Assembly (NCBI GenBank): GCA_949295035.1
Contig: CASFJO010000080.1
Location: 1-61,173, forward strand
Direction of reading: 5' to 3'
From: an uncultured Gemmiger sp.
GTDB taxonomy: Bacteria; Bacillota; Clostridia; Oscillospirales; Ruminococcaceae
DNA: 61,173 bases
Position 1 is the first letter of the stretch, and every line of letters begins with the position of its first letter. The notes under the pieces were generated by a model. The model did no database searches. It was given only the letters and a program-made list of their open reading frames with translations, and was not told where the DNA came from. Below, piece by piece: positions 1 to 61,173 of the stretch. Made by a program: the position numbers and the translations under genes.

Positions 1-140
1 CTATCTGGACTACTACAACAACCACCGCATCAAAGCAAAGCTAAAGGGCTTGCCGCCTGCGATTCACAGACAACAAGCCCTTTCAGCTGCTTGAACATTT
101 TTTGATAGAAAATATTGTCTAACTTTTTGGGGTCACTTCA
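1..140 (+). mobile_element. Right end of an IS3-family insertion sequence
   Basis: The window opens inside the last codons of an IS3-type transposase. After its stop comes a short AT-rich end whose last bases (TTTTTGGGGTCACTTCA) look like the terminal inverted repeat of IS150-group elements and finish with the usual CA dinucleotide. The next three bases, AGG, may be one copy of a target duplication. The left end lies outside the window. The element ends about 24 bp beyond the stop codon of the glycerol-3-phosphate operon, so it may have displaced that operon's own terminator. Confidence 0.75.
2..94 (+). CDS. IS3-family transposase OrfB, C-terminal fragment
   Basis: Thirty codons are visible before a TGA. 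They begin YLDYYNNHRIKAKLKGLPP, the conserved tail of the DDE integrase-core (rve) transposase of IS3/IS150 elements, where a YYN-xxRI-x-K-KG-L-P pattern closes the protein. The rest of the gene lies upstream of the window, so its intactness cannot be judged. Confidence 0.8.
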   Translation, partial: YLDYYNNHRIKAKLKGLPPAIHRQQALSAA

Positions 141-164
141 AGGATGCGCCCCGCTTTCGCGGCT

Positions 165-518
165 TTATTTTGCTTCCATGTCCCGGCTGGCCACCAGGTC
201 GGCGCCGGTACCCAGCAGGTTTTCAATGAGTACCTGTCCGCAGGCCACCGGGGCGTTCAGCCGCACTTTGGCGATCTCGTCCATGGCCTGAAACAGCATC
301 CCTTTCGGGATCGCCCGGCTGGTTTTGACCGGCAGGCGGGGGTAGATGCCGCCCTCGATGCAGACCGTGCTGGTCAGCATGCGGGTAGGGTTGCGCAGTT
401 CATTTTTGCCGTATTCCGCGCCCCGGGGGCAGCTGTTCCCGGTCACCGCGCAGCCGTTCTCCTCGTCCACCTTCAAATGGCAGCCCTTGGGGCAAACGAT
501 ACAGATCAGTTCCTTCAT
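165..518 (-). CDS. DUF1667 cysteine-rich protein of the glycerol-3-phosphate operon
   Basis: A 117-residue protein with an N-terminal cysteine cluster (CIVCPKGC, then CAVTGNSCPRG) likely to bind a metal or Fe-S cluster. It matches the DUF1667 family, which in Firmicutes usually follows GlpA-like and NAD(P)/FAD oxidoreductase genes. It lies 4 bp after the oxidoreductase gene and is the last gene of a three-gene operon on this strand. A role as the small electron-transfer subunit of an anaerobic glycerol-3-phosphate dehydrogenase, in place of GlpC, is inferred from context. The IS3 end follows within about 25 bp of the stop. Confidence 0.8.
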   Translation of the reverse strand: MKELICIVCPKGCHLKVDEENGCAVTGNSCPRGAEYGKNELRNPTRMLTSTVCIEGGIYPRLPVKTSRAIPKGMLFQAMDEIAKVRLNAPVACGQVLIENLLGTGADLVASRDMEAK

Positions 519-522
519 GCCC

Positions 523-1788
523 TTACACCTCCCGGATGCTCAGGGTCAGCGGCCCTTGAGCCAGTTTCAGCAGCTGGGGCGGCAGCGCCACCCGTTCCAT
601 CTCGCCGGGAGCCATGTGCTCCCGCTTGAACCGGGCAATGGCCTTGCCCGCCGCGTCGGTGGCCAGGATCTCGGCCGCCTGGGTCACCCGGTTCACCCGG
701 AAGAACACCTCCGCCGCCTTGGTCAGCGCCTCCACACGCAGATGCTGGGGCACCGTATAGCTGATCCCGTCGCCGGCGGCCAGTTCCAGCGCCGGCCCCT
801 GCGCCTGCGCGCCCTGTACATAGGCGGCGGCCGCCGCGCCGGCCCGCTCGCTCTCGGCGGACACATAGTCCACCAGGTCGTGTACATGCACCACGTTGCC
901 GCAGGCAAAGATACCGGGCACACCGGTCTCCATATTTTCATAAACCACCGCACCGTTGGTGCGCCGATCCATCCCGATGCCCGCCTGTCGGGTCAGCTCA
1001 TTTTCCGGGATCAGGCCCACGCTCAGCAGCACGGTGTCGCAGTCGAACACCATTTCGGTGCCGGGCACCGGCCGCCGGTCGGGCCCCACCTGGCTCACGG
1101 TCACCTGCTCCACCCGGTCATGGCCCTTGATGTCGGTGATGGTATGGGACAGGTACAGCGGGATGTCAAAGTCCTGCAGGCACTGCACGATGTTCCGGGT
1201 CAGGCCGCCCGAGTAGGGCATCAGTTCCACGCAGGCCAGCACCCTGGCGCCCTCCAGGGTCATGCGGCGGGCCATGATGAGCCCTATGTCGCCGGAGCCC
1301 AGGATGACCACCCGGCGGCCCACCATGTACCCTTCCATGTTCAGATACCGCTGGGCCGCGCCGGCGGTAAAGATGCCGGACCCCCGCTCGCCCGGGATGC
1401 TGATGGCGCCCCGGGTGCGCTCCCGGCAGCCCATGGCCAGCACGATGGCCCGGGTCTCCAGCACCATGTAGCCGTCCTGCCCGTTGATGGCATGTACCTG
1501 ATGGGGCGCGCCGTCCCGCCCCGGCACGATCTGCAGCACCATCGAGTCCAGCCTGACCTCCACACCGGTCTCCCGGAGCATCTTGATATAACGTCCCGCG
1601 TATTCCGGGCCGGTGAGTTCTTCCTTGAAGCGCTGCAGGCCGAATCCGCTGTGGATACACTGGTTGAGGATGCCGCCCAGTTCCTTGTCCCGTTCCAGCA
1701 CCAGGATCCGGCGCACCCCGTCCTCCCAGGCTTTGCAGGCGGCCGCGAGCCCGGCGGGGCCGCCTCCCACCACGATCAGATCATACAT
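523..1788 (-). CDS. NAD(P)/FAD-dependent oxidoreductase (GlpA partner)
   Basis: A 421-residue flavoprotein. The N-terminus MYDLIVVGGGPAGLAAA is an FAD-binding dinucleotide fold. A second Rossmann motif (VVILGSGDIGL) near residue 165 binds NAD(P), and a GIFACGNV-type FAD motif lies near residue 295. This is the pyridine-nucleotide disulfide oxidoreductase architecture without an obvious redox CxxxxC. Its start overlaps the end of the GlpA-like gene by 8 bp, showing translational coupling. It probably passes electrons from glycerol-3-phosphate oxidation to NAD(P) or another acceptor. The partner assignment rests on context. Confidence 0.85.
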   Translation of the reverse strand: MYDLIVVGGGPAGLAAACKAWEDGVRRILVLERDKELGGILNQCIHSGFGLQRFKEELTGPEYAGRYIKMLRETGVEVRLDSMVLQIVPGRDGAPHQVHAINGQDGYMVLETRAIVLAMGCRERTRGAISIPGERGSGIFTAGAAQRYLNMEGYMVGRRVVILGSGDIGLIMARRMTLEGARVLACVELMPYSGGLTRNIVQCLQDFDIPLYLSHTITDIKGHDRVEQVTVSQVGPDRRPVPGTEMVFDCDTVLLSVGLIPENELTRQAGIGMDRRTNGAVVYENMETGVPGIFACGNVVHVHDLVDYVSAESERAGAAAAAYVQGAQAQGPALELAAGDGISYTVPQHLRVEALTKAAEVFFRVNRVTQAAEILATDAAGKAIARFKREHMAPGEMERVALPPQLLKLAQGPLTLSIREV

Positions 1789-3229
1789 CCGCGTTTCCTC
1801 CCATCTTGGTCTTTTCGGTCAGGATATAGGTGCCCGCCTGGTCCAGCAGCACGTCGGCCTGGTCCAGACCCAGTTCCCGGGCGATGATCTCCTGGACACG
1901 GGGCCCGCAGAACCCGCCCTGGCACCGGCCCATGCCCGCGTTGCAGCGGCGCTTGACCCCATTGATGGTGGAGGGGGGGATGGGGCTGTGCAGCGCGGCC
2001 ACGATCTCGCCCTCGGTGACCGTTTCGCACCGGCAGACCACCCGCCCGTAGCGGGGGTCCTTTTGAATAAGCGCGTTCTTTTCCTCGGCGCTCAGATTCT
2101 TGAATACGATGTGTTCCCGGCTGTCCGCAAAGTCCGGGTCGGGCTCCAGGGCCAGGCCCCGGTCGGCCAGCATATCGGCGGCCAGTTTGGCGATGGCCGG
2201 CGCGCTGGACAGTCCCGGGCTCTTGATGCCGGCCAGGTCGATAAAGCCGGGATGGGCCTTGCTCTCTTCCACGATAAAATCGCTGCGGGTGGTGTTGGCG
2301 CGCAGCCCCGCAAAGTTGCGGATGTTCTGCCGCCAGTCCAGCCCGGGCACGCTGCGGGCGGCCTTGGCGCGCACCTCCGCCATGCCGGCGGCGCTGTTGC
2401 CCAGATCCCGCCGGTCCTCCACGCTCTCTGCGTTGGGCCCGCAGATCAGGTTGCCGTGCACGGTGGGCGCCACCAGTACGCCCTTGCCCTCCGGCCCGGG
2501 ACACTGAAAGACCACATGCCCCACCCGGCCGCCTTCGGCCTTGTCCAGCAGATAGTATTCGCCCCGGCTGGGCAGGGTGTGCCAGTCGGTGGGCTCCAGA
2601 AGCTGGTGTACCCGGTCGGCGTCCACGCCGGCGGCGTTCAGAACGAAGCGGGCGGCGAAACGGCCTTCCGGCGTCTGCAGTTCAAAGCCGCCGGGCACCG
2701 CCGTGATATCGGTCACCGGGCAGCTGCGGTGCAGTTCCACCCCGCCGCGCACGGCGGTCTCCGCCATGGCGATGGCAAAACCCCAGGGGTCGATCACCCC
2801 GGCGCTGGGCGCCAGCAGCGCCCCGCAGACCTCGCCGCTGAGCTGCGGTTCCAGCGCGCGGGCCTCCTCGCCGCTGAGCAGCCGCAGCCCCGGCACGCCG
2901 TTTTTGCAGCCCCGATCATACAGTGCTTGCAGGGTGGGAAGCTGTTCGGGGGTAAAGGCCACCACCAACGACCCCACCCGCTTGAAGGGCACCTGCAGCT
3001 TCTCGCAGATCTCGCCGGTCAACCGGTTGCCCTCCACGTTCAGCCGGGCCATCAGGGTGCCCGGTTCCGGGTCGTAGCCGGCGTGGATAATGGCGCTGTT
3101 GGCTTTGGTGGTGCCGGCGGCGATGTCGTTGGCCGCCTCCAGCACCGCCACCCGCAGCTTGTAGCGGGCCAGCTCGTAAGCCGTGGCCGCGCCGGTCACG
3201 CCGCAGCCGATGATGATGACGTCGTACAT
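1781..3229 (-). CDS. GlpA-like glycerol-3-phosphate dehydrogenase with BFD-type [2Fe-2S] domain
   Basis: A 482-residue protein. Residues 1-370 form a DAO-type FAD oxidoreductase (MYDVIIIGCGVTGAATA at the start). Residues about 395-450 form a BFD-like [2Fe-2S] domain, with CRC near residue 400 and RCNAGMGRCQGGFC near 430-440. This is the layout of anaerobic GlpA and related FAD-dependent dehydrogenases. It would oxidise sn-glycerol-3-phosphate to dihydroxyacetone phosphate. It is first in the operon, with GGGAGG seven bases before the ATG. The glpP-glpK pair nearby and a GlpP-like leader support the substrate. Related 2-hydroxyacid oxidases share the fold, so the exact substrate is inferred. 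Confidence 0.82.
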   Translation of the reverse strand: MYDVIIIGCGVTGAATAYELARYKLRVAVLEAANDIAAGTTKANSAIIHAGYDPEPGTLMARLNVEGNRLTGEICEKLQVPFKRVGSLVVAFTPEQLPTLQALYDRGCKNGVPGLRLLSGEEARALEPQLSGEVCGALLAPSAGVIDPWGFAIAMAETAVRGGVELHRSCPVTDITAVPGGFELQTPEGRFAARFVLNAAGVDADRVHQLLEPTDWHTLPSRGEYYLLDKAEGGRVGHVVFQCPGPEGKGVLVAPTVHGNLICGPNAESVEDRRDLGNSAAGMAEVRAKAARSVPGLDWRQNIRNFAGLRANTTRSDFIVEESKAHPGFIDLAGIKSPGLSSAPAIAKLAADMLADRGLALEPDPDFADSREHIVFKNLSAEEKNALIQKDPRYGRVVCRCETVTEGEIVAALHSPIPPSTINGVKRRCNAGMGRCQGGFCGPRVQEIIARELGLDQADVLLDQAGTYILTEKTKMGGNADV

Positions 3230-3366
3230 ACACTAACCTCCCAATAAAGTGTTTGGATCAGTGGGAACCGCTCTTGTTGGCAAAACAAAAAGAGCAAAAC
3301 AAAACACAGCCATCCTGGCAATGTTCGCTTTGCTCTCAAACTCAATAAGCGATCCTATTTATGTTT
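3230..3366 (-). promoter_or_regulatory. Leader with terminator-like hairpin, candidate GlpP target
   Basis: The roughly 137-nt leader of the GlpA-like operon contains, on the minus strand, AGAGCAAA (3336-3329) and TTTGCTCT (3298-3291), which can pair, followed by a U-rich run (TTTTGTTTTG). The 5' side reads GAGCAAAGCGAAC (3335-3323). GAGCAGAGCGAAC occurs in the glpP leader at 6654-6666. A terminator in the leader combined with a GlpP gene nearby fits glycerol-3-phosphate-dependent antitermination. The hairpin loop is long, so the fold is tentative. Confidence 0.5.
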
Positions 3367-3372
3367 AATTAC

Positions 3373-3401
3373 AGTATACCACACCCGGCTGTGTCCTGCA
3401 A
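3373..3401 (-). promoter_or_regulatory. Sigma-A promoter of the GlpA-like operon
   Basis: On the minus strand, TTGCAG (3401-3396) and TATACT (3378-3373) are separated by 17 bp, close to the consensus for vegetative sigma factors. The predicted start of transcription is near 3366. Confidence 0.65.
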
Positions 3402-3922
3402 GAGGGCGGAGGGAAATTCTTCTGCCGCCGTGAAAATTCGGAAATTCGGACTATTACGGTTGCGTAAGGGTGCAGGTTCAACTCAGCATTGACGCGGTTA
3501 GCATCATGAGAGCGCACTTTTGAAGGATGCGGGATACAACAGCCGCAACGGGAAGGCTGCGCGCGATAGACAACCGCCAGATGCTGATCGTATCATGGCT
3601 TGCGGATGCCGTCCGGCCGCCTGGAAAAATATCTGTTTTCCCGCAAAAGTGCCGGTCTTCATCCATGCGCAGCCGGGCGGTGTACCAGCCCGGAGTATTC
3701 GGATCACATATATTGCTCGTTTTGCTGCGGAATGGATCCTCTCCGCGCGGCAGTGCCAGAAAATGCCCCACACTTTGGGAGAGTTTGTGGAAACTGCTCA
3801 AAAATGCCCGCTTTTTCATGAGGAAACCTGCCCCTCTCTATAAAACAGGTAGAAGAGAGCTGCTTCTTTGCCCGGAGTGAGGCACAAAATTCGTGATAAA
3901 CTTACAAAAAAAGAAATATTTC
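3402..3922. other. Long intergenic stretch with no convincing gene
   Basis: About 520 bp between the divergent glycerol operon and the MFS promoter. Several overlapping frames stay open on both strands (about 3478-3880), but none has a clear ribosome binding site, a recognisable domain or a codon bias that stands out from the competing frame. It may be the remnant of a lost regulator gene; I see no direct proof. Confidence 0.4.
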
Positions 3923-3951
3923 TTGACATAAACTATGTCAAATGATAATAT
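3923..3951 (+). promoter_or_regulatory. Promoter of the MFS transporter gene with overlapping palindrome
   Basis: TTGACA (3923-3928) and TAATAT (3946-3951) with a 17-bp spacer. The -35 box begins a 19-bp inverted repeat, TTGACAT-N5-ATGTCAA (3923-3941), that could be a repressor operator. Confidence 0.65.
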
Positions 3952-3975
3952 GGAAAAAGAAACGGTGTCCCTGCA

Positions 3976-4025
3976 GAGCAGAGAGGCAAGGGCGCAAGGC
4001 TGATAGGCCTTTGCGCCTTTTTCTT
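3976..4025 (+). terminator. Leader terminator hairpin upstream of the MFS gene
   Basis: GAGCAGAG (3976-3983) precedes a stem formed by GGCGCAAGGC (3991-4000) and GGCCTTTGCGCC (4006-4017), then a T-rich run (4018-4026). It lies between the promoter at 3923 and the start codon at 4134, so it would stop transcription unless an antiterminator acts. The GAGCAGAG octamer is shared with the glpP leader, suggesting control by GlpP. Confidence 0.65.
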
Positions 4026-4133
4026 TTGCCTAAAAACAGGATGGACCGAATTGTATCCGGGCGTTCCGCCGCCGGCAGCAAGGCGAGCGGGACGCGCAAA
4101 CCACCAGAACCCTTACAAAGGAGGAATCATGTT

Positions 4134-5438
4134 ATGAGCGAGAACCAAGCGACCAAGGGCATTGCCTGGCGCAAATGGCTCACCCTGATCATCGTGGCAA
4201 CTGCGGGTGGTCTAATGACCAAGCTGCCTTACTTGCGAGAGACCTATATGGAGCCGCTGCAGTTGGCCACCGGCGCCACCAAGACCCAACTGGGCCTGAT
4301 CATGAGCGCTTACGGTATCATCAACTTTATTTGCTACTTCCCCGGAGGCATTCTGGCTGACAAGTTCAGCGCCAAGTCCCTGATCGCTTTCTCCTGCTTC
4401 GGCACCGGCCTGATCGGTCTGTGGTACTACACCATGCCAGGATTTACCGGTCTGGTCATTATCCATGGTCTTTTCGCCATTACTACCGTCTTTACCTTCT
4501 GGGCAGCTATGGTCAAGTCCATCAATAACCTGGGCGGGCCGGAGGAGCAGGGCCGTCTGTTTGGTTTTCTGGAGGGCGGCCGCGGCCTGATTGGCACGGT
4601 GGCGGCTTTCGGTTCGGTGGCGGTCTTTGCCATGGCCCCGGATGATGTGGGCGGCATGAAGAACGCCATCCTCTACTACAGCATCGCCCTGATTATCTGC
4701 GGCGTGCTGGTTATGCTCTTCTTGCAGAGCAACAAGCCGGTGCAGGCCGGCGCCAAGGCCGAGAATCCCCTGAACATGAGGGACTTTATGCAGGTGGCCA
4801 AGATGCCCCGCGTCTGGCTGTGCGGTCTGCTGGCCATGTGCAACTACTCCGCTCTGATTTTCCACGGTTATGTCACCGGCTACCTGTCCGAAGCCTTTGA
4901 GATCAGCAATACCGTGGTGGCCAATTTGTCGGTTGTTCGCACTTATTTTCTGATGATGGTGGGTGCGTTCGCCGCCGGTCTCATCGCCGATAAGATGGGC
5001 AGCCGTATCCGGTTTATGCAGTATGCCTATGTGGGAATGGCGGTCTTTGCCAGCCTGTATGTGCTGATCCCTACCGGCGCCAAAGCCGTACCCCTGATCG
5101 TGGCCAACTTCATCGTCTACGGCCTGTGTCTCTACAGCATCAAGGCTCTCTACTTCTCCACCATTGACGAGTTGCTGATATCCAAGCGGCTGGCGGGTAC
5201 TGCCTCCGGCGTTATCTCGCTGCTCACCTACGCGCCGGAGATATTCCTTTATACGGTCTCCGGCCAGATGGTGGACAAATACGCGGGCACCGATACCCCG
5301 CTGGCCGGCTACATCCACTGCTTCATCTGGATGGCAGTTTTGTCGGTGATCGGTTTCGTCTGCGCCATCGTGCTGCGCCGGCTGAACGCCAAAGCCATTG
5401 AGCGGCTGAAGGCCGAGGGCCGCACAGTCGAGGTCTGA
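4134..5438 (+). CDS. MFS transporter
   Basis: A 434-residue integral membrane protein with about 12 hydrophobic segments and the MFS pattern of two six-helix halves. The loop after the second helix, GGILADKFSAK, matches the MFS motif G-x-L-(A/S)-D-(K/R), and ADKMGSRIR is its counterpart in the second half. Its closest look is to the YihN-like branch. The start is chosen because AAAGGAGG lies 9 bp upstream; the ATG at 4129 opens only a two-codon frame. It sits with a sugar-phosphate isomerase in the glycerol region behind a GlpP-like leader, so import of a glycerol- or sugar-containing substrate is likely. The substrate is unknown. Confidence 0.85.
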   Translation: MSENQATKGIAWRKWLTLIIVATAGGLMTKLPYLRETYMEPLQLATGATKTQLGLIMSAYGIINFICYFPGGILADKFSAKSLIAFSCFGTGLIGLWYYTMPGFTGLVIIHGLFAITTVFTFWAAMVKSINNLGGPEEQGRLFGFLEGGRGLIGTVAAFGSVAVFAMAPDDVGGMKNAILYYSIALIICGVLVMLFLQSNKPVQAGAKAENPLNMRDFMQVAKMPRVWLCGLLAMCNYSALIFHGYVTGYLSEAFEISNTVVANLSVVRTYFLMMVGAFAAGLIADKMGSRIRFMQYAYVGMAVFASLYVLIPTGAKAVPLIVANFIVYGLCLYSIKALYFSTIDELLISKRLAGTASGVISLLTYAPEIFLYTVSGQMVDKYAGTDTPLAGYIHCFIWMAVLSVIGFVCAIVLRRLNAKAIERLKAEGRTVEV

Positions 5439-5505
5439 TCTCCATCACACTACACCGGGGCGGGGGCCGGCCGGCCCCCACCCTCTCTATAAGGAGGGAA
5501 TTCCC

Positions 5506-6489
5506 ATGCCGCTGTCTTCGGTGAACAGCGATTACAACAACGATCTGCACAACTGGGACGAGATCGAGCGCCAAGTTTTCAACATCGCTCGGGCTGGCTT
5601 CACCCACACCCAGTGGATTCACGATTGGGAAGGGGAGTATCTCTATAGCCCCAGCGAAATGTTCCAAGTGCGGGATCTGCTGCGTTCCTGCGGCCTCAAG
5701 GCCCATACCATCCACGCCTCTGAGGGCGGGCGGCGCACCGTGCTGCGCGATGGCCGCAAATATTTCCGCAATGCTGAGCGGTTTAAGGACATCCGAAAGG
5801 ACTACACATCCGCCAACGAGTACACCCGGATGGCTGGCGTGGATCTGCTGCGCAACCGGATCGACCTGTGCAGCCACATCGGTGCCAGTGCCATGGTGCT
5901 GCACATGCAGCTGCCTTGGAAGTGGTTTGCGGAGGCACCCCAGAACCGGGAGGAGTACTTCCGGCAGGTTTGCAAGAGTTTCGATGAGCTCCAGCCCTAT
6001 GCCAAGGCGGCCGGGGTGCGGGTGGCCCTGGAGAACCTGATCGCCACCCCCTGGCAGGAGCAGGAGGCCTGCTTCGACCGGATGTTTGACCGGTACGATG
6101 CCGACTTTTTGGGCTATACATTCGATTCTGGTCACGCGGTGCTCCAGTGCGGCCACGACCCCTGCTACTTTCTGCGCAAATATCACAGTCGGCTATATGC
6201 TACCCACCTGCAGGAGAACAACGGCATCGACCCGGCCCTGAATACCGATCCAGTGGAGACTTTGGCCCACGACAGCCACTGGGTGCCCATGGATTCCCGG
6301 GGCGGCGGCCTGATTGACTGGAACGAGGTAGCCCATTGGGTGGCCAAAGCCCCACTGGATCTGCCCGCCGACTTTGAAGTGGGCATCATTGGCGACACCC
6401 CGGAAGAAGAGTTCCGCCTGCTGGAGGATTGCCGCCGGGTAGCTGAGCAGTTCTATCAGATGGTGTTGCAGGAGAAAGCGGGAGACTGA
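5506..6489 (+). CDS. Sugar phosphate isomerase/epimerase (xylose-isomerase-like TIM barrel)
   Basis: A 327-residue protein of the AP-endonuclease-2 / xylose-isomerase-like TIM-barrel superfamily. Typical metal-site segments are visible: an HMQLPWKW strand, VALENL with a glutamate ligand near residue 180, TFDSGHAVL with Asp and His near 205-210, and YATHLQENNG with a His near 230. AAGGAGG lies before the ATG. It is 67 bp downstream of the MFS gene with no strong terminator between, so the two are probably co-transcribed and handle one imported substrate. The specific reaction cannot be read from the sequence. Confidence 0.8.
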   Translation: MPLSSVNSDYNNDLHNWDEIERQVFNIARAGFTHTQWIHDWEGEYLYSPSEMFQVRDLLRSCGLKAHTIHASEGGRRTVLRDGRKYFRNAERFKDIRKDYTSANEYTRMAGVDLLRNRIDLCSHIGASAMVLHMQLPWKWFAEAPQNREEYFRQVCKSFDELQPYAKAAGVRVALENLIATPWQEQEACFDRMFDRYDADFLGYTFDSGHAVLQCGHDPCYFLRKYHSRLYATHLQENNGIDPALNTDPVETLAHDSHWVPMDSRGGGLIDWNEVAHWVAKAPLDLPADFEVGIIGDTPEEEFRLLEDCRRVAEQFYQMVLQEKAGD

Positions 6490-6602
6490 CCCTCCTTCGC
6501 CCCGACAGACCGGCAGGTTGCTGTCCGTTGGCCCCGGTGAGACGTTTTGCACAAAAAAACTCCTAAATTTTCGGTTTATTACACGATACTGGCCGCAAAC
6601 AC

Positions 6603-6631
6603 TTTACATTTCCCCTGGCATCTGCCATACT
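6603..6631 (+). promoter_or_regulatory. Probable promoter of glpP-glpK
   Basis: TTTACA (6603-6608) and CATACT (6626-6631) separated by 17 bp. It lies directly upstream of the leader hairpin at 6653. Confidence 0.5.
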
Positions 6632-6652
6632 GTATACGGTATAGCAGAGTGC

Positions 6653-6704
6653 GGAGCAGAGCGAACCTCGCAGCCAAAGCGGTTCGTTGTGCTCCGTTTT
6701 ATTT
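6653..6704 (+). terminator. glpP: Leader terminator of glpP-glpK, candidate GlpP target
   Basis: GGAGCAGAGCGAACC (6653-6667) pairs with GGTTCGTTGTGCTCC (6681-6695), followed by GTTTTATTT. The hairpin is well placed to end transcription between the promoter and glpP. The 5' arm contains GAGCAGAGCGAAC, almost identical to the leader of the GlpA-like operon on the other strand. In Bacillus, GlpP with glycerol-3-phosphate prevents termination at such leaders; the same mechanism, here including autoregulation, is inferred. Confidence 0.7.
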
Positions 6705-6772
6705 GTGGCGGTGTCTTTGCGCCGTCCGGGAGGGGGAAAAGTTTGTCGCCAATGGAGAACAAAAAGGAGTGT

Positions 6773-7315
6773 ATGGTGGAAAATCCGGTAATCGCCGCGG
6801 TCAAAGATGAGGAGGGCCTGGCCAAGGCCCTGGAGTCAGACTGCAACACCATCTTTTTACTGGCCAGTACGATCCTGACGGTGGAAGATCTGGTGCGGCG
6901 GGTGCAGCAAGCTGGCAAGGTGGCGATGGTCCACCTGGATCTGGTAGAGGGGCTGAGCAACCGGGAGATCGCGGTGGACGCCCTGATCAAGGCTGCCCGG
7001 CCAGACGGCATCATCTCCACCCGCCCCACCCAGGTGCGCCGTGCCCGGCACCAGGGTCTCATCACGGTGCAGCGGGCCTTTATCTTGGACTCCATGTCCA
7101 TCACCAGCATTTATCCTCAGCTGGCGGTGGGCAAGCCGGACTTTGTGGAGATCCTGCCCGGCATCATGCCTCGCATTATCACCGAGGTCAGCCAAGGCAC
7201 TCACATCCCGGTGATCGCCGGTGGCCTCATCAAATATAAAGATGAGGTGGTGGGCGCGATCCGAGCCGGGGCCGTGGCGGTGTCCACCACCTGCCCGGCG
7301 GTATGGGCTATGTGA
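6773..7315 (+). CDS. glpP: Glycerol-3-phosphate-responsive antiterminator GlpP
   Basis: A 180-residue protein matching the GlpP family in length (Bacillus GlpP is about 190). Recognisable family segments include FLLASTILTVEDLV near residue 30, MVHLDLVEGL near 60, GIISTRP near 85, VEILPGIMPRII near 130 and PVIAGGLI near 150. GlpP is a TIM-barrel-like RNA-binding protein that senses glycerol-3-phosphate and prevents premature termination in glp leaders. The ATG at 6773 is preferred because AAAAAGGAG precedes it; an upstream ATG at 6752 would add seven codons. It is followed by glpK and preceded by its own leader terminator. Confidence 0.88.
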   Translation: MVENPVIAAVKDEEGLAKALESDCNTIFLLASTILTVEDLVRRVQQAGKVAMVHLDLVEGLSNREIAVDALIKAARPDGIISTRPTQVRRARHQGLITVQRAFILDSMSITSIYPQLAVGKPDFVEILPGIMPRIITEVSQGTHIPVIAGGLIKYKDEVVGAIRAGAVAVSTTCPAVWAM

Positions 7316-7381
7316 GATCTTCGCGCATGGCGGGTGTGGCAGCATAAACCGAACGAGCAGACGAAAAGGAGGCATTCCCCC

Positions 7382-8872
7382 GTGAAAAAGTATGTGATCG
7401 CCCTGGATCAGGGCACCACCAGCAGCCGCTGCATTCTCTTTGATGAACACCAGAATATCGTGCAGATGGCGCAGAAGGAGTTTACCCAGCACTATCCCCG
7501 CCCCGGCTGGGTGGAACATGACCCCATGGAGATCTACTCCAGTCAGTACGGCGTGCTGATGGAGGTGCTGGCGCAGAGCGGGGTCTCCCCGGAGGAGATC
7601 GCCGGCATCGGCATCACCAACCAGCGGGAGACCGCCATCGTCTGGGACAAGGAGAGCGGCCGGCCGGTATACAATGCCATCGTCTGGCAGTGCCGCCGCA
7701 CCGCCGCCCTCTGCGAAGAACTCAAGGCCGACGCGGAGTTCACGAACTACGTCAAGGAGCGCACCGGCCTTCTGGTGGACGCGTATTTCTCCGCCACCAA
7801 AATTCAATGGATCCTGGACAATGTGCCCGGCGCCCGGGAAAAGGCTGAGGAGGGCCAGCTGCTGTTCGGCACGGTGGATACCTGGCTGATCTGGAAACTC
7901 ACCGGCGGCGCGGTGCATGTGACCGACTACACCAACGCCAGCCGCACCATGCTCTACAACATCCGGGATCTGTGCTGGGACGAGACCATCTGCCGCCGGC
8001 TGAACATCCCGATGAACATGCTGCCGTCGGTGCGGGGATGCAGCCAGGTGTATGGCTGTGTGAATATCCAGGGGGTGGAAGTGCCCATCGCGGGCATTGC
8101 CGGGGACCAGCAGGCCGCCCTCTTTGGCCAGACCTGCTTTGAGCCCGGCGAGGCCAAAAATACCTACGGGACCGGCTGTTTTTTGCTGATGAACACCGGC
8201 GATACCATGTATCAGAGCAAGAATGGCCTGCTCACCACCATTGCCATCGGCGTCAACGGCAAGGTCCAGTATGCGCTGGAGGGCAGCGTATTTGTGGGCG
8301 GCGCGGTGGTCCAGTGGCTGCGGGACGAGTTGCACCTCATCACCGAGGCGTCGGACACCGAATACTTTGCCAAAAAGGTCAAGGACAGCGCCGGGGTCTA
8401 TGTGGTGCCCGCCTTTACCGGCCTGGGCGCGCCCCATTGGGATATGTACGCCCGGGGCGCGATCCTGGGCCTGACCCGGGGCGCGGGCCGCAACCACATC
8501 ATCCGGGCCAGCCTGGAGGCCATCGCCTACCAGACCGGCGACGTGCTGCGCGCCATGGAGGAGGACACCGGTATCCGCCTGCGGGAACTGCGGGTGGACG
8601 GCGGCGCCTCCGCCAACAACTTCCTGATGCAGTTCCAGGCGGACATCGTGGGCCGCACCATCCGCCGCCCGATGATCCGGGAGACCACCGCCCTGGGTGC
8701 CGCTTATCTGGCGGGGCTGGCCACCGGCGTGTGGAGCAGCCTGGACGACATCCGCGCCCAGTGGACGCTGGATAAGCTGTATGAACCGGCAATGCCGGAA
8801 GAGGAGCGCCTGCGCCTGCAGGCCGGCTGGCGCAAGGCGGTGGAGCGGGCCAAGGATTGGGCTGAAAACTGA
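7382..8872 (+). CDS. glpK: Glycerol kinase
   Basis: A 496-residue FGGY-family kinase. The N-terminus [15 protein letters not shown] carries the ATP phosphate-binding loop. [46 protein letters not shown] and GLGAPHWD are all conserved glycerol kinase segments. It phosphorylates glycerol to sn-glycerol-3-phosphate, the signal for GlpP and substrate of the dehydrogenase upstream. The GTG start at 7382 is chosen because AAAAGGAGG lies upstream and family alignment begins here. No glpF glycerol facilitator is visible in the window. It is probably co-transcribed with glpP across a 66-bp gap. Confidence 0.96.
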
Positions 8873-8903
8873 TCTTGGCGCCGCCGCACAAGAACTATGG
8901 TTT

Positions 8904-8942
8904 GCCCCGACATCCCCCGTAAGGAGGGTGTCGGGGCATTTT
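8904..8942 (+). terminator. Terminator after glpK
   Basis: GCCCCGACA (8904-8912) pairs with TGTCGGGGC (8929-8937), extended by CCC/GGG pairs inside the loop, and is followed by ATTTT. Confidence 0.8.
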
Positions 8943-9036
8943 GCTGAACCTTTCGGAGCGTTTTGTACAAAATATAAAGATATAATATGGGCAAATCGCT
9001 CGATTTTGTGCGGCAAAACAAATTGCGAAAAAGGAA

Positions 9037-9077
9037 TTGACAAATCGTGGAGGTTCGCTATAATGTCATATAGCGAA
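9037..9077 (+). promoter_or_regulatory. Promoter and palindromic operator of the MarR-exporter operon
   Basis: TTGACA (9037-9042) and TATAAT (9059-9064) are separated by 16 bp. A perfect 9-bp inverted repeat, TTCGCTATA (9054-9062) and TATAGCGAA (9069-9077) with a 6-bp spacer, covers the -10 box and start site. This is the expected geometry for repression by the MarR protein encoded next. Confidence 0.8.
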
Positions 9078-9151
9078 CTGTTGGAGAGGAAACAATCAAC
9101 GCCGGGCTGCTTGCAGACCGGCGTTTCCGGACAGGGAGGAAGGCGAACACA

Positions 9152-9583
9152 ATGGAAAAGATTCTCGGGATCCAGCTGATCCGGATCTCCACCATGATCC
9201 GGCGGGAACTGGACAGCCAGGCCGATGCGGAACAGCTGCACAAGGCGACCGGGGGCAACGGCTGGATCCTCAAGTATCTGGCCCGCCATGAGGATCAGGA
9301 CGTGTACCAGAAGGATATCGAGGAGCATTTTTCCATCACCCGGTCCACCGTGTCCAAGGTGGTCAAACTCATGGAGGAAAAAGGGCTGATCCAGCGGCTG
9401 CCGGTGCCGGGAGACGCCCGGCTCAAGAAGCTGGTGCTCACCGAGCAGGGGCGCGCGGTACACCGGATGGCAGACGCCAACATGGTCCGCATGGAGGCCC
9501 GGCTGGCTGAGGGCTTTTCGCCCATGGAACTGGAACAACTTTTTGATTTTCTGCGCCGCCTGCAGGAGAACCTGAAGGAGTGA
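9152..9583 (+). CDS. MarR-family transcriptional regulator
   Basis: A 143-residue winged-helix protein. Residues about 45-100 show the MarR recognition helix and wing (QKDIEEHFSITRSTVSKVV, then LPVPGDARLKKLVLTEQG, where DxRxKxxxLT is the wing signature). It lies behind a promoter with a perfect palindrome over the -10 box and directly upstream of two ABC exporter genes. It most likely represses this operon and releases it when an exported compound binds. The inducer cannot be predicted. Confidence 0.92.
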   Translation: MEKILGIQLIRISTMIRRELDSQADAEQLHKATGGNGWILKYLARHEDQDVYQKDIEEHFSITRSTVSKVVKLMEEKGLIQRLPVPGDARLKKLVLTEQGRAVHRMADANMVRMEARLAEGFSPMELEQLFDFLRRLQENLKE

Positions 9584-9664
9584 TCTCCCTTTGCCGCAAA
9601 CAGTTTCGATCCGTAAGGAGCCGGTCCGGTGCGGCCGGCCTGCACAAAAAGGAGGAATCGACCG

Positions 9665-11410
9665 ATGATCAAAACCCTTGCCGCTTCCATCCGTCAGTAC
9701 AAAAAGGTGTCCTCGCTGGCGATACTTTTTACCGTGCTGGAGGTGGGGCTGGACATTCTGATCCCGCGCCTGATGGCGGACCTGATCGACCAGGGCATCG
9801 AGCCGGGCCGCATGGACGTGGTGATGGGCTACGGCACCGTGCTGCTGGTGAGCGCGGTGCTGGCGCTGACCTTTGGCGCGCTGGGCGGCCGGTATGCCGC
9901 CCGGGCCGCCTGCGGTTTTGCCCGCAACCTGCGCCAGAGTATGTATTATAAAGTACAGGACTTTTCTTTTTCCAACATTGACCGGTTCTCCACGGCCAGC
10001 ATCGTCACCCGCCTGACCACCGACGTGACCAACGTCCAGATGGCCTACCAGATGATTGTGCGGCTGGCCATCCGCTGCCCGGTCATGCTGGTGGTGGCCA
10101 TGATGGTCTCCTTCAGCATCCACCGGGAGCTGTCTCTGATCTTCCTGGGGGCCGCGCCGCTGCTGTTCATCGGGCTGTACATCATCATGCGGCTGACCCA
10201 TCCGGTGTTTGAGCGGGTGTTCCACACCTACGACAAGCTCAACCAGGTGGTGCAGGAGAATTTGCGGGGCATCCGGGTGGTCAAGTCCTTCACCCGCGAG
10301 GACCACGAAAACAAGAAGTTTGACGAGATCTCCCAGAGCATCTACAAGGACTTCTCCAAGGCGGAAAAGACCCTGGCTTTCAACATGCCGCTGATGCAGG
10401 CCGCCATGTACACCTGTACGCTGCTGCTGTGCTGGATGGGCGCAAAGATCATCGTGCTGTCCGGCGGCGCCGAACTCACCACTGGCCTGCTGATGAGCCT
10501 GTTCAACTACGCGCTGCAGATCCTGATGAGCCTGATGGCCCTGTCCATGGTGCTGGTGATGATCACCATCTCCCGGGCCAGTGCCGAGCGTATCGTGGAG
10601 ATCCTCACCGAGGAGAGCGACCTGAAGAACGGCCCCGACCCGGTACATACCGTCAAGGACGGCTCCATCGACTTTGACGACGTGCTGTTTTCCTACGCCC
10701 GCAAGGCCGAGCGCCCGGTGCTGGACCACGTGGACCTGCACATCGCCTCCGGCCAGACGGTGGGCATCCTGGGCGGCATCGGGTCCTCCAAATCCAGCCT
10801 GGTGCAGCTGATCCCCCGGCTGTATGACGTGACCGGCGGCAGCGTCAAGGTAGGCGGCGTGGACGTGCGGGATTACGACCTGGAGGCTCTGCGCAACCAG
10901 GTGGCCATGGTGCTGCAGAAGAACGTGCTGTTTTCCGGCACCATCAAGGAGAACCTGCGCTGGGGCGACGAGCACGCCACCGATGAGCAGATGGTCCATG
11001 CCTGCCAGCTGGCCTGCGCGGACGAGTTTATCCAGCAGATGCCCGACGGCTATGACACCTACATCGAGCAGGGCGGCGCCAACGTCTCCGGCGGCCAGAA
11101 GCAGCGGCTGTGTATCGCCCGCGCCCTGCTGAAAAAGCCCAAGATCCTGATCCTGGACGATTCCACCAGCGCGGTGGATACCGAGACCGACGCCCGCATC
11201 CGCCGGGCCTTTGCCCAGGAGATCCCGGACACCACCAAGATCATCATTGCCCAGCGGGTGTCCTCCATCCAGGACGCCGATCAGATCATTGTGCTGGACG
11301 CGGGCCGGATCGTGGGGCTGGGCAAGCACGACCAGCTGCTGCAGACCTGCGCGATCTATCGGGAAGCCTACGAATCCCAGAACAAGAAGGGAGATGACCA
11401 GAATGGATAA
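9665..11410 (+). CDS. ABC exporter half-transporter, subunit 1 (degenerate ATP site)
   Basis: A 581-residue fusion of an N-terminal six-helix transmembrane domain (about residues 15-310) and a C-terminal ATPase. The Walker A reads GGIGSSKSSL, with serine instead of glycine before the lysine. The signature is a normal VSGGQKQR. The Walker B is ILILDDSTSAVD, with Asp where the catalytic Glu normally stands. Such changes mark the non-catalytic site of heterodimeric multidrug exporters of the BmrCD/LmrCD type. It overlaps the next gene by 8 bp and follows a MarR gene, consistent with inducible drug or peptide export. Confidence 0.92.
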   Translation: MIKTLAASIRQYKKVSSLAILFTVLEVGLDILIPRLMADLIDQGIEPGRMDVVMGYGTVLLVSAVLALTFGALGGRYAARAACGFARNLRQSMYYKVQDFSFSNIDRFSTASIVTRLTTDVTNVQMAYQMIVRLAIRCPVMLVVAMMVSFSIHRELSLIFLGAAPLLFIGLYIIMRLTHPVFERVFHTYDKLNQVVQENLRGIRVVKSFTREDHENKKFDEISQSIYKDFSKAEKTLAFNMPLMQAAMYTCTLLLCWMGAKIIVLSGGAELTTGLLMSLFNYALQILMSLMALSMVLVMITISRASAERIVEILTEESDLKNGPDPVHTVKDGSIDFDDVLFSYARKAERPVLDHVDLHIASGQTVGILGGIGSSKSSLVQLIPRLYDVTGGSVKVGGVDVRDYDLEALRNQVAMVLQKNVLFSGTIKENLRWGDEHATDEQMVHACQLACADEFIQQMPDGYDTYIEQGGANVSGGQKQRLCIARALLKKPKILILDDSTSAVDTETDARIRRAFAQEIPDTTKIIIAQRVSSIQDADQIIVLDAGRIVGLGKHDQLLQTCAIYREAYESQNKKGDDQNG

Positions 11411-13319
11411 GTCCGGAAAGAAACCCCAGGCGCCGGTGATGCGGTTCAAACCCGGCACCATCCGCCGCCTGCTGGGGTATATGTCCCAGTATCGGGTCCG
11501 GCTGATCTTTGTGGTGATCTGCATCCTGGTCAGCGCCTTTTCCAACGCGGCTTCGGCCCTGTTTTTGCAGCGTCTGATCGACGACTACATCTCCCCGCTG
11601 CTGCTGGACAGCGACCCTGTATTCACCGGGCTGGCCAAAGCCATTACCGGCATGGCCTGCCTGTATGTGGCGGGCGTGCTCTGCACCCTGTTCTACAACC
11701 GGCTGATGGCGGTGGTGGCCCAGGGCACCCTCAAGCGCATCCGGGACGAGATGTTCAACCACATGCAGACCCTGCCCATCTCGTATTTTGACACCCACAC
11801 CCACGGCGACGTGATGAGCTACTACACCAACGACACCGACACCCTGCGCCAGATGATCAGCCAGAGTGTGCCGCAGCTGTTTTCCAGCTGTGTCACCCTG
11901 ATCGCGGTGTTCTTCTCGATGTTGTACCTGAGCGTGCCGCTGACCCTCTTTGTGGTGCTGTTTGCGGTGTTCCTGCTGTGGGTGGTGCGGTACATCGCCG
12001 GCCACAGCGGCCGCTACTTTGTGCAGCAGCAGCAGACGCTGGGCGAGGTGAACGGCTACATCGAGGAGATGATCAACGGCCAGAAGGTGGTCAAGGTGTT
12101 CTGCCACGAAGAGAAAGCCCGGGTGGCCTTTGACTTCCACAACGACCGGCTGTGCGAGGCGTCCACCAACGCCAACATGATGGGCAACATCATCATGCCG
12201 GTGGTGGCCAGCCTGGGGTATGTGCTGTATGTGCTGCTGGCGGTGGTCGGCGGCGCGATGGCCATCATCGGGGTGGGCAACATCGGCCTGGCCGGGGTCA
12301 GCACCCTGACCCTGGGCACTATCGCCTCCTTCCTGACCATGTCCCGCAGTTTCGTCAACCCGATCGCCCAGGTCAGCCAGCAGTTCAACAATGTGGTCAT
12401 GGCGCTGGCTGGCGCGTCCCGGATCTTTGAACTCATGGATGAGCCCAGCGAGGAGGACCACGGCTATGTGACCCTGGTCAACGCCCGCTACAACAAGGCC
12501 GGCGAACTGGAAGAGGCCCCGGAACCCACCGGCATGTGGGCCTGGAAACACCCCCACCACGACGGTACCCTGACCTATACCAAACTGCAGGGCAACGTGG
12601 TGTTCGACCACGTGGATTTTGCCTACACCCCCGACAAGCCCATCCTGCATGATATCTGCATGTACGCGGAACCGGGCCAGAAACTGGCCTTCGTGGGGGC
12701 CACCGGCGCGGGCAAGACCACCATTACCAATCTGATCAACCGGTTCTACGACATCGCGGACGGCAAGATCCGGTACGACGGCATCAACATCAACAAGATC
12801 AAAAAGGCCGATCTGCGCCGGAGCCTGGGCGTGGTGCTGCAGGATGTAAACCTGTTCACCGGTACGGTCATGGAAAACATCCGCTACGGCCGTTTGAACG
12901 CCACCGACGAGGAGTGCATCGCCGCCGCCAAGCTGGCCAACGCGGACAGCTTTATCCGTATGCTGCCAAACGGCTACCAGACGGTGCTGGAAGGGGACGG
13001 CAGCGGCCTGTCCCAGGGGCAGCGGCAGCTGCTGAGCATCGCCCGGGCGGCGGTGGCCGACCCGCCGGTCATGATCCTGGACGAGGCCACCAGCAGCATT
13101 GACACCCGCACCGAGGCCATTGTACAGGCGGGCATGGATGCGCTGATGTACGGCCGCACCGTGTTTGTGATCGCCCACCGGCTGTCCACCGTGCAGAACT
13201 CGGATGTGATCATGGTTCTGGAACACGGCCGCATCATCGAGCGGGGCAGCCATGAAAAGCTGATCGCGGAAAAAGGCAAATACTATCAGCTGTATACTGG
13301 CACGTTTGAGCTGGAGTGA
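11403..13319 (+). CDS. ABC exporter half-transporter, subunit 2 (catalytic site)
   Basis: A 638-residue transmembrane-ATPase fusion. The Walker A is canonical (GATGAGKTT), the Walker B ends in the catalytic Glu (MILDEATSSID), and the signature is altered to LSQGQRQ. This is the exact complement of subunit 1: the Walker motifs of subunit 2 would pair with the intact signature of subunit 1 to form one active site. An insert of about 50 residues around residue 360, between the membrane domain and the ATPase, is rich in charged residues and is a known feature of some members. The start codon overlaps the end of the upstream gene. Confidence 0.92.
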   Translation: MDKSGKKPQAPVMRFKPGTIRRLLGYMSQYRVRLIFVVICILVSAFSNAASALFLQRLIDDYISPLLLDSDPVFTGLAKAITGMACLYVAGVLCTLFYNRLMAVVAQGTLKRIRDEMFNHMQTLPISYFDTHTHGDVMSYYTNDTDTLRQMISQSVPQLFSSCVTLIAVFFSMLYLSVPLTLFVVLFAVFLLWVVRYIAGHSGRYFVQQQQTLGEVNGYIEEMINGQKVVKVFCHEEKARVAFDFHNDRLCEASTNANMMGNIIMPVVASLGYVLYVLLAVVGGAMAIIGVGNIGLAGVSTLTLGTIASFLTMSRSFVNPIAQVSQQFNNVVMALAGASRIFELMDEPSEEDHGYVTLVNARYNKAGELEEAPEPTGMWAWKHPHHDGTLTYTKLQGNVVFDHVDFAYTPDKPILHDICMYAEPGQKLAFVGATGAGKTTITNLINRFYDIADGKIRYDGININKIKKADLRRSLGVVLQDVNLFTGTVMENIRYGRLNATDEECIAAAKLANADSFIRMLPNGYQTVLEGDGSGLSQGQRQLLSIARAAVADPPVMILDEATSSIDTRTEAIVQAGMDALMYGRTVFVIAHRLSTVQNSDVIMVLEHGRIIERGSHEKLIAEKGKYYQLYTGTFELE

Positions 13320-13356
13320 TTTCCGGCTGTCTGCGCAGCGTGATACGTTACAAAGC

Positions 13357-13416
13357 AACGCCCCCGGCGGGAAAAGCGCGGAGAGAGACCGCGGCTTTCC
13401 CGCCGGGGGCGTTTTT
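13357..13416 (+). terminator. Strong terminator after the exporter operon
   Basis: ACGCCCCCGGCGGGAAA (13358-13374) pairs with TTTCCCGCCGGGGGCGT (13396-13412), followed by a run of T. Confidence 0.85.
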
Positions 13417-13511
13417 CGGCAGGGGAGAGGGACGACCGCCTCGCAAACGCGCGGAGGCCCTCCGCCGTATAAAACTGCCGGGCGGTGCGCGCAGCACCGC
13501 CCGGCAGTAAC

Positions 13512-14423
13512 TTATTTTGTCGCCTGTACGTCGGTGACCATTTCTTTCACCGAACTCACCAGGCCGGCCAGATTCTGCATATCGCTGGGGATGATCAGCT
13601 TGGTGGCCTTGCCGTCCGCCACCTTGGCCAGGGCTTCCAGCCCCTTCAGGGCCAGTACCCGATCGGTGGGCGCGGCCTCGTTCAGCATCCGCAGGCTGTC
13701 GGCCAGGGCTTCCTGCACCTTGCGGATAGCCTGGGCTTCACCGTCGGCCTCCCGGATGCGCTGCTCGCGCACCGCGTCGGCCCGCAGGATGGCGCTCTCT
13801 TTTTCGCCCTCGGCCACCAGAATGGCGCTGCGCTTTTCACCCTCGGCCCGCAGGATGCTCTCACGGCGCTGCCGCTCCGCCTTCATCTGCTTTTCCATGG
13901 CGTCCTGGATCTCGGCGGGCGGGATGATGTTCTTGACCTCCACGCGGGTTACCTTGATGCCCCACTTGTCGGTGGCTTCATCCAGGATGGCGGTGATCTT
14001 GGTGTTGATCACGTCGCGGCTGGTCAGGGTGTGGTCCAGCTCCATGTCGCCGATGATGTTGCGCAGGGTGGTGGCGGTCAGGTTCTCAATGGCGCTCAGC
14101 GGCCGGTCTACGCCGTATGTGAACAGCTGCGGGTCGCTCACCAGAAAGAACACCACCGTGTCGATCTGCATGGTCACGTTGTCCCGGGTGATCACAGGCT
14201 GGGGCTTGAAGTCCACCACCTGTTCCTTCAGGCTGACCTTTTTGATGATACGGGTGATGAAAGGGGTGCGCAGATGGACGCCCGCCTCCCAGGTGGCGTG
14301 GTAGCGGCCCAGCCGCTCCACCACGAAAGCGTTGGACTGAGGCACGATCGAGATGCAGCTGATCACCGTTGCCACCACGATGAGCACCAGCAGGGCGAGT
14401 ACGACCATAATGACAGTTTCCAT
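13512..14423 (-). CDS. SPFH/Band 7 membrane protein (stomatin/QmcA-like)
   Basis: A 303-residue protein with one N-terminal membrane segment (residues about 4-26), then an SPFH/Band 7 domain (about 27-180) opening SIVPQSNAFVVERLGRYHATW, which is typical of the paraslipin group. A coiled coil follows, with repeats of the type AEGEKxSAILxAEGEK around residues 185-230. These proteins form oligomeric scaffolds in membrane microdomains and are thought to help membrane-protein quality control. It is paired with an NfeD-family gene upstream on the same strand, the usual arrangement. Confidence 0.93.
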   Translation of the reverse strand: METVIMVVLALLVLIVVATVISCISIVPQSNAFVVERLGRYHATWEAGVHLRTPFITRIIKKVSLKEQVVDFKPQPVITRDNVTMQIDTVVFFLVSDPQLFTYGVDRPLSAIENLTATTLRNIIGDMELDHTLTSRDVINTKITAILDEATDKWGIKVTRVEVKNIIPPAEIQDAMEKQMKAERQRRESILRAEGEKRSAILVAEGEKESAILRADAVREQRIREADGEAQAIRKVQEALADSLRMLNEAAPTDRVLALKGLEALAKVADGKATKLIIPSDMQNLAGLVSSVKEMVTDVQATK

Positions 14424-14519
14424 GGGGTTGCTCCTTTCTTCTTTGCACGCACGGCGGCGCGCCGGACCTTCCGGCCGCCTGCCGTTCCTTCTTTTTCTGC
14501 CGCGGGGGCAGATGAGCCG

Positions 14520-14966
14520 TCAGCGGGCGGCGGGGGCGCTCTCCCGGATCGGTTCCACCGTCAGGGTGGTGCCGTGCAAACCGGTCACCCGGCACACCTC
14601 GCCCAGCGTCAGGGCGGAGGCGCACTCCGCGCTCCAGTCCACCCCGTCCAGCCGCACCCGCGCCGGCCGTCCCGGTTCGGACGCGGCCACCACCGTAACG
14701 GTGCGGCCGATGTTAAGACCGGTGTTCAGGTCGGGGGCCTTGCCGCTTTGCAGCCGGCGGGCCAGCGGCCGGGAAGCGATCAGCGCGACCGCGCTCACCA
14801 CCGCGAACACCGCGAACTCCAGCGGCCAGCTGTCGGTGAACAGGCTCACGATCAGCGCGGCCACCGCGCCCGCCACCAGCCAGATGGATACCAGCGCCGT
14901 GGTGGCCAGTTCCACCAGCACAAATACCACGACCAGCGCCAGCCATACGATGATTTCCGTATCCAT
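14520..14966 (-). CDS. NfeD-family membrane protein
   Basis: A 148-residue protein with two or three membrane helices in the first 75 residues and a C-terminal OB-fold of the NfeD type (about 85-140, GRTVTVVAASEPGRPARVRL). NfeD proteins associate with SPFH proteins, and the two genes form an operon here. It lacks the long-form ClpP-like protease domain, so it belongs to the short NfeD1b class. Confidence 0.88.
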   Translation of the reverse strand: MDTEIIVWLALVVVFVLVELATTALVSIWLVAGAVAALIVSLFTDSWPLEFAVFAVVSAVALIASRPLARRLQSGKAPDLNTGLNIGRTVTVVAASEPGRPARVRLDGVDWSAECASALTLGEVCRVTGLHGTTLTVEPIRESAPAAR

Positions 14967-15058
14967 GGGGAACCTCCGTTCGTTTGTGGGATTGCCGTGC
15001 GGTGTACCGCCGCCCGGCCGGTAACGGCCGCCCCGCGGAGCGTTTCCGTTATGGCAAC

Positions 15059-15087
15059 ATTATACCAGAACATTTTTGAGAATACAA
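15059..15087 (-). promoter_or_regulatory. Promoter of the NfeD-SPFH operon
   Basis: On the minus strand, TTGTAT (15087-15082) and TATAAT (15064-15059) are separated by 17 bp. The rest of the 547-bp gap to the opp genes shows no gene. Confidence 0.75.
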
Positions 15088-15367
15088 AGCGTTCCCGGGA
15101 GCAAATTCGCCCGTTTTTGCCGGATTTTGACCGTTGGCGCCGGCGGAGATGGTCCGGGCGGCCCGGTTTGAGGCCGGACCGGGATTTCTGAGCGGTTCGG
15201 ACAGAACGTACAGAGATTGGCGAAAAATGCCAGAAAATTCCGTGTAGATAGCCTTTCAAAACCAAGATATGTGCGCCGTACAAGCATAAATGTGTGTGAA
15301 AAACGACAATTTCAAACCGATGTGCAGCCGCCAATCTGGTAACATCGTGCAAATTTCGCCGGCGGGT

Positions 15368-15396
15368 TTGACTTTAGCACTTTCGTGCGCTATAAC
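15368..15396 (+). promoter_or_regulatory. Promoter of the decayed opp operon
   Basis: TTGACT (15368-15373) and TATAAC (15391-15396) with a 17-bp spacer that contains a small inverted repeat GCAC-TTTC-GTGC. The promoter looks intact although the first two genes behind it are broken. Confidence 0.65.
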
Positions 15397-15513
15397 ACGA
15401 AACAACGACAGAGACGTCGGTGATTCCGGGTGTGGCTGCCCGATCCTGACGCCTTTTCTCGTTATTGAGGGGTTTGCAAATATCCATTTTACCACAGAGA
15501 GGAGCACGAACAC

Positions 15514-16929
15514 ATGAACCTTTGGGAACGCATGGGCGCGGCTGCGCTGGCCGGCGCGCTGGCCCTGAGCCTGGTCGCCTGCGGCGGCGGTAATTCGTCC
15601 TCGGCTGCCGGTTCCGCGGCCGGCGGCGACAGCAGCACAGCCGGGGAAGCCACCGGCAGCAAGGTGCTGAACGTCATGGTCGAGGTCGAGGTAGCTTCCC
15701 TGGATCCTCAGCTGGCCACCGACGGACCAGCTTTGAGGTCATTGCCGACTATACCGACGGCCTGATGCAGATGGACGCCGAGGGCGCCGCGGTGCCGGCC
15801 ATTGCCGAGACCTATGAGGTCAGCGAGGATGGCTGCACCTACACCTTCCACCTGCGGCAGGACGCCGTCTGGTCCAACGGGGATCCCGTTACCGCCAACG
15901 ACTTCGTCTTTGCCTGGCAGCGCGCGGCGGATCCCGCCACCGCTTCCGAGTACAGCTACATGATGAGTGACATCGGCCAGATCAAGAACGCCGCTGAGAT
16001 CATCGCCGGCGAGATGGACAAGAGTGAACTGGGCGTGACCGCTGTGGATGACTATACCCTGCAGGTTGAGCTGAACGTTCCCGTTCCCTATTTCCTGAGC
16101 CTGATGTACTTCCCCACCTTCTACCCGGTGAACCAGGCCTTCTATGAAAGCCTGGCCGAGGGCACCTTCGGCACCAGCCCTGAGACGGTGCTGAGCAACG
16201 GCGCCTTCATCCTGGACAGCTACGAGCCCGCGGCTTTGTCCTTCAGCCTGGTAAAGAACCCGGATCACTACGATGCGGACAGCATCCAGCTGGACGGCCT
16301 GAACTACCAGGTCATCAAGGACAGTCAGCAGGCTTTCATGAGCTACCAGAACGGCGATCTGGACATCGTGAAGCTGAGCGGTGACCAGGTCGATCAGGTG
16401 CAGGGCGATCCTGAACTGAGCGTGCAGGGCGCCGGCTACCTGTGGTACCTGACCCTGAACATGGCGGAGGTACCCGCCCTGGCCAACCAGAACATGCGTC
16501 TGGCCCTGACCCACGCCATTGACCGCGGGGCCATCGTGGAGGATGTGGTGAAGGACGGCTCTCTGGCCACCTACACCGCTGTGCCGCCCCAGTTCGCCAC
16601 CGGCCCGGACGGCTCTGACTTCTCCGCCGGCCAGACCCTGTTCTCCGACGTGTGCAGCGACGATCCCGCCAAGGCGGCCGAGCACTTCGAGCAGGCCAAG
16701 GCTGAGCTGGGCACCGATACCTTCACCTTTGACCTGCTGGTCGAGGATACCACCGAGAGCCAGAACGTGGCCGCCGTTATCCAGGAGCAGATTCAGACCA
16801 ACCTGCCCGGCGTGACCGTGAGCATCACGGTGGAGCCCAAGAAGCAGCGCGTGGAGGATATCCAGGACGGCAACTACGAGGTCTGCCTGACCCGCTGGGG
16901 CCTCGACTACGCCGATCCCATGACCTACC
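15514..16929 (+). pseudogene. oppA-like peptide-binding lipoprotein, frameshifted and truncated
   Basis: The N-terminus is a lipoprotein signal (lipobox SLVACGGG near residue 25) followed by the SBP_bac_5 pattern. The frame from 15514 stays correct to DPQLATDG, then shifts near 15721-15727. Restoring one base gives TSFEVIADYTDGLMQMD, the normal family sequence, and the second frame continues from 15765. The protein then breaks off at DYADPMTY near 16929, roughly 100-150 residues before the usual C-terminus, where oppB sequence begins. A one-base deletion and a fusion deletion make this a clear pseudogene unless both are assembly errors. It would have delivered oligopeptides to the OppBCDF complex. 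Confidence 0.85.
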
Positions 16930-17445
16930 CAGCTATGTGTTCGCTTTGGGGCTGAGTTATACCTTTGGCTTCAAACTCAAACTTTTCCCATGCTCTACTC
17001 CGCCAATGAGGCCTTTATGTCCAGCGTGCTGCCCAGCATTGCGCTGAGCATGTTCACCATGGCCTCCATCGCCCGGTTTACCCGCAACGAGATGATGGAG
17101 GTGCTGGGCAGCGAGTTCATGCTGCTGGCCGAGAGCAAGGGTGTCACCGGCGCGCCGCTGATCGTGGACCTGATGACCGGCAGCCTGGTGGTGGAGAAGA
17201 TCTTTTCCATCCCCGGCGTGGGCAGCCTGCTGGTGACCGCCATCCAGTCCAACGACTACAACGTGGTCATCTCGCTGAGCTTTATCTACAGCGCCATGTA
17301 CATCGGCATCATGCTGGTGGTGGATATCCTGTACGGCATCATTGACCCCCGCATCCGCGTGACCGGTGAGGGCGGCCGTCCGGGCTTCTTTGCCCGCTGG
17401 CGCCGCGTGTGGTTCGGGAGCAAGAAGAAGGGGGTGAAGGCATGA
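16930..17445 (+). pseudogene. oppB-like permease remnant
   Basis: The first half of the permease is missing. Sequence enters at SYVFALGLSYTFGFKLK, an internal OppB segment, then needs one extra base near 16988-16990 to continue as MLYSANEAFMSS in the frame that runs to 17445. A second gap is evident: LLAESKGVTG joins directly to APLIVDLMTGSLVVEKIF, omitting the 20-25 residues with the conserved HALRNALIP-type coupling region. The remainder, to GIIDPRIR, is normal. The reading frame overlaps the oppC start by 4 bp, as in an intact operon. Confidence 0.82.
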
Positions 17446-18506
17446 GCCATATTGAATCCATTCCCGCCGGCTCCCAGGCCCGGATCGCGGATCTTCGCCC
17501 GGAGGATTTCCAGCTGCGCGGCGTCTCGGGCCAGCATCTGGACTCCAACTTTGCCAGCCAGGGTTACTGGCATGATGTGCTGCACCGGTTCCTGTCCAAC
17601 AAGGGGGCGGTAGTGGCGCTGATCCTGATCGTTCTGATCGTGGCCATGGCCCTGGCCGGCCCCGGTATGAGCGGCCGGGACTATTCCAGCCAGACCCTGA
17701 GCGAGAAGAACCTGGCCCCCCGCATCCCGGTGCTGGAGGATCTGGGCATCTTCAACGGTGACGAGGCGATGACCACCACCACCGGCACTCGGGTGGTCAA
17801 CGGCTATGAGGACAAGGAACTCACCGACACCTACTACTGGTTCGGCTCCGACACACTGGGCCGCGATATCTGGACCCGCGTGTGGGAGGGCGCCCGGGTG
17901 AGCCTGGGGATCGCCATCGTATCCGCCGCCATCAACATGACCCTGGGCATGTGCTACGGCCTGATCAGCGGCTACTTCGGCGGCTGGGTGGACACCATCA
18001 TGCAGCGGATCGTGGAGATCAACAACGGCATTCCCCGCCTGGTGGTGGTCACCCTGCTGCTGCTGGTGGTCAAGCCGGGCTTCACCACCATCGTGCTGGC
18101 GCTGGTCATCACCGAGTGGATCAACATGAGCCGTATCGCCCGGGCCGAGATGCTCAAACTCAAGGAACAGGAGTTCGTTTTGGCCAGCCGAACCCTGGGC
18201 GCGGGCAGCTTCTCCATCATCTTCAAAGAGGTGCTGCCCAACATCATCGGCCAGATCATCACCCAGCTGATGTTCAGCATCCCCACCGCCATCTTTACCG
18301 AGGCGTTCCTGAGCTTTGTGGGCCTGGGCATCCCGGTGCCCCAGTGCAGCCTGGGCAGCCTGATCAACGAGGCATTTAACAGCTTTACCACCCACCCTTA
18401 CCAGATCGTTCCGCCGATCGTGGTGATGAGCCTGCTGATGCTTTGCTTCAACATGCTGGCGGACGGCCTGAGGGAAGCGTTTGACCCGAAACTGAAGGAA
18501 ATGTGA
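17442..18506 (+). CDS. oppC: Oligopeptide ABC transporter permease OppC
   Basis: A 354-residue permease with an N-terminal OppC_N segment, about six helices and a complete EAA-type coupling loop (SRTLGAGSFSIIFKEVLPN near residue 250). YYWFGSDTLGRDIWTRVWEGARVS is replaced in no key position, matching the family's periplasmic-side motif. The gene seems intact although its partners oppA and oppB are broken and oppD is fused to oppF. Without OppB no normal heterodimer could form, so it may be on its way to decay. Confidence 0.85.
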   Translation: MSHIESIPAGSQARIADLRPEDFQLRGVSGQHLDSNFASQGYWHDVLHRFLSNKGAVVALILIVLIVAMALAGPGMSGRDYSSQTLSEKNLAPRIPVLEDLGIFNGDEAMTTTTGTRVVNGYEDKELTDTYYWFGSDTLGRDIWTRVWEGARVSLGIAIVSAAINMTLGMCYGLISGYFGGWVDTIMQRIVEINNGIPRLVVVTLLLLVVKPGFTTIVLALVITEWINMSRIARAEMLKLKEQEFVLASRTLGAGSFSIIFKEVLPNIIGQIITQLMFSIPTAIFTEAFLSFVGLGIPVPQCSLGSLINEAFNSFTTHPYQIVPPIVVMSLLMLCFNMLADGLREAFDPKLKEM

Positions 18507-18517
18507 GGTGACGAGCA

Positions 18518-19792
18518 ATGGAAAACACCAATCGTGAACATGTGCTGTCCATCCGTGACCTGTCCATCACCTTCAAGACCGGCGCCGGCCCCGTCAACGC
18601 CATCCGCGGCGTCAACATCGACCTGTACAAGGGCGAGACGCTGGCGGTGGTGGGGGAGAGCGGCAGCGGCAAATCGGTGACCTTCAAGGCGGCCATGGGC
18701 ATCCTGGCCTCCAACAGCATCGTGAACAGCGGCAGCATCACCTATACCTACCACCACAACGACGGCACCCCCGCCACTGTGGACCTGCTCAAGATGAAGA
18801 CCAAAGACATCCGCCGCCATATCAACGGCAAGCGGATCGCCATGATCTTTCAGGACCCGATGGCCTGTCTGAATCCACGCAAAAAGGTGGGGGAGATCAT
18901 CGCCCAGGGCCTGGATATCCACCATCTGTATAAAAACCGTGCCGAGCGCCAGCAGAAGGTGGCGGACATCCTGCGCAAGGTGGGCCTGGCCCCCGAACAC
19001 GCGGACCGGTATCCCCATCAGTTCTCCGGCGGTCAGCGTCAGCGGGTGGGCATCGCCCGGGCCCTGATCATGGACCCGAAACTCATCATCGCGGACGAGT
19101 GCATCAGCGCGCTGGACGTGTCCATCCAGGCCCAGGTGGTCAACTTGATGAAAGACCTGCAGGACGAGACCGGCACCGCCTATCTCTTTATCGCTCACGA
19201 TCTGTCCATGGTCAAGTACATTTCCGATCGCATCGGGGTGCTGCATCTGGGCCACCTGGTCGAGACTGGCACCACCGAGGAGATATTCAACAACCCCGTG
19301 CATCCCTATACCCAGAGCCTGCTGAGCGCCATTCCCCAGCCGGCCCCCCGCACCGAGCGGGGCCGGCTGGCCAAAACCTACGACTACAAGCAGGCCGGCG
19401 TGGATTACCACGTGGGCAAGCGGCAGCATCTGGAAGGCACCCACTATGTGCTGGCAACCGACGAGGAGCTGGCGCAGCGGCCGTCCGCCTTGCCTGGCGG
19501 GCGGCTTTATGGTACACTGGTACTATACGGCCGCCCGAAGCGCGGCACGATTTGTACAGGGGGAACGTTTCATGTCCAATCTTCTGATTCTGGGGGCGGG
19601 CGGCTTTGGCCAGATGGTGGCCGAGGTGGCACAGCTGACCGGCCGGTACGAGACCATTGCCTTTCTGGACGACGCGTCCAAAGACAGCCGGGTCATCGGC
19701 AAATGTGTGGATTACGAGGCCTGCCGGGCCGAGTACCCGCTGGCGGTGGCTGCCTTCGGCAACAACAAGATGCGTCTTTACTGGGTGGATAA
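18518..19792 (+). CDS. Chimeric OppD/OppF ABC ATPase with read-through tail
   Basis: The first ~120 residues look like OppD: NAIRGVNIDLYKGETLAVVGE, Walker A GESGSGKSV, then GILASNSIVNSGSI and GKRIAMIFQDPM. From FQDPMACLNPRKKVGEI onward it matches OppF instead: signature FSGGQRQRVGIARAL, Walker B LIIADECISALD (Cys where Pro is usual), then YLFIAHDLSMVKYISDRIGV and THYVLATDEELAQ. A deletion between the homologous FQDPM segments of adjacent oppD and oppF would create this fusion in frame. After residue ~320 (about 19477) the normal stop is gone and the frame runs ~100 residues into the next gene in the wrong phase. Confidence 0.75.
   Translation: MENTNREHVLSIRDLSITFKTGAGPVNAIRGVNIDLYKGETLAVVGESGSGKSVTFKAAMGILASNSIVNSGSITYTYHHNDGTPATVDLLKMKTKDIRRHINGKRIAMIFQDPMACLNPRKKVGEIIAQGLDIHHLYKNRAERQQKVADILRKVGLAPEHADRYPHQFSGGQRQRVGIARALIMDPKLIIADECISALDVSIQAQVVNLMKDLQDETGTAYLFIAHDLSMVKYISDRIGVLHLGHLVETGTTEEIFNNPVHPYTQSLLSAIPQPAPRTERGRLAKTYDYKQAGVDYHVGKRQHLEGTHYVLATDEELAQRPSALPGGRLYGTLVLYGRPKRGTICTGGTFHVQSSDSGGGRLWPDGGRGGTADRPVRDHCLSGRRVQRQPGHRQMCGLRGLPGRVPAGGGCLRQQQDASLLGG
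19490..19518 (+). promoter_or_regulatory. Promoter of the acyltransferase-kinase gene
   Basis: TTGCCT (19490-19495) and TACACT (19513-19518) with a 17-bp spacer, 54 bp before the start codon. It lies within the read-through tail of the OppD/F chimera, which supports the view that this tail was once intergenic. Confidence 0.55.
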
Positions 19793-21212
19793 ACTGATGC
19801 AGGCGGGATTCACCGTGCCGCCGCTTGTGCACCCCAGCGCGGTGGTCAGCCCGTCGGCGGTGCTGGAGCCGGGCTGTTTTGTCATGCAGCGGGCGGTGGT
19901 CAATACCCACACCGTCATTGAAAAGGGCTGCCTGATCAACGCGGGCGCCATCGTGGACCACGACAGCCGGATCTGCGCCGGGACCCACATCTGCCTGGGC
20001 AGCGTGGTCAAGGCCAACTGCACCATCGCCGCCCTCACCAAGGTGGAGGCGGGGGAGGTCATCTTTTCCACCCGCCGCAAGATCGACGGGGTGGACAGCC
20101 TGGAACTGGAGGACGCCCTCTACGCCTTCGGGTTCGGCAACCAGTGCAGCTACGTGCGGCCGTTCGGGGCGGGGCACATCAACGAGACCTACGCGGTGTA
20201 TATGCCGGACGAACAGGGCGGCGACACCCTGGCCTATGTGCTGCAGCGGGTAAATACCAACGTGTTCAAGAATCCCCGCCAGGTCATGGAGAACATTTTT
20301 GGCGTTACCGAGTATCTTCGCCGGCAGATCCGGGAAAGCGGCGGCGACCCGGACCGGGAGACCTTGAGTTACATCAAGACCAAATCCGGCGAGACCTACT
20401 TTGAGGATGGGCAGGGGCAACCCTGGCGCTGTTACAACTTTATCCCGGATTCGGTCTGTTACCAGAGTGTGGAAAATCCGGAGCAGTTCTACCAGTCCGC
20501 CCGCAGCTTCGGCCATTTTCTGTGCCAGCTGGGAGGCTATCCCGCCGATACCCTCCATGAGACTATTCCCAACTTCCACAACACCGAGAGCCGGCTGGCG
20601 GATTTTGAACAGGCGGTGCGCCGGGATGTGAAAAACCGGGCCCGCAGCTGCCGCCCGGAGATCCAGTTTGTGCAGGCCCGCAAAAAAGATTGCAGTGTGC
20701 TGATGGAACTGCTGCGTCAGGGCCGGCTGCCGCTGCGGGTCACCCACAACGATACCAAGCTCAACAATATCCTGTTTGACGCCAAGACCGGCAAGGGCCT
20801 GTGCATCATCGATCTGGACACCATCATGCCAGGCCTGGCGCTGAGCGATTACGGGGACTCCATCCGGTTCGGCGCCTCTACCGGCGCGGAGGACGAAAGG
20901 GACCTGAACAAGGTGCATTTCGATCTGCACCTGTTTGAACTGTACACCAAGGGCTATCTGGAGACCGCCGGCCCGGTGCTCACCGACACCGAGAAGGAAT
21001 ACCTGCCCTGGGGCGCGCGGCTGCTGACCCTGGAGTGCGGCATCCGCTTTTTGACCGATTACCTGCGGGGGGACGAGTACTTCAAGACCCAGTACCCCAC
21101 CCACAATCTGGTGCGGGCCCGCACCCAGTTCCGGCTGGTGGACGAGATGGAACAGCATTTTGACGAGATGAAGGCCATCGTGGACCGATACAGCCGGGAG
21201 GCGAACGCATGA
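19572..21212 (+). CDS. Fusion of PglD-like sugar acyltransferase and N-acetylhexosamine-kinase-like phosphotransferase
   Basis: A 546-residue two-domain protein. Residues 1-175 are a PglD/NeuD-type acyltransferase: a Rossmann-like start (LLILGAGGFGQMVAEVA) and a left-handed beta-helix with hexapeptide repeats. Residues 185-546 are an APH/choline-kinase-fold phosphotransferase: VRPFGAGHINETY resembles the nucleotide loop of N-acetylhexosamine 1-kinase, THNDTKLNNILFD is the catalytic loop and CIIDLDTI the metal-binding aspartate. It may acylate and phosphorylate an amino sugar. The start at 19572 follows a GGGGG stretch; a weak SD. It overlaps the downstream phosphodiesterase by 4 bp. Confidence 0.8.
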   Translation: MSNLLILGAGGFGQMVAEVAQLTGRYETIAFLDDASKDSRVIGKCVDYEACRAEYPLAVAAFGNNKMRLYWVDKLMQAGFTVPPLVHPSAVVSPSAVLEPGCFVMQRAVVNTHTVIEKGCLINAGAIVDHDSRICAGTHICLGSVVKANCTIAALTKVEAGEVIFSTRRKIDGVDSLELEDALYAFGFGNQCSYVRPFGAGHINETYAVYMPDEQGGDTLAYVLQRVNTNVFKNPRQVMENIFGVTEYLRRQIRESGGDPDRETLSYIKTKSGETYFEDGQGQPWRCYNFIPDSVCYQSVENPEQFYQSARSFGHFLCQLGGYPADTLHETIPNFHNTESRLADFEQAVRRDVKNRARSCRPEIQFVQARKKDCSVLMELLRQGRLPLRVTHNDTKLNNILFDAKTGKGLCIIDLDTIMPGLALSDYGDSIRFGASTGAEDERDLNKVHFDLHLFELYTKGYLETAGPVLTDTEKEYLPWGARLLTLECGIRFLTDYLRGDEYFKTQYPTHNLVRARTQFRLVDEMEQHFDEMKAIVDRYSREANA

Positions 21213-21751
21213 AATTGTTGCTCGCATCGGACATCCACGGCTCGGCCGCCTGCTGCCGGCAGCTGATGGCCCGCATTGAGGAATTTGCTCCCGACCGCAT
21301 CCTGCTTCTGGGGGACCTGCTCTACCATGGGCCCCGCAACGACCTGCCCGAGGAGTACGCCCCCAAGCAGGTGATCCCCCTGCTCAACAGCCTCAAGGAC
21401 CGGATCACCGCCGTGCGGGGCAACTGCGAGGCGGAGGTGGATCAGATGGTGCTGGAGTTCCCGGTGCTGGCGGACTACGCCACCGTCCTCTTTCCGGACG
21501 GCCGCACCCTATTTGCCACCCACGGCCACCATTTTGACCCGGACCACCTGCCGCCGCTGCCGGCGGGCAGCGCTTTCGCCTTCGGCCATGTGCATGTCAA
21601 GCACCTGGAGAGGAAAGGGGAGACTTTGATCCTGAATCCGGGCAGCGTCTCCATCCCCAAGGACGGTACCCGCAGCTATATGACCTGTGAGGACGGCGTT
21701 TTTACCACCCGCCTTCTCACCGGTGAACCCCTGGCCAGCCTGGCCTGGTAA
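21209..21751 (+). CDS. yfcE: YfcE-type metallophosphodiesterase
   Basis: A 180-residue calcineurin-like phosphoesterase. All metal-binding motifs are present in order: DIHGS near residue 8, GDLLYHGPRN near 36, GNCEAEVD near 74, HGHHFD near 106 and GHVHVK near 128. YfcE hydrolyses phosphodiesters in vitro; its natural substrate is unclear. The start overlaps the upstream fusion gene (ATGA), so the two are translationally coupled and may act on related sugar phosphates. Confidence 0.9.
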   Translation: MKLLLASDIHGSAACCRQLMARIEEFAPDRILLLGDLLYHGPRNDLPEEYAPKQVIPLLNSLKDRITAVRGNCEAEVDQMVLEFPVLADYATVLFPDGRTLFATHGHHFDPDHLPPLPAGSAFAFGHVHVKHLERKGETLILNPGSVSIPKDGTRSYMTCEDGVFTTRLLTGEPLASLAW

Positions 21752-21760
21752 AACGGCACA

Positions 21761-21797
21761 AAACGGGCGCGCTGCCATTTTGGCAGCGCGCCCGTTT
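21761..21797. terminator. Bidirectional terminator between yfcE and proA
   Basis: AAACGGGCGCGCTGCCA (21761-21777) and TGGCAGCGCGCCCGTTT (21781-21797) form a perfect 17-bp stem with a TTT loop between convergent genes. Confidence 0.85.
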
Positions 21798-21826
21798 GGG
21801 CAGAAAAACTTGTTTTGCGGCCGGCT

Positions 21827-23083
21827 TCACCGCACCTGGCCGTCCCCGTGGATCACATATTTATAGCTGCACAGTTCCGCCAGCCCCATGGGGCCCCGAG
21901 CGTGAAGCTTCTGGGTGGAGATACCCATCTCACACCCCAGCCCGAACACCCCGCCGTCGGTAAACCGGGTGGAGGCGTTTACATACACCGCGGCGCTGTC
22001 CACACCGGTCACAAAAGCGGCGGCTGCCGCCTCGTCGCCGGTCACGATGGCCTCGCTGTGCCCGGTGGAGTGGCGGGCGATGTGCTCCATGGCCTGCCGC
22101 ACCCCGTCCACGACCCGCACCGCCAGGATGTAGTCCAAAAACTCAGTGTCGAAATCCTCCGGCCCCGCCGGCGTGCCGGGGATCAGGGCCGCGGCCGCCT
22201 CGTCCAGCCGCAGCTCCACCGGCGCCAGCCCTGCCGCCGCCCGGTCATCCACCAGACGCCGTTTCATCCGGGGCAAAAACCCGGCCGCGATGGCCTTGTC
22301 CACCAGGCAGACCTCCGCCGCGTTGCAGACGCTGGGCCGGCTGGTCTTGGCGTTTTCCAGAATGTTCAGGGCCATATCCAGATCGGCGCCCTTGTCCACA
22401 TACACGTGGCAGATGCCGGTACCGGTCTGGATACAGGGCACCTTGGCCTGCTCCACGCAGGCCTTGATGAGCCCCGCGCCGCCCCGGGGGATCAGCAGGT
22501 CCACCAGTCCCACCGCCTTCATCAGTTCCCGGCTGCTGGCGCGGGTGGTGTCCTGCACCAGGGCCACCCCGTCCTCCGGAAGCCCGGCCGCCGCCAGGCC
22601 CCGGCGCATCGACCGGGTGATGGCGTCAGCGCTGCGCCAGGCCTCCTTGCCCACGCGCAGCACGCAGGCATTGCCGCTCTTTACCGCCAGGGCCGCCGCG
22701 TCGCTGGTTACGTTGGGCCGGCTCTCGTAGATGATCGCCACCACCCCCATGGGCACGGCGACCTTCTCGATCAAAAGCCCATTGGGTCGTTCCACCCGGG
22801 CCAGCACCCGCCCCACCGGGTCGGGCAGCACCGCCACCTCCCGCATGCCGGCGGCCATCTCCTTCAGCCGGGCATCGGTCAGCCGCAGCCGGTCCAGCAT
22901 TACGGTACTGATGGAGCCTTGCGCGGCCTCCAGGTCCTGTTCGTTGGCCGCCAGGATGGCTTCCCGGTCGGCCAGCAGAGCGGCGGCCATCTCCTCCAGA
23001 GCCCGGTCACGGGTGGCGGTATCGGCGGCGGCAAAAGCCGCCTTGGCGCGTTTGGCGGCCCGCAGGATCTCTTGCGTGGTCAT
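21827..23083 (-). CDS. proA: Glutamate-5-semialdehyde dehydrogenase ProA
   Basis: A 418-residue aldehyde-dehydrogenase-fold enzyme. Segments typical of ProA include PNGLLIEKVAVPMGVVAIIYESRP read as NGLLIEKVAVPMGVV near residue 105, LRVGKEAW near 150, and the active-site cysteine region TSRPSVCNAAEVCLVD near 250. It reduces gamma-glutamyl phosphate to glutamate-5-semialdehyde with NADPH, the second step of proline synthesis. It is the last gene of proC-proB-proA and starts 3 bp after proB. Confidence 0.96.
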   Translation of the reverse strand: MTTQEILRAAKRAKAAFAAADTATRDRALEEMAAALLADREAILAANEQDLEAAQGSISTVMLDRLRLTDARLKEMAAGMREVAVLPDPVGRVLARVERPNGLLIEKVAVPMGVVAIIYESRPNVTSDAAALAVKSGNACVLRVGKEAWRSADAITRSMRRGLAAAGLPEDGVALVQDTTRASSRELMKAVGLVDLLIPRGGAGLIKACVEQAKVPCIQTGTGICHVYVDKGADLDMALNILENAKTSRPSVCNAAEVCLVDKAIAAGFLPRMKRRLVDDRAAAGLAPVELRLDEAAAALIPGTPAGPEDFDTEFLDYILAVRVVDGVRQAMEHIARHSTGHSEAIVTGDEAAAAAFVTGVDSAAVYVNASTRFTDGGVFGLGCEMGISTQKLHARGPMGLAELCSYKYVIHGDGQVR

Positions 23084-23086
23084 GGC

Positions 23087-23860
23087 TCAGCCCTCCTTCC
23101 GGGCGGCGAACCGGGTGCCTACCGGTTTGCCCTCCACAATGTCGTACAGAACCTCCGGATTGGCCCCGTTGGCGATCACCATCTCCACCCCGGCCTCGCT
23201 CGCCAGCTGGGCAGCCCGCAGCTTGGTGGCCATCCCGCCGGTGCCCAGGCGGGTGCCCGCCCCGCCGGCCAGCGCCAGGATCTCCGGGGTCAGCACCTCC
23301 ACCCGGGGGATCAGCCTTGCCTCGGGATGGGTGTGCGGGTCGGCGGTATACAGACCGTTGATGTCGGTGAGCAGCACCAGCAGATCGGCGCCTACGCTCA
23401 CCGCCACCACCGCGCCCAGGGTGTCGTTGTCGCCAATCTCGATCTCCTGGGTGGCGACCGTGTCGTTCTCGTTGATGATGGGCAGCGCGCCCAGCTCCAG
23501 CAGCCGGTTCAGGGTGGTCTCAAAATTTTTGTGCCGGTCCTCGTCCTGGATGTCCTCGCCGGTCACCAGCAGCTGGGCCACCGTGTGGTTGTACTCCCCG
23601 AACAATTTGTCATAGGTATACATCAATTCGCATTGCCCCACCGCGGCGGCGGCCTGTTTGGTGGCCATGTCGGCCGGGCGGCCGGGCAGCAGCAGCTTGC
23701 CGGCGCCCATACCGATGGCCCCGCTGGAGACAAGGATCAGCTGGTTGCCGGCGTTTTTCAGATCGCTCAAGACCCGCACCAGCGCCTGTACGTGCCGGAT
23801 ATTCAGCTGGCCGGTGGCGTGGGCCAGGGTGGAAGTGCCTACTTTAACTACGATACGCAT
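23087..23860 (-). CDS. proB: Glutamate 5-kinase ProB, short form without PUA domain
   Basis: A 257-residue amino-acid-kinase-fold protein. MRIVVKVGTSTL is the ATP/glutamate loop, SSGAIGMGAGKL the glutamate-binding loop, and INENDTVATQEI and GNDTLGAVVA-type segments (DNDTLGAVVAVSVGAD) complete the active site. It makes gamma-glutamyl phosphate. The C-terminal PUA domain found in the E. coli enzyme is absent, as in many Clostridia. The ATG at 23860 is preferred with AAGGAG nine bases upstream; an in-frame TTG lies one codon earlier. Confidence 0.94.
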   Translation of the reverse strand: MRIVVKVGTSTLAHATGQLNIRHVQALVRVLSDLKNAGNQLILVSSGAIGMGAGKLLLPGRPADMATKQAAAAVGQCELMYTYDKLFGEYNHTVAQLLVTGEDIQDEDRHKNFETTLNRLLELGALPIINENDTVATQEIEIGDNDTLGAVVAVSVGADLLVLLTDINGLYTADPHTHPEARLIPRVEVLTPEILALAGGAGTRLGTGGMATKLRAAQLASEAGVEMVIANGANPEVLYDIVEGKPVGTRFAARKEG

Positions 23861-23872
23861 CAACGCCGCTCC

Positions 23873-24679
23873 TTACTGCTTGCCCAGTTCCCGGTTCTTC
23901 TCATAGGCCGCGATCACCGCTTCCAGCACGGTGCCGCGCAGACCGCCTACCTCCAGTTTTCGCACCCCCTGGATGGTGCTGCCGCCGGGGCTGCACACCG
24001 CGTCCTTGAGCTGCCCGGGGTGTTTGCCGCTCTCCAGAATGAGCCGGGCGGTGCCGGCCAGGGTCTGGGCCGCGTACTGCAGCGCCTTGTCCCGGGGCAG
24101 GCCGCAAGCCACCCCGCCGTCTGCCAGCGCCTCCGCGAACAGGCAAACGTATGCCGGGCCGCAGCCGCTCACCGCGCTGCCCGCGTCAATGAGATGTTCC
24201 GCCAGCGCGTCGAACCGGCCGGCCTTCGCCATTGCCTGCAAGAAATCCCGCAGCCGGGCGTCAGGCACATCCTCGGCCGCGTACTGCGCCATCCCTTCGC
24301 CCACCTGCACAGGGGTGTTGGGCATGATCCGGATCACCGGGTAATTGCCTCCGGCCATCTCCCGGATGGTGGAGATGGTCAGCCCGGCGGCCATGCTCAC
24401 CAGCACCAGCTGCCCGGCGCGCCGGGCCAAAATCGGCTGCAAAGGAGCCAGCATCTCCCGCATCATCTGCGGCTTGACCCCCAGAAACAGAAAATCGCTC
24501 TGCTGCGCAGCCTCCTCGTTGGTGCAGGCGGTGCAGCCCAGTTCCTGAGCCAGAGCCTGCGCTTTGTGATGGTCGGCCAGCAGCACCTGATCCGGCCCCG
24601 CCGGGCCCGCGCAAGCCGCCCGGGCCAGTGCGCCTCCCATATTGCCGCAGCCGATAAACCCAAAAATCGGATGATCCAT
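23873..24679 (-). CDS. proC: Pyrroline-5-carboxylate reductase ProC
   Basis: A 268-residue enzyme with an NADPH-binding Rossmann start (IFGFIGCGNMGGALA) and the C-terminal substrate motif SGCGPAYVCLFAEAL near 165 and SPGGSTIQGVRKLE near 220. It makes L-proline from pyrroline-5-carboxylate. The start at 24679 has GGGAGGG upstream; a longer frame reaches 24730 without a ribosome binding site. It is first in a proline operon with proB (12 bp) and proA (3 bp). Confidence 0.95.
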   Translation of the reverse strand: MDHPIFGFIGCGNMGGALARAACAGPAGPDQVLLADHHKAQALAQELGCTACTNEEAAQQSDFLFLGVKPQMMREMLAPLQPILARRAGQLVLVSMAAGLTISTIREMAGGNYPVIRIMPNTPVQVGEGMAQYAAEDVPDARLRDFLQAMAKAGRFDALAEHLIDAGSAVSGCGPAYVCLFAEALADGGVACGLPRDKALQYAAQTLAGTARLILESGKHPGQLKDAVCSPGGSTIQGVRKLEVGGLRGTVLEAVIAAYEKNRELGKQ

Positions 24680-24738
24680 TCCCAATCCCTCCCTATGCCG
24701 GCGCACGGGCCGGCAAAATTTGCCTGACACTTTTCCTT

Positions 24739-24767
24739 ATTATAGCGCCCTGCCGTACCGGTTACAA
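24739..24767 (-). promoter_or_regulatory. Promoter of proC-proB-proA
   Basis: On the minus strand, TTGTAA (24767-24762) and TATAAT (24744-24739) are separated by 17 bp, just upstream of proC. Confidence 0.78.
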
Positions 24768-24827
24768 GTGCGCCGCGCCCGGAAGGTGCCGGCAACCGGC
24801 CAAACACAAAAAATCTGCAAAAACCCC

Positions 24828-24856
24828 TTGCATTTTTTCTCCGCTTCAGGTATAAT
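24828..24856 (+). promoter_or_regulatory. Promoter of tRNA-Val
   Basis: TTGCAT (24828-24833) and TATAAT (24851-24856) with a 17-bp spacer, about 19 bp before the tRNA 5' end. Confidence 0.8.
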
Positions 24857-24874
24857 AAACAGGCTGATTCACAT

Positions 24875-24950
24875 GGGCGGTTAGCTCAGCTGGTAGAGCA
24901 CCTGCTTGACGTGCAGGGGGTCAGGGATTCGAGTTCCTTACCGCCCACCA
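24875..24950 (+). tRNA. tRNA-Val (anticodon GAC)
   Basis: A 76-nt cloverleaf with encoded CCA. The acceptor stem GGGCGGT pairs with ACCGCCC. The anticodon arm CCTGC-TTGACGT-GCAGG gives anticodon GAC, reading the valine codons GUC and GUU. The T arm AGGGA-TTCGAGT-TCCTT contains one G-T pair. Its 3' part, from 24925, lies inside the attachment-site repeat of the integrative element, so the functional 3' end was probably supplied by the element when it inserted. Confidence 0.95.
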
Positions 24951-24965
24951 AAATGAAAACCCCGG
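24925..24965 (+). repeat. Left attachment site (41-bp direct repeat)
   Basis: Identical to 33279-33319. It begins within the T arm of the tRNA (GGATTCGAG) and ends in the 5' arm of the following terminator (AAAACCCCGG). The crossover took place somewhere within it. Confidence 0.92.
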
Positions 24966-25000
24966 AATGGAGCCGAAAATGGCTTGTTTCCGGGGTTTTT
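24956..25000 (+). terminator. Terminator after tRNA-Val, element-borne copy
   Basis: CCCCGGAA (24960-24967) pairs with TTCCGGGG (24988-24995), followed by TTTTT. The first six stem bases lie in the attachment repeat; the other bases differ from the right-hand copy at 33310-33355 but keep pairing. Confidence 0.85.
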
Positions 25001-25127
25001 CATTGTTTGACGTGTGTTGCGGTGGGTAGCCGTGGGCAGCGGTGGCGGCACAGAAATGGCACAGTAGTGGCACAGGAAAAAACTGGAAATTCGGACACGG
25101 ACCCCGGCGCGGGGCCGGGGCGGTGGG

Positions 25128-25568
25128 TCACTTGCTGGCGGGCTGCTGGCCGCGCGGGTGGGTAATGTAGAGGTCCTCAACGTTGATGGCGTGGACCAGC
25201 AGCTTGTGGAGAAATACGGGGCTGTTCTGGCACCTGCTCATGATGTGCGCGATCGAGATCGCGTCGGGCTGGGTGAACGTAAACACTTTCCCGGAGGGCT
25301 TGCTGCTGTCTCCCTCCTTGTGCAGCAGGCGCTCATACACCACGGCCTGGGTGAGCAGTTCCCGCAGAAATCGCTCGTTGTCGGCGTTCCGGTTGATAAT
25401 GTACACAATCTCGGCGGCGGTGGGATTCGAAAGCACGAAACCGTGCCCTGGCTCCTGCCCACCGGCGGGGATCATGTGCCGAAGAAACGTCAGCACGAGG
25501 CTGCACTCCACCGCGCTGGCGGCTCCCAGGTAGTTCCCGATCTGGTCAATGATGGTCGCTTTGTCCAT
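25128..25568 (-). CDS. Hypothetical protein of the integrative element
   Basis: A 146-residue, mostly helical soluble protein that I do not recognise. The start (MDKATIIDQIGNYLG) is chosen because AGAGAGG precedes it by 10 bases. It has two similar helical blocks, one around residues 60-90 (NPTAAEIVYIINRNADNERFLRELL) shown here as NPTAAEIVYIIN then FLRELLTQAVVYERLL, and one around 110-135 (QPDAISIAHIMS, FLHKLLVHAINVEDL). They look like an internal duplication. It is last in a two-gene unit transcribed leftward from the operator region at 26148-26225, so it may share control with the toxin-antitoxin pair. Confidence 0.65.
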   Translation of the reverse strand: MDKATIIDQIGNYLGAASAVECSLVLTFLRHMIPAGGQEPGHGFVLSNPTAAEIVYIINRNADNERFLRELLTQAVVYERLLHKEGDSSKPSGKVFTFTQPDAISIAHIMSRCQNSPVFLHKLLVHAINVEDLYITHPRGQQPASK

Positions 25569-25690
25569 AGTCTTGTAACCTCTCTTTACAAATTGGCCAG
25601 GGCGGGCTATACTGGGTATAGGACCCGCCCCGGCGGGTGTTGGTGGCTCTTGTATCTGGCTTTGGTCGGCGTTGATACAAGGGCCTTTTC

Positions 25691-25969
25691 TCATGCGGTG
25701 GCGGCGACGGTGAAGCGCTGCACGGTCTGGGGTTTGCAGAAGTCGCTGTACAGGCAGCCATACACGGCCTTGAAAGCCTTGGCGTCAAAGCGGCTGGTGG
25801 TCACGGCCTTGTTGCGGGCGATGTAGCCGCCGCACTCCACTTCCTCCTGGCCGTTCATGCCGGCCTTGATGCGCTCGGCCACGGCCTGCTTGCGGGCCTC
25901 CAGTTCCGCGATCTGGCGGGCCAGGTCGGCGTACTCGGCCAGGTTCTTCTTCATGGTCTTTTGGGTCAT
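25691..25969 (-). CDS. Small coiled-coil protein of the integrative element
   Basis: A 92-residue protein with a heptad-rich helix (YADLARQIAELEARKQAVAE, residues about 12-35) and a C-terminal region ending RFTVAATA. Similar short proteins are common in Firmicute phages and islands next to Gp157-like genes, but no function is known to me. GGAGG lies seven bases before the ATG at 25969. It is transcribed away from the toxin-antitoxin genes, from a divergent promoter that overlaps the first palindromic operator. Confidence 0.7.
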   Translation of the reverse strand: MTQKTMKKNLAEYADLARQIAELEARKQAVAERIKAGMNGQEEVECGGYIARNKAVTTSRFDAKAFKAVYGCLYSDFCKPQTVQRFTVAATA

Positions 25970-26137
25970 TGTTCGTACCTCCATTCTGTTTGTGGGGGAT
26001 AGGGCAGGCACCCCGCCGGGCATCTTCTTGTCTATTGCCGGTTATGCTCACAAGTATATGGCCTGGCGTATCGGGCGCTTTCGGCCGGGGCCGCTTTTAC
26101 GGCTTCTCCCGGGTGCCTTTCCCGTCCCTGTGATTAT

Positions 26138-26166
26138 AGTATAGCACCTTGTACAAGTATATTCAA
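26138..26166 (-). promoter_or_regulatory. Leftward promoter overlapping operator 1
   Basis: On the minus strand, TTGAAT (26166-26161) and TATACT (26143-26138) with a 17-bp spacer. The palindrome CTTGTACAAG (26148-26157) lies between the two boxes. An alternative -10, TATAAT, sits at 26138-26133. It would drive the two leftward genes of the element. Confidence 0.6.
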
Positions 26167-26225
26167 TTAACAAAATGGACAAACTTGTACAAGTATATCT
26201 GTGTATTTTTGTACTTGTACAAGTA
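26148..26225. repeat. Three palindromic operators CTTGTACAAG
   Basis: Perfect copies occur at 26148-26157, 26184-26193 and 26214-26223; the last two extend to ACTTGTACAAGT. Each is followed by AT. Centre spacings are 36 and 30 bp. They lie between two divergent promoters and overlap both, as expected for the binding sites of the ribbon-helix-helix antitoxin encoded next. A degenerate fourth site, CTTGGTACAA, lies at 26242-26251. Confidence 0.85.
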
Positions 26226-26243
26226 TTTATTTTGTGGTATACT
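26215..26243 (+). promoter_or_regulatory. Promoter of the toxin-antitoxin operon
   Basis: TTGTAC (26215-26220) and TATACT (26238-26243) with a 17-bp spacer. The -35 box is part of operator 3, so binding there would block RNA polymerase. Confidence 0.75.
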
Positions 26244-26283
26244 TGGTACAATGGAAAAGGCCGCTTGAATGGAGGTGCAAAAG

Positions 26284-26499
26284 ATGGACGAAGGGAAAGC
26301 AAAGGCCAGCACTGTGGCAAAAAACAGGTACAACGCAAAGGCTTACGATAGTCTCCGTATCGTAGTAAAGAAAGGCCGCAAAGCTGAAATACAGGCCCAC
26401 GCCGAGGCTATGGGCGAAAGTCTCAACGCCTTTGTGGGCCGTGCGATCAACGAGACCATGGAACGGGACAAACAGGGTGAAAGCGAGGCCGGACAATGA
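26284..26499 (+). CDS. Ribbon-helix-helix antitoxin-like protein
   Basis: A 71-residue basic protein. YDSLRIVVKKGRKAEIQAHA followed by AEAMGESLNAFVGRAINETM fits the Arc/MetJ ribbon-helix-helix fold: a short strand (RIVVKKG) then two helices. Such proteins bind palindromic operators as dimers and neutralise a partner toxin. The ATG at 26284 is chosen because GGAGGT lies eight bases upstream; an ATG at 26269 overlaps that site. It overlaps the toxin gene by 4 bp (ATGA), and palindromes lie in its promoter. Confidence 0.85.
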   Translation: MDEGKAKASTVAKNRYNAKAYDSLRIVVKKGRKAEIQAHAEAMGESLNAFVGRAINETMERDKQGESEAGQ

Positions 26500-27056
26500 A
26501 AATCTACACCATCATCGGCGGCGTGAACGGCTGCGGGAAGTCCAGTCTCACCGGCTCCCTCAAGGCCGAACGCACTGACTTGGGCATTATTGTGGACCCG
26601 GACAAGATCACCGCTGAACTTGGCGGGGATGAATACGAGGGCGGCAAGCTGGCGGTAGAGCGCCTGGAACACGCCCTGGCCGATGGGGTCAGCTTCACCC
26701 AGGAAACGACCCTCTCCGGCGGCTACACCCGCAAACTGGCCCGCCGGGCGCGGGAACAGGGGTATTACATCCGCCTGTACTACATCGGCCTGGACACCGT
26801 ACAGGAGAGCCTGCAGCGCATCCAGAACCGTGTCCGCAAAGGCGGCCATGATATTCCCCGGCGGGATGTGGAAAGCCGTTTTGCCCACCGTTTTGCAGAC
26901 GTGGCAAAGGTGCTGCCTTACTGTGATGAAGCCCGCTTTTTTGACAACGACAATGGCTTTGAATTGGTGGCGGAGTACCGCAACGGCGAGATACTGCCCA
27001 TCGGCAACCGCCGCCCCCGGTGGCTTGTGGAGCTAATGGAAGCGATCAAGCCGTAA
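26496..27056 (+). CDS. Zeta-type toxin-like P-loop kinase
   Basis: A 186-residue P-loop NTPase. The Walker A is GGVNGCGKSS (residues 8-17), followed by GIIVDPDKI near residue 33 and FTQETTLSGG near 68, which match the substrate-binding Asp and active-site Glu regions of zeta toxins. RxxxGGHDIP-R (RVRKGGHDIPRRDVESRF near 112-130) gives the lid arginines. Zeta toxins phosphorylate UDP-N-acetylglucosamine and block wall synthesis. Here it is coupled to a ribbon-helix-helix gene rather than an epsilon antitoxin. Members of this branch could have another phosphate acceptor, so the toxin role is likely but unproven. Confidence 0.82.
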   Translation: MKIYTIIGGVNGCGKSSLTGSLKAERTDLGIIVDPDKITAELGGDEYEGGKLAVERLEHALADGVSFTQETTLSGGYTRKLARRAREQGYYIRLYYIGLDTVQESLQRIQNRVRKGGHDIPRRDVESRFAHRFADVAKVLPYCDEARFFDNDNGFELVAEYRNGEILPIGNRRPRWLVELMEAIKP

Positions 27057-27136
27057 AGGGCGAAGCCGCCAGCCCTATGCAGCGCCGGCCAGCGTCGAAC
27101 CGTGCGACAACCGCCAGCCAAAAACACCACGAAAAA

Positions 27137-27162
27137 GCCCCGCCACCCGGCGGGGCTTTTTC
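27137..27162. terminator. Terminator after the toxin gene
   Basis: GCCCCGCC (27137-27144) and GGCGGGGC (27149-27156) with an ACCC loop, T-tract downstream and A-tract upstream, so it can work in both directions. Confidence 0.85.
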
Positions 27163-27829
27163 TGTGTGGCCATGCAGGCCGTGAGAAAATATTCGTAGTG
27201 ACGGCGTGAAGCTCAAAGCCAAGTGGCGGGGAGGCCCCCAGTCAAGTGCCCGGCCACGGCAATGGTAGACCGATGAGTGGAGTTCTTTTTTCCTCTCCTG
27301 GGCACGTGTACCCCCTCCCCCATCAAAAATGGGGGGTGGTGTTTTCGCGCCTTTATCGCGTGGGTTCAAGACATTCCAGATTTTACCGCACGCGCGGGGG
27401 GGGCGTGGCGTTTGGTTGTGTCGCCTTGATAGAAAGCAAAACCGCCCGGCTTGCCTTTATGTAAGCATACCCCCCTTCGCTGGATTTTGGCCCGGAGTTG
27501 GGAAAAAGTTACCCCCGCCGGTATGGAATGGCCCGCCGGGGATGAAATCACCCTGGGGGGCGTGCGTCTGGCGTTGTAAATCCATGCGCCGTGGTCATAG
27601 GCTCAAAACGCACGAAAAATGGTGTTCTTTCGCCAAAAAACGCCTTGGTATTCGCAGATTTTGCGAAGTCAGGCTTTTATTCCTCTATCCGCGCGCAATA
27701 TGATCGCGCGCATGACCCACCCCCTCCCGTGTATTTCCCGGCCGGTTTTTCGTGTGGGAGGCGTGCGGTCTTCCGCCCCGGGTCTAAAATACGACCCGCC
27801 GGGGGGGGGGGAGATGGTTGACGGTGCTC
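27163..27829. other. Non-coding, G-tract-rich stretch of the element
   Basis: About 670 bp without a convincing gene: the open frames are short, overlap on both strands and lack ribosome binding sites. It contains runs of G (an eight-base run near 27400, an 11-base run at 27801-27811) and a hairpin CCCCCAT-CAAAA-ATGGGGG around 27320-27338 followed by TGTTTT. A transfer origin, replication site or regulatory RNA could lie here, but nothing proves it. Confidence 0.45.
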
Positions 27830-28720
27830 TCATTCGTCCAGCAACCCGCACGGCTCCGCAACGTCCAGGTCCAGCAGCTCGGCCAGGTGCTTTGTGTTGG
27901 CAGCCGCCAGCCGGCGCTCTTTTTCCTCCTGCCTCTCCACAAGGCGTTCTTCCACACTGCCCCTGTGTGCCCAGGCACCAAAGCCGGTGCCACGGTAGGC
28001 GTGGGCGGTGCGTATCTCATCCTGATAGGCTCGAAGGTGGCGGGCCTTTCGGCGCAGTGCGGCCAGGGCGGCGTACTCGGTGGCGCGGGCTCTGTCGGTA
28101 CTGCACCCCATACTCTCGGCCAGCTGGCGGAAGCTGTAACCCTGCCAATACACTTTCCGCAGGGTGTCGGCCTGATGGGACGGTATTTGCTCCATGGTGG
28201 CCTCCAGGTCGTTGTGGAGCTGCTGCGTGTAGAGCCGTTCGTCCGTGTCCAAGAGCGCGGCCTCCGCCTCCGGGTCGGGCACCAGCTCGCCCAGGGTGTC
28301 GCCCTCGGCTTCGCCAATGGCCACAGGCTCGTCCAGGCTGGCGGCACGGTTCAGCGGGTCGCCGCGTCCGAGACCCCTGCGCAAACCAACCAGATCTTGA
28401 ACGTGATACCGGGCAATCAACCCCAGCATGGTGGTGAAGGCCCCTCTGGCCGGGTCATACAGGCGCACCGTCTCGCTGATGATGAAATACCCTTCTTGCT
28501 CCACGTCCTCCAGTGTGACGCCGGCGGCCACGGCCTGCTGCTCATACCGGAAGTAGTACCGGCGGCCCAGGACCCACAGAAGCCGCCTATTTTGCGCCCA
28601 CAAAGCCGCCAGGGCGTCCAGGTCTCCACCCTTGGCCTTTTCCGCCAGCGCCTCGTTTGTGCCTGTTTCCGGGGCTGCTGCGGGCTTGTCGTTGTGGTTC
28701 ATGTTGTCCTCTGCTTCCAT
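27830..28720 (-). CDS. Sigma-70-family factor encoded by the element
   Basis: A 296-residue protein. Residues about 30-125 resemble sigma region 2: GVTLEDVEQEGYFIISETVR and LYDPARGAFTTMLGLIARY match the DLVQEG-YDPxRG-FxTY pattern. Residues about 185-245 resemble region 4 with a helix-turn-helix (YSFRQLAESMGCSTDRARA). A charged tail of about 50 residues follows. The ATG has GGGAGG upstream. Sigma-like factors occur in conjugative transposons and some phages, where they direct transcription of late or transfer genes. Its target promoters are unknown; the tandem repeats just upstream are one candidate. Confidence 0.8.
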   Translation of the reverse strand: MEAEDNMNHNDKPAAAPETGTNEALAEKAKGGDLDALAALWAQNRRLLWVLGRRYYFRYEQQAVAAGVTLEDVEQEGYFIISETVRLYDPARGAFTTMLGLIARYHVQDLVGLRRGLGRGDPLNRAASLDEPVAIGEAEGDTLGELVPDPEAEAALLDTDERLYTQQLHNDLEATMEQIPSHQADTLRKVYWQGYSFRQLAESMGCSTDRARATEYAALAALRRKARHLRAYQDEIRTAHAYRGTGFGAWAHRGSVEERLVERQEEKERRLAAANTKHLAELLDLDVAEPCGLLDE

Positions 28721-28813
28721 TGCACTGCCCTCCCGTTCATGGTATACTGGCGATAGGTTGGGGCCGTCCGGGAGGGCGGCTCTTTTTTTTTCGTTTGCGC
28801 TGCTGGCGGGATG

Positions 28814-28998
28814 TATAGGCGGAAATCCTAGGTTTTCCTGGGTTTTTGCGCCTTGATGATATAGGCGAAAAAACTTAAGTTTTTTAGGTTCTATCGCCCT
28901 GGCAATATAGGCAGAAATATCAGGTTCTATCAGGTTCTTTGGCGCTCGGCTATATAGGCGGGAACCGTAGGTTTTCGTAAGTTCTGGCGCTGCGTATG
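28814..28998. repeat. Four tandem 46-47 bp repeats with internal hairpins
   Basis: Units start with an exact TATAGGC at 28814, 28860, 28906 and 28953 (periods 46, 46 and 47). Each continues with A-rich sequence, one or two AGGTT(C/T)T motifs and ends with a CGCC/GCGC motif. In units 1 and 2, GGCG near the start can pair with CGCC near the end. Unit 2 holds a perfect 18-bp palindrome (A6-CTTAAG-T6), and unit 3 a direct repeat TATCAGGTTC. They lie 94-278 bp upstream of the sigma-factor start. Replication iterons, an operator array or a repeated leader RNA are possible. Confidence 0.85.
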
Positions 28999-29016
28999 CC
29001 CCCCAGGGGGGGGGAG

Positions 29017-29060
29017 CCCCGCCAGCAGCTCCGGCAACATACTGGCGGGGGTAGCTTTTT
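29017..29060 (+). terminator. Hairpin beside the tandem repeats
   Basis: CCCCGCCAG (29017-29025) and CTGGCGGGG (29042-29050) form a perfect 9-bp stem with a 16-nt loop, then GTAGCTTTTT. It is oriented against the genes here, which are all on the minus strand, so it may serve an antisense transcript or be part of an origin structure. Confidence 0.45.
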
Positions 29061-29093
29061 CCAACTCTGGCGAGAAATCCCGCAGGGGGGGTG

Positions 29094-29315
29094 CTACCGG
29101 TCCCGACGGTCAGTGTCCACTAGCGCCCGGGCCAGGCTGGTGCGGGTGATGTACCGGCCCACCCCGTGCCCCACAAAAGGGAAAATCCTGGCGGCGGTCT
29201 TGCGGCCTATGCCGGTGTATGCGGCCACGTCCTGGACGTTCAAACATTCCCGATCAGGAAAGGCCGCCAGCACGCTTTCCAGTTGGTCGCGGTAGCCGGG
29301 CAGCTCGCGGGGCAT
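29094..29315 (-). CDS. Small helix-turn-helix protein (excisionase-like)
   Basis: A 73-residue protein. LNVQDVAAYTGIGRKTAARIFPFVG near residues 24-48 has a helix-turn-helix spacing of the HTH_17/MerR type, read here as VQDVAAYTGIGRKTAAR; it is followed by GRYITRTSLARAL, the usual strand-plus-helix end of small excisionase or replication-accessory proteins. Its start overlaps the stop of the upstream gene (TAATG). It probably binds DNA at the element's origin or ends. Confidence 0.7.
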   Translation of the reverse strand: MPRELPGYRDQLESVLAAFPDRECLNVQDVAAYTGIGRKTAARIFPFVGHGVGRYITRTSLARALVDTDRRDR

Positions 29316-29536
29316 TACTGGGCCCCCTTCTGGTCCATGCGGCCTGCGATCTCGCCCAGGGCGTCCGCGATCTGCTCCGAGTTGTCGGCCAGTGCGGAAA
29401 GGGCGCAGGCGTTGCGGGTGCTGTCAAACCATGCACAGTTTGAACTGCACAGGCTGCTCCGGGGCCCGCCGGTCATGGCGTGCGCGATTATAAGCAGCGG
29501 GCAGAAGGTGTCAGGGGAAACAGTTTTCTTTGTCAT
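29315..29536 (-). CDS. Small cysteine-containing protein of the element
   Basis: A 73-residue protein with a C-x(20)-C-x3-C-x10-C pattern (FCPLL, SSLCSSNCAWFD, NACAL) that could hold a zinc ion. Short proteins with the pattern CPLL...C.CAWF....CA are frequent in Clostridial phages and islands, with no known function. GAGGACC lies just before its ATG. It follows the iteron-like array and is coupled to the next HTH gene. Confidence 0.65.
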   Translation of the reverse strand: MTKKTVSPDTFCPLLIIAHAMTGGPRSSLCSSNCAWFDSTRNACALSALADNSEQIADALGEIAGRMDQKGAQ

Positions 29537-29614
29537 GTGGTCCTCCTATATGTAGTTGGTGGGTGAGTTTGTGGACACGATAGCGCGCCCGTGATGGGCC
29601 GCTGCTGGCAGTTC

Positions 29615-29821
29615 ACCGTTGGTTGCTATATGTACCGTTGATACCGTTGCAACCGTTGGTTATCGTTGATAGCACCATCAACGGTTATCAACGATATCAA
29701 CGGTATCAACGGTGAAATTTACAGTTCGCGTGTACGCGCGCGCCCGTTATAAGGGAACCGTTGATGCTGGAATCATGCTTTGCTGTTCGCCACCAACGGT
29801 TAGTCGCAACGAATCAACGGT
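29615..29821. repeat. Iteron-like array of ACCGTTG / CAACGGT
   Basis: Ten exact heptamers: ACCGTTG at 29615, 29634, 29643, 29652 and 29757, and CAACGGT at 29679, 29698, 29707, 29794 and 29815; several variants lie between. Three forward copies are spaced 9 bp apart. The block 29634-29670 and the block 29677-29713 form an imperfect 37-bp inverted repeat around a 6-bp centre. The array lies beside and runs into the 3' end of the RepA-like gene. It has the look of a replication origin or the binding site of a replication initiator. Confidence 0.82.
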
Positions 29822-31090
29822 TGATAGGTAAAAACGGTGCTTTGCGCCGCCTGTGCCGTTGTGTACTCGGCGGTGCGCTATGTGGTCGTACTCAAACAGG
29901 TCATGGTCAAGAGCCTTGATGCGGTTGGTAAGGTCTCGGGCACTGGCCGCCAGGTTTCGCCCCGTCATATCCTGGCCGGCCGCCATCAGCTCCCGCATGG
30001 TGCCCACCCATTCCCCGGTCGGCGTGTCCCGCAGCAGCTCCCGCAGCGTCAGCACAATGGGGGAATCCTCATAGGCACGCTTTGCGGCGTCCTGTTCTAT
30101 GGCGTCGGCGCTGCCCAGGCGCTCCCATCGAAAGCTCTGCTTGTTGAAAGTGAGGATACTATCCTCGGCGTCGAAGTCACGCGCTGAAACAGAAAGCAAG
30201 GTGTTTGCGTCGCCGCGCTTCTCCCGGGTCATAACCATGGCCGTGTCGGCAGCGCCAAACAGGCCGTTGGTGCCAGATATACGGTTGAAGGGATCTCCAT
30301 CGTCCCCCATCTTGCGTAAATGGTGGACCAGAAGGATGCAAACCCGGCTTCGGTCGGCAAATTCCTTGAGGGCCCCGGCGTCCCGGTAGTCTGCGGCGTA
30401 TGCGTTTTCTTTCCCGGATGTGGAGCGGCGCACTTTTTGCAAGGTGTCAATCACGATCAGGCCCAGGCTGGGCTTCTTGGCGAGAAAATCGTCAAGCTGC
30501 TCCAGCAGCCCACCGGCAACATCCTCGGACCGGGTCGAAAAGTAAAAACCCATCGGCGCACGATCTCCTGCCAACACTTTGTTCATACGGTCCTGAAGCC
30601 GGCCCTCTCCGTCCTCCAAGGCCAGGTATAGGCACTCCGCCTTATTGGTCTTGTGCCCGAGAAACGGCCGCCCATCAGCCACGGAAAGACACAGGTCAAG
30701 CACGAACCAACTCTTGCCGTACTTGGGCGGGCTCGCCAGCAGCGCCAGCCCTTGGGGGAGAAAGCCCTCCACAAAGAAACGGGGCGGGGTTATATCCTTG
30801 TCTTGCAGCTCTCGGGCAGAGAATACGGTCAAGGTCAGGTGACGCTCTTGTAGGTATTCCGCCCGGCCGAAAACGTCCACGCCCTGCTGGCGGCCATACC
30901 CGTTTACGATCTGGTCCGCAATCTTCTGGCGGATTCCAAACGATTCCGCCAGGGCAAGGGCGCTTGCAATCGCGGCTTGCTGCTGGGCCTTGTCCGGCAG
31001 CTCTTGCACCTTGGCGGGCAGGCCAGCCGCCAGCAGGGCCTCCGGCGTCTCTATGCCGTTCAGCAGCTCGTTGAAATCATCACTTGTCAA
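29747..31090 (-). CDS. RepA-like RecA-fold ATPase (AAA_25)
   Basis: A 447-residue protein. After about 100 residues comes a RecA-type ATPase: Walker A LASPPKYGKSW near residue 125, LEDGEGRLQDRM near 160, Walker B LGLIVIDTLQKV near 210, VCILLVHHLRKM near 250 and ISGTNGLFGAADTAMVM near 275. This is the hexameric helicase family of plasmid RepA and related proteins of phages and islands. The C-terminal 130 residues include a winged-helix-like region. It would unwind DNA for replication of the excised element. Its first codons overlap the XRE gene, and its 3' end contains copies of the iteron-like heptamer. Confidence 0.85.
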   Translation of the reverse strand: MTSDDFNELLNGIETPEALLAAGLPAKVQELPDKAQQQAAIASALALAESFGIRQKIADQIVNGYGRQQGVDVFGRAEYLQERHLTLTVFSARELQDKDITPPRFFVEGFLPQGLALLASPPKYGKSWFVLDLCLSVADGRPFLGHKTNKAECLYLALEDGEGRLQDRMNKVLAGDRAPMGFYFSTRSEDVAGGLLEQLDDFLAKKPSLGLIVIDTLQKVRRSTSGKENAYAADYRDAGALKEFADRSRVCILLVHHLRKMGDDGDPFNRISGTNGLFGAADTAMVMTREKRGDANTLLSVSARDFDAEDSILTFNKQSFRWERLGSADAIEQDAAKRAYEDSPIVLTLRELLRDTPTGEWVGTMRELMAAGQDMTGRNLAASARDLTNRIKALDHDLFEYDHIAHRRVHNGTGGAKHRFYLSTVDSLRLTVGGEQQSMIPASTVPL

Positions 31091-31290
31091 GGCTGGTTAT
31101 CCTCCATGATCTCGGTCACGTCTACGCCTAGGGCGCGGGCGATTTTCCCAGCTGTTTCGGGCAAAATGCTACGTCCCGAGAGAGCGTTATTAACTGTGGG
31201 ACGAGGCATTTCGGCGCTTGAGCAGATGTCTTGCGCGCCCATGCAAGCCCTGGCCATAGCAATCAATAACTTTTCGCGGTTAAGCTTCAC
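31087..31290 (-). CDS. XRE-family Cro-like regulator
   Basis: A 67-residue helix-turn-helix protein: CSSAEMPRPTVNNALSGRSI contains the HTH turn and LPETAGKIARALGVDVTEIM is the common end of the fold. It overlaps the RepA-like gene by 4 bp and is divergent from the larger XRE gene at 31422. This arrangement is typical of a Cro/CI-type switch that decides between quiet integration and excision/replication. Confidence 0.85.
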   Translation of the reverse strand: MKLNREKLLIAMARACMGAQDICSSAEMPRPTVNNALSGRSILPETAGKIARALGVDVTEIMEDNQP

Positions 31291-31317
31291 GGAATACGCC
31301 CCATTTCAATGCTTGTT

Positions 31318-31373
31318 ATTCTTATGAATCTATTATAAGGGATTCTAATGAATATATCAAGATGCTATTGAAT
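31318..31373. promoter_or_regulatory. Operator cluster between divergent XRE genes
   Basis: Near-palindromic 12-mers ATTCTTATGAAT (31318-31329), ATTCTAATGAAT (31342-31353) and a weaker ATGCTATTGAAT (31362-31373) lie in an AT-rich gap, the first two 24 bp apart (just over two helical turns). They are likely binding sites for one or both XRE proteins. A TTGTTA box (31313-31318) with TATAAG (31334-31339) may be part of a rightward promoter. Confidence 0.6.
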
Positions 31374-31421
31374 ATTTTTTTGGCGCATGTTATCCTAAGT
31401 ATGGAAAGTGAGGATGTGCCT

Positions 31422-31826
31422 ATGGACTACGGGAAAAATCTCAAGATTGCGAGGAGTTGGGCGGAAATCACTCAAGCTGAATTAGCTCAAAAAGCTGGCA
31501 TTGCGGTGATTACCGTGCGACAATATGAATCTGGGAAAAGAAAGCCTAGCGCGAAAAACTGGCGCCTCATCGCGAACGCTCTTCATTTGACGGTGGAGGA
31601 GTTGGACAATGCCGAGGACATGCTTTTGAGAGGAATTGAAGGCATTGGCGAAATCGACCTAGAAGCGGCTAAGTATGCACGTGAGGACAAGCGAGAACTT
31701 TTGCGTCTGTATTCACTACTCAATTACAGGGGCCAACAGGTTGCTATTGACCGCCTACAAGAGCTTACGGAAATATCCAGATACCGCGCGGATTATGTTC
31801 AGAATGACGAATTGACCAAGGAATAA
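31422..31826 (+). CDS. XRE-family repressor
   Basis: A 134-residue protein. Residues 5-62 form a lambda-repressor-like HTH (LKIARSWAEITQAELAQKAG, then ITVRQYESGKRKPSAKNW and IANALHLTVEEL). The rest is a helical C-terminal part without an obvious protease domain. The start is set by GTGAGG eight bases upstream. The gene is clearly more AT-rich than the surrounding genome, suggesting a different origin. It is the likely master repressor of the element. Confidence 0.85.
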   Translation: MDYGKNLKIARSWAEITQAELAQKAGIAVITVRQYESGKRKPSAKNWRLIANALHLTVEELDNAEDMLLRGIEGIGEIDLEAAKYAREDKRELLRLYSLLNYRGQQVAIDRLQELTEISRYRADYVQNDELTKE

Positions 31827-31868
31827 CACCTATCGGAACGGCTGTGAAAATAAAAGGAGCTGACAACA

Positions 31869-32093
31869 ATGCCCAAACGCCCAACGCGAAACACCCTCGA
31901 CCCCCGGCGTCTGCCGGAGCTGCTCACCACGGCGCAGTACGCCGCCATTGCCCAGTGTGCGGAGGCCACTGTGCGCCGCCGCCTGCGGATGGGTGAGCTG
32001 GACGGGTGCAAGGTCGGCTCTCTCTGGCGCGTTCGCCGCCACGAGGTGGAGAAGCTGCTGGGGATTGACCCGTCCGAGAGGATAAACATATAA
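31869..32093 (+). CDS. Excisionase-like HTH protein
   Basis: A 74-residue protein with an HTH_17/excisionase fold: LLTTAQYAAIAQCAEATVRR and RRLRMGELDGCKVGSLWRVR, then HEVEKLLG. AAAGGAGC lies before the ATG. It sits 102 bp before the integrase on the same strand, the usual place for a recombination directionality factor. Confidence 0.85.
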   Translation: MPKRPTRNTLDPRRLPELLTTAQYAAIAQCAEATVRRRLRMGELDGCKVGSLWRVRRHEVEKLLGIDPSERINI

Positions 32094-32195
32094 CCCCGAA
32101 ACGGCAAAAAAGTGCAAGCAAAAAAGACCGCCAACCGAACGGGCTGACGGACGATTTGCGGGATCTCGAGTGAGTTTGGCAAAGGAGGCGTGGGG

Positions 32196-33215
32196 ATGGC
32201 TGAAAAGATGTATAAAAGGCCCGACGGCCTCTATGAGAAGAAGCTGACGATCAACGGCAAACGCGTGGCGTTCCGGGCAAAGAGCACCCGCGAAGTGATG
32301 CGAAAAATCGCCGCGTACCGGGAGAAGGAGGAAAGCGGCCCCACCTTCGAGACGGTGGCGGGCGCGTGGTGGGAGGACAAAGAGCCGCGTCTCTCACCCA
32401 ACACCGTCTCCAATTACAAGCTGGCCATGCGACGGGCCGTGCAGCAGTTCGGCGGCGATCCTGTCAAGGGGCTCACGCCGGTGGCGGTCAAGGCGTATCT
32501 GGAGCGCCTGGCCCGCCGTGGGTACGCCCGCCGGACTGTCAACCAGCACTTTGTTGTGCTCCGGGGTATATGCGCCTTTGCCTGTGAGACCTTCAACGTG
32601 ATGCAGAATCCCGCCGCCCTGGTGAAGCTGCCGGACAAGCTGCCCCAGGCCCGGCGGAAAATGCCCACGCCGGCGCAGATAGAGACGATCAAGGCAATGG
32701 CGGACACCCCGGACGGGCTGCTGCTTAATTTCCTCATGTACTCCGGCTTACGGCTGGGGGAGGCCCTGGCGCTGCGTTGGCGGGATGTAGACCCGCAGGC
32801 GGAGACCATACGGGTGGAAAACGCCCTGTATTATGCCGGCCGCAACCAGGGTCAAATAAAGGCCCCCAAAAGCGACGCAGGCCGCCGTAGCGTGATATAC
32901 CTGAAACGGTTGCAAACGATTCTGGAGCCCCACAGGGGGCCTGCCAGCGCCTTTGTATTTGGCGGTGAGCAGCCCATGAGCAAGAAAGCCTATTACTGCC
33001 TGCTGGACCGCTGCCGCCGGGCCGGCCTGGATGTGACACCCCACCAGCTCCGCCACGCATACGCTACCCTGTTGTTTGAAGCCGGCATACCGGAAAAGAC
33101 CGCCCAGGGCTTGCTTGGTCATGCGCAGATAAGCACCACCATGGACGTGTATGCAGAGCTACGGGAAAAGAAGCTGGCGGAAGCGGCGCGGGCCTTGAAT
33201 GACACCGATTTTTGA
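32196..33215 (+). CDS. Tyrosine-recombinase integrase
   Basis: A 339-residue phage-type integrase. Residues 1-45 are an arm-binding domain, about 50-135 a SAM-like core-binding domain (FETVAGAWW ... LSPNTVSNYKLAM), and 155-335 the catalytic domain. Catalytic residues are visible: Arg in YSGLRLGEALAL, Lys in IKAPKSDAGRR, HQLRH, GH in LLGHAQIS and the Tyr in MDVYAELR. The ATG at 32196 is preferred to the GTG at 32190 because AAAGGAGG ends at 32188. It ends 63 bp before the right attachment repeat. Confidence 0.95.
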   Translation: MAEKMYKRPDGLYEKKLTINGKRVAFRAKSTREVMRKIAAYREKEESGPTFETVAGAWWEDKEPRLSPNTVSNYKLAMRRAVQQFGGDPVKGLTPVAVKAYLERLARRGYARRTVNQHFVVLRGICAFACETFNVMQNPAALVKLPDKLPQARRKMPTPAQIETIKAMADTPDGLLLNFLMYSGLRLGEALALRWRDVDPQAETIRVENALYYAGRNQGQIKAPKSDAGRRSVIYLKRLQTILEPHRGPASAFVFGGEQPMSKKAYYCLLDRCRRAGLDVTPHQLRHAYATLLFEAGIPEKTAQGLLGHAQISTTMDVYAELREKKLAEAARALNDTDF

Positions 33216-33278
33216 CAGCGAAAAGCACAGTAAAAGCACAGTGATGCTTACAAATGGCTATATAGAGCGATTTTGTAA

Positions 33279-33319
33279 GGATTCGAGTTCCTTACCGCCC
33301 ACCAAAATGAAAACCCCGG
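33279..33319 (+). repeat. Right attachment site (41-bp direct repeat)
   Basis: An identical copy of 24925-24965. It holds the displaced 3' end of the original tRNA-Val gene, including its CCA, and the first bases of the original terminator. Confidence 0.92.
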
Positions 33320-33355
33320 TATTAAGCTGAAAATGGCTTGATACCGGGGTTTTTC
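33310..33355 (+). terminator. Original tRNA-Val terminator at the right junction
   Basis: CCCCGGTAT (33314-33322) pairs with ATACCGGGG (33341-33349), then TTTTT. Compared with the left copy, the stem has paired changes (GGAA/TTCC against GGTAT/ATACC) while the central GAAAATGGCTTG is the same. Confidence 0.85.
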
Positions 33356-33381
33356 CTTGCCCGCCGCCGGGAGCCGGTTTG

Positions 33382-33424
33382 TGTGATAGGGTCACATACG
33401 CAAGCCGGCCATGTTTGCTATACT
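33382..33424 (+). promoter_or_regulatory. Crp/Fnr-type operator and promoter of the ferredoxin operon
   Basis: A perfect palindrome TGTGA-TAGGG-TCACA lies at 33382-33396. A TATACT -10 box lies at 33419-33424 without a good -35. With transcription starting near 33431 the palindrome is centred at about -42, the position of an activator that contacts RNA polymerase at class II sites. A Crp/Fnr-family regulator is the likely binder. Confidence 0.65.
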
Positions 33425-33480
33425 CACAACGATATAGCCGGAATACAGGCTATGGCGAGGAAAAGGAGGAGACGGACAGG

Positions 33481-33690
33481 ATGAATCGTTCCAAACGGTA
33501 TGCCCGCCCGGACGGCGGCCGCTGCGTGGCCTGCGGGGCGTGCGTGAAGGAATGCCCCCGCGGCGCGGTGCGGGTGGATCGGGGCTGCGAGGCGCTGGTG
33601 GACCCGGAACTCTGCGTGGGCTGTGGCCGGTGTGCCCGCGTGTGCCCGGCCGATTGCATTTCTCTGGTGGCGCGGGAGGTGGCAGAATGA
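33481..33690 (+). CDS. Small 2x[4Fe-4S] ferredoxin
   Basis: A 69-residue protein with two classical cluster motifs, CVACGACVKECP (residues about 16-27) and CVGCGRCARVCP (about 46-57). It would carry electrons in the cytoplasm. AAAAGGAGG precedes the ATG. Its stop overlaps the start of the next gene, a polytopic membrane protein with cysteine motifs, so the pair probably forms one redox module resembling NapG/NapH. A Crp/Fnr-like site upstream suggests control by oxygen, redox or a small ligand. Confidence 0.88.
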   Translation: MNRSKRYARPDGGRCVACGACVKECPRGAVRVDRGCEALVDPELCVGCGRCARVCPADCISLVAREVAE

Positions 33691-34361
33691 AAACAAAGCA
33701 CTGGTATGATTTTCTCTGGTTGTGGTCGATCCTGTTTTTCGGGCTGGGCTTTTTCAACATTCTGTTTGCCTGGCTGGGGATGATCGATTTCTTTTTGCCG
33801 CTGGTGTTTGCGCTGGTGGGCGGCAACAAATTCTTTTGCAACAATCTGTGCGGGCGCGGCCAGTTGTTTTCGCTGCTGGGCGGGCGGCTGAAATGTTCCC
33901 GGGGGAAAAGTGCCCCCCGCTGGCTGGTATCCCGCTGGTTCCGCTATGGGTTCCTGGTTTTTTTCCTGGCGATGTTTGCCAATATGCTGTTTCAGACCTG
34001 GCTGGTGGCGGCGGGGGCCGCTTCGCTGCGGGAGGCGATCAAACTGTTCTGGACCTTCCGGGTGCCCTGGGGATGGACCTATACCGCCGGTACGGTGCCG
34101 GACTGGGTGGCGCAGTTCAGCTTCGGCTTTTACAGCCTGATGCTCACCTCGCTGCTGATCGGGCTGATCGTGATGCTGCTGTATCGGCCCCGCACCTGGT
34201 GCGCGTTCTGCCCCATGGGCACCATGACCCAAGGGATATGCCGGCTGCGCCGCAGGGGCGGCAAGGAGGCATGGCCGGGGCAAACACCCTGGGTTCCTTT
34301 TGCGTTTGTTGAGAAAAAATTTCCCGCGCGCGCAATAATCCCGACGTACCGGGCGTATTGA
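33687..34361 (+). CDS. NapH/YccM-like membrane redox protein
   Basis: A 224-residue protein with about four membrane helices. Cysteines in FFCNNLCGRGQLF near residue 50 and CAFCPMGTMTQ near 172 match the half-cluster motifs of the NapH/CcoG/YccM polyferredoxin group. The usual soluble C-terminal ferredoxin domain is absent; instead the small ferredoxin is encoded by the overlapping upstream gene. The final 25 residues (after WPGQTPWVPF) are unlike the family and may reflect a changed C-terminus. The electron donor and acceptor are unknown. Confidence 0.78.
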   Translation: MKTKHWYDFLWLWSILFFGLGFFNILFAWLGMIDFFLPLVFALVGGNKFFCNNLCGRGQLFSLLGGRLKCSRGKSAPRWLVSRWFRYGFLVFFLAMFANMLFQTWLVAAGAASLREAIKLFWTFRVPWGWTYTAGTVPDWVAQFSFGFYSLMLTSLLIGLIVMLLYRPRTWCAFCPMGTMTQGICRLRRRGGKEAWPGQTPWVPFAFVEKKFPARAIIPTYRAY

Positions 34362-34469
34362 CCGTGAAACCGCCCGATGCGGCGCATGGAACGGCCCCGG
34401 GCGGGGAACCCTACCGGTAAGGCGGCTTGCCGCGCGGCTTTATCAAACAAAACAAAAGGAGAAAACACA

Positions 34470-34991
34470 ATGAAAAAGATTTCGGTTCTGATGGCTCTGA
34501 TCCTGGCCCTGCTGGCTTTGGCCGGCTGCGGTGCTGCCGGCAACAGCGGCAGCAGCATGAGCAACAGCGGCAGCAGTTCCGCCCCTGCCATGACCCTGGA
34601 GGGGACCCCCAGCGAGATCATTGACAAGATCTATGCCGGCGCGCCCGAGGATCTGGAATACCCCATGATGCTCGCCACCAGTGAGATCACCGAGGACAAC
34701 TCCACCTATATGGTGGGCGTGGAGCGCAGCGAATACAAAGAGGGCGCGGTGTCCGAATCCATGGTGGGCAGCATTGCCTACTCGATGGCTGTGCTGCGGG
34801 CCAACGACGCCGCCGGCGCCCAGGTCCTGGCCGACAGCGTCAAGGAGAAGGTGGATCCCCGCAAGTGGATCTGTGTGGAGGCGGAAACGGTGAACACCGC
34901 CGTGATCGGGGACGTGGTCTTTATGGTCATGGCTGACCAGGCCACCGCCGACGCGCTGACCGCCAGCTTTGAGGCGCTGGCCCAGGCGTGA
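34470..34991 (+). CDS. DUF4358-type lipoprotein
   Basis: A 173-residue secreted lipoprotein: signal MKKISVLMALILALLALAG with Cys20 as the lipidation site, a Ser/Gly/Asn-rich linker to about residue 40, then a compact domain (YPMMLATSEITEDN, GVERSEYKEGAV, WICVEAETVNTAVIGDVVF) like DUF4358. These lipoproteins occur in Clostridia with DHHW proteins and MBOAT acyltransferases, probably in modifying surface polymers. AAAAGGAG precedes the ATG. The next gene, a DHHW protein, overlaps its stop. Confidence 0.8.
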   Translation: MKKISVLMALILALLALAGCGAAGNSGSSMSNSGSSSAPAMTLEGTPSEIIDKIYAGAPEDLEYPMMLATSEITEDNSTYMVGVERSEYKEGAVSESMVGSIAYSMAVLRANDAAGAQVLADSVKEKVDPRKWICVEAETVNTAVIGDVVFMVMADQATADALTASFEALAQA

Positions 34992-35929
34992 TGAACCAAA
35001 AATGGCTGCGGGCCGCCGCCCTGGCGGCGGCCTGCCTCGTTGCGGCCGCGGTGGTGCTCTGGCGCCCGGCGGCGGCTCTGTGGAGGCAGCTGACCCGTAC
35101 TCCCGATGCCGACGGCATGTACCAGGTGGACGGCTGGTGGGCAGAGGACCTGGGGGAGACCGATGTGCGCTCGGCGGAGAATTTTGCGGCGAAGCTGCAA
35201 AGCCTGCGGCAGGAGTATCTGACCGACGAAAACCGGGTGTTCTGGGCCATCGTGCCGGACAAGGGGTATTACCTGCAAAGCGCGGGCTGGACCGATACCG
35301 ATTATCCGCTGCTGTTCCGCACGGCGGCGTCCGGTCTGGAGGGCTGGCGGCAGATCGACCTGACAGGGGCCCTGACCCGGGAGGATTACTATAAGACCGA
35401 TGGCCACTGGCGGCAGGAATCCCTGCAAGAGGTTCTGGACGCGCTGGGGGAGGCGATGGACTTTTCGGTGCGGCTGGAGGACTTTACCGCCCATACCGGT
35501 ACCGGGTTCGTGGGAGCCTATCGGGACCGCATCCCGGCGGATACCCCTGCTGAGACGGTGACCTGGCTCACCAGCGCCGCCACCGACGCGGCCCGGGCGG
35601 AGGATATCCAAAACCCGGATGACGCCGCCGTCTATACCGTGGACGCGCTGGAGACCGATGTGCCCTACGATTTGTTCCTGCACGGGGCCAGCCCGCTCAT
35701 CACCATCACCAGCCCCGGGGCAAAGACCGACCGGGAACTCGTCATTTTCCGGGACAGTTTCGCCAGTGCGCTGGCGCCCTTGCTGCTGGAGGAGTACCGC
35801 ACCGTCACGCTGGTGGACATCCGGTATCTGGCCAGCAGCCTGTTGCCTCAGTACCTGACCTTTACCGACCAGGACGTGCTGTTTTTGTACAGCGCCGGGG
35901 TGGTCAACCGCAGCGCCATGCTGCGGTGA
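34991..35929 (+). CDS. DHHW-family membrane-anchored protein
   Basis: A 312-residue protein with one N-terminal membrane anchor (residues about 8-28) and an extracytoplasmic SGNH-hydrolase-like domain of the DHHW/AlgX/DltD type. YYKTDGHWRQES near residue 135 is the DxHW motif, and VIFRDSFASALAPLLLEEY near 250 contains the RDSF nucleophile-serine motif. Such proteins work with MBOAT proteins to transfer acyl groups to surface glycans. No MBOAT gene is next to it, so the acyl donor would have to come from elsewhere. It overlaps the lipoprotein gene by one base (TGATG). Confidence 0.82.
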   Translation: MNQKWLRAAALAAACLVAAAVVLWRPAAALWRQLTRTPDADGMYQVDGWWAEDLGETDVRSAENFAAKLQSLRQEYLTDENRVFWAIVPDKGYYLQSAGWTDTDYPLLFRTAASGLEGWRQIDLTGALTREDYYKTDGHWRQESLQEVLDALGEAMDFSVRLEDFTAHTGTGFVGAYRDRIPADTPAETVTWLTSAATDAARAEDIQNPDDAAVYTVDALETDVPYDLFLHGASPLITITSPGAKTDRELVIFRDSFASALAPLLLEEYRTVTLVDIRYLASSLLPQYLTFTDQDVLFLYSAGVVNRSAMLR

Positions 35930-35944
35930 ACCGGCCGGTTGCGG

Positions 35945-35976
35945 AAAAAAGGAGAGGGGATCCCCCTCTCCTTTTT
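35945..35976. terminator. Bidirectional terminator
   Basis: GGAGAGGGG (35951-35959) and CCCCTCTCC (35963-35971) flanked by an A-run and a T-run, between convergent genes. Confidence 0.85.
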
Positions 35977-35982
35977 GCGTAT

Positions 35983-36615
35983 TCAGGTCAGATCGGCCAG
36001 GGTCACGTCGATGAGGCGGCCCCGGAAGTAGGTCTCCTTGTCCCGGGGGCCGATAGGGCGCATCACCCGGCAGGGATTGCCCGCCGCCACTACGTTGGCG
36101 GGCAGGTCTTTGGTGACCACGCTGCCCGCGCCCACCACCGTGTTCTCCCCGATGGTCACGCCGGGCAAAATCACCGCCCCCGCACCCACCCATACACCGG
36201 CCCCGATGTGTACGTCGGCGTTGTACTGCAAGCCGGTGGGGCGCAGTTCCGGGTCGATGGGATGGCCGGCGGTGGCCACCGTCACCCGAGGGCCGAACTT
36301 CACGTTATCCCCCACATAGATATGGCCGTCGTCCACCAGAGTAAGGCCAAAATTTGCGTAGACGTTTTTACCAAAATGCACATGCGCCCCGCCCCAGTTG
36401 GCATACAGGGGAGGTTCCACATAGCAGTTTTCCCCAATCTCGGCCAACATCCCGGCCAGCATCGCCCGCCGCCTTTCCAGTTCATGGGGGCGGGTGGCGT
36501 TAAAATCGTAGAGTTTTTCCAGGCAGTCCAGCTGCACCGCCAGGATCCCTTCGTCCATGGAGATATACAGCCGGCCCTCCGCCATGCGCTGCAGGGCCTC
36601 TTTTGTGTCCATCAT
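35983..36615 (-). CDS. Maltose/galactoside-type O-acetyltransferase 1
   Basis: A 210-residue left-handed beta-helix acetyltransferase. An N-terminal Mac domain (LYDFNATRPHELERRRAML near residue 30-50) is followed by hexapeptide repeats, with the catalytic His in TVATAGHPIDPELR near 115 and VWVGAGAVILPGVTIG near 145. It would move acetyl from acetyl-CoA to a sugar hydroxyl; the sugar is unknown. The start with GGAGGGGATACCC upstream excludes a much longer open frame that runs antisense through the sirtuin gene. Confidence 0.9.
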   Translation of the reverse strand: MMDTKEALQRMAEGRLYISMDEGILAVQLDCLEKLYDFNATRPHELERRRAMLAGMLAEIGENCYVEPPLYANWGGAHVHFGKNVYANFGLTLVDDGHIYVGDNVKFGPRVTVATAGHPIDPELRPTGLQYNADVHIGAGVWVGAGAVILPGVTIGENTVVGAGSVVTKDLPANVVAAGNPCRVMRPIGPRDKETYFRGRLIDVTLADLT

Positions 36616-36682
36616 GGGTATCCCCTCCGCGTTTTTTCTTTTTATTCTACCATCCCGCGCCGCCCCGGCGCAAGACGGCTCT

Positions 36683-36710
36683 TTGCAGCTTTGCGGCCGC
36701 GTGGTATACT
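36683..36710 (+). promoter_or_regulatory. Promoter of the sirtuin gene
   Basis: TTGCAG (36683-36688) and TATACT (36705-36710) with a 16-bp spacer; AAAAAAAGGAGG follows before the ATG. Confidence 0.7.
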
Positions 36711-36732
36711 GAAAAAAAGGAGGCGGTGGTTT

Positions 36733-37458
36733 ATGGTGGAGCAACAGGCGGTCCGGCAGCTGGGGGAATGGCTGAAGGCCAGCCGTTCCGCGGTGTTTTT
36801 CGGCGGGGCGGGGGTCTCCACCGAGAGCGGTATCCCGGATTTTCGCAGCCAGGACGGGCTGTACGCCCAGGAATGGCCCTGGCCGCCGGAGCAGATAGTG
36901 AGCCATACATTCCTGACCCGGATGCCGGAAGAGTTTTTCCGCTTTTACCGGCAGCGGATGCTGGCCCCGAACGCAAAGCCCAACCCGGCCCATCAGGCGC
37001 TGGCCCGGTGGGAAAAGCAAAGGCGGCTTACCAGCGTGGTCACCCAGAACATTGACGGGCTGCACCAGGCGGCAGGCAGCCGCCGGGTGTGGGAACTGCA
37101 CGGCAGCGTGCACCGCAACCATTGTGTGCGCTGCGGAAAAGCCTACCCGCTGCGGACCATTCTGGAAAGCACCGGCGTGCCCCGGTGCGATTGCGGCGGA
37201 ATGATCCGTCCGGACGTGGTGCTCTATGAGGAATCGCTGGATGAGCGGGTCCTGGCCGGCGCTATGGCGGACATCGCCGGGGCCGACCTGCTGATCGTGG
37301 GCGGGACCTCGCTGGCGGTCTACCCGGCGGCGGGGCTGGTGGAGCGGTACCAGGGCCGGATGGTTGTCATCAACAAGACCCCCACCCCCCAGGACGCCCG
37401 GGCGGATCTGGTGATCGCGGCCCCTATCGGGCAGGTGCTGGCGGCGGTGCCGGTGTAA
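36733..37458 (+). CDS. Sir2-family NAD-dependent protein deacylase
   Basis: A 241-residue sirtuin. The NAD-binding loop [15 protein letters not shown] lies near residue 25, [13 protein letters not shown] near 105 and the catalytic His in ELHGS near 122. Four zinc cysteines (HCVRCGKAY and CDCGG) are complete. [12 protein letters not shown] ends the NAD pocket. It removes acetyl or other acyl groups from protein lysines. It lies alone between terminators, flanked by two convergent acetyltransferase genes. Confidence 0.95.
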
Positions 37459-37528
37459 GCGCCGTTTTCTCCGCCCTCGGAGAAGAGAACCCAAAACGAT
37501 CGCGGGTGGGCAACAGGCCCTTTTTTAC

Positions 37529-37571
37529 AAAAAACCGTGCGGTTTTCGATGAGAAAACCGCACGGTTTTTT
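37529..37571. terminator. Bidirectional terminator after the sirtuin gene
   Basis: ACCGTGCGGTTTTC (37534-37547) and GAAAACCGCACGGT (37553-37566) with flanking A and T runs. Confidence 0.88.
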
Positions 37572-37579
37572 GCGTTGTT

Positions 37580-38173
37580 TCAAAATGCCAGCTGCTGGGG
37601 CGGGATGCGGTCCTCTTCGGTGATGGGGCGCATGACCCGGCAGGGGACGCCGGCCGTCACCACGCCGGCAGGGATGTCCCGGGTGACCACGCTGCCCGCG
37701 CCGATCACCGACCCCCTGCCGATGGTCACGCCGCCGCAGACCACCGCCCCCGCGCCGATCCACACGTCATCCTCCAGCGTGATGGGCCGGGAGGTGCCGA
37801 TCCCCTGGGAGCGCTGCGCCGGGTCCAGGGAATGGCCGGCGCAGCTCAGGCAAACGCCCGGCGCAATAAAGGCGCCCGCCCCGATCTGCACCGGCGATGT
37901 GTCCAGAATGGTGCAGTTGCAGTTGATCACCGTCAATCCGTGGGTATGGATGTTGAACCCGTAATCACAATGAAAGGCGGGTTCGATAAAGGTCAGCGGA
38001 TGGCAGCTGCCCAGCAGCGTTTCCAAAAGCGCCCGCCGCCGCTCCGTCTCATCGGGGGCGGTCTGGTTGTATTCCCAGCACAGCCGCTGGGCGCGGGCCT
38101 TGAGTTGGGGCGGGATGCCGCGGTTCTGACCGTCGTATCCCTCCGGACGTTTGAGAATCTCCACAATCTCCAT
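37580..38173 (-). CDS. Maltose/galactoside-type O-acetyltransferase 2
   Basis: A 197-residue beta-helix acetyltransferase: Mac-like N-terminus (NQTAPDETERRRALLETLLG near residue 36-55), catalytic His in CLSCAGHSLDPAQRSQG near 112 and hexapeptide coils VWIGAGAVVCGGVTIG near 140. GGGAGG lies seven bases before the ATG. It is a diverged paralogue of the gene at 35983. Its natural sugar acceptor is unknown. Confidence 0.9.
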   Translation of the reverse strand: MEIVEILKRPEGYDGQNRGIPPQLKARAQRLCWEYNQTAPDETERRRALLETLLGSCHPLTFIEPAFHCDYGFNIHTHGLTVINCNCTILDTSPVQIGAGAFIAPGVCLSCAGHSLDPAQRSQGIGTSRPITLEDDVWIGAGAVVCGGVTIGRGSVIGAGSVVTRDIPAGVVTAGVPCRVMRPITEEDRIPPQQLAF

Positions 38174-38286
38174 GCAAAAACCTCCCTGCGGTGCCTGATC
38201 CGGTGTTCCGCCGGTGCGGCGGATGAATCTCCCCCAGTATAGCATCGCCGGGCGGATTTTTCCAGCCGGGCCGGCCTTGCCCGCTG

Positions 38287-39378
38287 TCAGCCCGGATACG
38301 GCACCAGACCCTCGATGCGCGCAATGCCCAGCCCGGGCGCGTTAGGCAGGGTGATACGCCCTCCCTCAAACCGGGCGCCGCCCCGGACCGGGTCCGCCGC
38401 GCAGAGAGCCGGCCCGTCCAGATCCGAGAGAGAGATGTTCTTTTTGGCGGCCGCCAGATGCGCCGCGGCGGTCACCGCCACGTTGGCTTCCAGCATGCAG
38501 CCCATCATGCAGCGGATGCCAAATTCCTCGGCAAGGGCACAGATCTTTACGGCGCCGGTGATGCCGCCGGTTTTCATCAGCTTCAGATTGATCCGGTCCG
38601 CCGCCCGCATCCGGATCAGCCGCACCGCGTCCCGCAGGCCGAATACCGCTTCGTCCGCCAGAATATCGGTGCGCACATGGTCGGTCACAAATTTGAGCCC
38701 TTCCAGATCGGCGGCCGGCACCGGCTGTTCCACCAGTTCCGGTTCCAGGCCCCTGGCCTCCATCTCCCGGATCAGCCGCACCGCCTGTTTGGGCGTCCAG
38801 CCCTGGTTGGCGTCCACCCGGATCACCGCGTCCGGCCCGGCGGCCTGGCGAACCACCTCTACCCGGCGCAAGTCCTCCGCGTCCGTCCCGACCTTGACCT
38901 TCAGGATACGAAATCCATCCTGAATGGCCTGGCGGGCATCCCGCTCCATAGTGGCGGGATCGTTCAGGCTGATGGTCACATCGGTCTCCACCTCGCTGCG
39001 CCAGCCGCCCAGCAGCGACCACAGCGGCGCGCCCCACCGTTTGCCGTAGAGATCGTGCAGCGCGATGTCCACGGCGGCTTTGGCGCTGGTGTTGTGTACC
39101 AGGGCATTCTGCACCGCGTCGGTCGCTTGCTCCAGCCGCTCGATCTCCAGCCCCCGGATGCGGGGGGCAATGTGATCTCGCACCGCGCAGGCAATACCGT
39201 GCAAAGTATCGCCGGTGATCGGCGCGGTAGCCGGGGCTTCGCCCCATCCGGTCTCACCGGTGTCGGTCTCCACCGCCACCACCAGATCCTCGATCCGGTC
39301 TACGGTGCGCAGCGCTGTTTTGAAGGGGGTGCGCAGCGGCGCCCGCAGGATGTACAGGCGAACGTCCTGAATCTTCAT
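38287..39378 (-). CDS. Dipeptide epimerase (L-Ala-D/L-Glu epimerase type)
   Basis: A 363-residue enolase-superfamily protein. The active-site set of the muconate-lactonising subgroup is present: FRILKVKVGT (KxK near residue 160), VIRVDANQGW (Asp near 190), ELVEQPV (Glu near 218), DILADEAVF (Asp near 243) and NLKLMKTGG (Lys near 265). It likely interconverts L-Ala-D-Glu and L-Ala-L-Glu so that the peptidoglycan dipeptide can be degraded. Its place, divergent from a cell-wall recycling cluster, supports that. Other dipeptides could be the true substrate. Confidence 0.87.
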   Translation of the reverse strand: MKIQDVRLYILRAPLRTPFKTALRTVDRIEDLVVAVETDTGETGWGEAPATAPITGDTLHGIACAVRDHIAPRIRGLEIERLEQATDAVQNALVHNTSAKAAVDIALHDLYGKRWGAPLWSLLGGWRSEVETDVTISLNDPATMERDARQAIQDGFRILKVKVGTDAEDLRRVEVVRQAAGPDAVIRVDANQGWTPKQAVRLIREMEARGLEPELVEQPVPAADLEGLKFVTDHVRTDILADEAVFGLRDAVRLIRMRAADRINLKLMKTGGITGAVKICALAEEFGIRCMMGCMLEANVAVTAAAHLAAAKKNISLSDLDGPALCAADPVRGGARFEGGRITLPNAPGLGIARIEGLVPYPG

Positions 39379-39458
39379 GGCAAATACCTCCTCAAGAATT
39401 TCCAAAAATAGAGCCGCTTTTCTGTGCAGTTTGCGTGATAGCATTCTGGAACTGAAGT

Positions 39459-39503
39459 TGATATAATATTTCTAAAGAGATTGATATTATGATACAATAT
39501 TTC
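39459..39503. promoter_or_regulatory. 14-bp direct repeat in the divergent epimerase/hydrolase promoter region
   Basis: TGATATAATATTTC (39459-39472) and TGATACAATATTTC (39490-39503) differ at one base and are 31 bp apart, three helical turns, in an AT-rich gap that must hold both divergent promoters. They could be sites for the RpiR-type regulator encoded at 47632. Confidence 0.6.
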
Positions 39504-39531
39504 TTTCCAAAAGAAAAGAGGAAACTTTGCC

Positions 39532-40575
39532 ATGTGCGTGCTTGATGTGATGCAACAGGGCGTGCGCGACGGTGTGTTCCCGTATGGCGAGTGGGTCGTG
39601 TTTACCCGGGCGGGGGTCGGGCCGGTGCGGGCCACTCAGGGCGAGGGCGGCCGCTGGTTTGACTGCGCCTCGCTGACCAAGGTGTTTACGGCGACGGCGG
39701 TGCTGGAACTGGTGCGCCGCGGAACGCTTGCCCTGGATGACCGCGCGGCAAACCGGCTGGAACTGACCGGCTTTTTGGCCGAGCGCCTGCGGGACGTCAC
39801 CGTGCAAATGCTGCTCACCCATACCGCCGGCCTGCCGGCGTGGTACCCGTTTTACGCCGATCATCAGGCTGGCCGCCCCTTTCCGGTGATCCTGGAAGCG
39901 GTGCTGCGGGAGACCCCGCCGGAGACGGGAATGGTCTACAGCGATCTGGGATTTATGTTGCTGCGGGAGATCGTCTGCCGCGTTTCCGGGCTTGCGTTCG
40001 ATCAGGCGATCGAGCGGTTGGTCTGCCGCCCGCTGGGGATCGGGGAGGCGTGTTTCTGTCCCCCGCAAACCCTGCCGCTGGTCCCTTCCTGCCGGGACAA
40101 TGGTGTCGAGGAGCGGATGTGCCGGGAGAAGGGGATCGCGTTTTCCGGTTTTTGCCCTCACCGGCAGGATGTGATCGGACTGCCCAACGACGGAAACGCC
40201 CGGTACTTTTTTCACGGGATCAGCGGCCATGCGGGGCTGTTTGCCACCGCGCGGGCGCTGGCACAACTGGGAACATTCTATCTGCGCACGGAGGACCCGG
40301 TATTTTTGCGCGCTTTGCAGCCGCAGCCAGGCTGCGGAGGGCGGTGCCTGGGATTTCATACCGGCGCGCCGTTTCCCACCGGATGCGGGCATACCGGATT
40401 CACCGGTACGAGCCTGTGGATCGACCGGGCGGGCGGTTTCGGGATGGCGATCCTGACCAATCGCCTGTATTCCGACACGCCGCCCGTTGCCAACATGAAT
40501 GGATTCCGCGCCGCCGTCCATGAGGCGCTGCTGCGGGAAAAGGATCGCCTGAACAGGGAGGAACCACCATGCTGA
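39532..40575 (+). CDS. Serine hydrolase of the beta-lactamase fold (AmiE-like)
   Basis: A 347-residue class C beta-lactamase-like enzyme. The nucleophile motif SLTK lies near residue 47, YSD near 127 and HTG (GHTGFTGTS) near 287. In Bacillus the murQ-nagZ cluster includes a similar serine hydrolase, AmiE, an N-acetylmuramoyl-L-alanine amidase. The same role fits here, directly upstream of murQ and nagZ. No signal peptide is seen, so the protein should act in the cytoplasm on imported muropeptides. It overlaps murQ by 7 bp. Confidence 0.8.
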   Translation: MCVLDVMQQGVRDGVFPYGEWVVFTRAGVGPVRATQGEGGRWFDCASLTKVFTATAVLELVRRGTLALDDRAANRLELTGFLAERLRDVTVQMLLTHTAGLPAWYPFYADHQAGRPFPVILEAVLRETPPETGMVYSDLGFMLLREIVCRVSGLAFDQAIERLVCRPLGIGEACFCPPQTLPLVPSCRDNGVEERMCREKGIAFSGFCPHRQDVIGLPNDGNARYFFHGISGHAGLFATARALAQLGTFYLRTEDPVFLRALQPQPGCGGRCLGFHTGAPFPTGCGHTGFTGTSLWIDRAGGFGMAILTNRLYSDTPPVANMNGFRAAVHEALLREKDRLNREEPPC

Positions 40576-41498
40576 AACTGAATCAGCTGCCAACGGAGCA
40601 GCGCAATCCCAATACCGCCGACATTGACCGGCTTTCCACGCTGGAGATGGTGCGGCGGATCAACGACGAGGACAAAAAAGTGGCTTATGCCGTGGAAAAG
40701 CAGCTGGAGCCCATCGCCCGGGCGGTAGACGCGGTCGCCGGGGCTCTGGAACGGGGCGGGCGGCTGCTCTACTGCGGCTGCGGCACTTCCGGGCGGCTGG
40801 GCATCCTGGACGCGGTGGAGTGCCCGCCTACCTATTCCACCGATCCGGAGATGGTGCAGGGTATCATTGCCGGCGGTGAACCGGCGGTATTTCAGGCGGT
40901 GGAGGGCGCGGAGGACGACGCTGAAGCCGGCCGCGCCGATCTGGCGGCCAGGAATATCGGGGAAAAGGACGTGCTGGTGGGGATCGCGGCCAGCGGCCGC
41001 ACCCCCTATGTGCTGGGGGCGATGCGTCTGGCCGCCGAGCGGGGAGCCGTTACAGTGGCGGTCACCTGCAACGCGGGGTCCGCGATGAACGCCGAAGCCG
41101 ATATCTCCATCGCGGTGGAACCCGGCCCCGAGGTCATCACCGGCTCCACCCGCATGAAAAGCGGTACCGCCCAGAAGATGGTGCTGAATATGATCTCCAC
41201 CGGTGCGATGATCCGGTTGGGCAAAGTGTATGGCAACCTGATGGTGGATGTGAAGCCCAGCAACGAAAAGCTGGTGCGCCGGGCGGTGTCGATCGTCTGC
41301 GACGCGGCCGGCGTGGGGGAGGATGAAGCCCGCGCCGCGCTGGAAAGCTGTGAGTATTCGGCCAAGACGGCCATCGTGATGCTGCTGTGCAGCCTGAACG
41401 CGCCCCAGGCGGCGGCGCTTCTGGAACAGGCGGGCGGCCGGGTGGCCCAGGCGCTGAATCTGCATAAGGAGGAGAGCTGCCATGGACAGAAAGCATAA
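40569..41498 (+). CDS. murQ: N-acetylmuramic acid 6-phosphate etherase
   Basis: A 309-residue SIS-domain enzyme. TEQRNPNTADIDRLSTLEM at the N-terminus and CGCGTSGRLGILDAVECPPT near residue 72-90 (with the catalytic Glu) are diagnostic for MurQ; GIAASGRTPYVLGA and GSTRMKSGTAQKMVLNMIST complete the active site. It cleaves the lactyl ether of MurNAc-6-phosphate to GlcNAc-6-phosphate and lactate. It overlaps its neighbours on both sides (AmiE-like and nagZ), so the three are a tight operon. Confidence 0.96.
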   Translation: MLKLNQLPTEQRNPNTADIDRLSTLEMVRRINDEDKKVAYAVEKQLEPIARAVDAVAGALERGGRLLYCGCGTSGRLGILDAVECPPTYSTDPEMVQGIIAGGEPAVFQAVEGAEDDAEAGRADLAARNIGEKDVLVGIAASGRTPYVLGAMRLAAERGAVTVAVTCNAGSAMNAEADISIAVEPGPEVITGSTRMKSGTAQKMVLNMISTGAMIRLGKVYGNLMVDVKPSNEKLVRRAVSIVCDAAGVGEDEARAALESCEYSAKTAIVMLLCSLNAPQAAALLEQAGGRVAQALNLHKEESCHGQKA

Positions 41499-43005
41499 AG
41501 TCGGCCAGCGCATCGTGGCGGGCCTGTCTGGCACGCGGGTGGACGACTCCTTTCGCGCGCTGGTGCGGGAGAGCGCGGTGGGCAATGTGATCCTGTTCCG
41601 CCGCAACATAGAAAGTTCCGCCCAGTTGGCTCGCTTGTGCGGAGAGATACGCGACCTGATCCTGACAGAGACCGGCGTGCCGCCCTTGATCACGATCGAT
41701 CAGGAGGGCGGCGTGGTGGCCCGGCTCACCGCCGATCTGCCCCATACGCCGGGCGGCATGGCGCTGGCGGCCGCCGGCCCGGACGCGCCGGCCCGCGCCG
41801 CCCGCATCGTAGCCCGGGAACTGCGCAGCGTGGGGATCAACTGCAATCTGGCGCCGGTGTTCGACGTAAATTCCAACCCCGACAATCCGGTGATCGGGGT
41901 GCGCAGTTTTGGCGACGAAGCCCGCGCCGCCGCGCCGCGCGCGCTGGCTTTCGCGCGGGCCACGGCGGAGGAGGGGGTCCTGCCCTGCGCCAAGCATTTC
42001 CCCGGCCATGGGGATACGGCGGTGGACTCGCATCTGGGGCTGCCTTGCGTGACCAAGTCCCGGCGGGAACTGGAGTCCTGCGAACTGCTGCCTTTCCGGG
42101 CGGCTGTCGAGGCCGGCGTGCCGGCGATCATGTCCAGCCATATTCTGTTCCCGGCGCTGGAGCCTGAGCGCATTCCGGCCACCATGTCCCGGCGCATCCT
42201 CACCGATCTGCTCCGGGGCGAATTGGGCCACCAGGGCCTGATTTTGAGCGACTGCATGGAGATGGACGCCATCGCCAAATACTACGGCAGCGTTAACGGG
42301 GCGGTGGCCGCCGTGGGCGCGGGGGTGGATCTGGTGTTCCTGTCCCACACGGCTGCCTACGCCCGGGACACCGCCCGGGAACTGTGCCGGCGCTATGAGA
42401 GCGGGGAGTTCCCCGAAGAGGAACTGGATGCTTCGGTGGCGCGGATCCTGGCCGCCAAAGAGCGGTTTGCCGCAACCGCGGCCGGCCCGGCCTGTACCGA
42501 CGCGGACCGCCAGGAAGCCCGCCGCCTGCTGGAAGCTTCCTTTACCCTGGTGCGGGGAGAACTGCCGCCTCTGGGCCCCCGCCCCGTTTTTATCGGTTGT
42601 GCCAACTACCGGGCCACACTGGCTTCCAGCGGCCCGGAGGGGGTACCCGCCTTTCCGGCGTATATGGCCCAGGCACTGGGCGGGAACTGCCTGCTCACCG
42701 GCGAGGACCCGGATGAGGGCAAGATAGCCCGCGCGGTACAAGCGGCCCGGGAAGCCAGCAGCGTGTGGATGGGCAGCTATAACGGGCATCTGCGTCCCGG
42801 TCAGCTGGCGCTTATGAAGGCGCTGGGCGGGTGCGGCCTCCCCATGGCGGTGGTGGCGCTGCGGGACCCGTATGATCTGGCATCCGCCCCGGCCCATGCC
42901 GCTGCCATTGCCGCCTGGGAATATACCCCCCAGTCTCTGGAGGCTCTGGTGCCCTTCCTGCAGGGGAAGATCCCCTTTACAGGAAAGATTCCGGTTACGC
43001 TTTGA
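41482..43005 (+). CDS. nagZ: Beta-N-acetylglucosaminidase NagZ (GH3)
   Basis: A 507-residue family 3 glycosidase. ITIDQEGGVVARL near residue 73 and CAKHFPGHGDTAVDSHLGLP near 170-190 carry the His-Asp acid/base dyad unique to NagZ-type enzymes. LILSDCMEMDAI near 255 holds the nucleophile Asp. It removes GlcNAc from GlcNAc-MurNAc fragments. A C-terminal domain of about 160 residues follows, as in Gram-positive NagZ. There is no signal peptide, unlike the secreted Bacillus enzyme, which implies uptake of intact disaccharides or muropeptides. Confidence 0.93.
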   Translation: MDRKHKVGQRIVAGLSGTRVDDSFRALVRESAVGNVILFRRNIESSAQLARLCGEIRDLILTETGVPPLITIDQEGGVVARLTADLPHTPGGMALAAAGPDAPARAARIVARELRSVGINCNLAPVFDVNSNPDNPVIGVRSFGDEARAAAPRALAFARATAEEGVLPCAKHFPGHGDTAVDSHLGLPCVTKSRRELESCELLPFRAAVEAGVPAIMSSHILFPALEPERIPATMSRRILTDLLRGELGHQGLILSDCMEMDAIAKYYGSVNGAVAAVGAGVDLVFLSHTAAYARDTARELCRRYESGEFPEEELDASVARILAAKERFAATAAGPACTDADRQEARRLLEASFTLVRGELPPLGPRPVFIGCANYRATLASSGPEGVPAFPAYMAQALGGNCLLTGEDPDEGKIARAVQAAREASSVWMGSYNGHLRPGQLALMKALGGCGLPMAVVALRDPYDLASAPAHAAAIAAWEYTPQSLEALVPFLQGKIPFTGKIPVTL

Positions 43006-43069
43006 TGGGCAAACTGCACAAATAAGAAAGAATAAAACATTATAAACTGTAAAATTGAACTTTTGTTTC

Positions 43070-43098
43070 TTTACAACGCCATCCGGGCGTGCTATAAT
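43070..43098 (+). promoter_or_regulatory. Promoter of the sugar ABC importer
   Basis: TTTACA (43070-43075) and TATAAT (43093-43098) with a 17-bp spacer that contains an ACGCC/GGCGT inverted repeat. Confidence 0.75.
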
Positions 43099-43184
43099 TG
43101 CCTCAAGGGGAACGGAACCGCAGATATGGCCGTACAGCAAGGTGGAGCGGCCGTGTCTACACAATACATGACAAGGAGGACGAC

Positions 43185-44468
43185 ATGAAAAAACTATTGG
43201 CGCTTGTTCTTGCCGCTGTGCTGCTGGCCGGTGTGCTGGCAGGGTGCGGCGCTTCCGGATCTTCGTCCGGAGGCAGTACTTCCCAGGGTTCCGCGCAGCC
43301 CGCGGAGCCCACGGAACTGACCCTGTGGCTGCCGGTCTACCAGTTTGGCGATGGCCCCAGCGACGAGGAGTTCTGGACCGGGCAGTTGGCCAGCTTTGAA
43401 GAGGAAAACAACTGCACCATCAACCTGGAGATCCTCTCCTGGACCGATTACGTCACCACCATCTACACCGGTCTGCTGTCCGGTGACGGTCCCGACGTGG
43501 TCTACACCACCGAGGTGTACGATCTGATCGCCGCGGACCTGCTGGCTCCGCTGGATGAGTACATCACCGATGAGGATCGGGAGAACTACATCTACCTGGA
43601 TCAGGCGGCCTACAACGAGGAAGGCCAGATGTGCACCCTGCCCATGATGGTGGGCAACGCCTGCGTCATGTACTTCAACATGGACATTCTGGAGGCCGCC
43701 GGCATCACCGAACTGCCCACCACCTGGGATGAACTGTTCGACGTCTGCAAAGCCATCAAAGAATCCAATCCCGACGTGTGGCCCTTTATCCAGCCCTGGG
43801 GCGCCTCCAACGGCACCTCCGCTCTGATGACCGGCTTCTGGCCCTACTTCTTCCAGGCTGGCGGCACCGTGCTGGATGAGAACGGCGAACTGAACATGGA
43901 CAGCGAGGCTACGCTGGAGGCCCTGAACTTCATCAAGCGGATGAAGGACGAGGGGATCTTTGACGACAGCATCACCTCCATGGACGACCCTCCGGGAAAA
44001 TTTGTCAGCGGTGAGGCAGCCATCATCGTGGCCGGCACCGGCAATGCGTCTACCTTCACCGAGAACGGGGTCAACTGGCAGAGCGTGCTGTCCATGGAAG
44101 GCCCCGCCGGTCTGGGCACCAAGATCGCCGTGAACTCGCTGGGCATTGCCAACTACTGCGAGGATAAGGAACTGGCCGCCAAGCTGATCAAGTATCTGAC
44201 CAGCGGCCCCGTTATGGACGCGTACCACTCCGAGGTCTACGGCATGGCTTCCGTCACCAAGGACGCCACCTATGAGGAGCCGGAACCCTTCCAGTCCATG
44301 TACGCTGAACACTCCGACGTGATGTATGTGGTTCCCGCCTTTGAGGGATCCACCTCCTTTGAGAACACCATGATGCAGAACATTCAGTTGATGCTGACCG
44401 GCTCTCTCACGCCCGAGGAGGTCATTGACGAGACCATGACCTATTACAACGAGCAGATCAAGTCCTAA
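43185..44468 (+). CDS. Sugar ABC transporter substrate-binding lipoprotein
   Basis: A 427-residue family 1 (MalE/UgpB-like) binding protein. Residues 1-22 form a lipoprotein signal with the lipobox LAGC, then a Ser/Gly linker and ELTLWLPVYQFG, the first strand of the fold. LSGDGPDVVYTT and WDELFDVCKAIKE are usual family segments. AAGGAGG precedes the ATG. Its place between nagZ and anmK suggests a GlcNAc-MurNAc disaccharide, MurNAc or muropeptide ligand. Confidence 0.9.
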   Translation: MKKLLALVLAAVLLAGVLAGCGASGSSSGGSTSQGSAQPAEPTELTLWLPVYQFGDGPSDEEFWTGQLASFEEENNCTINLEILSWTDYVTTIYTGLLSGDGPDVVYTTEVYDLIAADLLAPLDEYITDEDRENYIYLDQAAYNEEGQMCTLPMMVGNACVMYFNMDILEAAGITELPTTWDELFDVCKAIKESNPDVWPFIQPWGASNGTSALMTGFWPYFFQAGGTVLDENGELNMDSEATLEALNFIKRMKDEGIFDDSITSMDDPPGKFVSGEAAIIVAGTGNASTFTENGVNWQSVLSMEGPAGLGTKIAVNSLGIANYCEDKELAAKLIKYLTSGPVMDAYHSEVYGMASVTKDATYEEPEPFQSMYAEHSDVMYVVPAFEGSTSFENTMMQNIQLMLTGSLTPEEVIDETMTYYNEQIKS

Positions 44469-44577
44469 CGGACCATCGCTCAAAGCCGCGCAAGCCGGGC
44501 ATTGGCGCTCGCCGTCAGTGCCCGGCCTTTCCTTTTAGGGGCCGCGGCTGCCCATACTGCAAGAAGGACGGATTACC

Positions 44578-45480
44578 ATGAACGGAGAAAAACGAACGCG
44601 GACACGCCTTACCCGGCGCCATCGCCAAGAGCTGTATGGCTGGGCCTATATTCTGCCCGGCATGGTGGTGCTGACGGTATTCTGCATCCTGCCTATTTTC
44701 ATGACCCTGTACTACAGCTTTACCGACTACAACCTGGCCCAGGCGCCGGAGTTTATCGCATTTTCCAATTATGTCAAGGTGTTCACCAATACTCAGCTGC
44801 GCAAGGCGCTGGTCAATACGGTAATCTACGTGATCATCACCGTACCTCTGCAAACCATCGTGTCGCTGCTTGCGGCCTCTTTCCTGGCCAACTTTCTGAA
44901 TAGCCGCTACGGCAAGTTTTTGAGGGGCGTGATCTTTATCCCCATCCTGGTATCCTATGTGGCGGCCGCGGCGGTATGGCGCATTATCTACAACTCCAAA
45001 GGCGGCATCCTGAACCAGATCATCGGCGTGTTTGGCCTGGATTCGGTCAACTGGCTGGGCGACGCCGGTACCGCCCTGATCTGTGTGGCGGTCGTGGCGG
45101 TGTGGAAGAGCGCCGGTTACTTTATGGTCATTTTCTATGCGGGCATCATGAATATTTCGGTGGAGGTGAAGGAGGCAGCCATCATCGACGGCGCCACCCC
45201 TCGCCAGCGATTCTGGTATATCACTGTGCCCATCCTCAAACCGATCACCTACATGGTGGTCACCCTGGGGGTGATCTGGTCGTTCCAGGCGTTTGATCTG
45301 GTCTACAAACTCACCGGCGGCGGGCCCGGGTTTGCCACTACCACCATCGCCTATGTGATCTATTCCTACGCCTTCCAGGACCGGCGCATCGGCTATGCCT
45401 GCGCCATCGCGATCCTGCTGCTGCTGGTGATCCTGGCGATCCATCTGGTGGAGCAGCAATTCTTCAAGGAGGAGGACTGA
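44578..45480 (+). CDS. Sugar ABC transporter permease (MalF-like)
   Basis: A 300-residue permease with six predicted helices. The coupling loop EAAIIDGATPRQRFWYITVP near residue 200-220 contains the EAA-x(3)-G pattern that contacts the ATPase. It follows the binding protein by about 110 bp and precedes the second permease by 3 bp. No ATPase gene is present, so the complex probably uses a shared MsmX-type ATPase encoded elsewhere. Confidence 0.92.
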   Translation: MNGEKRTRTRLTRRHRQELYGWAYILPGMVVLTVFCILPIFMTLYYSFTDYNLAQAPEFIAFSNYVKVFTNTQLRKALVNTVIYVIITVPLQTIVSLLAASFLANFLNSRYGKFLRGVIFIPILVSYVAAAAVWRIIYNSKGGILNQIIGVFGLDSVNWLGDAGTALICVAVVAVWKSAGYFMVIFYAGIMNISVEVKEAAIIDGATPRQRFWYITVPILKPITYMVVTLGVIWSFQAFDLVYKLTGGGPGFATTTIAYVIYSYAFQDRRIGYACAIAILLLLVILAIHLVEQQFFKEED

Positions 45481-45483
45481 GCC

Positions 45484-46308
45484 ATGGTCAAATCCGATAC
45501 CCGGACCCTGCGTTTCTGGATCGGCACGGTCCTCGTGACCCTGTTTGCGGTGCTCTGCGTGGCGCCGCTGATCTACATGGTGCTGGTGTCCTTTACCGAT
45601 TCACCTACCTTGTATATCAGCTGGAGCGACATTGATTTCACCGACTTTTCCAACTATGTGTACCTGTTCGTCAGCCGGGATTTTGCCCGACCGCTGCTCA
45701 ACAGCGTGATCGTGGTGGTGCTGGGCTGTATTCTGGTCAATCTGGTGTCCTGCACCATGGCGTACGGCTTTGAGAAAAAGCCCATCCGGGGCAAGGGCCT
45801 GCTGTTCAATATCGTGCTGGCCACCATGATGATCCCCACGCAGGTGGTGTTCATCTCCCTGTTTGTCATGATGCGGCAGCTGGATCTGATGAACACCTAC
45901 ATCGCGCTGGTCATCCCCCTGATCGGCGCCTTCGGTGTGTTTTTGATGCGTCAGTTTATCCACGGCGTGCCCGACGAGTTGATGGAGGCGGCCGAGATCG
46001 ACGGATGCAGCGAACTGGGGATCTTTCTGCGGATCGTGTTGCCGATGGTCAAACCCGCGGTCATCACCCTGACGGTATTTACCTTCAATTCCGCCTGGAA
46101 CTCCTTCATGTGGCCGCTGATCTGCACCACCAAAAGCGAAATGTACCCCCTGACGGTGGCCATGTCCACACTGACCAGCTATTTTGAAACGAACTACGGC
46201 CCCACTATGGCGGCCGCCACCGTTTCCTTTTCGGTGCCCTTTATCCTGTACTGTTTTTTGCAGAAGGAATTCGTCGAAGGGATTGCCCTCGGCGGCCTGA
46301 AGGGCTGA
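45484..46308 (+). CDS. Sugar ABC transporter permease (MalG-like)
   Basis: A 274-residue permease with six helices and the coupling loop EAAEIDGCSELGIFLRIVLP near residue 160-180. It pairs with the MalF-like gene just upstream. It ends with EFVEGIALGGLKG, the typical final turn (GLxxGAVKG) of MalG-type permeases. Confidence 0.92.
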   Translation: MVKSDTRTLRFWIGTVLVTLFAVLCVAPLIYMVLVSFTDSPTLYISWSDIDFTDFSNYVYLFVSRDFARPLLNSVIVVVLGCILVNLVSCTMAYGFEKKPIRGKGLLFNIVLATMMIPTQVVFISLFVMMRQLDLMNTYIALVIPLIGAFGVFLMRQFIHGVPDELMEAAEIDGCSELGIFLRIVLPMVKPAVITLTVFTFNSAWNSFMWPLICTTKSEMYPLTVAMSTLTSYFETNYGPTMAAATVSFSVPFILYCFLQKEFVEGIALGGLKG

Positions 46309-46332
46309 CGATATCCACCCGGCAGAACAAAA

Positions 46333-46368
46333 CGCGCGGAGGGGGCGATGGGTCCTCTCCGCGTTTTT
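46333..46368 (+). terminator. Terminator after the ABC importer
   Basis: CGCGGAGGGG (46335-46344) pairs with CCTCTCCGCG (46354-46363), then TTTTTGT. Confidence 0.8.
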
Positions 46369-46380
46369 GTCCGGTGTAAA

Positions 46381-46409
46381 TCGACAAACCGTTCCCGGTA
46401 TGGTATAGT
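46381..46409 (+). promoter_or_regulatory. Promoter of anmK and the RpiR gene
   Basis: TCGACA (46381-46386) and TATAGT (46404-46409) with a 17-bp spacer. Confidence 0.6.
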
Positions 46410-46433
46410 AAAAAGAAAGAAGGCGTTTTGACC

Positions 46434-47618
46434 ATGAAACAATGGGAAGCGTTGACGGCCCGGCCCGCGCGCCTGGGCATTGGTTTGATGAGCGGTACTT
46501 CAGCCGACGGGGTGGACGCGGCGCTGGTGCGTCTGGAAGGCTGCGGCACCTCCACCCGGGTGCGGCAGCTGGCGTTCGCCTTTCTGCCCTTTGAGGCGGA
46601 GGTGCGGGCGCGGATCCTGCAGGTGGCGTCGGGCGATTTCGGCGGCGCGGCGGAACTGTGCCGGCTGAATTTCCGTCTGGGGGCGCTGCTGGCCGACGCC
46701 TGCGAGGCAGTCTGCCGCCAGGCGGGGATCTCGCCCGATCGGATCGACTTCGTGGGCAGCCACGGCCAGACGGTCTGGCACATTCCTGAACCGGAGGAAT
46801 ACCTGGGCGATACCCAGCGCAGTACCTTGCAGATCGGGGAGGCCTCGGTCATTGCCGAACGGATGGGCTGCCCGGTGGTGTCGGATTTCCGGGTGCGGGA
46901 TATGGCGGCGGGCGGCCTGGGCGCGCCGCTGGTTCCCTATACGGAATACCTTCTGTATCGCAGTGAGACCGAGACGGTGGCGCTGCAGAACATCGGCGGG
47001 ATCGGCAATATCACCATGCTGCCCGCCGGCTGCCGCCTGGAGGATGTCTACGCCTTTGATACCGGCCCGGGCAATATGGTCATGGATGCCCTGGCTTTCC
47101 GGATCACCGGCGGCACCCAGACCTACGACGACGGTGGCCGCCTGGCGGCCGCGGGGCGTGTGGACCCGGCGCTGCTTGCCTGGATGCTGCGGGACGACTA
47201 TCTGCAGCGCCGTCCGCCCAAGACAACCGGGCGGGAGCGGTACGGCGCGGCCTATGTGGACCGGCTGTGCGCCGAGGCGGCCGGGCGGGGCGTGTCGTTG
47301 GCCGACACGCTGGCCACAGCCACCCGCTTTACCGCGGAATGTGTCCGCCGGGCGGTGGAGGACTGGTGCCCCGATCGGCCGACCCACCTGATCGTGGGGG
47401 GCGGCGGCAGCCGCAACCCGGTGCTGATGGAGCATCTGCGGCAGGCTCTGCCCGGCTGCCGGGTGGTGACCAACGAGGATCTGGGGCTGGATTCCGATTC
47501 CAAAGAAGCGGTGGCCTTTGCCATATTGGCCAACGAAGCATTGTTTGGGGTGTGCAACAACGCCCCCGGCGCCACGGGTGCGCGGCATCCTGTGGTCATG
47601 GGAAAAATCACCTGGTAA
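46434..47618 (+). CDS. anmK: Anhydro-N-acetylmuramic acid kinase
   Basis: A 394-residue sugar kinase of the ASKHA fold. GLMSGTSADGVDAALV near residue 14-30 is the AnmK signature, with IGEASVIAERMGCPVVSDFR near 140, ALQNIGGIGN near 183 and FDTGPGNMVMDAL near 205. It hydrolyses and phosphorylates anhydroMurNAc to MurNAc-6-phosphate, feeding MurQ. Its presence implies that the cell recycles fragments made by lytic transglycosylases, its own or from other bacteria. AAGAAGG precedes the ATG. Confidence 0.95.
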   Translation: MKQWEALTARPARLGIGLMSGTSADGVDAALVRLEGCGTSTRVRQLAFAFLPFEAEVRARILQVASGDFGGAAELCRLNFRLGALLADACEAVCRQAGISPDRIDFVGSHGQTVWHIPEPEEYLGDTQRSTLQIGEASVIAERMGCPVVSDFRVRDMAAGGLGAPLVPYTEYLLYRSETETVALQNIGGIGNITMLPAGCRLEDVYAFDTGPGNMVMDALAFRITGGTQTYDDGGRLAAAGRVDPALLAWMLRDDYLQRRPPKTTGRERYGAAYVDRLCAEAAGRGVSLADTLATATRFTAECVRRAVEDWCPDRPTHLIVGGGGSRNPVLMEHLRQALPGCRVVTNEDLGLDSDSKEAVAFAILANEALFGVCNNAPGATGARHPVVMGKITW

Positions 47619-47631
47619 GGAGGCTCGTCCA

Positions 47632-48492
47632 ATGACGGACATCGAGATCAAAACACGAAGCGTCTATGATACGCTCAGCCCTGCGGAACAGAAGGTGGCC
47701 TGGTATTTTCTGCAGAACCTGAGTTCGGTGTTCGACGAGCCGATCGCCACCCTGGCGGAAAAGAGCGGCGTCAGCCAGGTCATGTGGGTGCGGTTTTGCA
47801 AATCCCTGGGCTATTCCGGCCTGAAAGACCTGAAAAAGAATCTGTTTGCCCAGATGCATGAGCAGCGTGCCGAAGTGTCCGCCCCCAGTATGGATTTTCT
47901 GGACACGCGGGTCTATGCCAGCGTACAGGATATCATCGGCGGGGTGGAGGCCGGTGCGGTGCAGGCGCTGCGCAGTACCGCGCAGATCCAGGATACCGCC
48001 GCGCTGGAACAGGCGGCGGCCCGCATTGCCGGCGCACCGGCCGTGCGGCTGTTCGGCGTGGGCGCTTCCGGGGTCGTGGCCGAAGATCTCTACTACAAGC
48101 TGCTGCGCGTAGACCGGAATGTATTCTTTTGTGCCGACCTGCATATCCAGCTTACCTATATCACCATGACCAAGCCGGGGGATGTGGCGGTGTTCTTTTC
48201 CAACTCCGGCAGCACCACCGAGATCCTGGAACTGGCGCACGCCGCCCGGGAACGGGGCGCGTACATCATTGCGGTGACCAAATACGGCCCGAATCCGCTG
48301 GCAGACCTGGCCGACTGCATATTGCCCACCTCCTCGCCGGAACTGGAACATCGCAGCGGGGCCACCAGCAGCCGTTTGGCGGCGCTGTTCGTGGTGGATG
48401 TGCTGTTTACCACACTCTGCAACAAAAACTATGACACGGTGGAAAAGCCCCTGACAGAGAGTTATTCCCAATGCAGTCGCCACCATCTGTAA
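47632..48492 (+). CDS. RpiR-family regulator with SIS domain (MurR-like)
   Basis: A 286-residue regulator: HTH_6 domain in residues 1-75 (LSPAEQKVAWYFLQN, IATLAEKSGVSQVMWVRFCK) and a SIS sugar-phosphate-binding domain in about 115-250 (VRLFGVGASGVVAEDL, VAVFFSNSGSTTEILEL). In Bacillus and E. coli the RpiR-type MurR senses MurNAc-6-phosphate and represses recycling genes. The location after anmK with TAAGGAGG before the ATG supports that role here. The GlcNAc-6-phosphate branch is an alternative effector. Confidence 0.88.
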   Translation: MTDIEIKTRSVYDTLSPAEQKVAWYFLQNLSSVFDEPIATLAEKSGVSQVMWVRFCKSLGYSGLKDLKKNLFAQMHEQRAEVSAPSMDFLDTRVYASVQDIIGGVEAGAVQALRSTAQIQDTAALEQAAARIAGAPAVRLFGVGASGVVAEDLYYKLLRVDRNVFFCADLHIQLTYITMTKPGDVAVFFSNSGSTTEILELAHAARERGAYIIAVTKYGPNPLADLADCILPTSSPELEHRSGATSSRLAALFVVDVLFTTLCNKNYDTVEKPLTESYSQCSRHHL

Positions 48493-48537
48493 AGCCCTCC
48501 GGCCCGGCGCCTGATGGTCGGCCGTGCCCCTATAGCA

Positions 48538-48577
48538 AAACGATCCGCTGCGCAAAACGCAGCGGATCGTTTTTTTG
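48538..48577. terminator. Terminator after the RpiR gene
   Basis: ACGATCCGCTGCG (48540-48552) and CGCAGCGGATCGT (48558-48570) with a CAAAA loop and a run of seven T. Confidence 0.9.
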
Positions 48578-48595
48578 TACACCCGGCCTTTGCCT

Positions 48596-49693
48596 TCATC
48601 GGCGGCGGCCGCCCAGAGCGGCGGCCAGCGCGATCAGCAGCAGCGCCGCCGCCCCGCCCAACAGAACAAAAGCCAGCCACCGGGCCTGTTGGCCGGACAA
48701 AACGTCCGGCGCCTCTCCGGACGGCGCAGCCGGGGAGGAAGCGGGCACTTGCGATGTGCTGTTTTCCTCATGCGTTTGGTCAGCGGCGGGCGGGGACACC
48801 ACCGCGCCGTTCAAAGCGTCGGCCAGCCAATCCGCCAACAGCCGGGCCGCGGCCCGCATCCCGCTGTCGATCGCCCCGTCCAGCACGACCGCGTTGTCCT
48901 CGTTCAGGTCGGCATGGCCCCGCAGCATGAGAAACAGCTTCATCCCGTCGTCGTCCAACAGCGCCGATTCCAGGGCGGTGTACAGCGCCGCCCGGTCACC
49001 GGTATCCGCCCCGCCCAGCTGGGCCTGGATGAAAGCCTCGGCCCGCGAGGCGTCGGTCACAGCCGCGTAATAGGTTCGCAGATGCTGTGCCAGGTCATCC
49101 TCCGGCTGCAGGGTCGCCCCCAACACCATCCCGTCCAGGTCGGCCAGCAGGTCGCTTTCCGGAAACAGGCTGGCGTTTTCCTCTCCGCCGAATACCGGCT
49201 GCATCAGAGCGTAATACCCCTCCGTATCCTCCGCCTGGCCGCGAAACTGCTCCGCCAGCTGCATACAGTCCCCGCCCCAGCCGCAGAGCATCCCGGCCTG
49301 CTGGTAGCTGCCGGCCAGCGCCGCGATCAGGTGGATGGCGTCGATGGGTTGCCCCTGCGGCAAGGTCAGCAGTTTCACCCGCTGCAGGTCGGCCAACTCC
49401 GGAGCGCGGCTGCCCACAAGAGCGGCAAACTCCTCGTCGGCCGCCCCCAGCACCAGATCCCACTCCATGTCCGCGTACCGCACCGCCCGCAGATAGTTCA
49501 CCGTCAGCAGCAGCGCCTCTTTACCCGGTTCACCGGCGTGTTCTTCCGCCAGCTGCTGCAGATGTTCCACACCGTCCAAAAAGCTCTCCCAATCGTCGGC
49601 CGCTGCGGCCCGGGGCAGCAGCGCCAGACAAAGCACCAGCCCCAGCAGCAGCGTGATTCCGCGAAAAAGTATACTGTTTGTAGAATTTGACAT
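48596..49693 (-). CDS. Unrecognised membrane-anchored extracytoplasmic protein
   Basis: A 365-residue protein that I do not recognise. It has a signal-peptide-like start (SILFRGITLLLGLVLCLALL, residues about 8-27, then PRAAAADD), a helical acidic extracellular region to about residue 300, a low-complexity Ser/Ala/Pro/Glu linker, and a C-terminal membrane helix (WLAFVLLGGAAALLLIALAA) followed by GGRRR. Two cysteines (MLCGWGGDC) lie near residue 135. The start at 49693 has AAGGTGG upstream. It sits between the recycling island and the polyamine operon, with its own reading direction matching the latter but separated by a terminator. Confidence 0.7.
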   Translation of the reverse strand: MSNSTNSILFRGITLLLGLVLCLALLPRAAAADDWESFLDGVEHLQQLAEEHAGEPGKEALLLTVNYLRAVRYADMEWDLVLGAADEEFAALVGSRAPELADLQRVKLLTLPQGQPIDAIHLIAALAGSYQQAGMLCGWGGDCMQLAEQFRGQAEDTEGYYALMQPVFGGEENASLFPESDLLADLDGMVLGATLQPEDDLAQHLRTYYAAVTDASRAEAFIQAQLGGADTGDRAALYTALESALLDDDGMKLFLMLRGHADLNEDNAVVLDGAIDSGMRAAARLLADWLADALNGAVVSPPAADQTHEENSTSQVPASSPAAPSGEAPDVLSGQQARWLAFVLLGGAAALLLIALAAALGGRRR

Positions 49694-49713
49694 AAATATC
49701 CACCTTTTAAGGC

Positions 49714-49743
49714 AAAACGGCGCGGTTCGGCCCGCGCCGTTTT
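49714..49743. terminator. Terminator of the polyamine operon
   Basis: ACGGCGCGG (49717-49725) and CCGCGCCGT (49732-49740) with flanking A and T runs, 9 bp beyond the nspC stop. Confidence 0.85.
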
Positions 49744-49751
49744 GTCCGCCC

Positions 49752-50878
49752 TCAGGACAGGCGGGTCTTGAAATCTTCGTAGCCAAACCGCTTTACCAGG
49801 GTCAGCTTTCCCTCCCGATCCCGCCAGACGATGGCGGGCAGGGGCATCCCGTTGAAGGTGTTGGTCTTGACCATGGTATACAGGGCCATATCGCCAAAGC
49901 TCACCCGGCTGCCCTCGGAAAGCGGCGCATCGAAGGAGTAGTCCCCGATCACGTCCCCGGCCAGGCAGGTAGGCCCGGCCAGCCGGCAGGTGCAAGCCTT
50001 TTCGCCGGGCTGCCCGGCTCCCGCCACCGGGGGACGGTAGGGCATCTCCAGTACATCCGGCATGTGGCAGGCGGCGGAGGTGTCCAGAATGGCAATGTCG
50101 ATGCCGTTGTGCACCACCTCCAGCACGCTGGCCTCCAGAAAGCCCGCGTTCAGCACCACAGCCTCGCCCGGTTCCAGATACACCTGCACCCCGTATTTCT
50201 CCCGCAGCCCACGCACCAGCCGCACAAGCCGGTCCCGGTCGTAGTCCTCCCGGGTTATGTGGTGGCCGCCGCCCAGATTGAGCCATTTCAGGCCGGCAAG
50301 ATACGGCCCGAACTTCTCCTCAAAGGCGGCCAGGGTGATCTCCAGCGCGTCGGAATCCTGCTCGCAGAGGGTATGGAAGTGCAGCCCGTCCAGCAGCGGC
50401 AGCAGCGCCGGGTCAAAGTTTGCCAGGGTCGTGCCCAGACGGCTGCCCGGCGCGCAGGGGTCGTAGATGGCGTGCCCTTCTTGGGTGGAGCACTCCGGGT
50501 TCACCCGCAGCCCCACCTGCTTGCCCGCCGCCCTGGCGATCGGGCCAAACCGGCGCAGCTGGGCCGGGCTGTTGAAAACGAAGTGGTCCGCATAGTTCAG
50601 CAGCTCGTCAAACTCCGCCGGCTTGTAGGCCGGGCTGAACACATGGGTCTCCCCGCCGAACGCCTCGTGCCCCAACCGGGCCTCGTACAGACCGCTGGCG
50701 GTGCTGCCCGCCAGGTATTGGCGGAGCAGAGGATAGCAATAGAACATGGAGAAAGCCTTCTGCGCCAGCAGGATACGGCATCCCGCCGCCTCGCTGACCT
50801 GTTTCAGGATCTCCAGGTTTTTTACAAGCCGTAATTCGTCAACGACAAAATACGGCGTGTTGATACAAGCTTCTCCCA

Positions 50879-50879
<1 letters not shown>
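49752..50879 (-). CDS. nspC: Carboxynorspermidine/carboxyspermidine decarboxylase
   Basis: A 375-residue PLP enzyme of the alanine-racemase-fold decarboxylase group. LAQKAFSMF near residue 40 carries the PLP lysine, HFHTLCEQDSDALE near 168-180 and WLNLGGGHHITREDYD near 200 are the NspC-specific versions of the family motifs, and YLEPGEAV near 240 is the PLP phosphate site. It decarboxylates carboxyspermidine or carboxynorspermidine to spermidine or norspermidine. It overlaps the synthase gene by one base. It is last in a six-gene polyamine operon. Confidence 0.93.
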
Positions 50880-52138
<1,259 letters not shown>

Positions 52139-52215
52139 GGTCAACACTCCTTTATCATGATGGGGTTTGGGGACTGGTCCCCGGATTGGCTATACTTTCC
52201 CCGATCCGCCCAAAA

Positions 52216-53067
52216 TCAGTCCAGGGCCAGCAGCATCTCCCGCACGATCTTGCCGGCCACCGCGGTGGAGGCCCCGGTGGGGTCGTAGGCGGGGCTCAGC
52301 TCGTTCACGTCGCAGCCCACAATGTTGAGCCGCCCGCAGACCAGCGTTACCGCCCGGCGCAGCGCGTCAAAACTCACGCCGCCCGGTTCCGGGGTGCCGG
52401 TGCCCGGAAATACCGACGGATCCAGCACATCCAGATCCAGCGTAAAGTACACCGGCTTGTCGGCCAGCCGGGCCAGCACTTCCTCCAGCCCCTCCAGGTC
52501 GAACCGATGGGTGGTCACATGCCCGGCTCCCCAGCGGAACTCCTCCCGGTCGCCGGACCGGATTCCGAACTGGAAGATGCGCCCGTCGCCCACCAGTTCC
52601 CAGCAGCGGCGCAGCACGCAGGCGTGGGAGAGGGGGGCGCCCAGATAGTCCTGGCGCAGATCGGCGTGGGCATCAAAGTGCAGGATGTGTACCTCCGGGT
52701 ACCGGGCCTGCACCGCCCGGAACGCCCCCAAAGTCACCAGATGCTCGCCGCCCAGCAAAAAGGGCCGCTTGCCGCCGTCCAGGATCAGGGCCGCCCGCTC
52801 TTCGATCTGGGCCAGCGCCTTGGCGGAATCCCCCAGGCAGAGTTCCAGATCGCCGCAGTCCAGCACCGCCGCGTCCAGCAGGTCCCTGTCCTGGTAAGGG
52901 CTGTAGCTTTCCAGCCCGAAGCTCTCGTGCCGGATGGCCCCCGGCCCGAAGCGCGTGCCCGGCCGGAAGGAGGTGGTGCTGTCGAACGGCGCGCCGAACA
53001 CAACGGTCTTTGCCTCGTCCCAGGGCGCGTCGCAGCACAGGAAGGTCTCAACATTCGGATTCAACAT
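52216..53067 (-). CDS. speB: Agmatinase
   Basis: A 283-residue ureohydrolase. The manganese-binding motifs are complete: GGEHLVTLG near residue 106, FDAHADLRQDY near 130 and TLDLDVLDPSVFPGTGTPEPGG near 208-230 (shown in parts: LDLDVLDPS, GTGTPEPGG). It hydrolyses agmatine to putrescine and urea, following SpeA. It overlaps speE by about 20 bp. Confidence 0.94.
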   Translation of the reverse strand: MLNPNVETFLCCDAPWDEAKTVVFGAPFDSTTSFRPGTRFGPGAIRHESFGLESYSPYQDRDLLDAAVLDCGDLELCLGDSAKALAQIEERAALILDGGKRPFLLGGEHLVTLGAFRAVQARYPEVHILHFDAHADLRQDYLGAPLSHACVLRRCWELVGDGRIFQFGIRSGDREEFRWGAGHVTTHRFDLEGLEEVLARLADKPVYFTLDLDVLDPSVFPGTGTPEPGGVSFDALRRAVTLVCGRLNIVGCDVNELSPAYDPTGASTAVAGKIVREMLLALD

Positions 53068-53908
53068 TTTTCAAAAGCTCCTCCACGTAGGCAGGGATAT
53101 AGAACGCACCCTTGTGCAGGGTGGTGGTGTAGTATTTGCAGGCCAGGCCCCGCAGATTCCAGCGGGTCTCGTCCAGGTCCTTGAGCGGGTGGTACTTCTT
53201 GCTGGCAAAGCCGAACAGCCAGTGCCCGCTGGGGTAGGTGGGGATGTGGGCCTGGTATACCCGGCTGATGGGGAAGGACTCCACGATCCGCTTGTGGGCC
53301 CGCTGGCAGGCGATGGCATCCTCGGCGTAGAAGGGGCTCTCATGCTGGTTGACCATGATACCGTCCTCCCGCAGCGCCTTGTAGCAGTTGCCGTAGAACT
53401 CCCGGGTGAATAGCCCCTCGCCGGGGCCGAACGGGTCGGTGGAATCCACGATGATCAGGTCGTACTCGTTCTCAAACCGGCGGATGTATTTCAGCCCGTC
53501 CTCGTAGTGGATCTGTACCCGGGGATCGTCCAGCCGGCAGGAGGTCTGGGGCAGGTACTCCCGACAGACCTCCACCACCAGCGGGTCGATCTCCACCATG
53601 TCGATGGCCTCGATCTCCGGGTAGCGGGTCAGTTCCCGGATCACCCCGCCGTCCCCGGCGCCGATCACCAATACCCGGCGCACACGGGGGTGTACCGCCA
53701 TCGGCACATGGGTGATCATCTCGTGGTAGATGAACTCGTCCTTTTCGGTGAGCATCATGTAGCCGTCCAGGGTGAGAAAGCGGCCGAACTCCGGCGATTC
53801 AAACACGTCGATCCGCTGGAACTCGCTCTTGCCGCTGTACAGCTGCCGGTCCACCCGGATGGACAGCTTCACATTGGGGGTCTGCGCTTCGGAAAACCAG
53901 AACTCCAT
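53048..53908 (-). CDS. speE: Spermidine synthase
   Basis: A 286-residue aminopropyltransferase. VLVIGAGDGGVIREL near residue 80 binds decarboxylated SAM, MVEIDPLVVEVCREYLPQ follows near 105, YEDGLKYIR near 140 and DLIIVDSTDPFGPGEGLF near 155-170 contains the catalytic Asp. It transfers aminopropyl from decarboxylated SAM to putrescine. Its co-presence with the carboxyspermidine genes downstream gives this operon two apparent ways to a triamine. Confidence 0.95.
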   Translation of the reverse strand: MEFWFSEAQTPNVKLSIRVDRQLYSGKSEFQRIDVFESPEFGRFLTLDGYMMLTEKDEFIYHEMITHVPMAVHPRVRRVLVIGAGDGGVIRELTRYPEIEAIDMVEIDPLVVEVCREYLPQTSCRLDDPRVQIHYEDGLKYIRRFENEYDLIIVDSTDPFGPGEGLFTREFYGNCYKALREDGIMVNQHESPFYAEDAIACQRAHKRIVESFPISRVYQAHIPTYPSGHWLFGFASKKYHPLKDLDETRWNLRGLACKYYTTTLHKGAFYIPAYVEELLKNVESEC

Positions 53909-53910
53909 CC

Positions 53911-55365
53911 TTAATACTCTCCTTTCAGCACGTTGAGCCGCTGGATGTCCGCGTCCTCGGGGCCGGTCATGGAGCAGCCCTTGGCTTTGGCGTACTCAAT
54001 GTAATCCAGGATCGGCCCGGTGATCCGCTCGCCGGGGGCCAGGATGGGGATGCCCGGCGGATAGCACATGACGAACTCGCTGCATACCCGGCCCTCGGTC
54101 TGGCGCAAAGGCAGGGACTCCTTGGCCGCGTAGAACGCGTCCTGGGGGCTTACCGCCACCTGGGGGTCGATGTATTCCTGCTTCATCAGGCCCGCCCGGT
54201 CCGCCCGGCCAAACCGGCGGCGCACCTCGGCCAGCGCGCTCACCAGCCGCTCGATCTCCCGGGGCCGGTCCCCGATGGACAGGTAGGCCAGGATGTTGCC
54301 CAGATCGCCGAACTCGATCTGGATGTCGTACTCGTCCCGCAAAAGATCGTAAACCTCGATGCCGGCCAGCCCTACCTCCAGGGTGTTTACCGACAGCTTG
54401 GTCACGTCAAAATCAAAGATGCTGTCCCCGTTGATCAGCTCCCGGCTGTAGGCGTAGTAGCCGCCGATGGCGTTGATCTCCTCCCGGGCGTATTCCGCCA
54501 GCCGGATCACCTCGTTAAAAGCCTCCCTGCCCCGCAGCGCCAGGTTGCGCCGGGAGATGTCCAGGCTGCTGAGCAGCAGGTAGGAGCCGCTGGTGGTCTG
54601 GGTCAGATTGATGATCTGCCGCACATGGCCCTCGCTCATGGCGGGGCCGGCCAGCAGCAGGGAGCTCTGGGTCAGGCTGCCGCCGGACTTGTGCATGCTC
54701 ACCGCCGCCATGTCCGCCCCGGCCGCCATGGCCGAGACCGGAAGCCGGTCACTGAAATAAAAATGGGTGCCGTGGGCCTCGTCCGCCAGGCAGAGCATCC
54801 CGGCCTCGTGGGCCAGTTTCACGATGCCCCGCAGATCGGAGCAGATGCCGTAGTAGGTGGGATTGTTTACCAGGATGGCCTTGGCGTCCGGATTCTCCCG
54901 GATGGCCTTTTCCACCTGATCCAGCCGCATGCCCAGCGGGATGCCCAGCCGGTCGTCGCAGTCCGGATTCACATACACCGGCACCGCCCCGCAGAGCACC
55001 ATGGCCCCCATGACGCTGCGGTGCACGTTGCGGGGCAGGATGATCTTGTCTCCCCGGCCGGCCACCGACAGCACCATGCTCTGCACCGCGCTGGTGGTGC
55101 CGCCCACCATCAGAAAGGCATGGGCCGCGCCGAAAGCCTCCGCCGCCAGCTCTTCCGCCTGGCGGATCACCGACACCGGGTGGCAGAGATTGTCCAGCGG
55201 CTTCATGCTGTTCACGTCCATGCTCACGCATTTTTCGCCCAGCAGAGCGGTCAGCTCCGGGTTGCCCCGGCCCCGCTTGTGGCCGGGCACGTCAAAGGGC
55301 ACCACCCGGGCCCTTTTGAACTCTTCCAGCGCCTCGTAGATGGGCGCGCGGTTCTGGTCCCCCAT
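53911..55365 (-). CDS. speA: Arginine decarboxylase (fold type I, Orn/Lys/Arg family)
   Basis: A 484-residue PLP enzyme of the short Bacillus SpeA-like type, without the N-terminal wing domain. PFDVPGHKRGRGNPEL near residue 22, MVGGTTSAVQSMVLS near 85, LADEAHGTHFYFSDRLP near 195 and AVSMHKSGGSLTQSS near 225, where the Lys binds PLP. Family members decarboxylate arginine, lysine or ornithine; the agmatinase next to it makes arginine the likely substrate. It starts 12 bp after speD's stop. Confidence 0.9.
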   Translation of the reverse strand: MGDQNRAPIYEALEEFKRARVVPFDVPGHKRGRGNPELTALLGEKCVSMDVNSMKPLDNLCHPVSVIRQAEELAAEAFGAAHAFLMVGGTTSAVQSMVLSVAGRGDKIILPRNVHRSVMGAMVLCGAVPVYVNPDCDDRLGIPLGMRLDQVEKAIRENPDAKAILVNNPTYYGICSDLRGIVKLAHEAGMLCLADEAHGTHFYFSDRLPVSAMAAGADMAAVSMHKSGGSLTQSSLLLAGPAMSEGHVRQIINLTQTTSGSYLLLSSLDISRRNLALRGREAFNEVIRLAEYAREEINAIGGYYAYSRELINGDSIFDFDVTKLSVNTLEVGLAGIEVYDLLRDEYDIQIEFGDLGNILAYLSIGDRPREIERLVSALAEVRRRFGRADRAGLMKQEYIDPQVAVSPQDAFYAAKESLPLRQTEGRVCSEFVMCYPPGIPILAPGERITGPILDYIEYAKAKGCSMTGPEDADIQRLNVLKGEY

Positions 55366-55377
55366 CCCCCTGCCTCC

Positions 55378-56136
55378 TTAATAAATATTGCGGCCGCTGA
55401 AGATCTCGATCATCTCCCGGCGCAGATTGTCCATGATCTCCAGCCGGGTGCGGGGAGGCAGTTCGTAGGCGTCGGTCTTGAACAGGTAGTTCTGCAGGTC
55501 GATCTCCTTGACCATCATCTTGGTGTGGAACAGGTTCGCCCCGTACACGTTCAGGTCCACCGCGTCGTACCGCAGCAGGGTCTCGGGGGCGATGAAGTCC
55601 TGGATCGAACGCATGTTCAGATCGTTGAACAGTTTGCGGCCGTATACGTCCCGGGTGAAGCCCCGCACCCGGTAGTCCATGGTGATGATGTCTGAATCGA
55701 AAGAACCGATCAGATAGTCCAGGGTGGACAGCGGGGTGATCTCGCCGCAGGTGGCAACGTCGATGTCCACCCGGAAGGTGGCCAGGCAGGTCTCGGGATG
55801 GTATTCCGGATAGGTGTGCACCGTCACATGGCTCTTGTCCAGATGGGCCAGCTGCATCTCGCCGGCGGGCAGCAGGGTGGGCTCGGCGATCAGGATGCAG
55901 ACCGAGGCGCCCTGCGGGTCATAGTCCTGCCGGGCGATGTTCAGCACCTTGGCCCCGATCATGTCGGTCAGGGTGGTGAGGATGTTGGTCAGTCGTTCGG
56001 AGTTGTACTGCCCGTCGATATAGCCGATGTAATCCCGCAGTTCCCGGGCGGTCTTGGCGTAGCAAACATCGTAGATGTTGAAGCTCAGCGCCTTGGTAAG
56101 GTTGTTGAACCCGTACAGTTTAATCTTTTCCTCCAT
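55378..56136 (-). CDS. speD: S-adenosylmethionine decarboxylase proenzyme (E. coli type)
   Basis: A 252-residue class 1A AdoMetDC. The self-cleavage Ser lies in [17 protein letters not shown] near residue 108; the rest ([32 protein letters not shown]) matches the long E. coli form rather than the short Thermotoga form. Cleavage produces a pyruvoyl group. It supplies aminopropyl groups to SpeE. The start follows AGGAG nine bases upstream; the frame stays open further upstream to 56349 but through a terminator. It is the first gene of the operon. Confidence 0.93.
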
Positions 56137-56183
56137 GCTCGCGCACTCCTTTTTCTTTCTCTGCGGCGCCGCGCCCGAACGAC

Positions 56184-56220
56184 AAAAAACGGGCGGATGC
56201 GCCCGCGCACATCCGCCCGT
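56184..56220 (-). terminator. Intrinsic terminator in the speD leader
   Basis: On the minus strand, ACGGGCGGATG (56220-56210 paired arm) and CATCCGCCCGT (56199-56189) form a perfect 11-bp stem with a 10-nt loop followed by six U (56189-56184). It lies about 50 nt before the speD start and on the same strand, so it would attenuate the whole polyamine operon or end a separate upstream transcript. Confidence 0.8.
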
Positions 56221-56334
56221 GAAAAGATCATGGTTCCATGACGGCCCCCCGCAGGACACATACCGCGCCCCGGACCGTTCATAAACAGAGTCTATATAGC
56301 AAATACTTACTTTTACTACTCGTATTGATCGTTT

Positions 56335-56411
56335 TACAAGTTGATGCACGCGTGCCGCGTACCTGGTTATAAAGTAACCAACTTATAAAATTGAGCTTTT
56401 AACTCAATCAA
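56335..56411 (-). promoter_or_regulatory. Promoter and structured region upstream of speD
   Basis: On the minus strand, TTGATT (56411-56406) and TTATAA (56388-56383) have a 17-bp spacer that contains the inverted repeat TTGAG-N7-CTCAA. Next to it are TGGTTA/TAACCA (56380-56375 and 56369-56364), the palindrome GCACGCGTGC (56346-56355), and TATAAGTTG/CAACTTGTA (56387-56379 and 56343-56335) that could close them into a branched fold. These may be DNA operators or part of a leader RNA. The start site near 56376 would exclude part of the closing stem. Confidence 0.5.
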
Positions 56412-56688
56412 TAATGGCGGGGCGTGCCCGCCGCTCGGCAGTTGACCCGGCTGTCCGCATGGCCTTGACCCGCATACCGCAGGTGGTCAGAAGAAATATT
56501 TGCATGGAACTCTGTTACAGAATAGCCGCCCATGACTGTACCAAGTGTACCGAAAAAGCCGCGGTTTGTCAACAGAAAAAACCGGGCCGCAAAGATTTTA
56601 TCAGGGATGTGTGCGCAATGTAGAGGCATACCGTTGTCTGCGTTTTTGTGAAAATTTTGCGTTCTGCCCAAAAAAATTTCGGTTTTCC
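56412..56688. other. Intergenic region between spe and OPT operons
   Basis: No gene is visible. The sequence becomes AT-rich after 56480. Short open frames (56414-56623, 56545-56772 on the plus strand and 56569-56910 on the minus) lack ribosome binding sites and domains. Confidence 0.5.
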
Positions 56689-56717
56689 TTGCGGGCAGAC
56701 CTCGATTTTTGCATAAT
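56689..56717 (+). promoter_or_regulatory. Promoter of the OPT transporter gene
   Basis: TTGCGG (56689-56694) and CATAAT (56712-56717) with a 17-bp spacer. A small hairpin GTCCTC-N5-GAGGAC (56759-56775) lies just before the ribosome binding site AAAGGA. Confidence 0.6.
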
Positions 56718-56794
56718 ATCCGTTGTCTGTCATATTTTTGACGAGGCGGACAAAAAACTGTCCTCCGATTGAGGACAAAAAAAGGAATAAGCCT

Positions 56795-58711
56795 ATGAAT
56801 GAAAACAAACCTTTCAAACCGTATATCCCAGCCGACCGGGTCACGCCGGAGATCACCGCCGTGTCGGTGTTCACCGGCGTGGTGCTGGCGGTGGTGTTCG
56901 GCGCGGCCAACGCCTATCTGGGCCTGCGGGTGGGGCTGACCGTATCCGCCTCCATCCCGGCGGCAGTACTGTCCATGGGCATCATCCGGGTGCTGCTGCG
57001 CCGAAACTCGATCCTGGAAAGCAACATCGTGCAGACCATCGGCTCCGCCGGCGAATCGCTGGCGGCGGGGGCGATCTTTACCCTGCCGGCTCTGTTTCTG
57101 TGGGCCGCCGAGGGCAGGTGCGAATCGCCCAGCCTGGCGGAGATCACCGTGATCGCCCTGTGCGGCGGCGTGCTGGGCGTATTGTTCATGGTGCCGCTGC
57201 GCAACGCGCTGATCGTGCGGGAACACGCCACCCTGCCTTATCCGGAGGGCACCGCCTGCGCCGATGTGCTGCTGGCGGGCGAGGAGGGCGGCGCTGAGGC
57301 GTCCTCGGTCTTTTCGGGCATGGGCATCGCCGCCGCGTTCAAATTTCTGGTGGACGGCGTCAAGCTGATCCCCGGCGAGATCAACCTGACCTTCCGCTCT
57401 TTCGGCGCGCAGATCGGCACCCAAGTCTATCCGGCCCTGGTGGGGGTGGGGTACATCGTGGGGCCCCGCATCGCCTCGTTTATGTTCGTGGGCGGGGTGA
57501 TCGGCTGGTGCGTGCTGATCCCGATGGTGCTGCTCTTCGGCGCGGACGCCACCATCTACCCGGGCGTCAAAACGGTGGCCGAGATCTTTGCCGGGAGCGG
57601 CCCCGCCGGGCTGTGGAGCACCTATATCAAGTATATCGGCGCGGGGGCCATCGCCACCGGCGGATTCATCAGCCTGATCAAATCCTTTCCGCTGATCCTG
57701 CGTACCTTTCGGGACTCGCTTAAAAGCCTGAAAGACGGCAGCGGCGCCGGCGTGCTGCGCACCGAGCAGGATCTGAACATGAAGGTCATCCTGATCGGCA
57801 TCGCGGCTGCCACCCTGGCGATCTGGCTGTTCCCGGCCATCCCGGTCAACCTGCTGGGAGCGGTGCTGATCGTGGTGTTCGGCTTCTTCTTTGCCACCGT
57901 GTCCTCCCGGATGGTGGGGCTGGTGGGCAGCACCAACAACCCGGTGTCCGGCATGGCGATCGCCACCCTGCTGATCGCTACCCTGACCCTGAAGGCCAGC
58001 GGCATGACCGGCATCGCCGGCATGACCGGGTCCATCGCCATCGGCTCGGTGATCTGCGTGATCGCCGCCATCGCGGGAGATACCTCCCAGGATCTCAAGA
58101 CCGGGTACCTGCTGGGCGCCACCCCGAAAAAACAGCAGATCGGGGAATTGATCGGGGTGGTCTTTTCGGCGGCGGCCATCGGCGGGGTGCTCTATCTGCT
58201 GGACAAGGCCTGGGGCTTCGGCACCGAGGAGCTGGCCGCCCCGCAGGCCGGCCTGATGAAGATGATCGTGGAGGGCATCATGGACGGCCAGCTGCCCTGG
58301 AGCCTGATCTTTGTGGGGGTGTGCCTAGCGCTCTGCTTTGAGATCCTGCGCCTGCCGGTCATGCCCATCGCGGTGGGGCTGTATCTGCCGGTTCAGCTGA
58401 ACGCCTGCATCCTGGTGGGCGGCCTGATCGCCCTGGCCATGAACCGCCGCCAAAAGACCAGCCAGGCGGACAAGGACGCCCAGTACAACGACGGCACCCT
58501 CTACAGCGCCGGCATGATCGCCGGCGAGGGGCTGGTGGGTATCCTGCTGGCGGTGCTGGCGGTATTTGGGCTGGACCCGTCCTCGCCCGCGTTTCTCGCG
58601 CCCGTCCGAGCCGTCACCAGCCACCCGGCGTTCGGCGCGGCGGCGCTGGCCGCCATCGTGCTTTTGCTGCTGCGGTTCAGCCTGTGGGGCAAACACCGCA
58701 GCCGGAAGTGA
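56795..58711 (+). CDS. OPT-family oligopeptide transporter
   Basis: A 638-residue protein with about 15 hydrophobic segments and OPT-family sequences: FTGVVLAVVFGAANAYLGLRVG near residue 25-45 (in parts GAANAYLGLRVGLTVSASIP), SNIVQTIGSAGESLAAGAIF near 80, and SSRMVGLVGSTNNPVSGMAI near 375. OPT proteins take up oligopeptides, or metal chelates, with protons. The start at 56795 follows AAAAAAAGGAATAAGCCT. It is followed after 6 bp by a PqqD-like gene, which implies a functional link with a peptide. Confidence 0.92.
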   Translation: MNENKPFKPYIPADRVTPEITAVSVFTGVVLAVVFGAANAYLGLRVGLTVSASIPAAVLSMGIIRVLLRRNSILESNIVQTIGSAGESLAAGAIFTLPALFLWAAEGRCESPSLAEITVIALCGGVLGVLFMVPLRNALIVREHATLPYPEGTACADVLLAGEEGGAEASSVFSGMGIAAAFKFLVDGVKLIPGEINLTFRSFGAQIGTQVYPALVGVGYIVGPRIASFMFVGGVIGWCVLIPMVLLFGADATIYPGVKTVAEIFAGSGPAGLWSTYIKYIGAGAIATGGFISLIKSFPLILRTFRDSLKSLKDGSGAGVLRTEQDLNMKVILIGIAAATLAIWLFPAIPVNLLGAVLIVVFGFFFATVSSRMVGLVGSTNNPVSGMAIATLLIATLTLKASGMTGIAGMTGSIAIGSVICVIAAIAGDTSQDLKTGYLLGATPKKQQIGELIGVVFSAAAIGGVLYLLDKAWGFGTEELAAPQAGLMKMIVEGIMDGQLPWSLIFVGVCLALCFEILRLPVMPIAVGLYLPVQLNACILVGGLIALAMNRRQKTSQADKDAQYNDGTLYSAGMIAGEGLVGILLAVLAVFGLDPSSPAFLAPVRAVTSHPAFGAAALAAIVLLLLRFSLWGKHRSRK

Positions 58712-58717
58712 CCGGCC

Positions 58718-59080
58718 ATGGGATCGGGAAAAAAGGCGGCGGGGGCCAACTATCTGGATCTGATCCCCGCCCGGGCCGCCCTGGCCTGGAGCGCCGACGA
58801 GGCGGGGATGGTGACCCTGCACAAGGAGAACACCGGCTTGTTTGACCGGGCCGCGCAGAAACTGCTGCGCAAGCCCCGGGTCTCCCACATCCATCTGGAC
58901 GAGATGGGCAGCTTTGTCTGGCCCCGGATCGACGGGGCCCGCACGGTGGGGAAGCTGGCCGAACTGGCGGCGCGAAAGTTCGGGGAAAGGGCCGATCCGG
59001 CCTATCCCCGGATGGCGCAGTATATCCGCATCCTGGCCAGCTACGGGTTTGTCACCCTGACGGACCCCGGCTGTCCTTAA
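58718..59080 (+). CDS. PqqD-like (RRE-fold) protein
   Basis: A 120-residue protein. The region 35-115 (GMVTLHKENTG, LDEMGSFVWPRIDGARTVGKLAELAARKFGE read as FVWPRIDGARTVGKLAELA, YIRILASYGFV) matches PqqD: a winged-helix peptide-binding fold used as the recognition element in many RiPP maturation systems. There is no radical SAM enzyme or precursor peptide in sight; the partner is the OPT transporter gene 6 bp upstream. It may bind the transported peptide, but this is inference. Confidence 0.82.
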   Translation: MGSGKKAAGANYLDLIPARAALAWSADEAGMVTLHKENTGLFDRAAQKLLRKPRVSHIHLDEMGSFVWPRIDGARTVGKLAELAARKFGERADPAYPRMAQYIRILASYGFVTLTDPGCP

Positions 59081-59129
59081 AACAGCGCCCGCCCGACGGC
59101 ATGCCAGCCGCCGGGCGGGCGCTGTTTTG
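59081..59129 (+). terminator. Terminator after the PqqD-like gene
   Basis: AACAGCGCCCGCCCG (59081-59095) and CGGGCGGGCGCTGTT (59112-59126) form a 15-bp stem with a further inner CGGC/GCCG pairing, then TTTT. Confidence 0.85.
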
Positions 59130-59145
59130 CGCGGGGGCGGTTTGG

Positions 59146-59174
59146 TTGTCACGGCCATAGGGGTGTGCTACAAT
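59146..59174 (+). promoter_or_regulatory. Promoter of sbcD-sbcC
   Basis: TTGTCA (59146-59151) and TACAAT (59169-59174) with a 17-bp spacer. Confidence 0.75.
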
Positions 59175-59230
59175 ACAGCTGGGGAAGAACACGCGGCCCC
59201 GCCCGGCCGCCGGCAACCAAAGGAGACGCT

Positions 59231-60370
59231 ATGAAACTGTTTCATCTTTCCGACCTGCATCTGGGAAAACGGCTGTGCGAGCAGTCCCTGCTGGAGGACC
59301 AGCGGGAGATTTTGCGGCGCATCTTGACCATTCTGGATGACGAGCGCCCCGACGCGGTGCTCATCGCCGGCGACGTGTACGACAAGCCGGTCCCCCCCGC
59401 CGAGGCGGTGCAGCTGTTTGACGAGTTTCTCGTGCAGCTGGCCGGGCGGCAAATGCCGGTGTTCGTGATCAGCGGCAATCACGATTCCCCCGAGAGGATC
59501 GCGTTTGGCGGGCGGCTCATGCAGGCCAGCCGTGTGTACATGGCCCCCGTCTACGACGGCCGGGTGGAGCCGGTGCCCCTTGCCGACGAGCACGGCCCGG
59601 TGGACGTGTATCTGCTGCCCTTTCTCAAACCCGCCGGGGTGCGCCGGTTCTTCCCGGAACGGGAGATCGCCACCTATACCGACGCGGTGCGCGCCGCGGT
59701 GGAGGCCATGGCCCCCGACCCGGCCCGGCGCAGCGTGCTGGTCACCCACCAGTTTGTCACCGGGGCGGCCCGGTGCGATTCGGAAGAACTGTCGGTAGGC
59801 GGCAGCGACAATGTGGACGCGGCGGTGTTCGACGGTTTCGATTATGTGGCGCTGGGGCATCTGCACGGCCCCCAGGCGGCGGGGCGGCCTGCCCTGCGGT
59901 ACTGCGGCAGCCCGCTGAAATATTCCTTCTCCGAGGCGGGGCAGACCAAATCGGTCACGGTGGTGGAACTGGCGGAAAAGGGCCGGGTCACGGTGCGAAC
60001 CCGGCCGCTGACCCCGCTGCGGGAACTGCGGGAACTGCGGGGACGCTACGAAGAATTGACCCTGCGCAGCTTCTACGAGGGCACCTCCTACCCGGAGGAC
60101 TATCTGCACATCACCCTCACCGATGAGGAGGACATCCCCGACGCGGTGGGTAAGCTGCGGGCGATCTACCGCAATCTGCTGCGGCTGGACTACGACAACG
60201 CCCGCACCCGGGCCGGGGCGTGGGACGCGCAGCTGCCCCGGGCGGAACAAAAGACCCCGCTGGAGCTGTTTGCCGAATTGTACGAAAAGCAGAACGGCCA
60301 GCCCATGAGCGAGGAGCAGACCCGCTTTATGAGCGGGCTGATCGAAACGGTGTGGGAGGGACAGGCATGA
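59231..60370 (+). CDS. sbcD: Exonuclease subunit SbcD (Mre11-like)
   Basis: A 379-residue metallophosphoesterase-fold nuclease. The metal motifs are DLHLGK near residue 8, GDVYDKP near 48, SGNHDSPER near 85, VLVTHQF near 175 and LGHLHGPQ near 218. With SbcC it cuts hairpins and processes double-strand ends. AAAGGAGA precedes the ATG. It overlaps sbcC by 4 bp (ATGA). Confidence 0.95.
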   Translation: MKLFHLSDLHLGKRLCEQSLLEDQREILRRILTILDDERPDAVLIAGDVYDKPVPPAEAVQLFDEFLVQLAGRQMPVFVISGNHDSPERIAFGGRLMQASRVYMAPVYDGRVEPVPLADEHGPVDVYLLPFLKPAGVRRFFPEREIATYTDAVRAAVEAMAPDPARRSVLVTHQFVTGAARCDSEELSVGGSDNVDAAVFDGFDYVALGHLHGPQAAGRPALRYCGSPLKYSFSEAGQTKSVTVVELAEKGRVTVRTRPLTPLRELRELRGRYEELTLRSFYEGTSYPEDYLHITLTDEEDIPDAVGKLRAIYRNLLRLDYDNARTRAGAWDAQLPRAEQKTPLELFAELYEKQNGQPMSEEQTRFMSGLIETVWEGQA

Positions 60371-61173
60371 GGCCGCTGAAACTTGTGATCCGCGCGTTTG
60401 GCCCCTACGCGGGCACGACCAAACTGGACCTGGAGGCGCTGGGCCGGCGGGGGCTGTATCTGATTACCGGCGACACCGGCGCGGGCAAGACCACTCTGTT
60501 CGACGCCATCACCTATGCCCTCTACGGGGAGCCCAGCGGCGCCAGCCGGGACGCCTCCATGCTGCGCAGCCAGTACGCCGATCCCGATACCCCCACCGAG
60601 GTGGAACTGACCTTTTCCTATGGCGGGCAGGTCTACCGGGTGCGCCGCAATCCGGAGTACCAGCGCCCCGCCCGCCGGGGCGGCGGCATGGCGTTACAGC
60701 GGGCTGAGGCGGAACTGCACTATCCGGACGGCCGGGTCTGCACCCGCACCCGGGACGTGACGTCGGAGGTGACCCGGATCATCGGGCTGGACCGCAGCCA
60801 GTTCTGCCGCATCGCCATGATCGCCCAGGGTGAATTTCAAAAGCTGCTGCTGGCCTCCACCGAGGAGCGCAAGGCCATCTTCCGGCAGATCTTTCAGACA
60901 AAGCCCTACCAGCTGCTGCAGGAACGGCTCAAGGCGGAGTCGGGCGCGCTGGGCGCCCGCTGTGAACAGCTGAGAAGCAGCATCCGCCAGTATGCCGCCG
61001 CCCTGGCCTGCCCGCCGGAGCATCCGCTCACCGCCCGGCTGGAGGCCGCCGCCCGGGACCTGCCGCCGCTGTCCGATCTGCTGGCGCTGGCCGGTCAGCT
61101 GATCCGGGAGGACGAGACCGCCCTGGCCGCCCTGACCGAGCGCCGGCAGGCCACCGCCCGGGCGCTGGCCGAC
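60367..61173 (+). CDS. sbcC: Exonuclease subunit SbcC (Rad50-like), 5' part
   Basis: The first 269 codons are visible before the window ends. The start MRPLKLVIRAFGPYAGTTKL is typical of SbcC. The Walker A is TGDTGAGKTTLFDAI near residue 36-50, and AMIAQGEFQKLLLAST near 155-170 is the Q-loop region. After about residue 190 the sequence becomes helical and charged, the beginning of the coiled-coil arm. It is the SMC-like ATPase partner of SbcD. The rest lies outside the window. Confidence 0.94.
   Translation, partial: MRPLKLVIRAFGPYAGTTKLDLEALGRRGLYLITGDTGAGKTTLFDAITYALYGEPSGASRDASMLRSQYADPDTPTEVELTFSYGGQVYRVRRNPEYQRPARRGGGMALQRAEAELHYPDGRVCTRTRDVTSEVTRIIGLDRSQFCRIAMIAQGEFQKLLLASTEERKAIFRQIFQTKPYQLLQERLKAESGALGARCEQLRSSIRQYAAALACPPEHPLTARLEAAARDLPPLSDLLALAGQLIREDETALAALTERRQATARALAD

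Follow-up and report, generated by a model that had tools for sequence, protein, structure and literature searches.

A tRNA-Val-integrated element of Gemmiger carries a phage cos site and is very probably a phage satellite

An element of about 8.4 kb, with perfect 41-bp direct repeats at both ends, was identified in a contig of the gut bacterium Gemmiger. By its sequence, it possesses a phage packaging signal, while virion genes were not found with Pfam, PHROGs and NCBIfam, and it is very probably a phage satellite that would be packaged through its cos site. The signal is a 24-bp non-coding motif shared with phages. The initial annotation had suggested either a helper phage or a conjugative element as partner. 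The helper phage was positively supported by a phage cos site inside the element, and no longer by missing genes; for a conjugative partner no support was found. Most of what is known about phage satellites comes from staphylococci, enterics and vibrios. The present family would extend them to gut Oscillospirales-type bacteria, with a defined cos and recognisable possible helpers.

The boundaries were examined in the window, that is, the whole stretch of 61,173 nucleotides analysed.
24875-24950, plus strand: tRNA-Val (gac), the integration target (ARAGORN, Rfam RF00005)
24925-24965: left att repeat, 41 bp, covering the 3' part of tRNA-Val(gac)
33279-33319: right att repeat, 41 bp, a perfect copy of the left repeat
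The start-to-start distance was 8354 bp, and the att pair was the only exact repeat of at least 25 bp in the window, confirming the 8.35-kb element first proposed. The congener G008 had the same tRNA-Val locus as an empty site, as had been looked for in related genomes. Furthermore, in six loci with 74-87% identical integrases the att core lay beside the integrase gene, and ARAGORN detected tRNA-Val in three of the relatives with such integrases. The attachment site was accordingly specific, at the tRNA-Val 3' end with a core common to six integrase relatives, which is a feature of phage-inducible chromosomal islands (PICIs). Integration bounded by att sites with an own integrase is likewise a feature of phage satellites.

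The integration, switch and replication genes were as follows.
32190-33215, plus strand: tyrosine integrase (phrog_1, 1.3e-68)
31869-32093, plus strand: excisionase-like HTH protein (phrog_1840, 9.9e-7)
31422-31826, plus strand: XRE repressor, cI-like (HTH_3, 3.5e-12, scanned as 31362-31826)
31087-31290, minus strand: small XRE protein, cro-like and divergent (HTH_3, 5.2e-5)
29747-31090, minus strand: RepA-like AAA_25 ATPase (Pfam AAA_25, 9.8e-28; phage helicase/primase PHROGs)
29615-29825: array of twelve ATCAACGGT-like 9-mers, including two that overlap, beside repA
28809-28990: a 43-nt unit present four times, with 60-77% similarity between copies and a spacing of 46-47 bp
The integrase, excisionase, divergent XRE switch, RepA-like ATPase and iteron-like repeats of the initial annotation were therefore all recovered, the last as two arrays. 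The XRE genes were assigned by Pfam scan only, and the integrase and excisionase by PHROGs and NCBIfam only; against TIGR01764 the excisionase-like protein reached 25.9 bits, under the cut-off of 28.8. The cro-like protein had homologues in relatives. The RepA-like ATPase is probably the replication protein, and it showed no sequence match among solved structures. The ATCAACGGT-like 9-mers numbered 23 in the window against 9.3 expected, 12 of the 23 falling inside 29615-29825, and a strong hairpin was predicted at 29620-29730 (fold z -6.3). This array is our candidate replication origin. Units similar to the 43-nt repeat occurred in one of 14 other loci tested (L062). As to the origin organisation of PICIs, the repeat array adjoins repA here, and replication genes vary among relatives, with none labelled in 5 of 18. 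Among the element ORFs scanned with Pfam, PHROGs and NCBIfam, no relaxase, terminase or capsid gene was matched, in agreement with the initial annotation.

Two copies of the cos motif were located in the element.
29043-29067, plus strand: intact cos site, an exact pattern match (forward being the terS direction)
27495-27520, minus strand: second cos-like copy, opposed, with an additional base in its core (12.3 bits; identified by alignment with L151)
With a phage-trained matrix, the site at 29043 scored 37.0 bits, compared with a best of 15.0 across 49 kb of flanking chromosome and of 16.7 among 100 mononucleotide-shuffled versions of the element. The matrix was built from 26 of 80 phage loci, picked for a core match within 6 edits, and its training set includes the own site of phage L171. 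In a separate control, the cos pattern had zero matches in 100 shuffles. By score alone, the second copy was not above the chromosome control. In 396 host-family genomes the pattern occurred 8 times (control matches, 0), and every one of the 8 had a sigma gene of the element family at a distance of 0.08-3.3 kb. At the sequence level, the island thus contains a helper-type cos site, as expected of a cos SaPI. Such a sequence may serve as a simple handle for locating these elements and their helpers.

The exact cos pattern was matched in IMG/VR by one contig, phage L171. In this phage the motif immediately precedes the gene for the small terminase (TerS): an HNH-like ORF (358-798) lies on one side of it, and on the other come TerS, TerL, portal, protease and major head genes. 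The HNH label is our own reading in L171 and is annotated in GBSV1. Eighty loci were fetched, and 41 contigs started 380-1100 nt upstream of a related TerL. In 27 of them the first base lay precisely 6 nt ahead of the motif's TCC; this set of 27 contains at least two pairs of apparent near-copies. With the start of 27 of the 41 contigs falling on a single base within it, the motif was identified as the phage cos site. A sigma-dependent promoter was also considered for the motif. This was rejected, since the motif follows the tail gene in L093, closely precedes terS in phages and contains the ends of phage contigs.

Candidate helpers were searched for further. A phage contig binned in a same-order genome had a TerL 89% identical to that of L171 and a cos site of 36.8 bits. 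The window's genome yielded no L171-like terminase. At E<=1e-20, 17 of 18 chosen genomes gave no helper terminase, the lone match being 24% identical. The scarcity of L171-like terminases, with none at E<=1e-60 in 148 family genomes and one in 127 order-level genomes, counts against a cos satellite. Further points against it are as follows. With the cos matrix, no score went above 17 in another 46 viral loci (L107-L150, L056 and L057), which include tape-measure relatives and many of which may omit the terminase region. Nine of 11 sigma-bearing IMG/VR loci were inspected for their ends, several being cut by the flank limit, and none ended at cos. The isolate phage GBSV1 had a similar block plan and a cos score of only 10.8 bits, and the record of phiRgIBDN1 does not start with the motif. 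A near-identity search of the element against phage records gave no match.

The private sigma factor noted at the outset was confirmed.
27830-28720, minus strand: private sigma-70 factor (TIGR02937, 52.2 bits against a cut-off of 42.9)
Its matches to Pfam regions 2 and 4 were slightly under their cut-offs. The sigma family profile matched SigA structures across positions 16-225, and in the alignment a C-terminal extension was common to several relatives. Since the profile also picked up housekeeping sigma factors, with matches in 303 of 396 genomes of one set and 157 of 295 of another, these tallies were set aside. Of the matches above 100 bits, surroundings were examined for 29 of 42 in the 396-genome set, own genome included, and for 2 of 15 in the 295-genome set, own genome uncounted.

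Eighteen family members, the window element included, could be delimited, with sizes of 7.2-13.5 kb. They came from several genera, relatives being found in Gemmiger, Pygmaiobacter, Ruthenibacterium and Bittarella records, and were integrated at several kinds of tRNA gene, so that the alternative locations foreseen do occur. The integrase, switch and sigma gene were kept, and the replication genes varied. Five loci (L061, L064, L151, L155 and L169) stand outside the 18 with no closed att pair found, as do sigma loci such as L065, L066, L157, L161, L165-L167 and L170. L102 and L159 were excluded from the 18, their sigma or integrase being unlabelled by BLAST; the sigma gene of L159 was found by profile, and L159 also has a weaker cos-like site of 18.9 bits. 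L154 is a duplicate of L093 and was uncounted. The names TMP, ArpU, hyp110 and hth73b are our nicknames. The repA label of L060 is our reading, the window RepA having no match to L060 at 1e-4. For L152 the label comes from a 25% BLAST match to the repA of L060.

This family bears on whether the element is instead a decayed prophage in which cos survived the loss of the structural genes. The integrase, switch, replication gene and cos are all phage-like, and the zeta gene described below is present on IMG/VR contigs with phage-like gene order. However, relatives in several genera are similarly sized, sit at several kinds of tRNA gene, and retain the integrase, switch and sigma gene although their replication genes differ; moreover, the cos core is conserved and its surroundings are not. 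The existence of this compact family weakens the decayed-prophage explanation, which we consider highly improbable. A PHROGs scan of 39 proteins from relatives gave no terminase, portal or major head match, so that the capsid genes that the initial annotation had asked about were not found among these proteins. The relaxase check of relatives was Pfam on ten of these 39 proteins. A mobilizable element depending on conjugation, with a helper relaxase acting in trans, would agree with integration and replication genes standing without transfer genes. Nevertheless, no relaxase was matched in Pfam, PHROGs and NCBIfam, and the phage cos site suggests packaging instead, which leaves this alternative scarcely credible.

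The cos type, at more than 25 bits, was present in 5 of the 18 delimited elements, L158 barely so (25.8). This low share, together with the two opposed cos copies in the window, counts against a cos satellite. With L061, L064, L151 and L155, the type recurred in nine distinct elements. Their replication genes were AAA_25 in the window element, phrog_3584 in L158, and DUF6291 in six others, with or without DnaB/DnaC-like genes. Three of the nine (L061, L062 and L093) also had a tail gene, and a tape measure or another tail protein was found in 3 of the 18 delimited elements. Tape measures were found in L061, L062, L168 and L169, and another tail protein in L093. A tail gene is called lone or single when the scanned ORFs, which mostly did not include small ones, held no other structural gene. 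The tail genes of L061 and L093 resembled L171 genes (47% and 36%, respectively). The tape-measure label of L061 and L062 is based on PHROGs, Pfam giving no tape-measure match for their proteins. A 157-aa protein of L156 was rejected as a tail gene, its coiled-coil-like matches being weak (5e-5 at best). These results also bear on an integrative plasmid-like element that captured cos by accident and is never packaged in nature. RepA with its repeats, one relative assembled as an 8075-bp circle, and 13 of 18 delimited elements without this cos type would fit it, although the circle counts for the satellite as well. On the other hand, the cos type recurs in nine elements with differing replication genes, three of which have a phage tail gene. 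We regard the plasmid-like element as highly improbable.

For the satellite packaged through cos, the following course may be proposed. Helper phage infection or induction would relieve the repressor, the integrase and excisionase would release a circle, and RepA with the repeat arrays would replicate it. The helper terminase would then bind cos and package satellite DNA in helper particles, and the sigma factor might turn late transcription to the satellite's benefit, which would be an unusual route for a satellite to commandeer helper transcription. In relatives, the tape measure or tail protein would probably be placed in the helper tail. No tail gene, tape measure included, was found in the window element, unlike a PLE-type satellite, and it was rejected as a tail hijacker. 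As a wider and tentative proposal, about which we are somewhat doubtful, Gram-positive gut satellites may seize the helper at two late steps, a private sigma factor redirecting late transcription and a swappable tail-gene slot near the sigma gene leading to chimeric tails. The slot would deliver a tape measure or baseplate-type protein, and helper particles with satellite cos-DNA would obtain chimeric, shorter or retargeted tails. The window member would rely on only the sigma factor and cos.

Several known satellites were compared. SaPIbov4 and SaPIbov5 are small islands with a conserved helper cos site and are helper-packaged (PMC5052747). The Gemmiger element resembles these cos-type SaPIs in having a helper-type cos site in a small island, but no ccm or other capsid homologue was found in it; it has a sigma factor, belongs to another host order, and some of its relatives have tail genes. 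PLE11, a satellite of the Vibrio cholerae phage ICP1, places its own tape measure and baseplate hub in chimeric tails, and satellite tape measures were published for Vibrio PLEs in 2026, so the principle is already known (PMC12987554). By gene type alone, some relatives are similar to PLE in their tape measure or other tail protein, whereas the window element has no tail gene, a cos-type helper and a Gram-positive host. Should the tail genes of relatives function as the PLE tape measure does, Gram-positive satellites acquired tail hijacking independently. PICMI of Vibrionaceae has minimal excision and replication genes without capsid remodelling genes (PMC10803314), a gene set to which the present one is alike. 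However, its site is next to fis, and the available description mentions no sigma factor (PMC10803314). StCIs of Streptococcus thermophilus are att-bounded satellites of 7-20 kb, and StCI-301 contains two putative cos sites that differ from a phage's cos by one mismatch (PMC13376191). The Gemmiger element is like them in size and att boundaries, and like StCI-301 in its two cos-type sites, and differs in host and genes; neither 'tail' nor 'tape measure' turned up in the StCI text (PMC13376191). PICIs are characterized by a specific att site, exclusive genes and conserved replication origin organisation, and further by phage-dependent induction, phage interference and packaging into particles (PMC6092414). 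In the literature searched, no description of a Gram-positive gut satellite family with a sigma factor was found.

The cargo and remaining genes were as follows.
25128-25694, minus strand: hypothetical protein (called start 25568)
25691-26023, minus strand: small family protein like the C-terminal part of RecE-like nucleases (phrog_434, 6.9e-14; 12-member alignment)
26269-26499, plus strand: small protein, weakly Arc/HicB-like (phrog_13890, 4e-18)
26496-27056, plus strand: zeta-toxin-like kinase, cargo (PF06414, 1.6e-8; 34.7 bits against a cut-off of 22.3)
27057-27829: stretch without a called gene, with mechanical ORFs and the second cos copy
29094-29315, minus strand: small HTH_17-like protein (under the Pfam cut-off; 69-84% DNA identity in four relatives)
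29315-29536, minus strand: small protein with homologues in two relatives
The initial annotation had read the zeta-like gene and its neighbour as a toxin-antitoxin pair. The zeta-like gene was upheld, and the neighbour as antitoxin was not, its one strong match being phrog_13890, a family of unknown function. A proven pair was rejected, its partners being separable (each was found without the other in relatives) and the neighbour's other matches weak. Two exact copies and one near copy of CTTGTACAAGTATAT lay upstream of the 26269-26499 gene, whose product is a probable DNA-binding regulator. For 25691-26023, a portal family was matched at E 0.054 only; this sole packaging-type match was taken as chance. 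The alignment of this small family proved too variable for scanning viral sequences. The 27057-27829 stretch was 89% identical to the relative L151 over a 750-bp alignment.

In the whole 61-kb window, a single pair of exact repeats reached 25 bp or more: the two 41-bp copies at 24925-24965 and 33279-33319, of which the left one covered the 3' part of tRNA-Val(gac). The element that they bound is genuine and sharply delimited. The genes named in the initial annotation, including those for the integrase, the RepA-like ATPase and the sigma factor, were found in it by gene calling and family scans, and the stated absence of relaxase, terminase and capsid genes held, none being matched among the ORFs scanned. 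Both genes of the pair described as toxin-antitoxin were present, with the toxin-antitoxin reading weaker than claimed. The sigma factor scored above the TIGR02937 cut-off, and a sigma profile built from ten family members matched SigA structures. The element contained the following repeats.

Repeats within the element
26148-26228, palindrome CTTGTACAAG in three copies, upstream of a small regulator-like gene
28809-28990, array 1, four 43-nt units
29615-29825, array 2, beside repA, twelve ATCAACGGT-like 9-mers

Folding predicted a strong hairpin for part of array 2, and the relative L093 shared two of the three CTTGTACAAG copies. In addition, the zeta-like gene had 62-81% identical counterparts on IMG/VR contigs L265-L268, with repressor- or integrase-like genes adjacent or close by; its conservation was unusually high compared with that of other satellite genes.

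An empty site, which the initial annotation had proposed to seek, was found in the congener G008, whose tRNA-Val lacked the element and lay between the same neighbours as in the window, with P5 and proC to one side and the lipoprotein and 313-aa genes to the other, at 86-95% identity. In G127, which forms one genus group with the window's genome, a 7.1-kb relative occupied the same tRNA-Val site, and a search of another congener, the 75% complete G202, yielded no match. Directly to the right of the element lay a ferredoxin-like and a membrane gene (33379-34361), not found at the corresponding locus of G008 or G127. Alternative locations also existed, relatives being integrated at tRNA-Val, -Gly, -Leu, -Lys, -Met, -Thr, -Arg and -SeC genes. 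Moreover, the relative L152 (G273 contig 46, 1-8162) was a contig whose ends overlapped by 87 bp, which we read as an apparent circle of 8075 bp carrying a single tRNA-like att core. This is the appearance expected of an excised form, and equally of a tandem array.

Relatives of the sigma factor occurred in 22 of 197 genomes of the same bacterial family (E<=1e-10) and those of the integrase in 11 of the 197 (E<=1e-60), the window's own genome being included in both counts; four of the 11 integrases were 77-100% identical and the remainder 39-43%. Among named genomes, the integrase search gave 17 loci, including Gemmiger, Fournierella, Pygmaiobacter, Ruthenibacterium and Bittarella records. Eighteen elements with both integrase and sigma gene, of about 7.2 to 13.5 kb, were delimited, 17 by direct repeats and one as a circle. 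Replication genes varied across the family: the window element carried an AAA_25 RepA, and relatives carried DUF3987, DUF6291, DnaC-, DnaB- or DnaD-like genes or, in L158, a replication-initiation protein. No replication gene was among the labels of 5 of the 18, and L151, which was not delimited, had RecE- and RecT-like genes. Elsewhere in the window's genome were two more genes of RepA type (C87:13549-14253 and C23:34126-34932; 45% and 42% identical), each near integrase-like genes and perhaps belonging to other elements. The unannotated human faecal phage record MT836902.1 (8313 bp) resembled a satellite in size, gave RepA-type and integrase-like matches, and had no cos-matrix match above 17 bits. 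On a 20-kb viral contig, a 2782-aa ORF (L119:3131-11479) adjoined an integrase sharing 58% identity with that of the window.

When the non-coding DNA of elements that otherwise diverge was compared, a conserved motif emerged. Its pattern, GAGTTGGAAARRGNKNCCCNCGCC, occurred 8 times in 396 family genomes (0 for the backwards control), always 0.08-3.3 kb from a sigma gene of the element's family. In IMG/VR, the single matching contig was the phage L171, in which an HNH-like ORF was followed by the motif, directly before TerS, and then by TerL, portal, protease and major head genes. Furthermore, 80 phage loci with related TerL were fetched. Among the 41 phage contigs starting 380-1100 nt upstream of TerL, 27 had their first base exactly 6 nt ahead of the TCC in the motif; L229/L230 and L243/L244 among these 27 look like near-copies. 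Because such starts are expected from linear virion DNA with cohesive ends, the motif is the phage cos site. It comprised three blocks (C-run, core and G-run) in phages and most satellites, and in the isolate phage GBSV1 blocks were similarly arranged between the annotated HNH gene and terS, but the matrix score was only 10.8 bits.

With a matrix from 26 phage sites, the site of the window element (29042-29073) scored 37.0 bits, compared with best scores of 15.0 bits in 49 kb of flanking chromosome and 16.7 bits in 100 shuffled elements. A second cos-like copy at 27495-27520 was reversed, had one extra core base and scored 12.3 bits, so that a single satellite held two opposed copies (the other at 29043-29067) separated by 1.5 kb. 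The stretch around this second copy was 89% identical to L151, whose copy was intact. Among the 18 delimited elements, five exceeded 25 bits, L158 barely; L061, L064, L151 and L155 did so too. For the 13 delimited elements below this score, packaging would have to rely on a different route or a different type of cos site.

The window element is very probably a cos-packaged phage satellite. At the level of sequence, the integration site and its empty counterpart in G008, the switch, the replication-type gene and the cos site are shown. The helper would derepress the satellite, which would excise and then replicate; the helper terminase would package its DNA, and the sigma factor may act late. 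It is improbable, by a wide margin, that a plasmid-like integrative element captured the cos site by accident and is not packaged in nature. Six of the nine elements with the window's cos type shared a DUF6291 gene, perhaps the sign of a single sub-lineage or of a preferred kind of helper; the nine are less independent for that reason, which slightly raises accidental capture and slightly lowers the satellite reading.

Tail genes were present in five relatives, three of which (L062, L093 and L168) belonged to the 18 delimited elements; the window element had none.

Tail proteins of relatives
L061, tape measure, 735 aa
L062, tape measure, 640 aa
L168, tape measure, 546 aa
L169, tape measure, 655 aa
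L093, tail protein, 562 aa

The L061 protein was 47% identical to the 800-aa tape measure of phage L171, and that of L093 was termed baseplate-type because it resembled (36% identity) the tail protein encoded after Dit in L171. Moreover, ArpU-like regulators of satellites and proteins upstream of cos in phages L171 and L174 all matched phrog_36, suggesting that satellite and helper share control of late genes. No ArpU-like gene was present in the window element, whose sigma factor matched phrog_36 only weakly (0.0066).

The element's family was not found in the literature searched. According to PMC12987554, PLE satellites build chimeric tails using their own tape measure, and cf-PICIs have putative tape measures; four relatives likewise carried one, whereas the window element did not. 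Similarly, cos-type SaPIs carry a helper-type cos site, according to PMC5052747, and the window element has a phage-type site known from sequence. Since both systems are published, the satellite class is already known, and what is new here is the lineage, the host group, the sigma factor and the tail slot. PMC12946183 reports 8.4-8.9-kb packaged DNA in particles of Gemmiger and Faecalibacterium and ascribes it to gene-transfer-agent-like packaging of chromosomal DNA; the similar size of the window element is not evidence but a coincidence worth checking.
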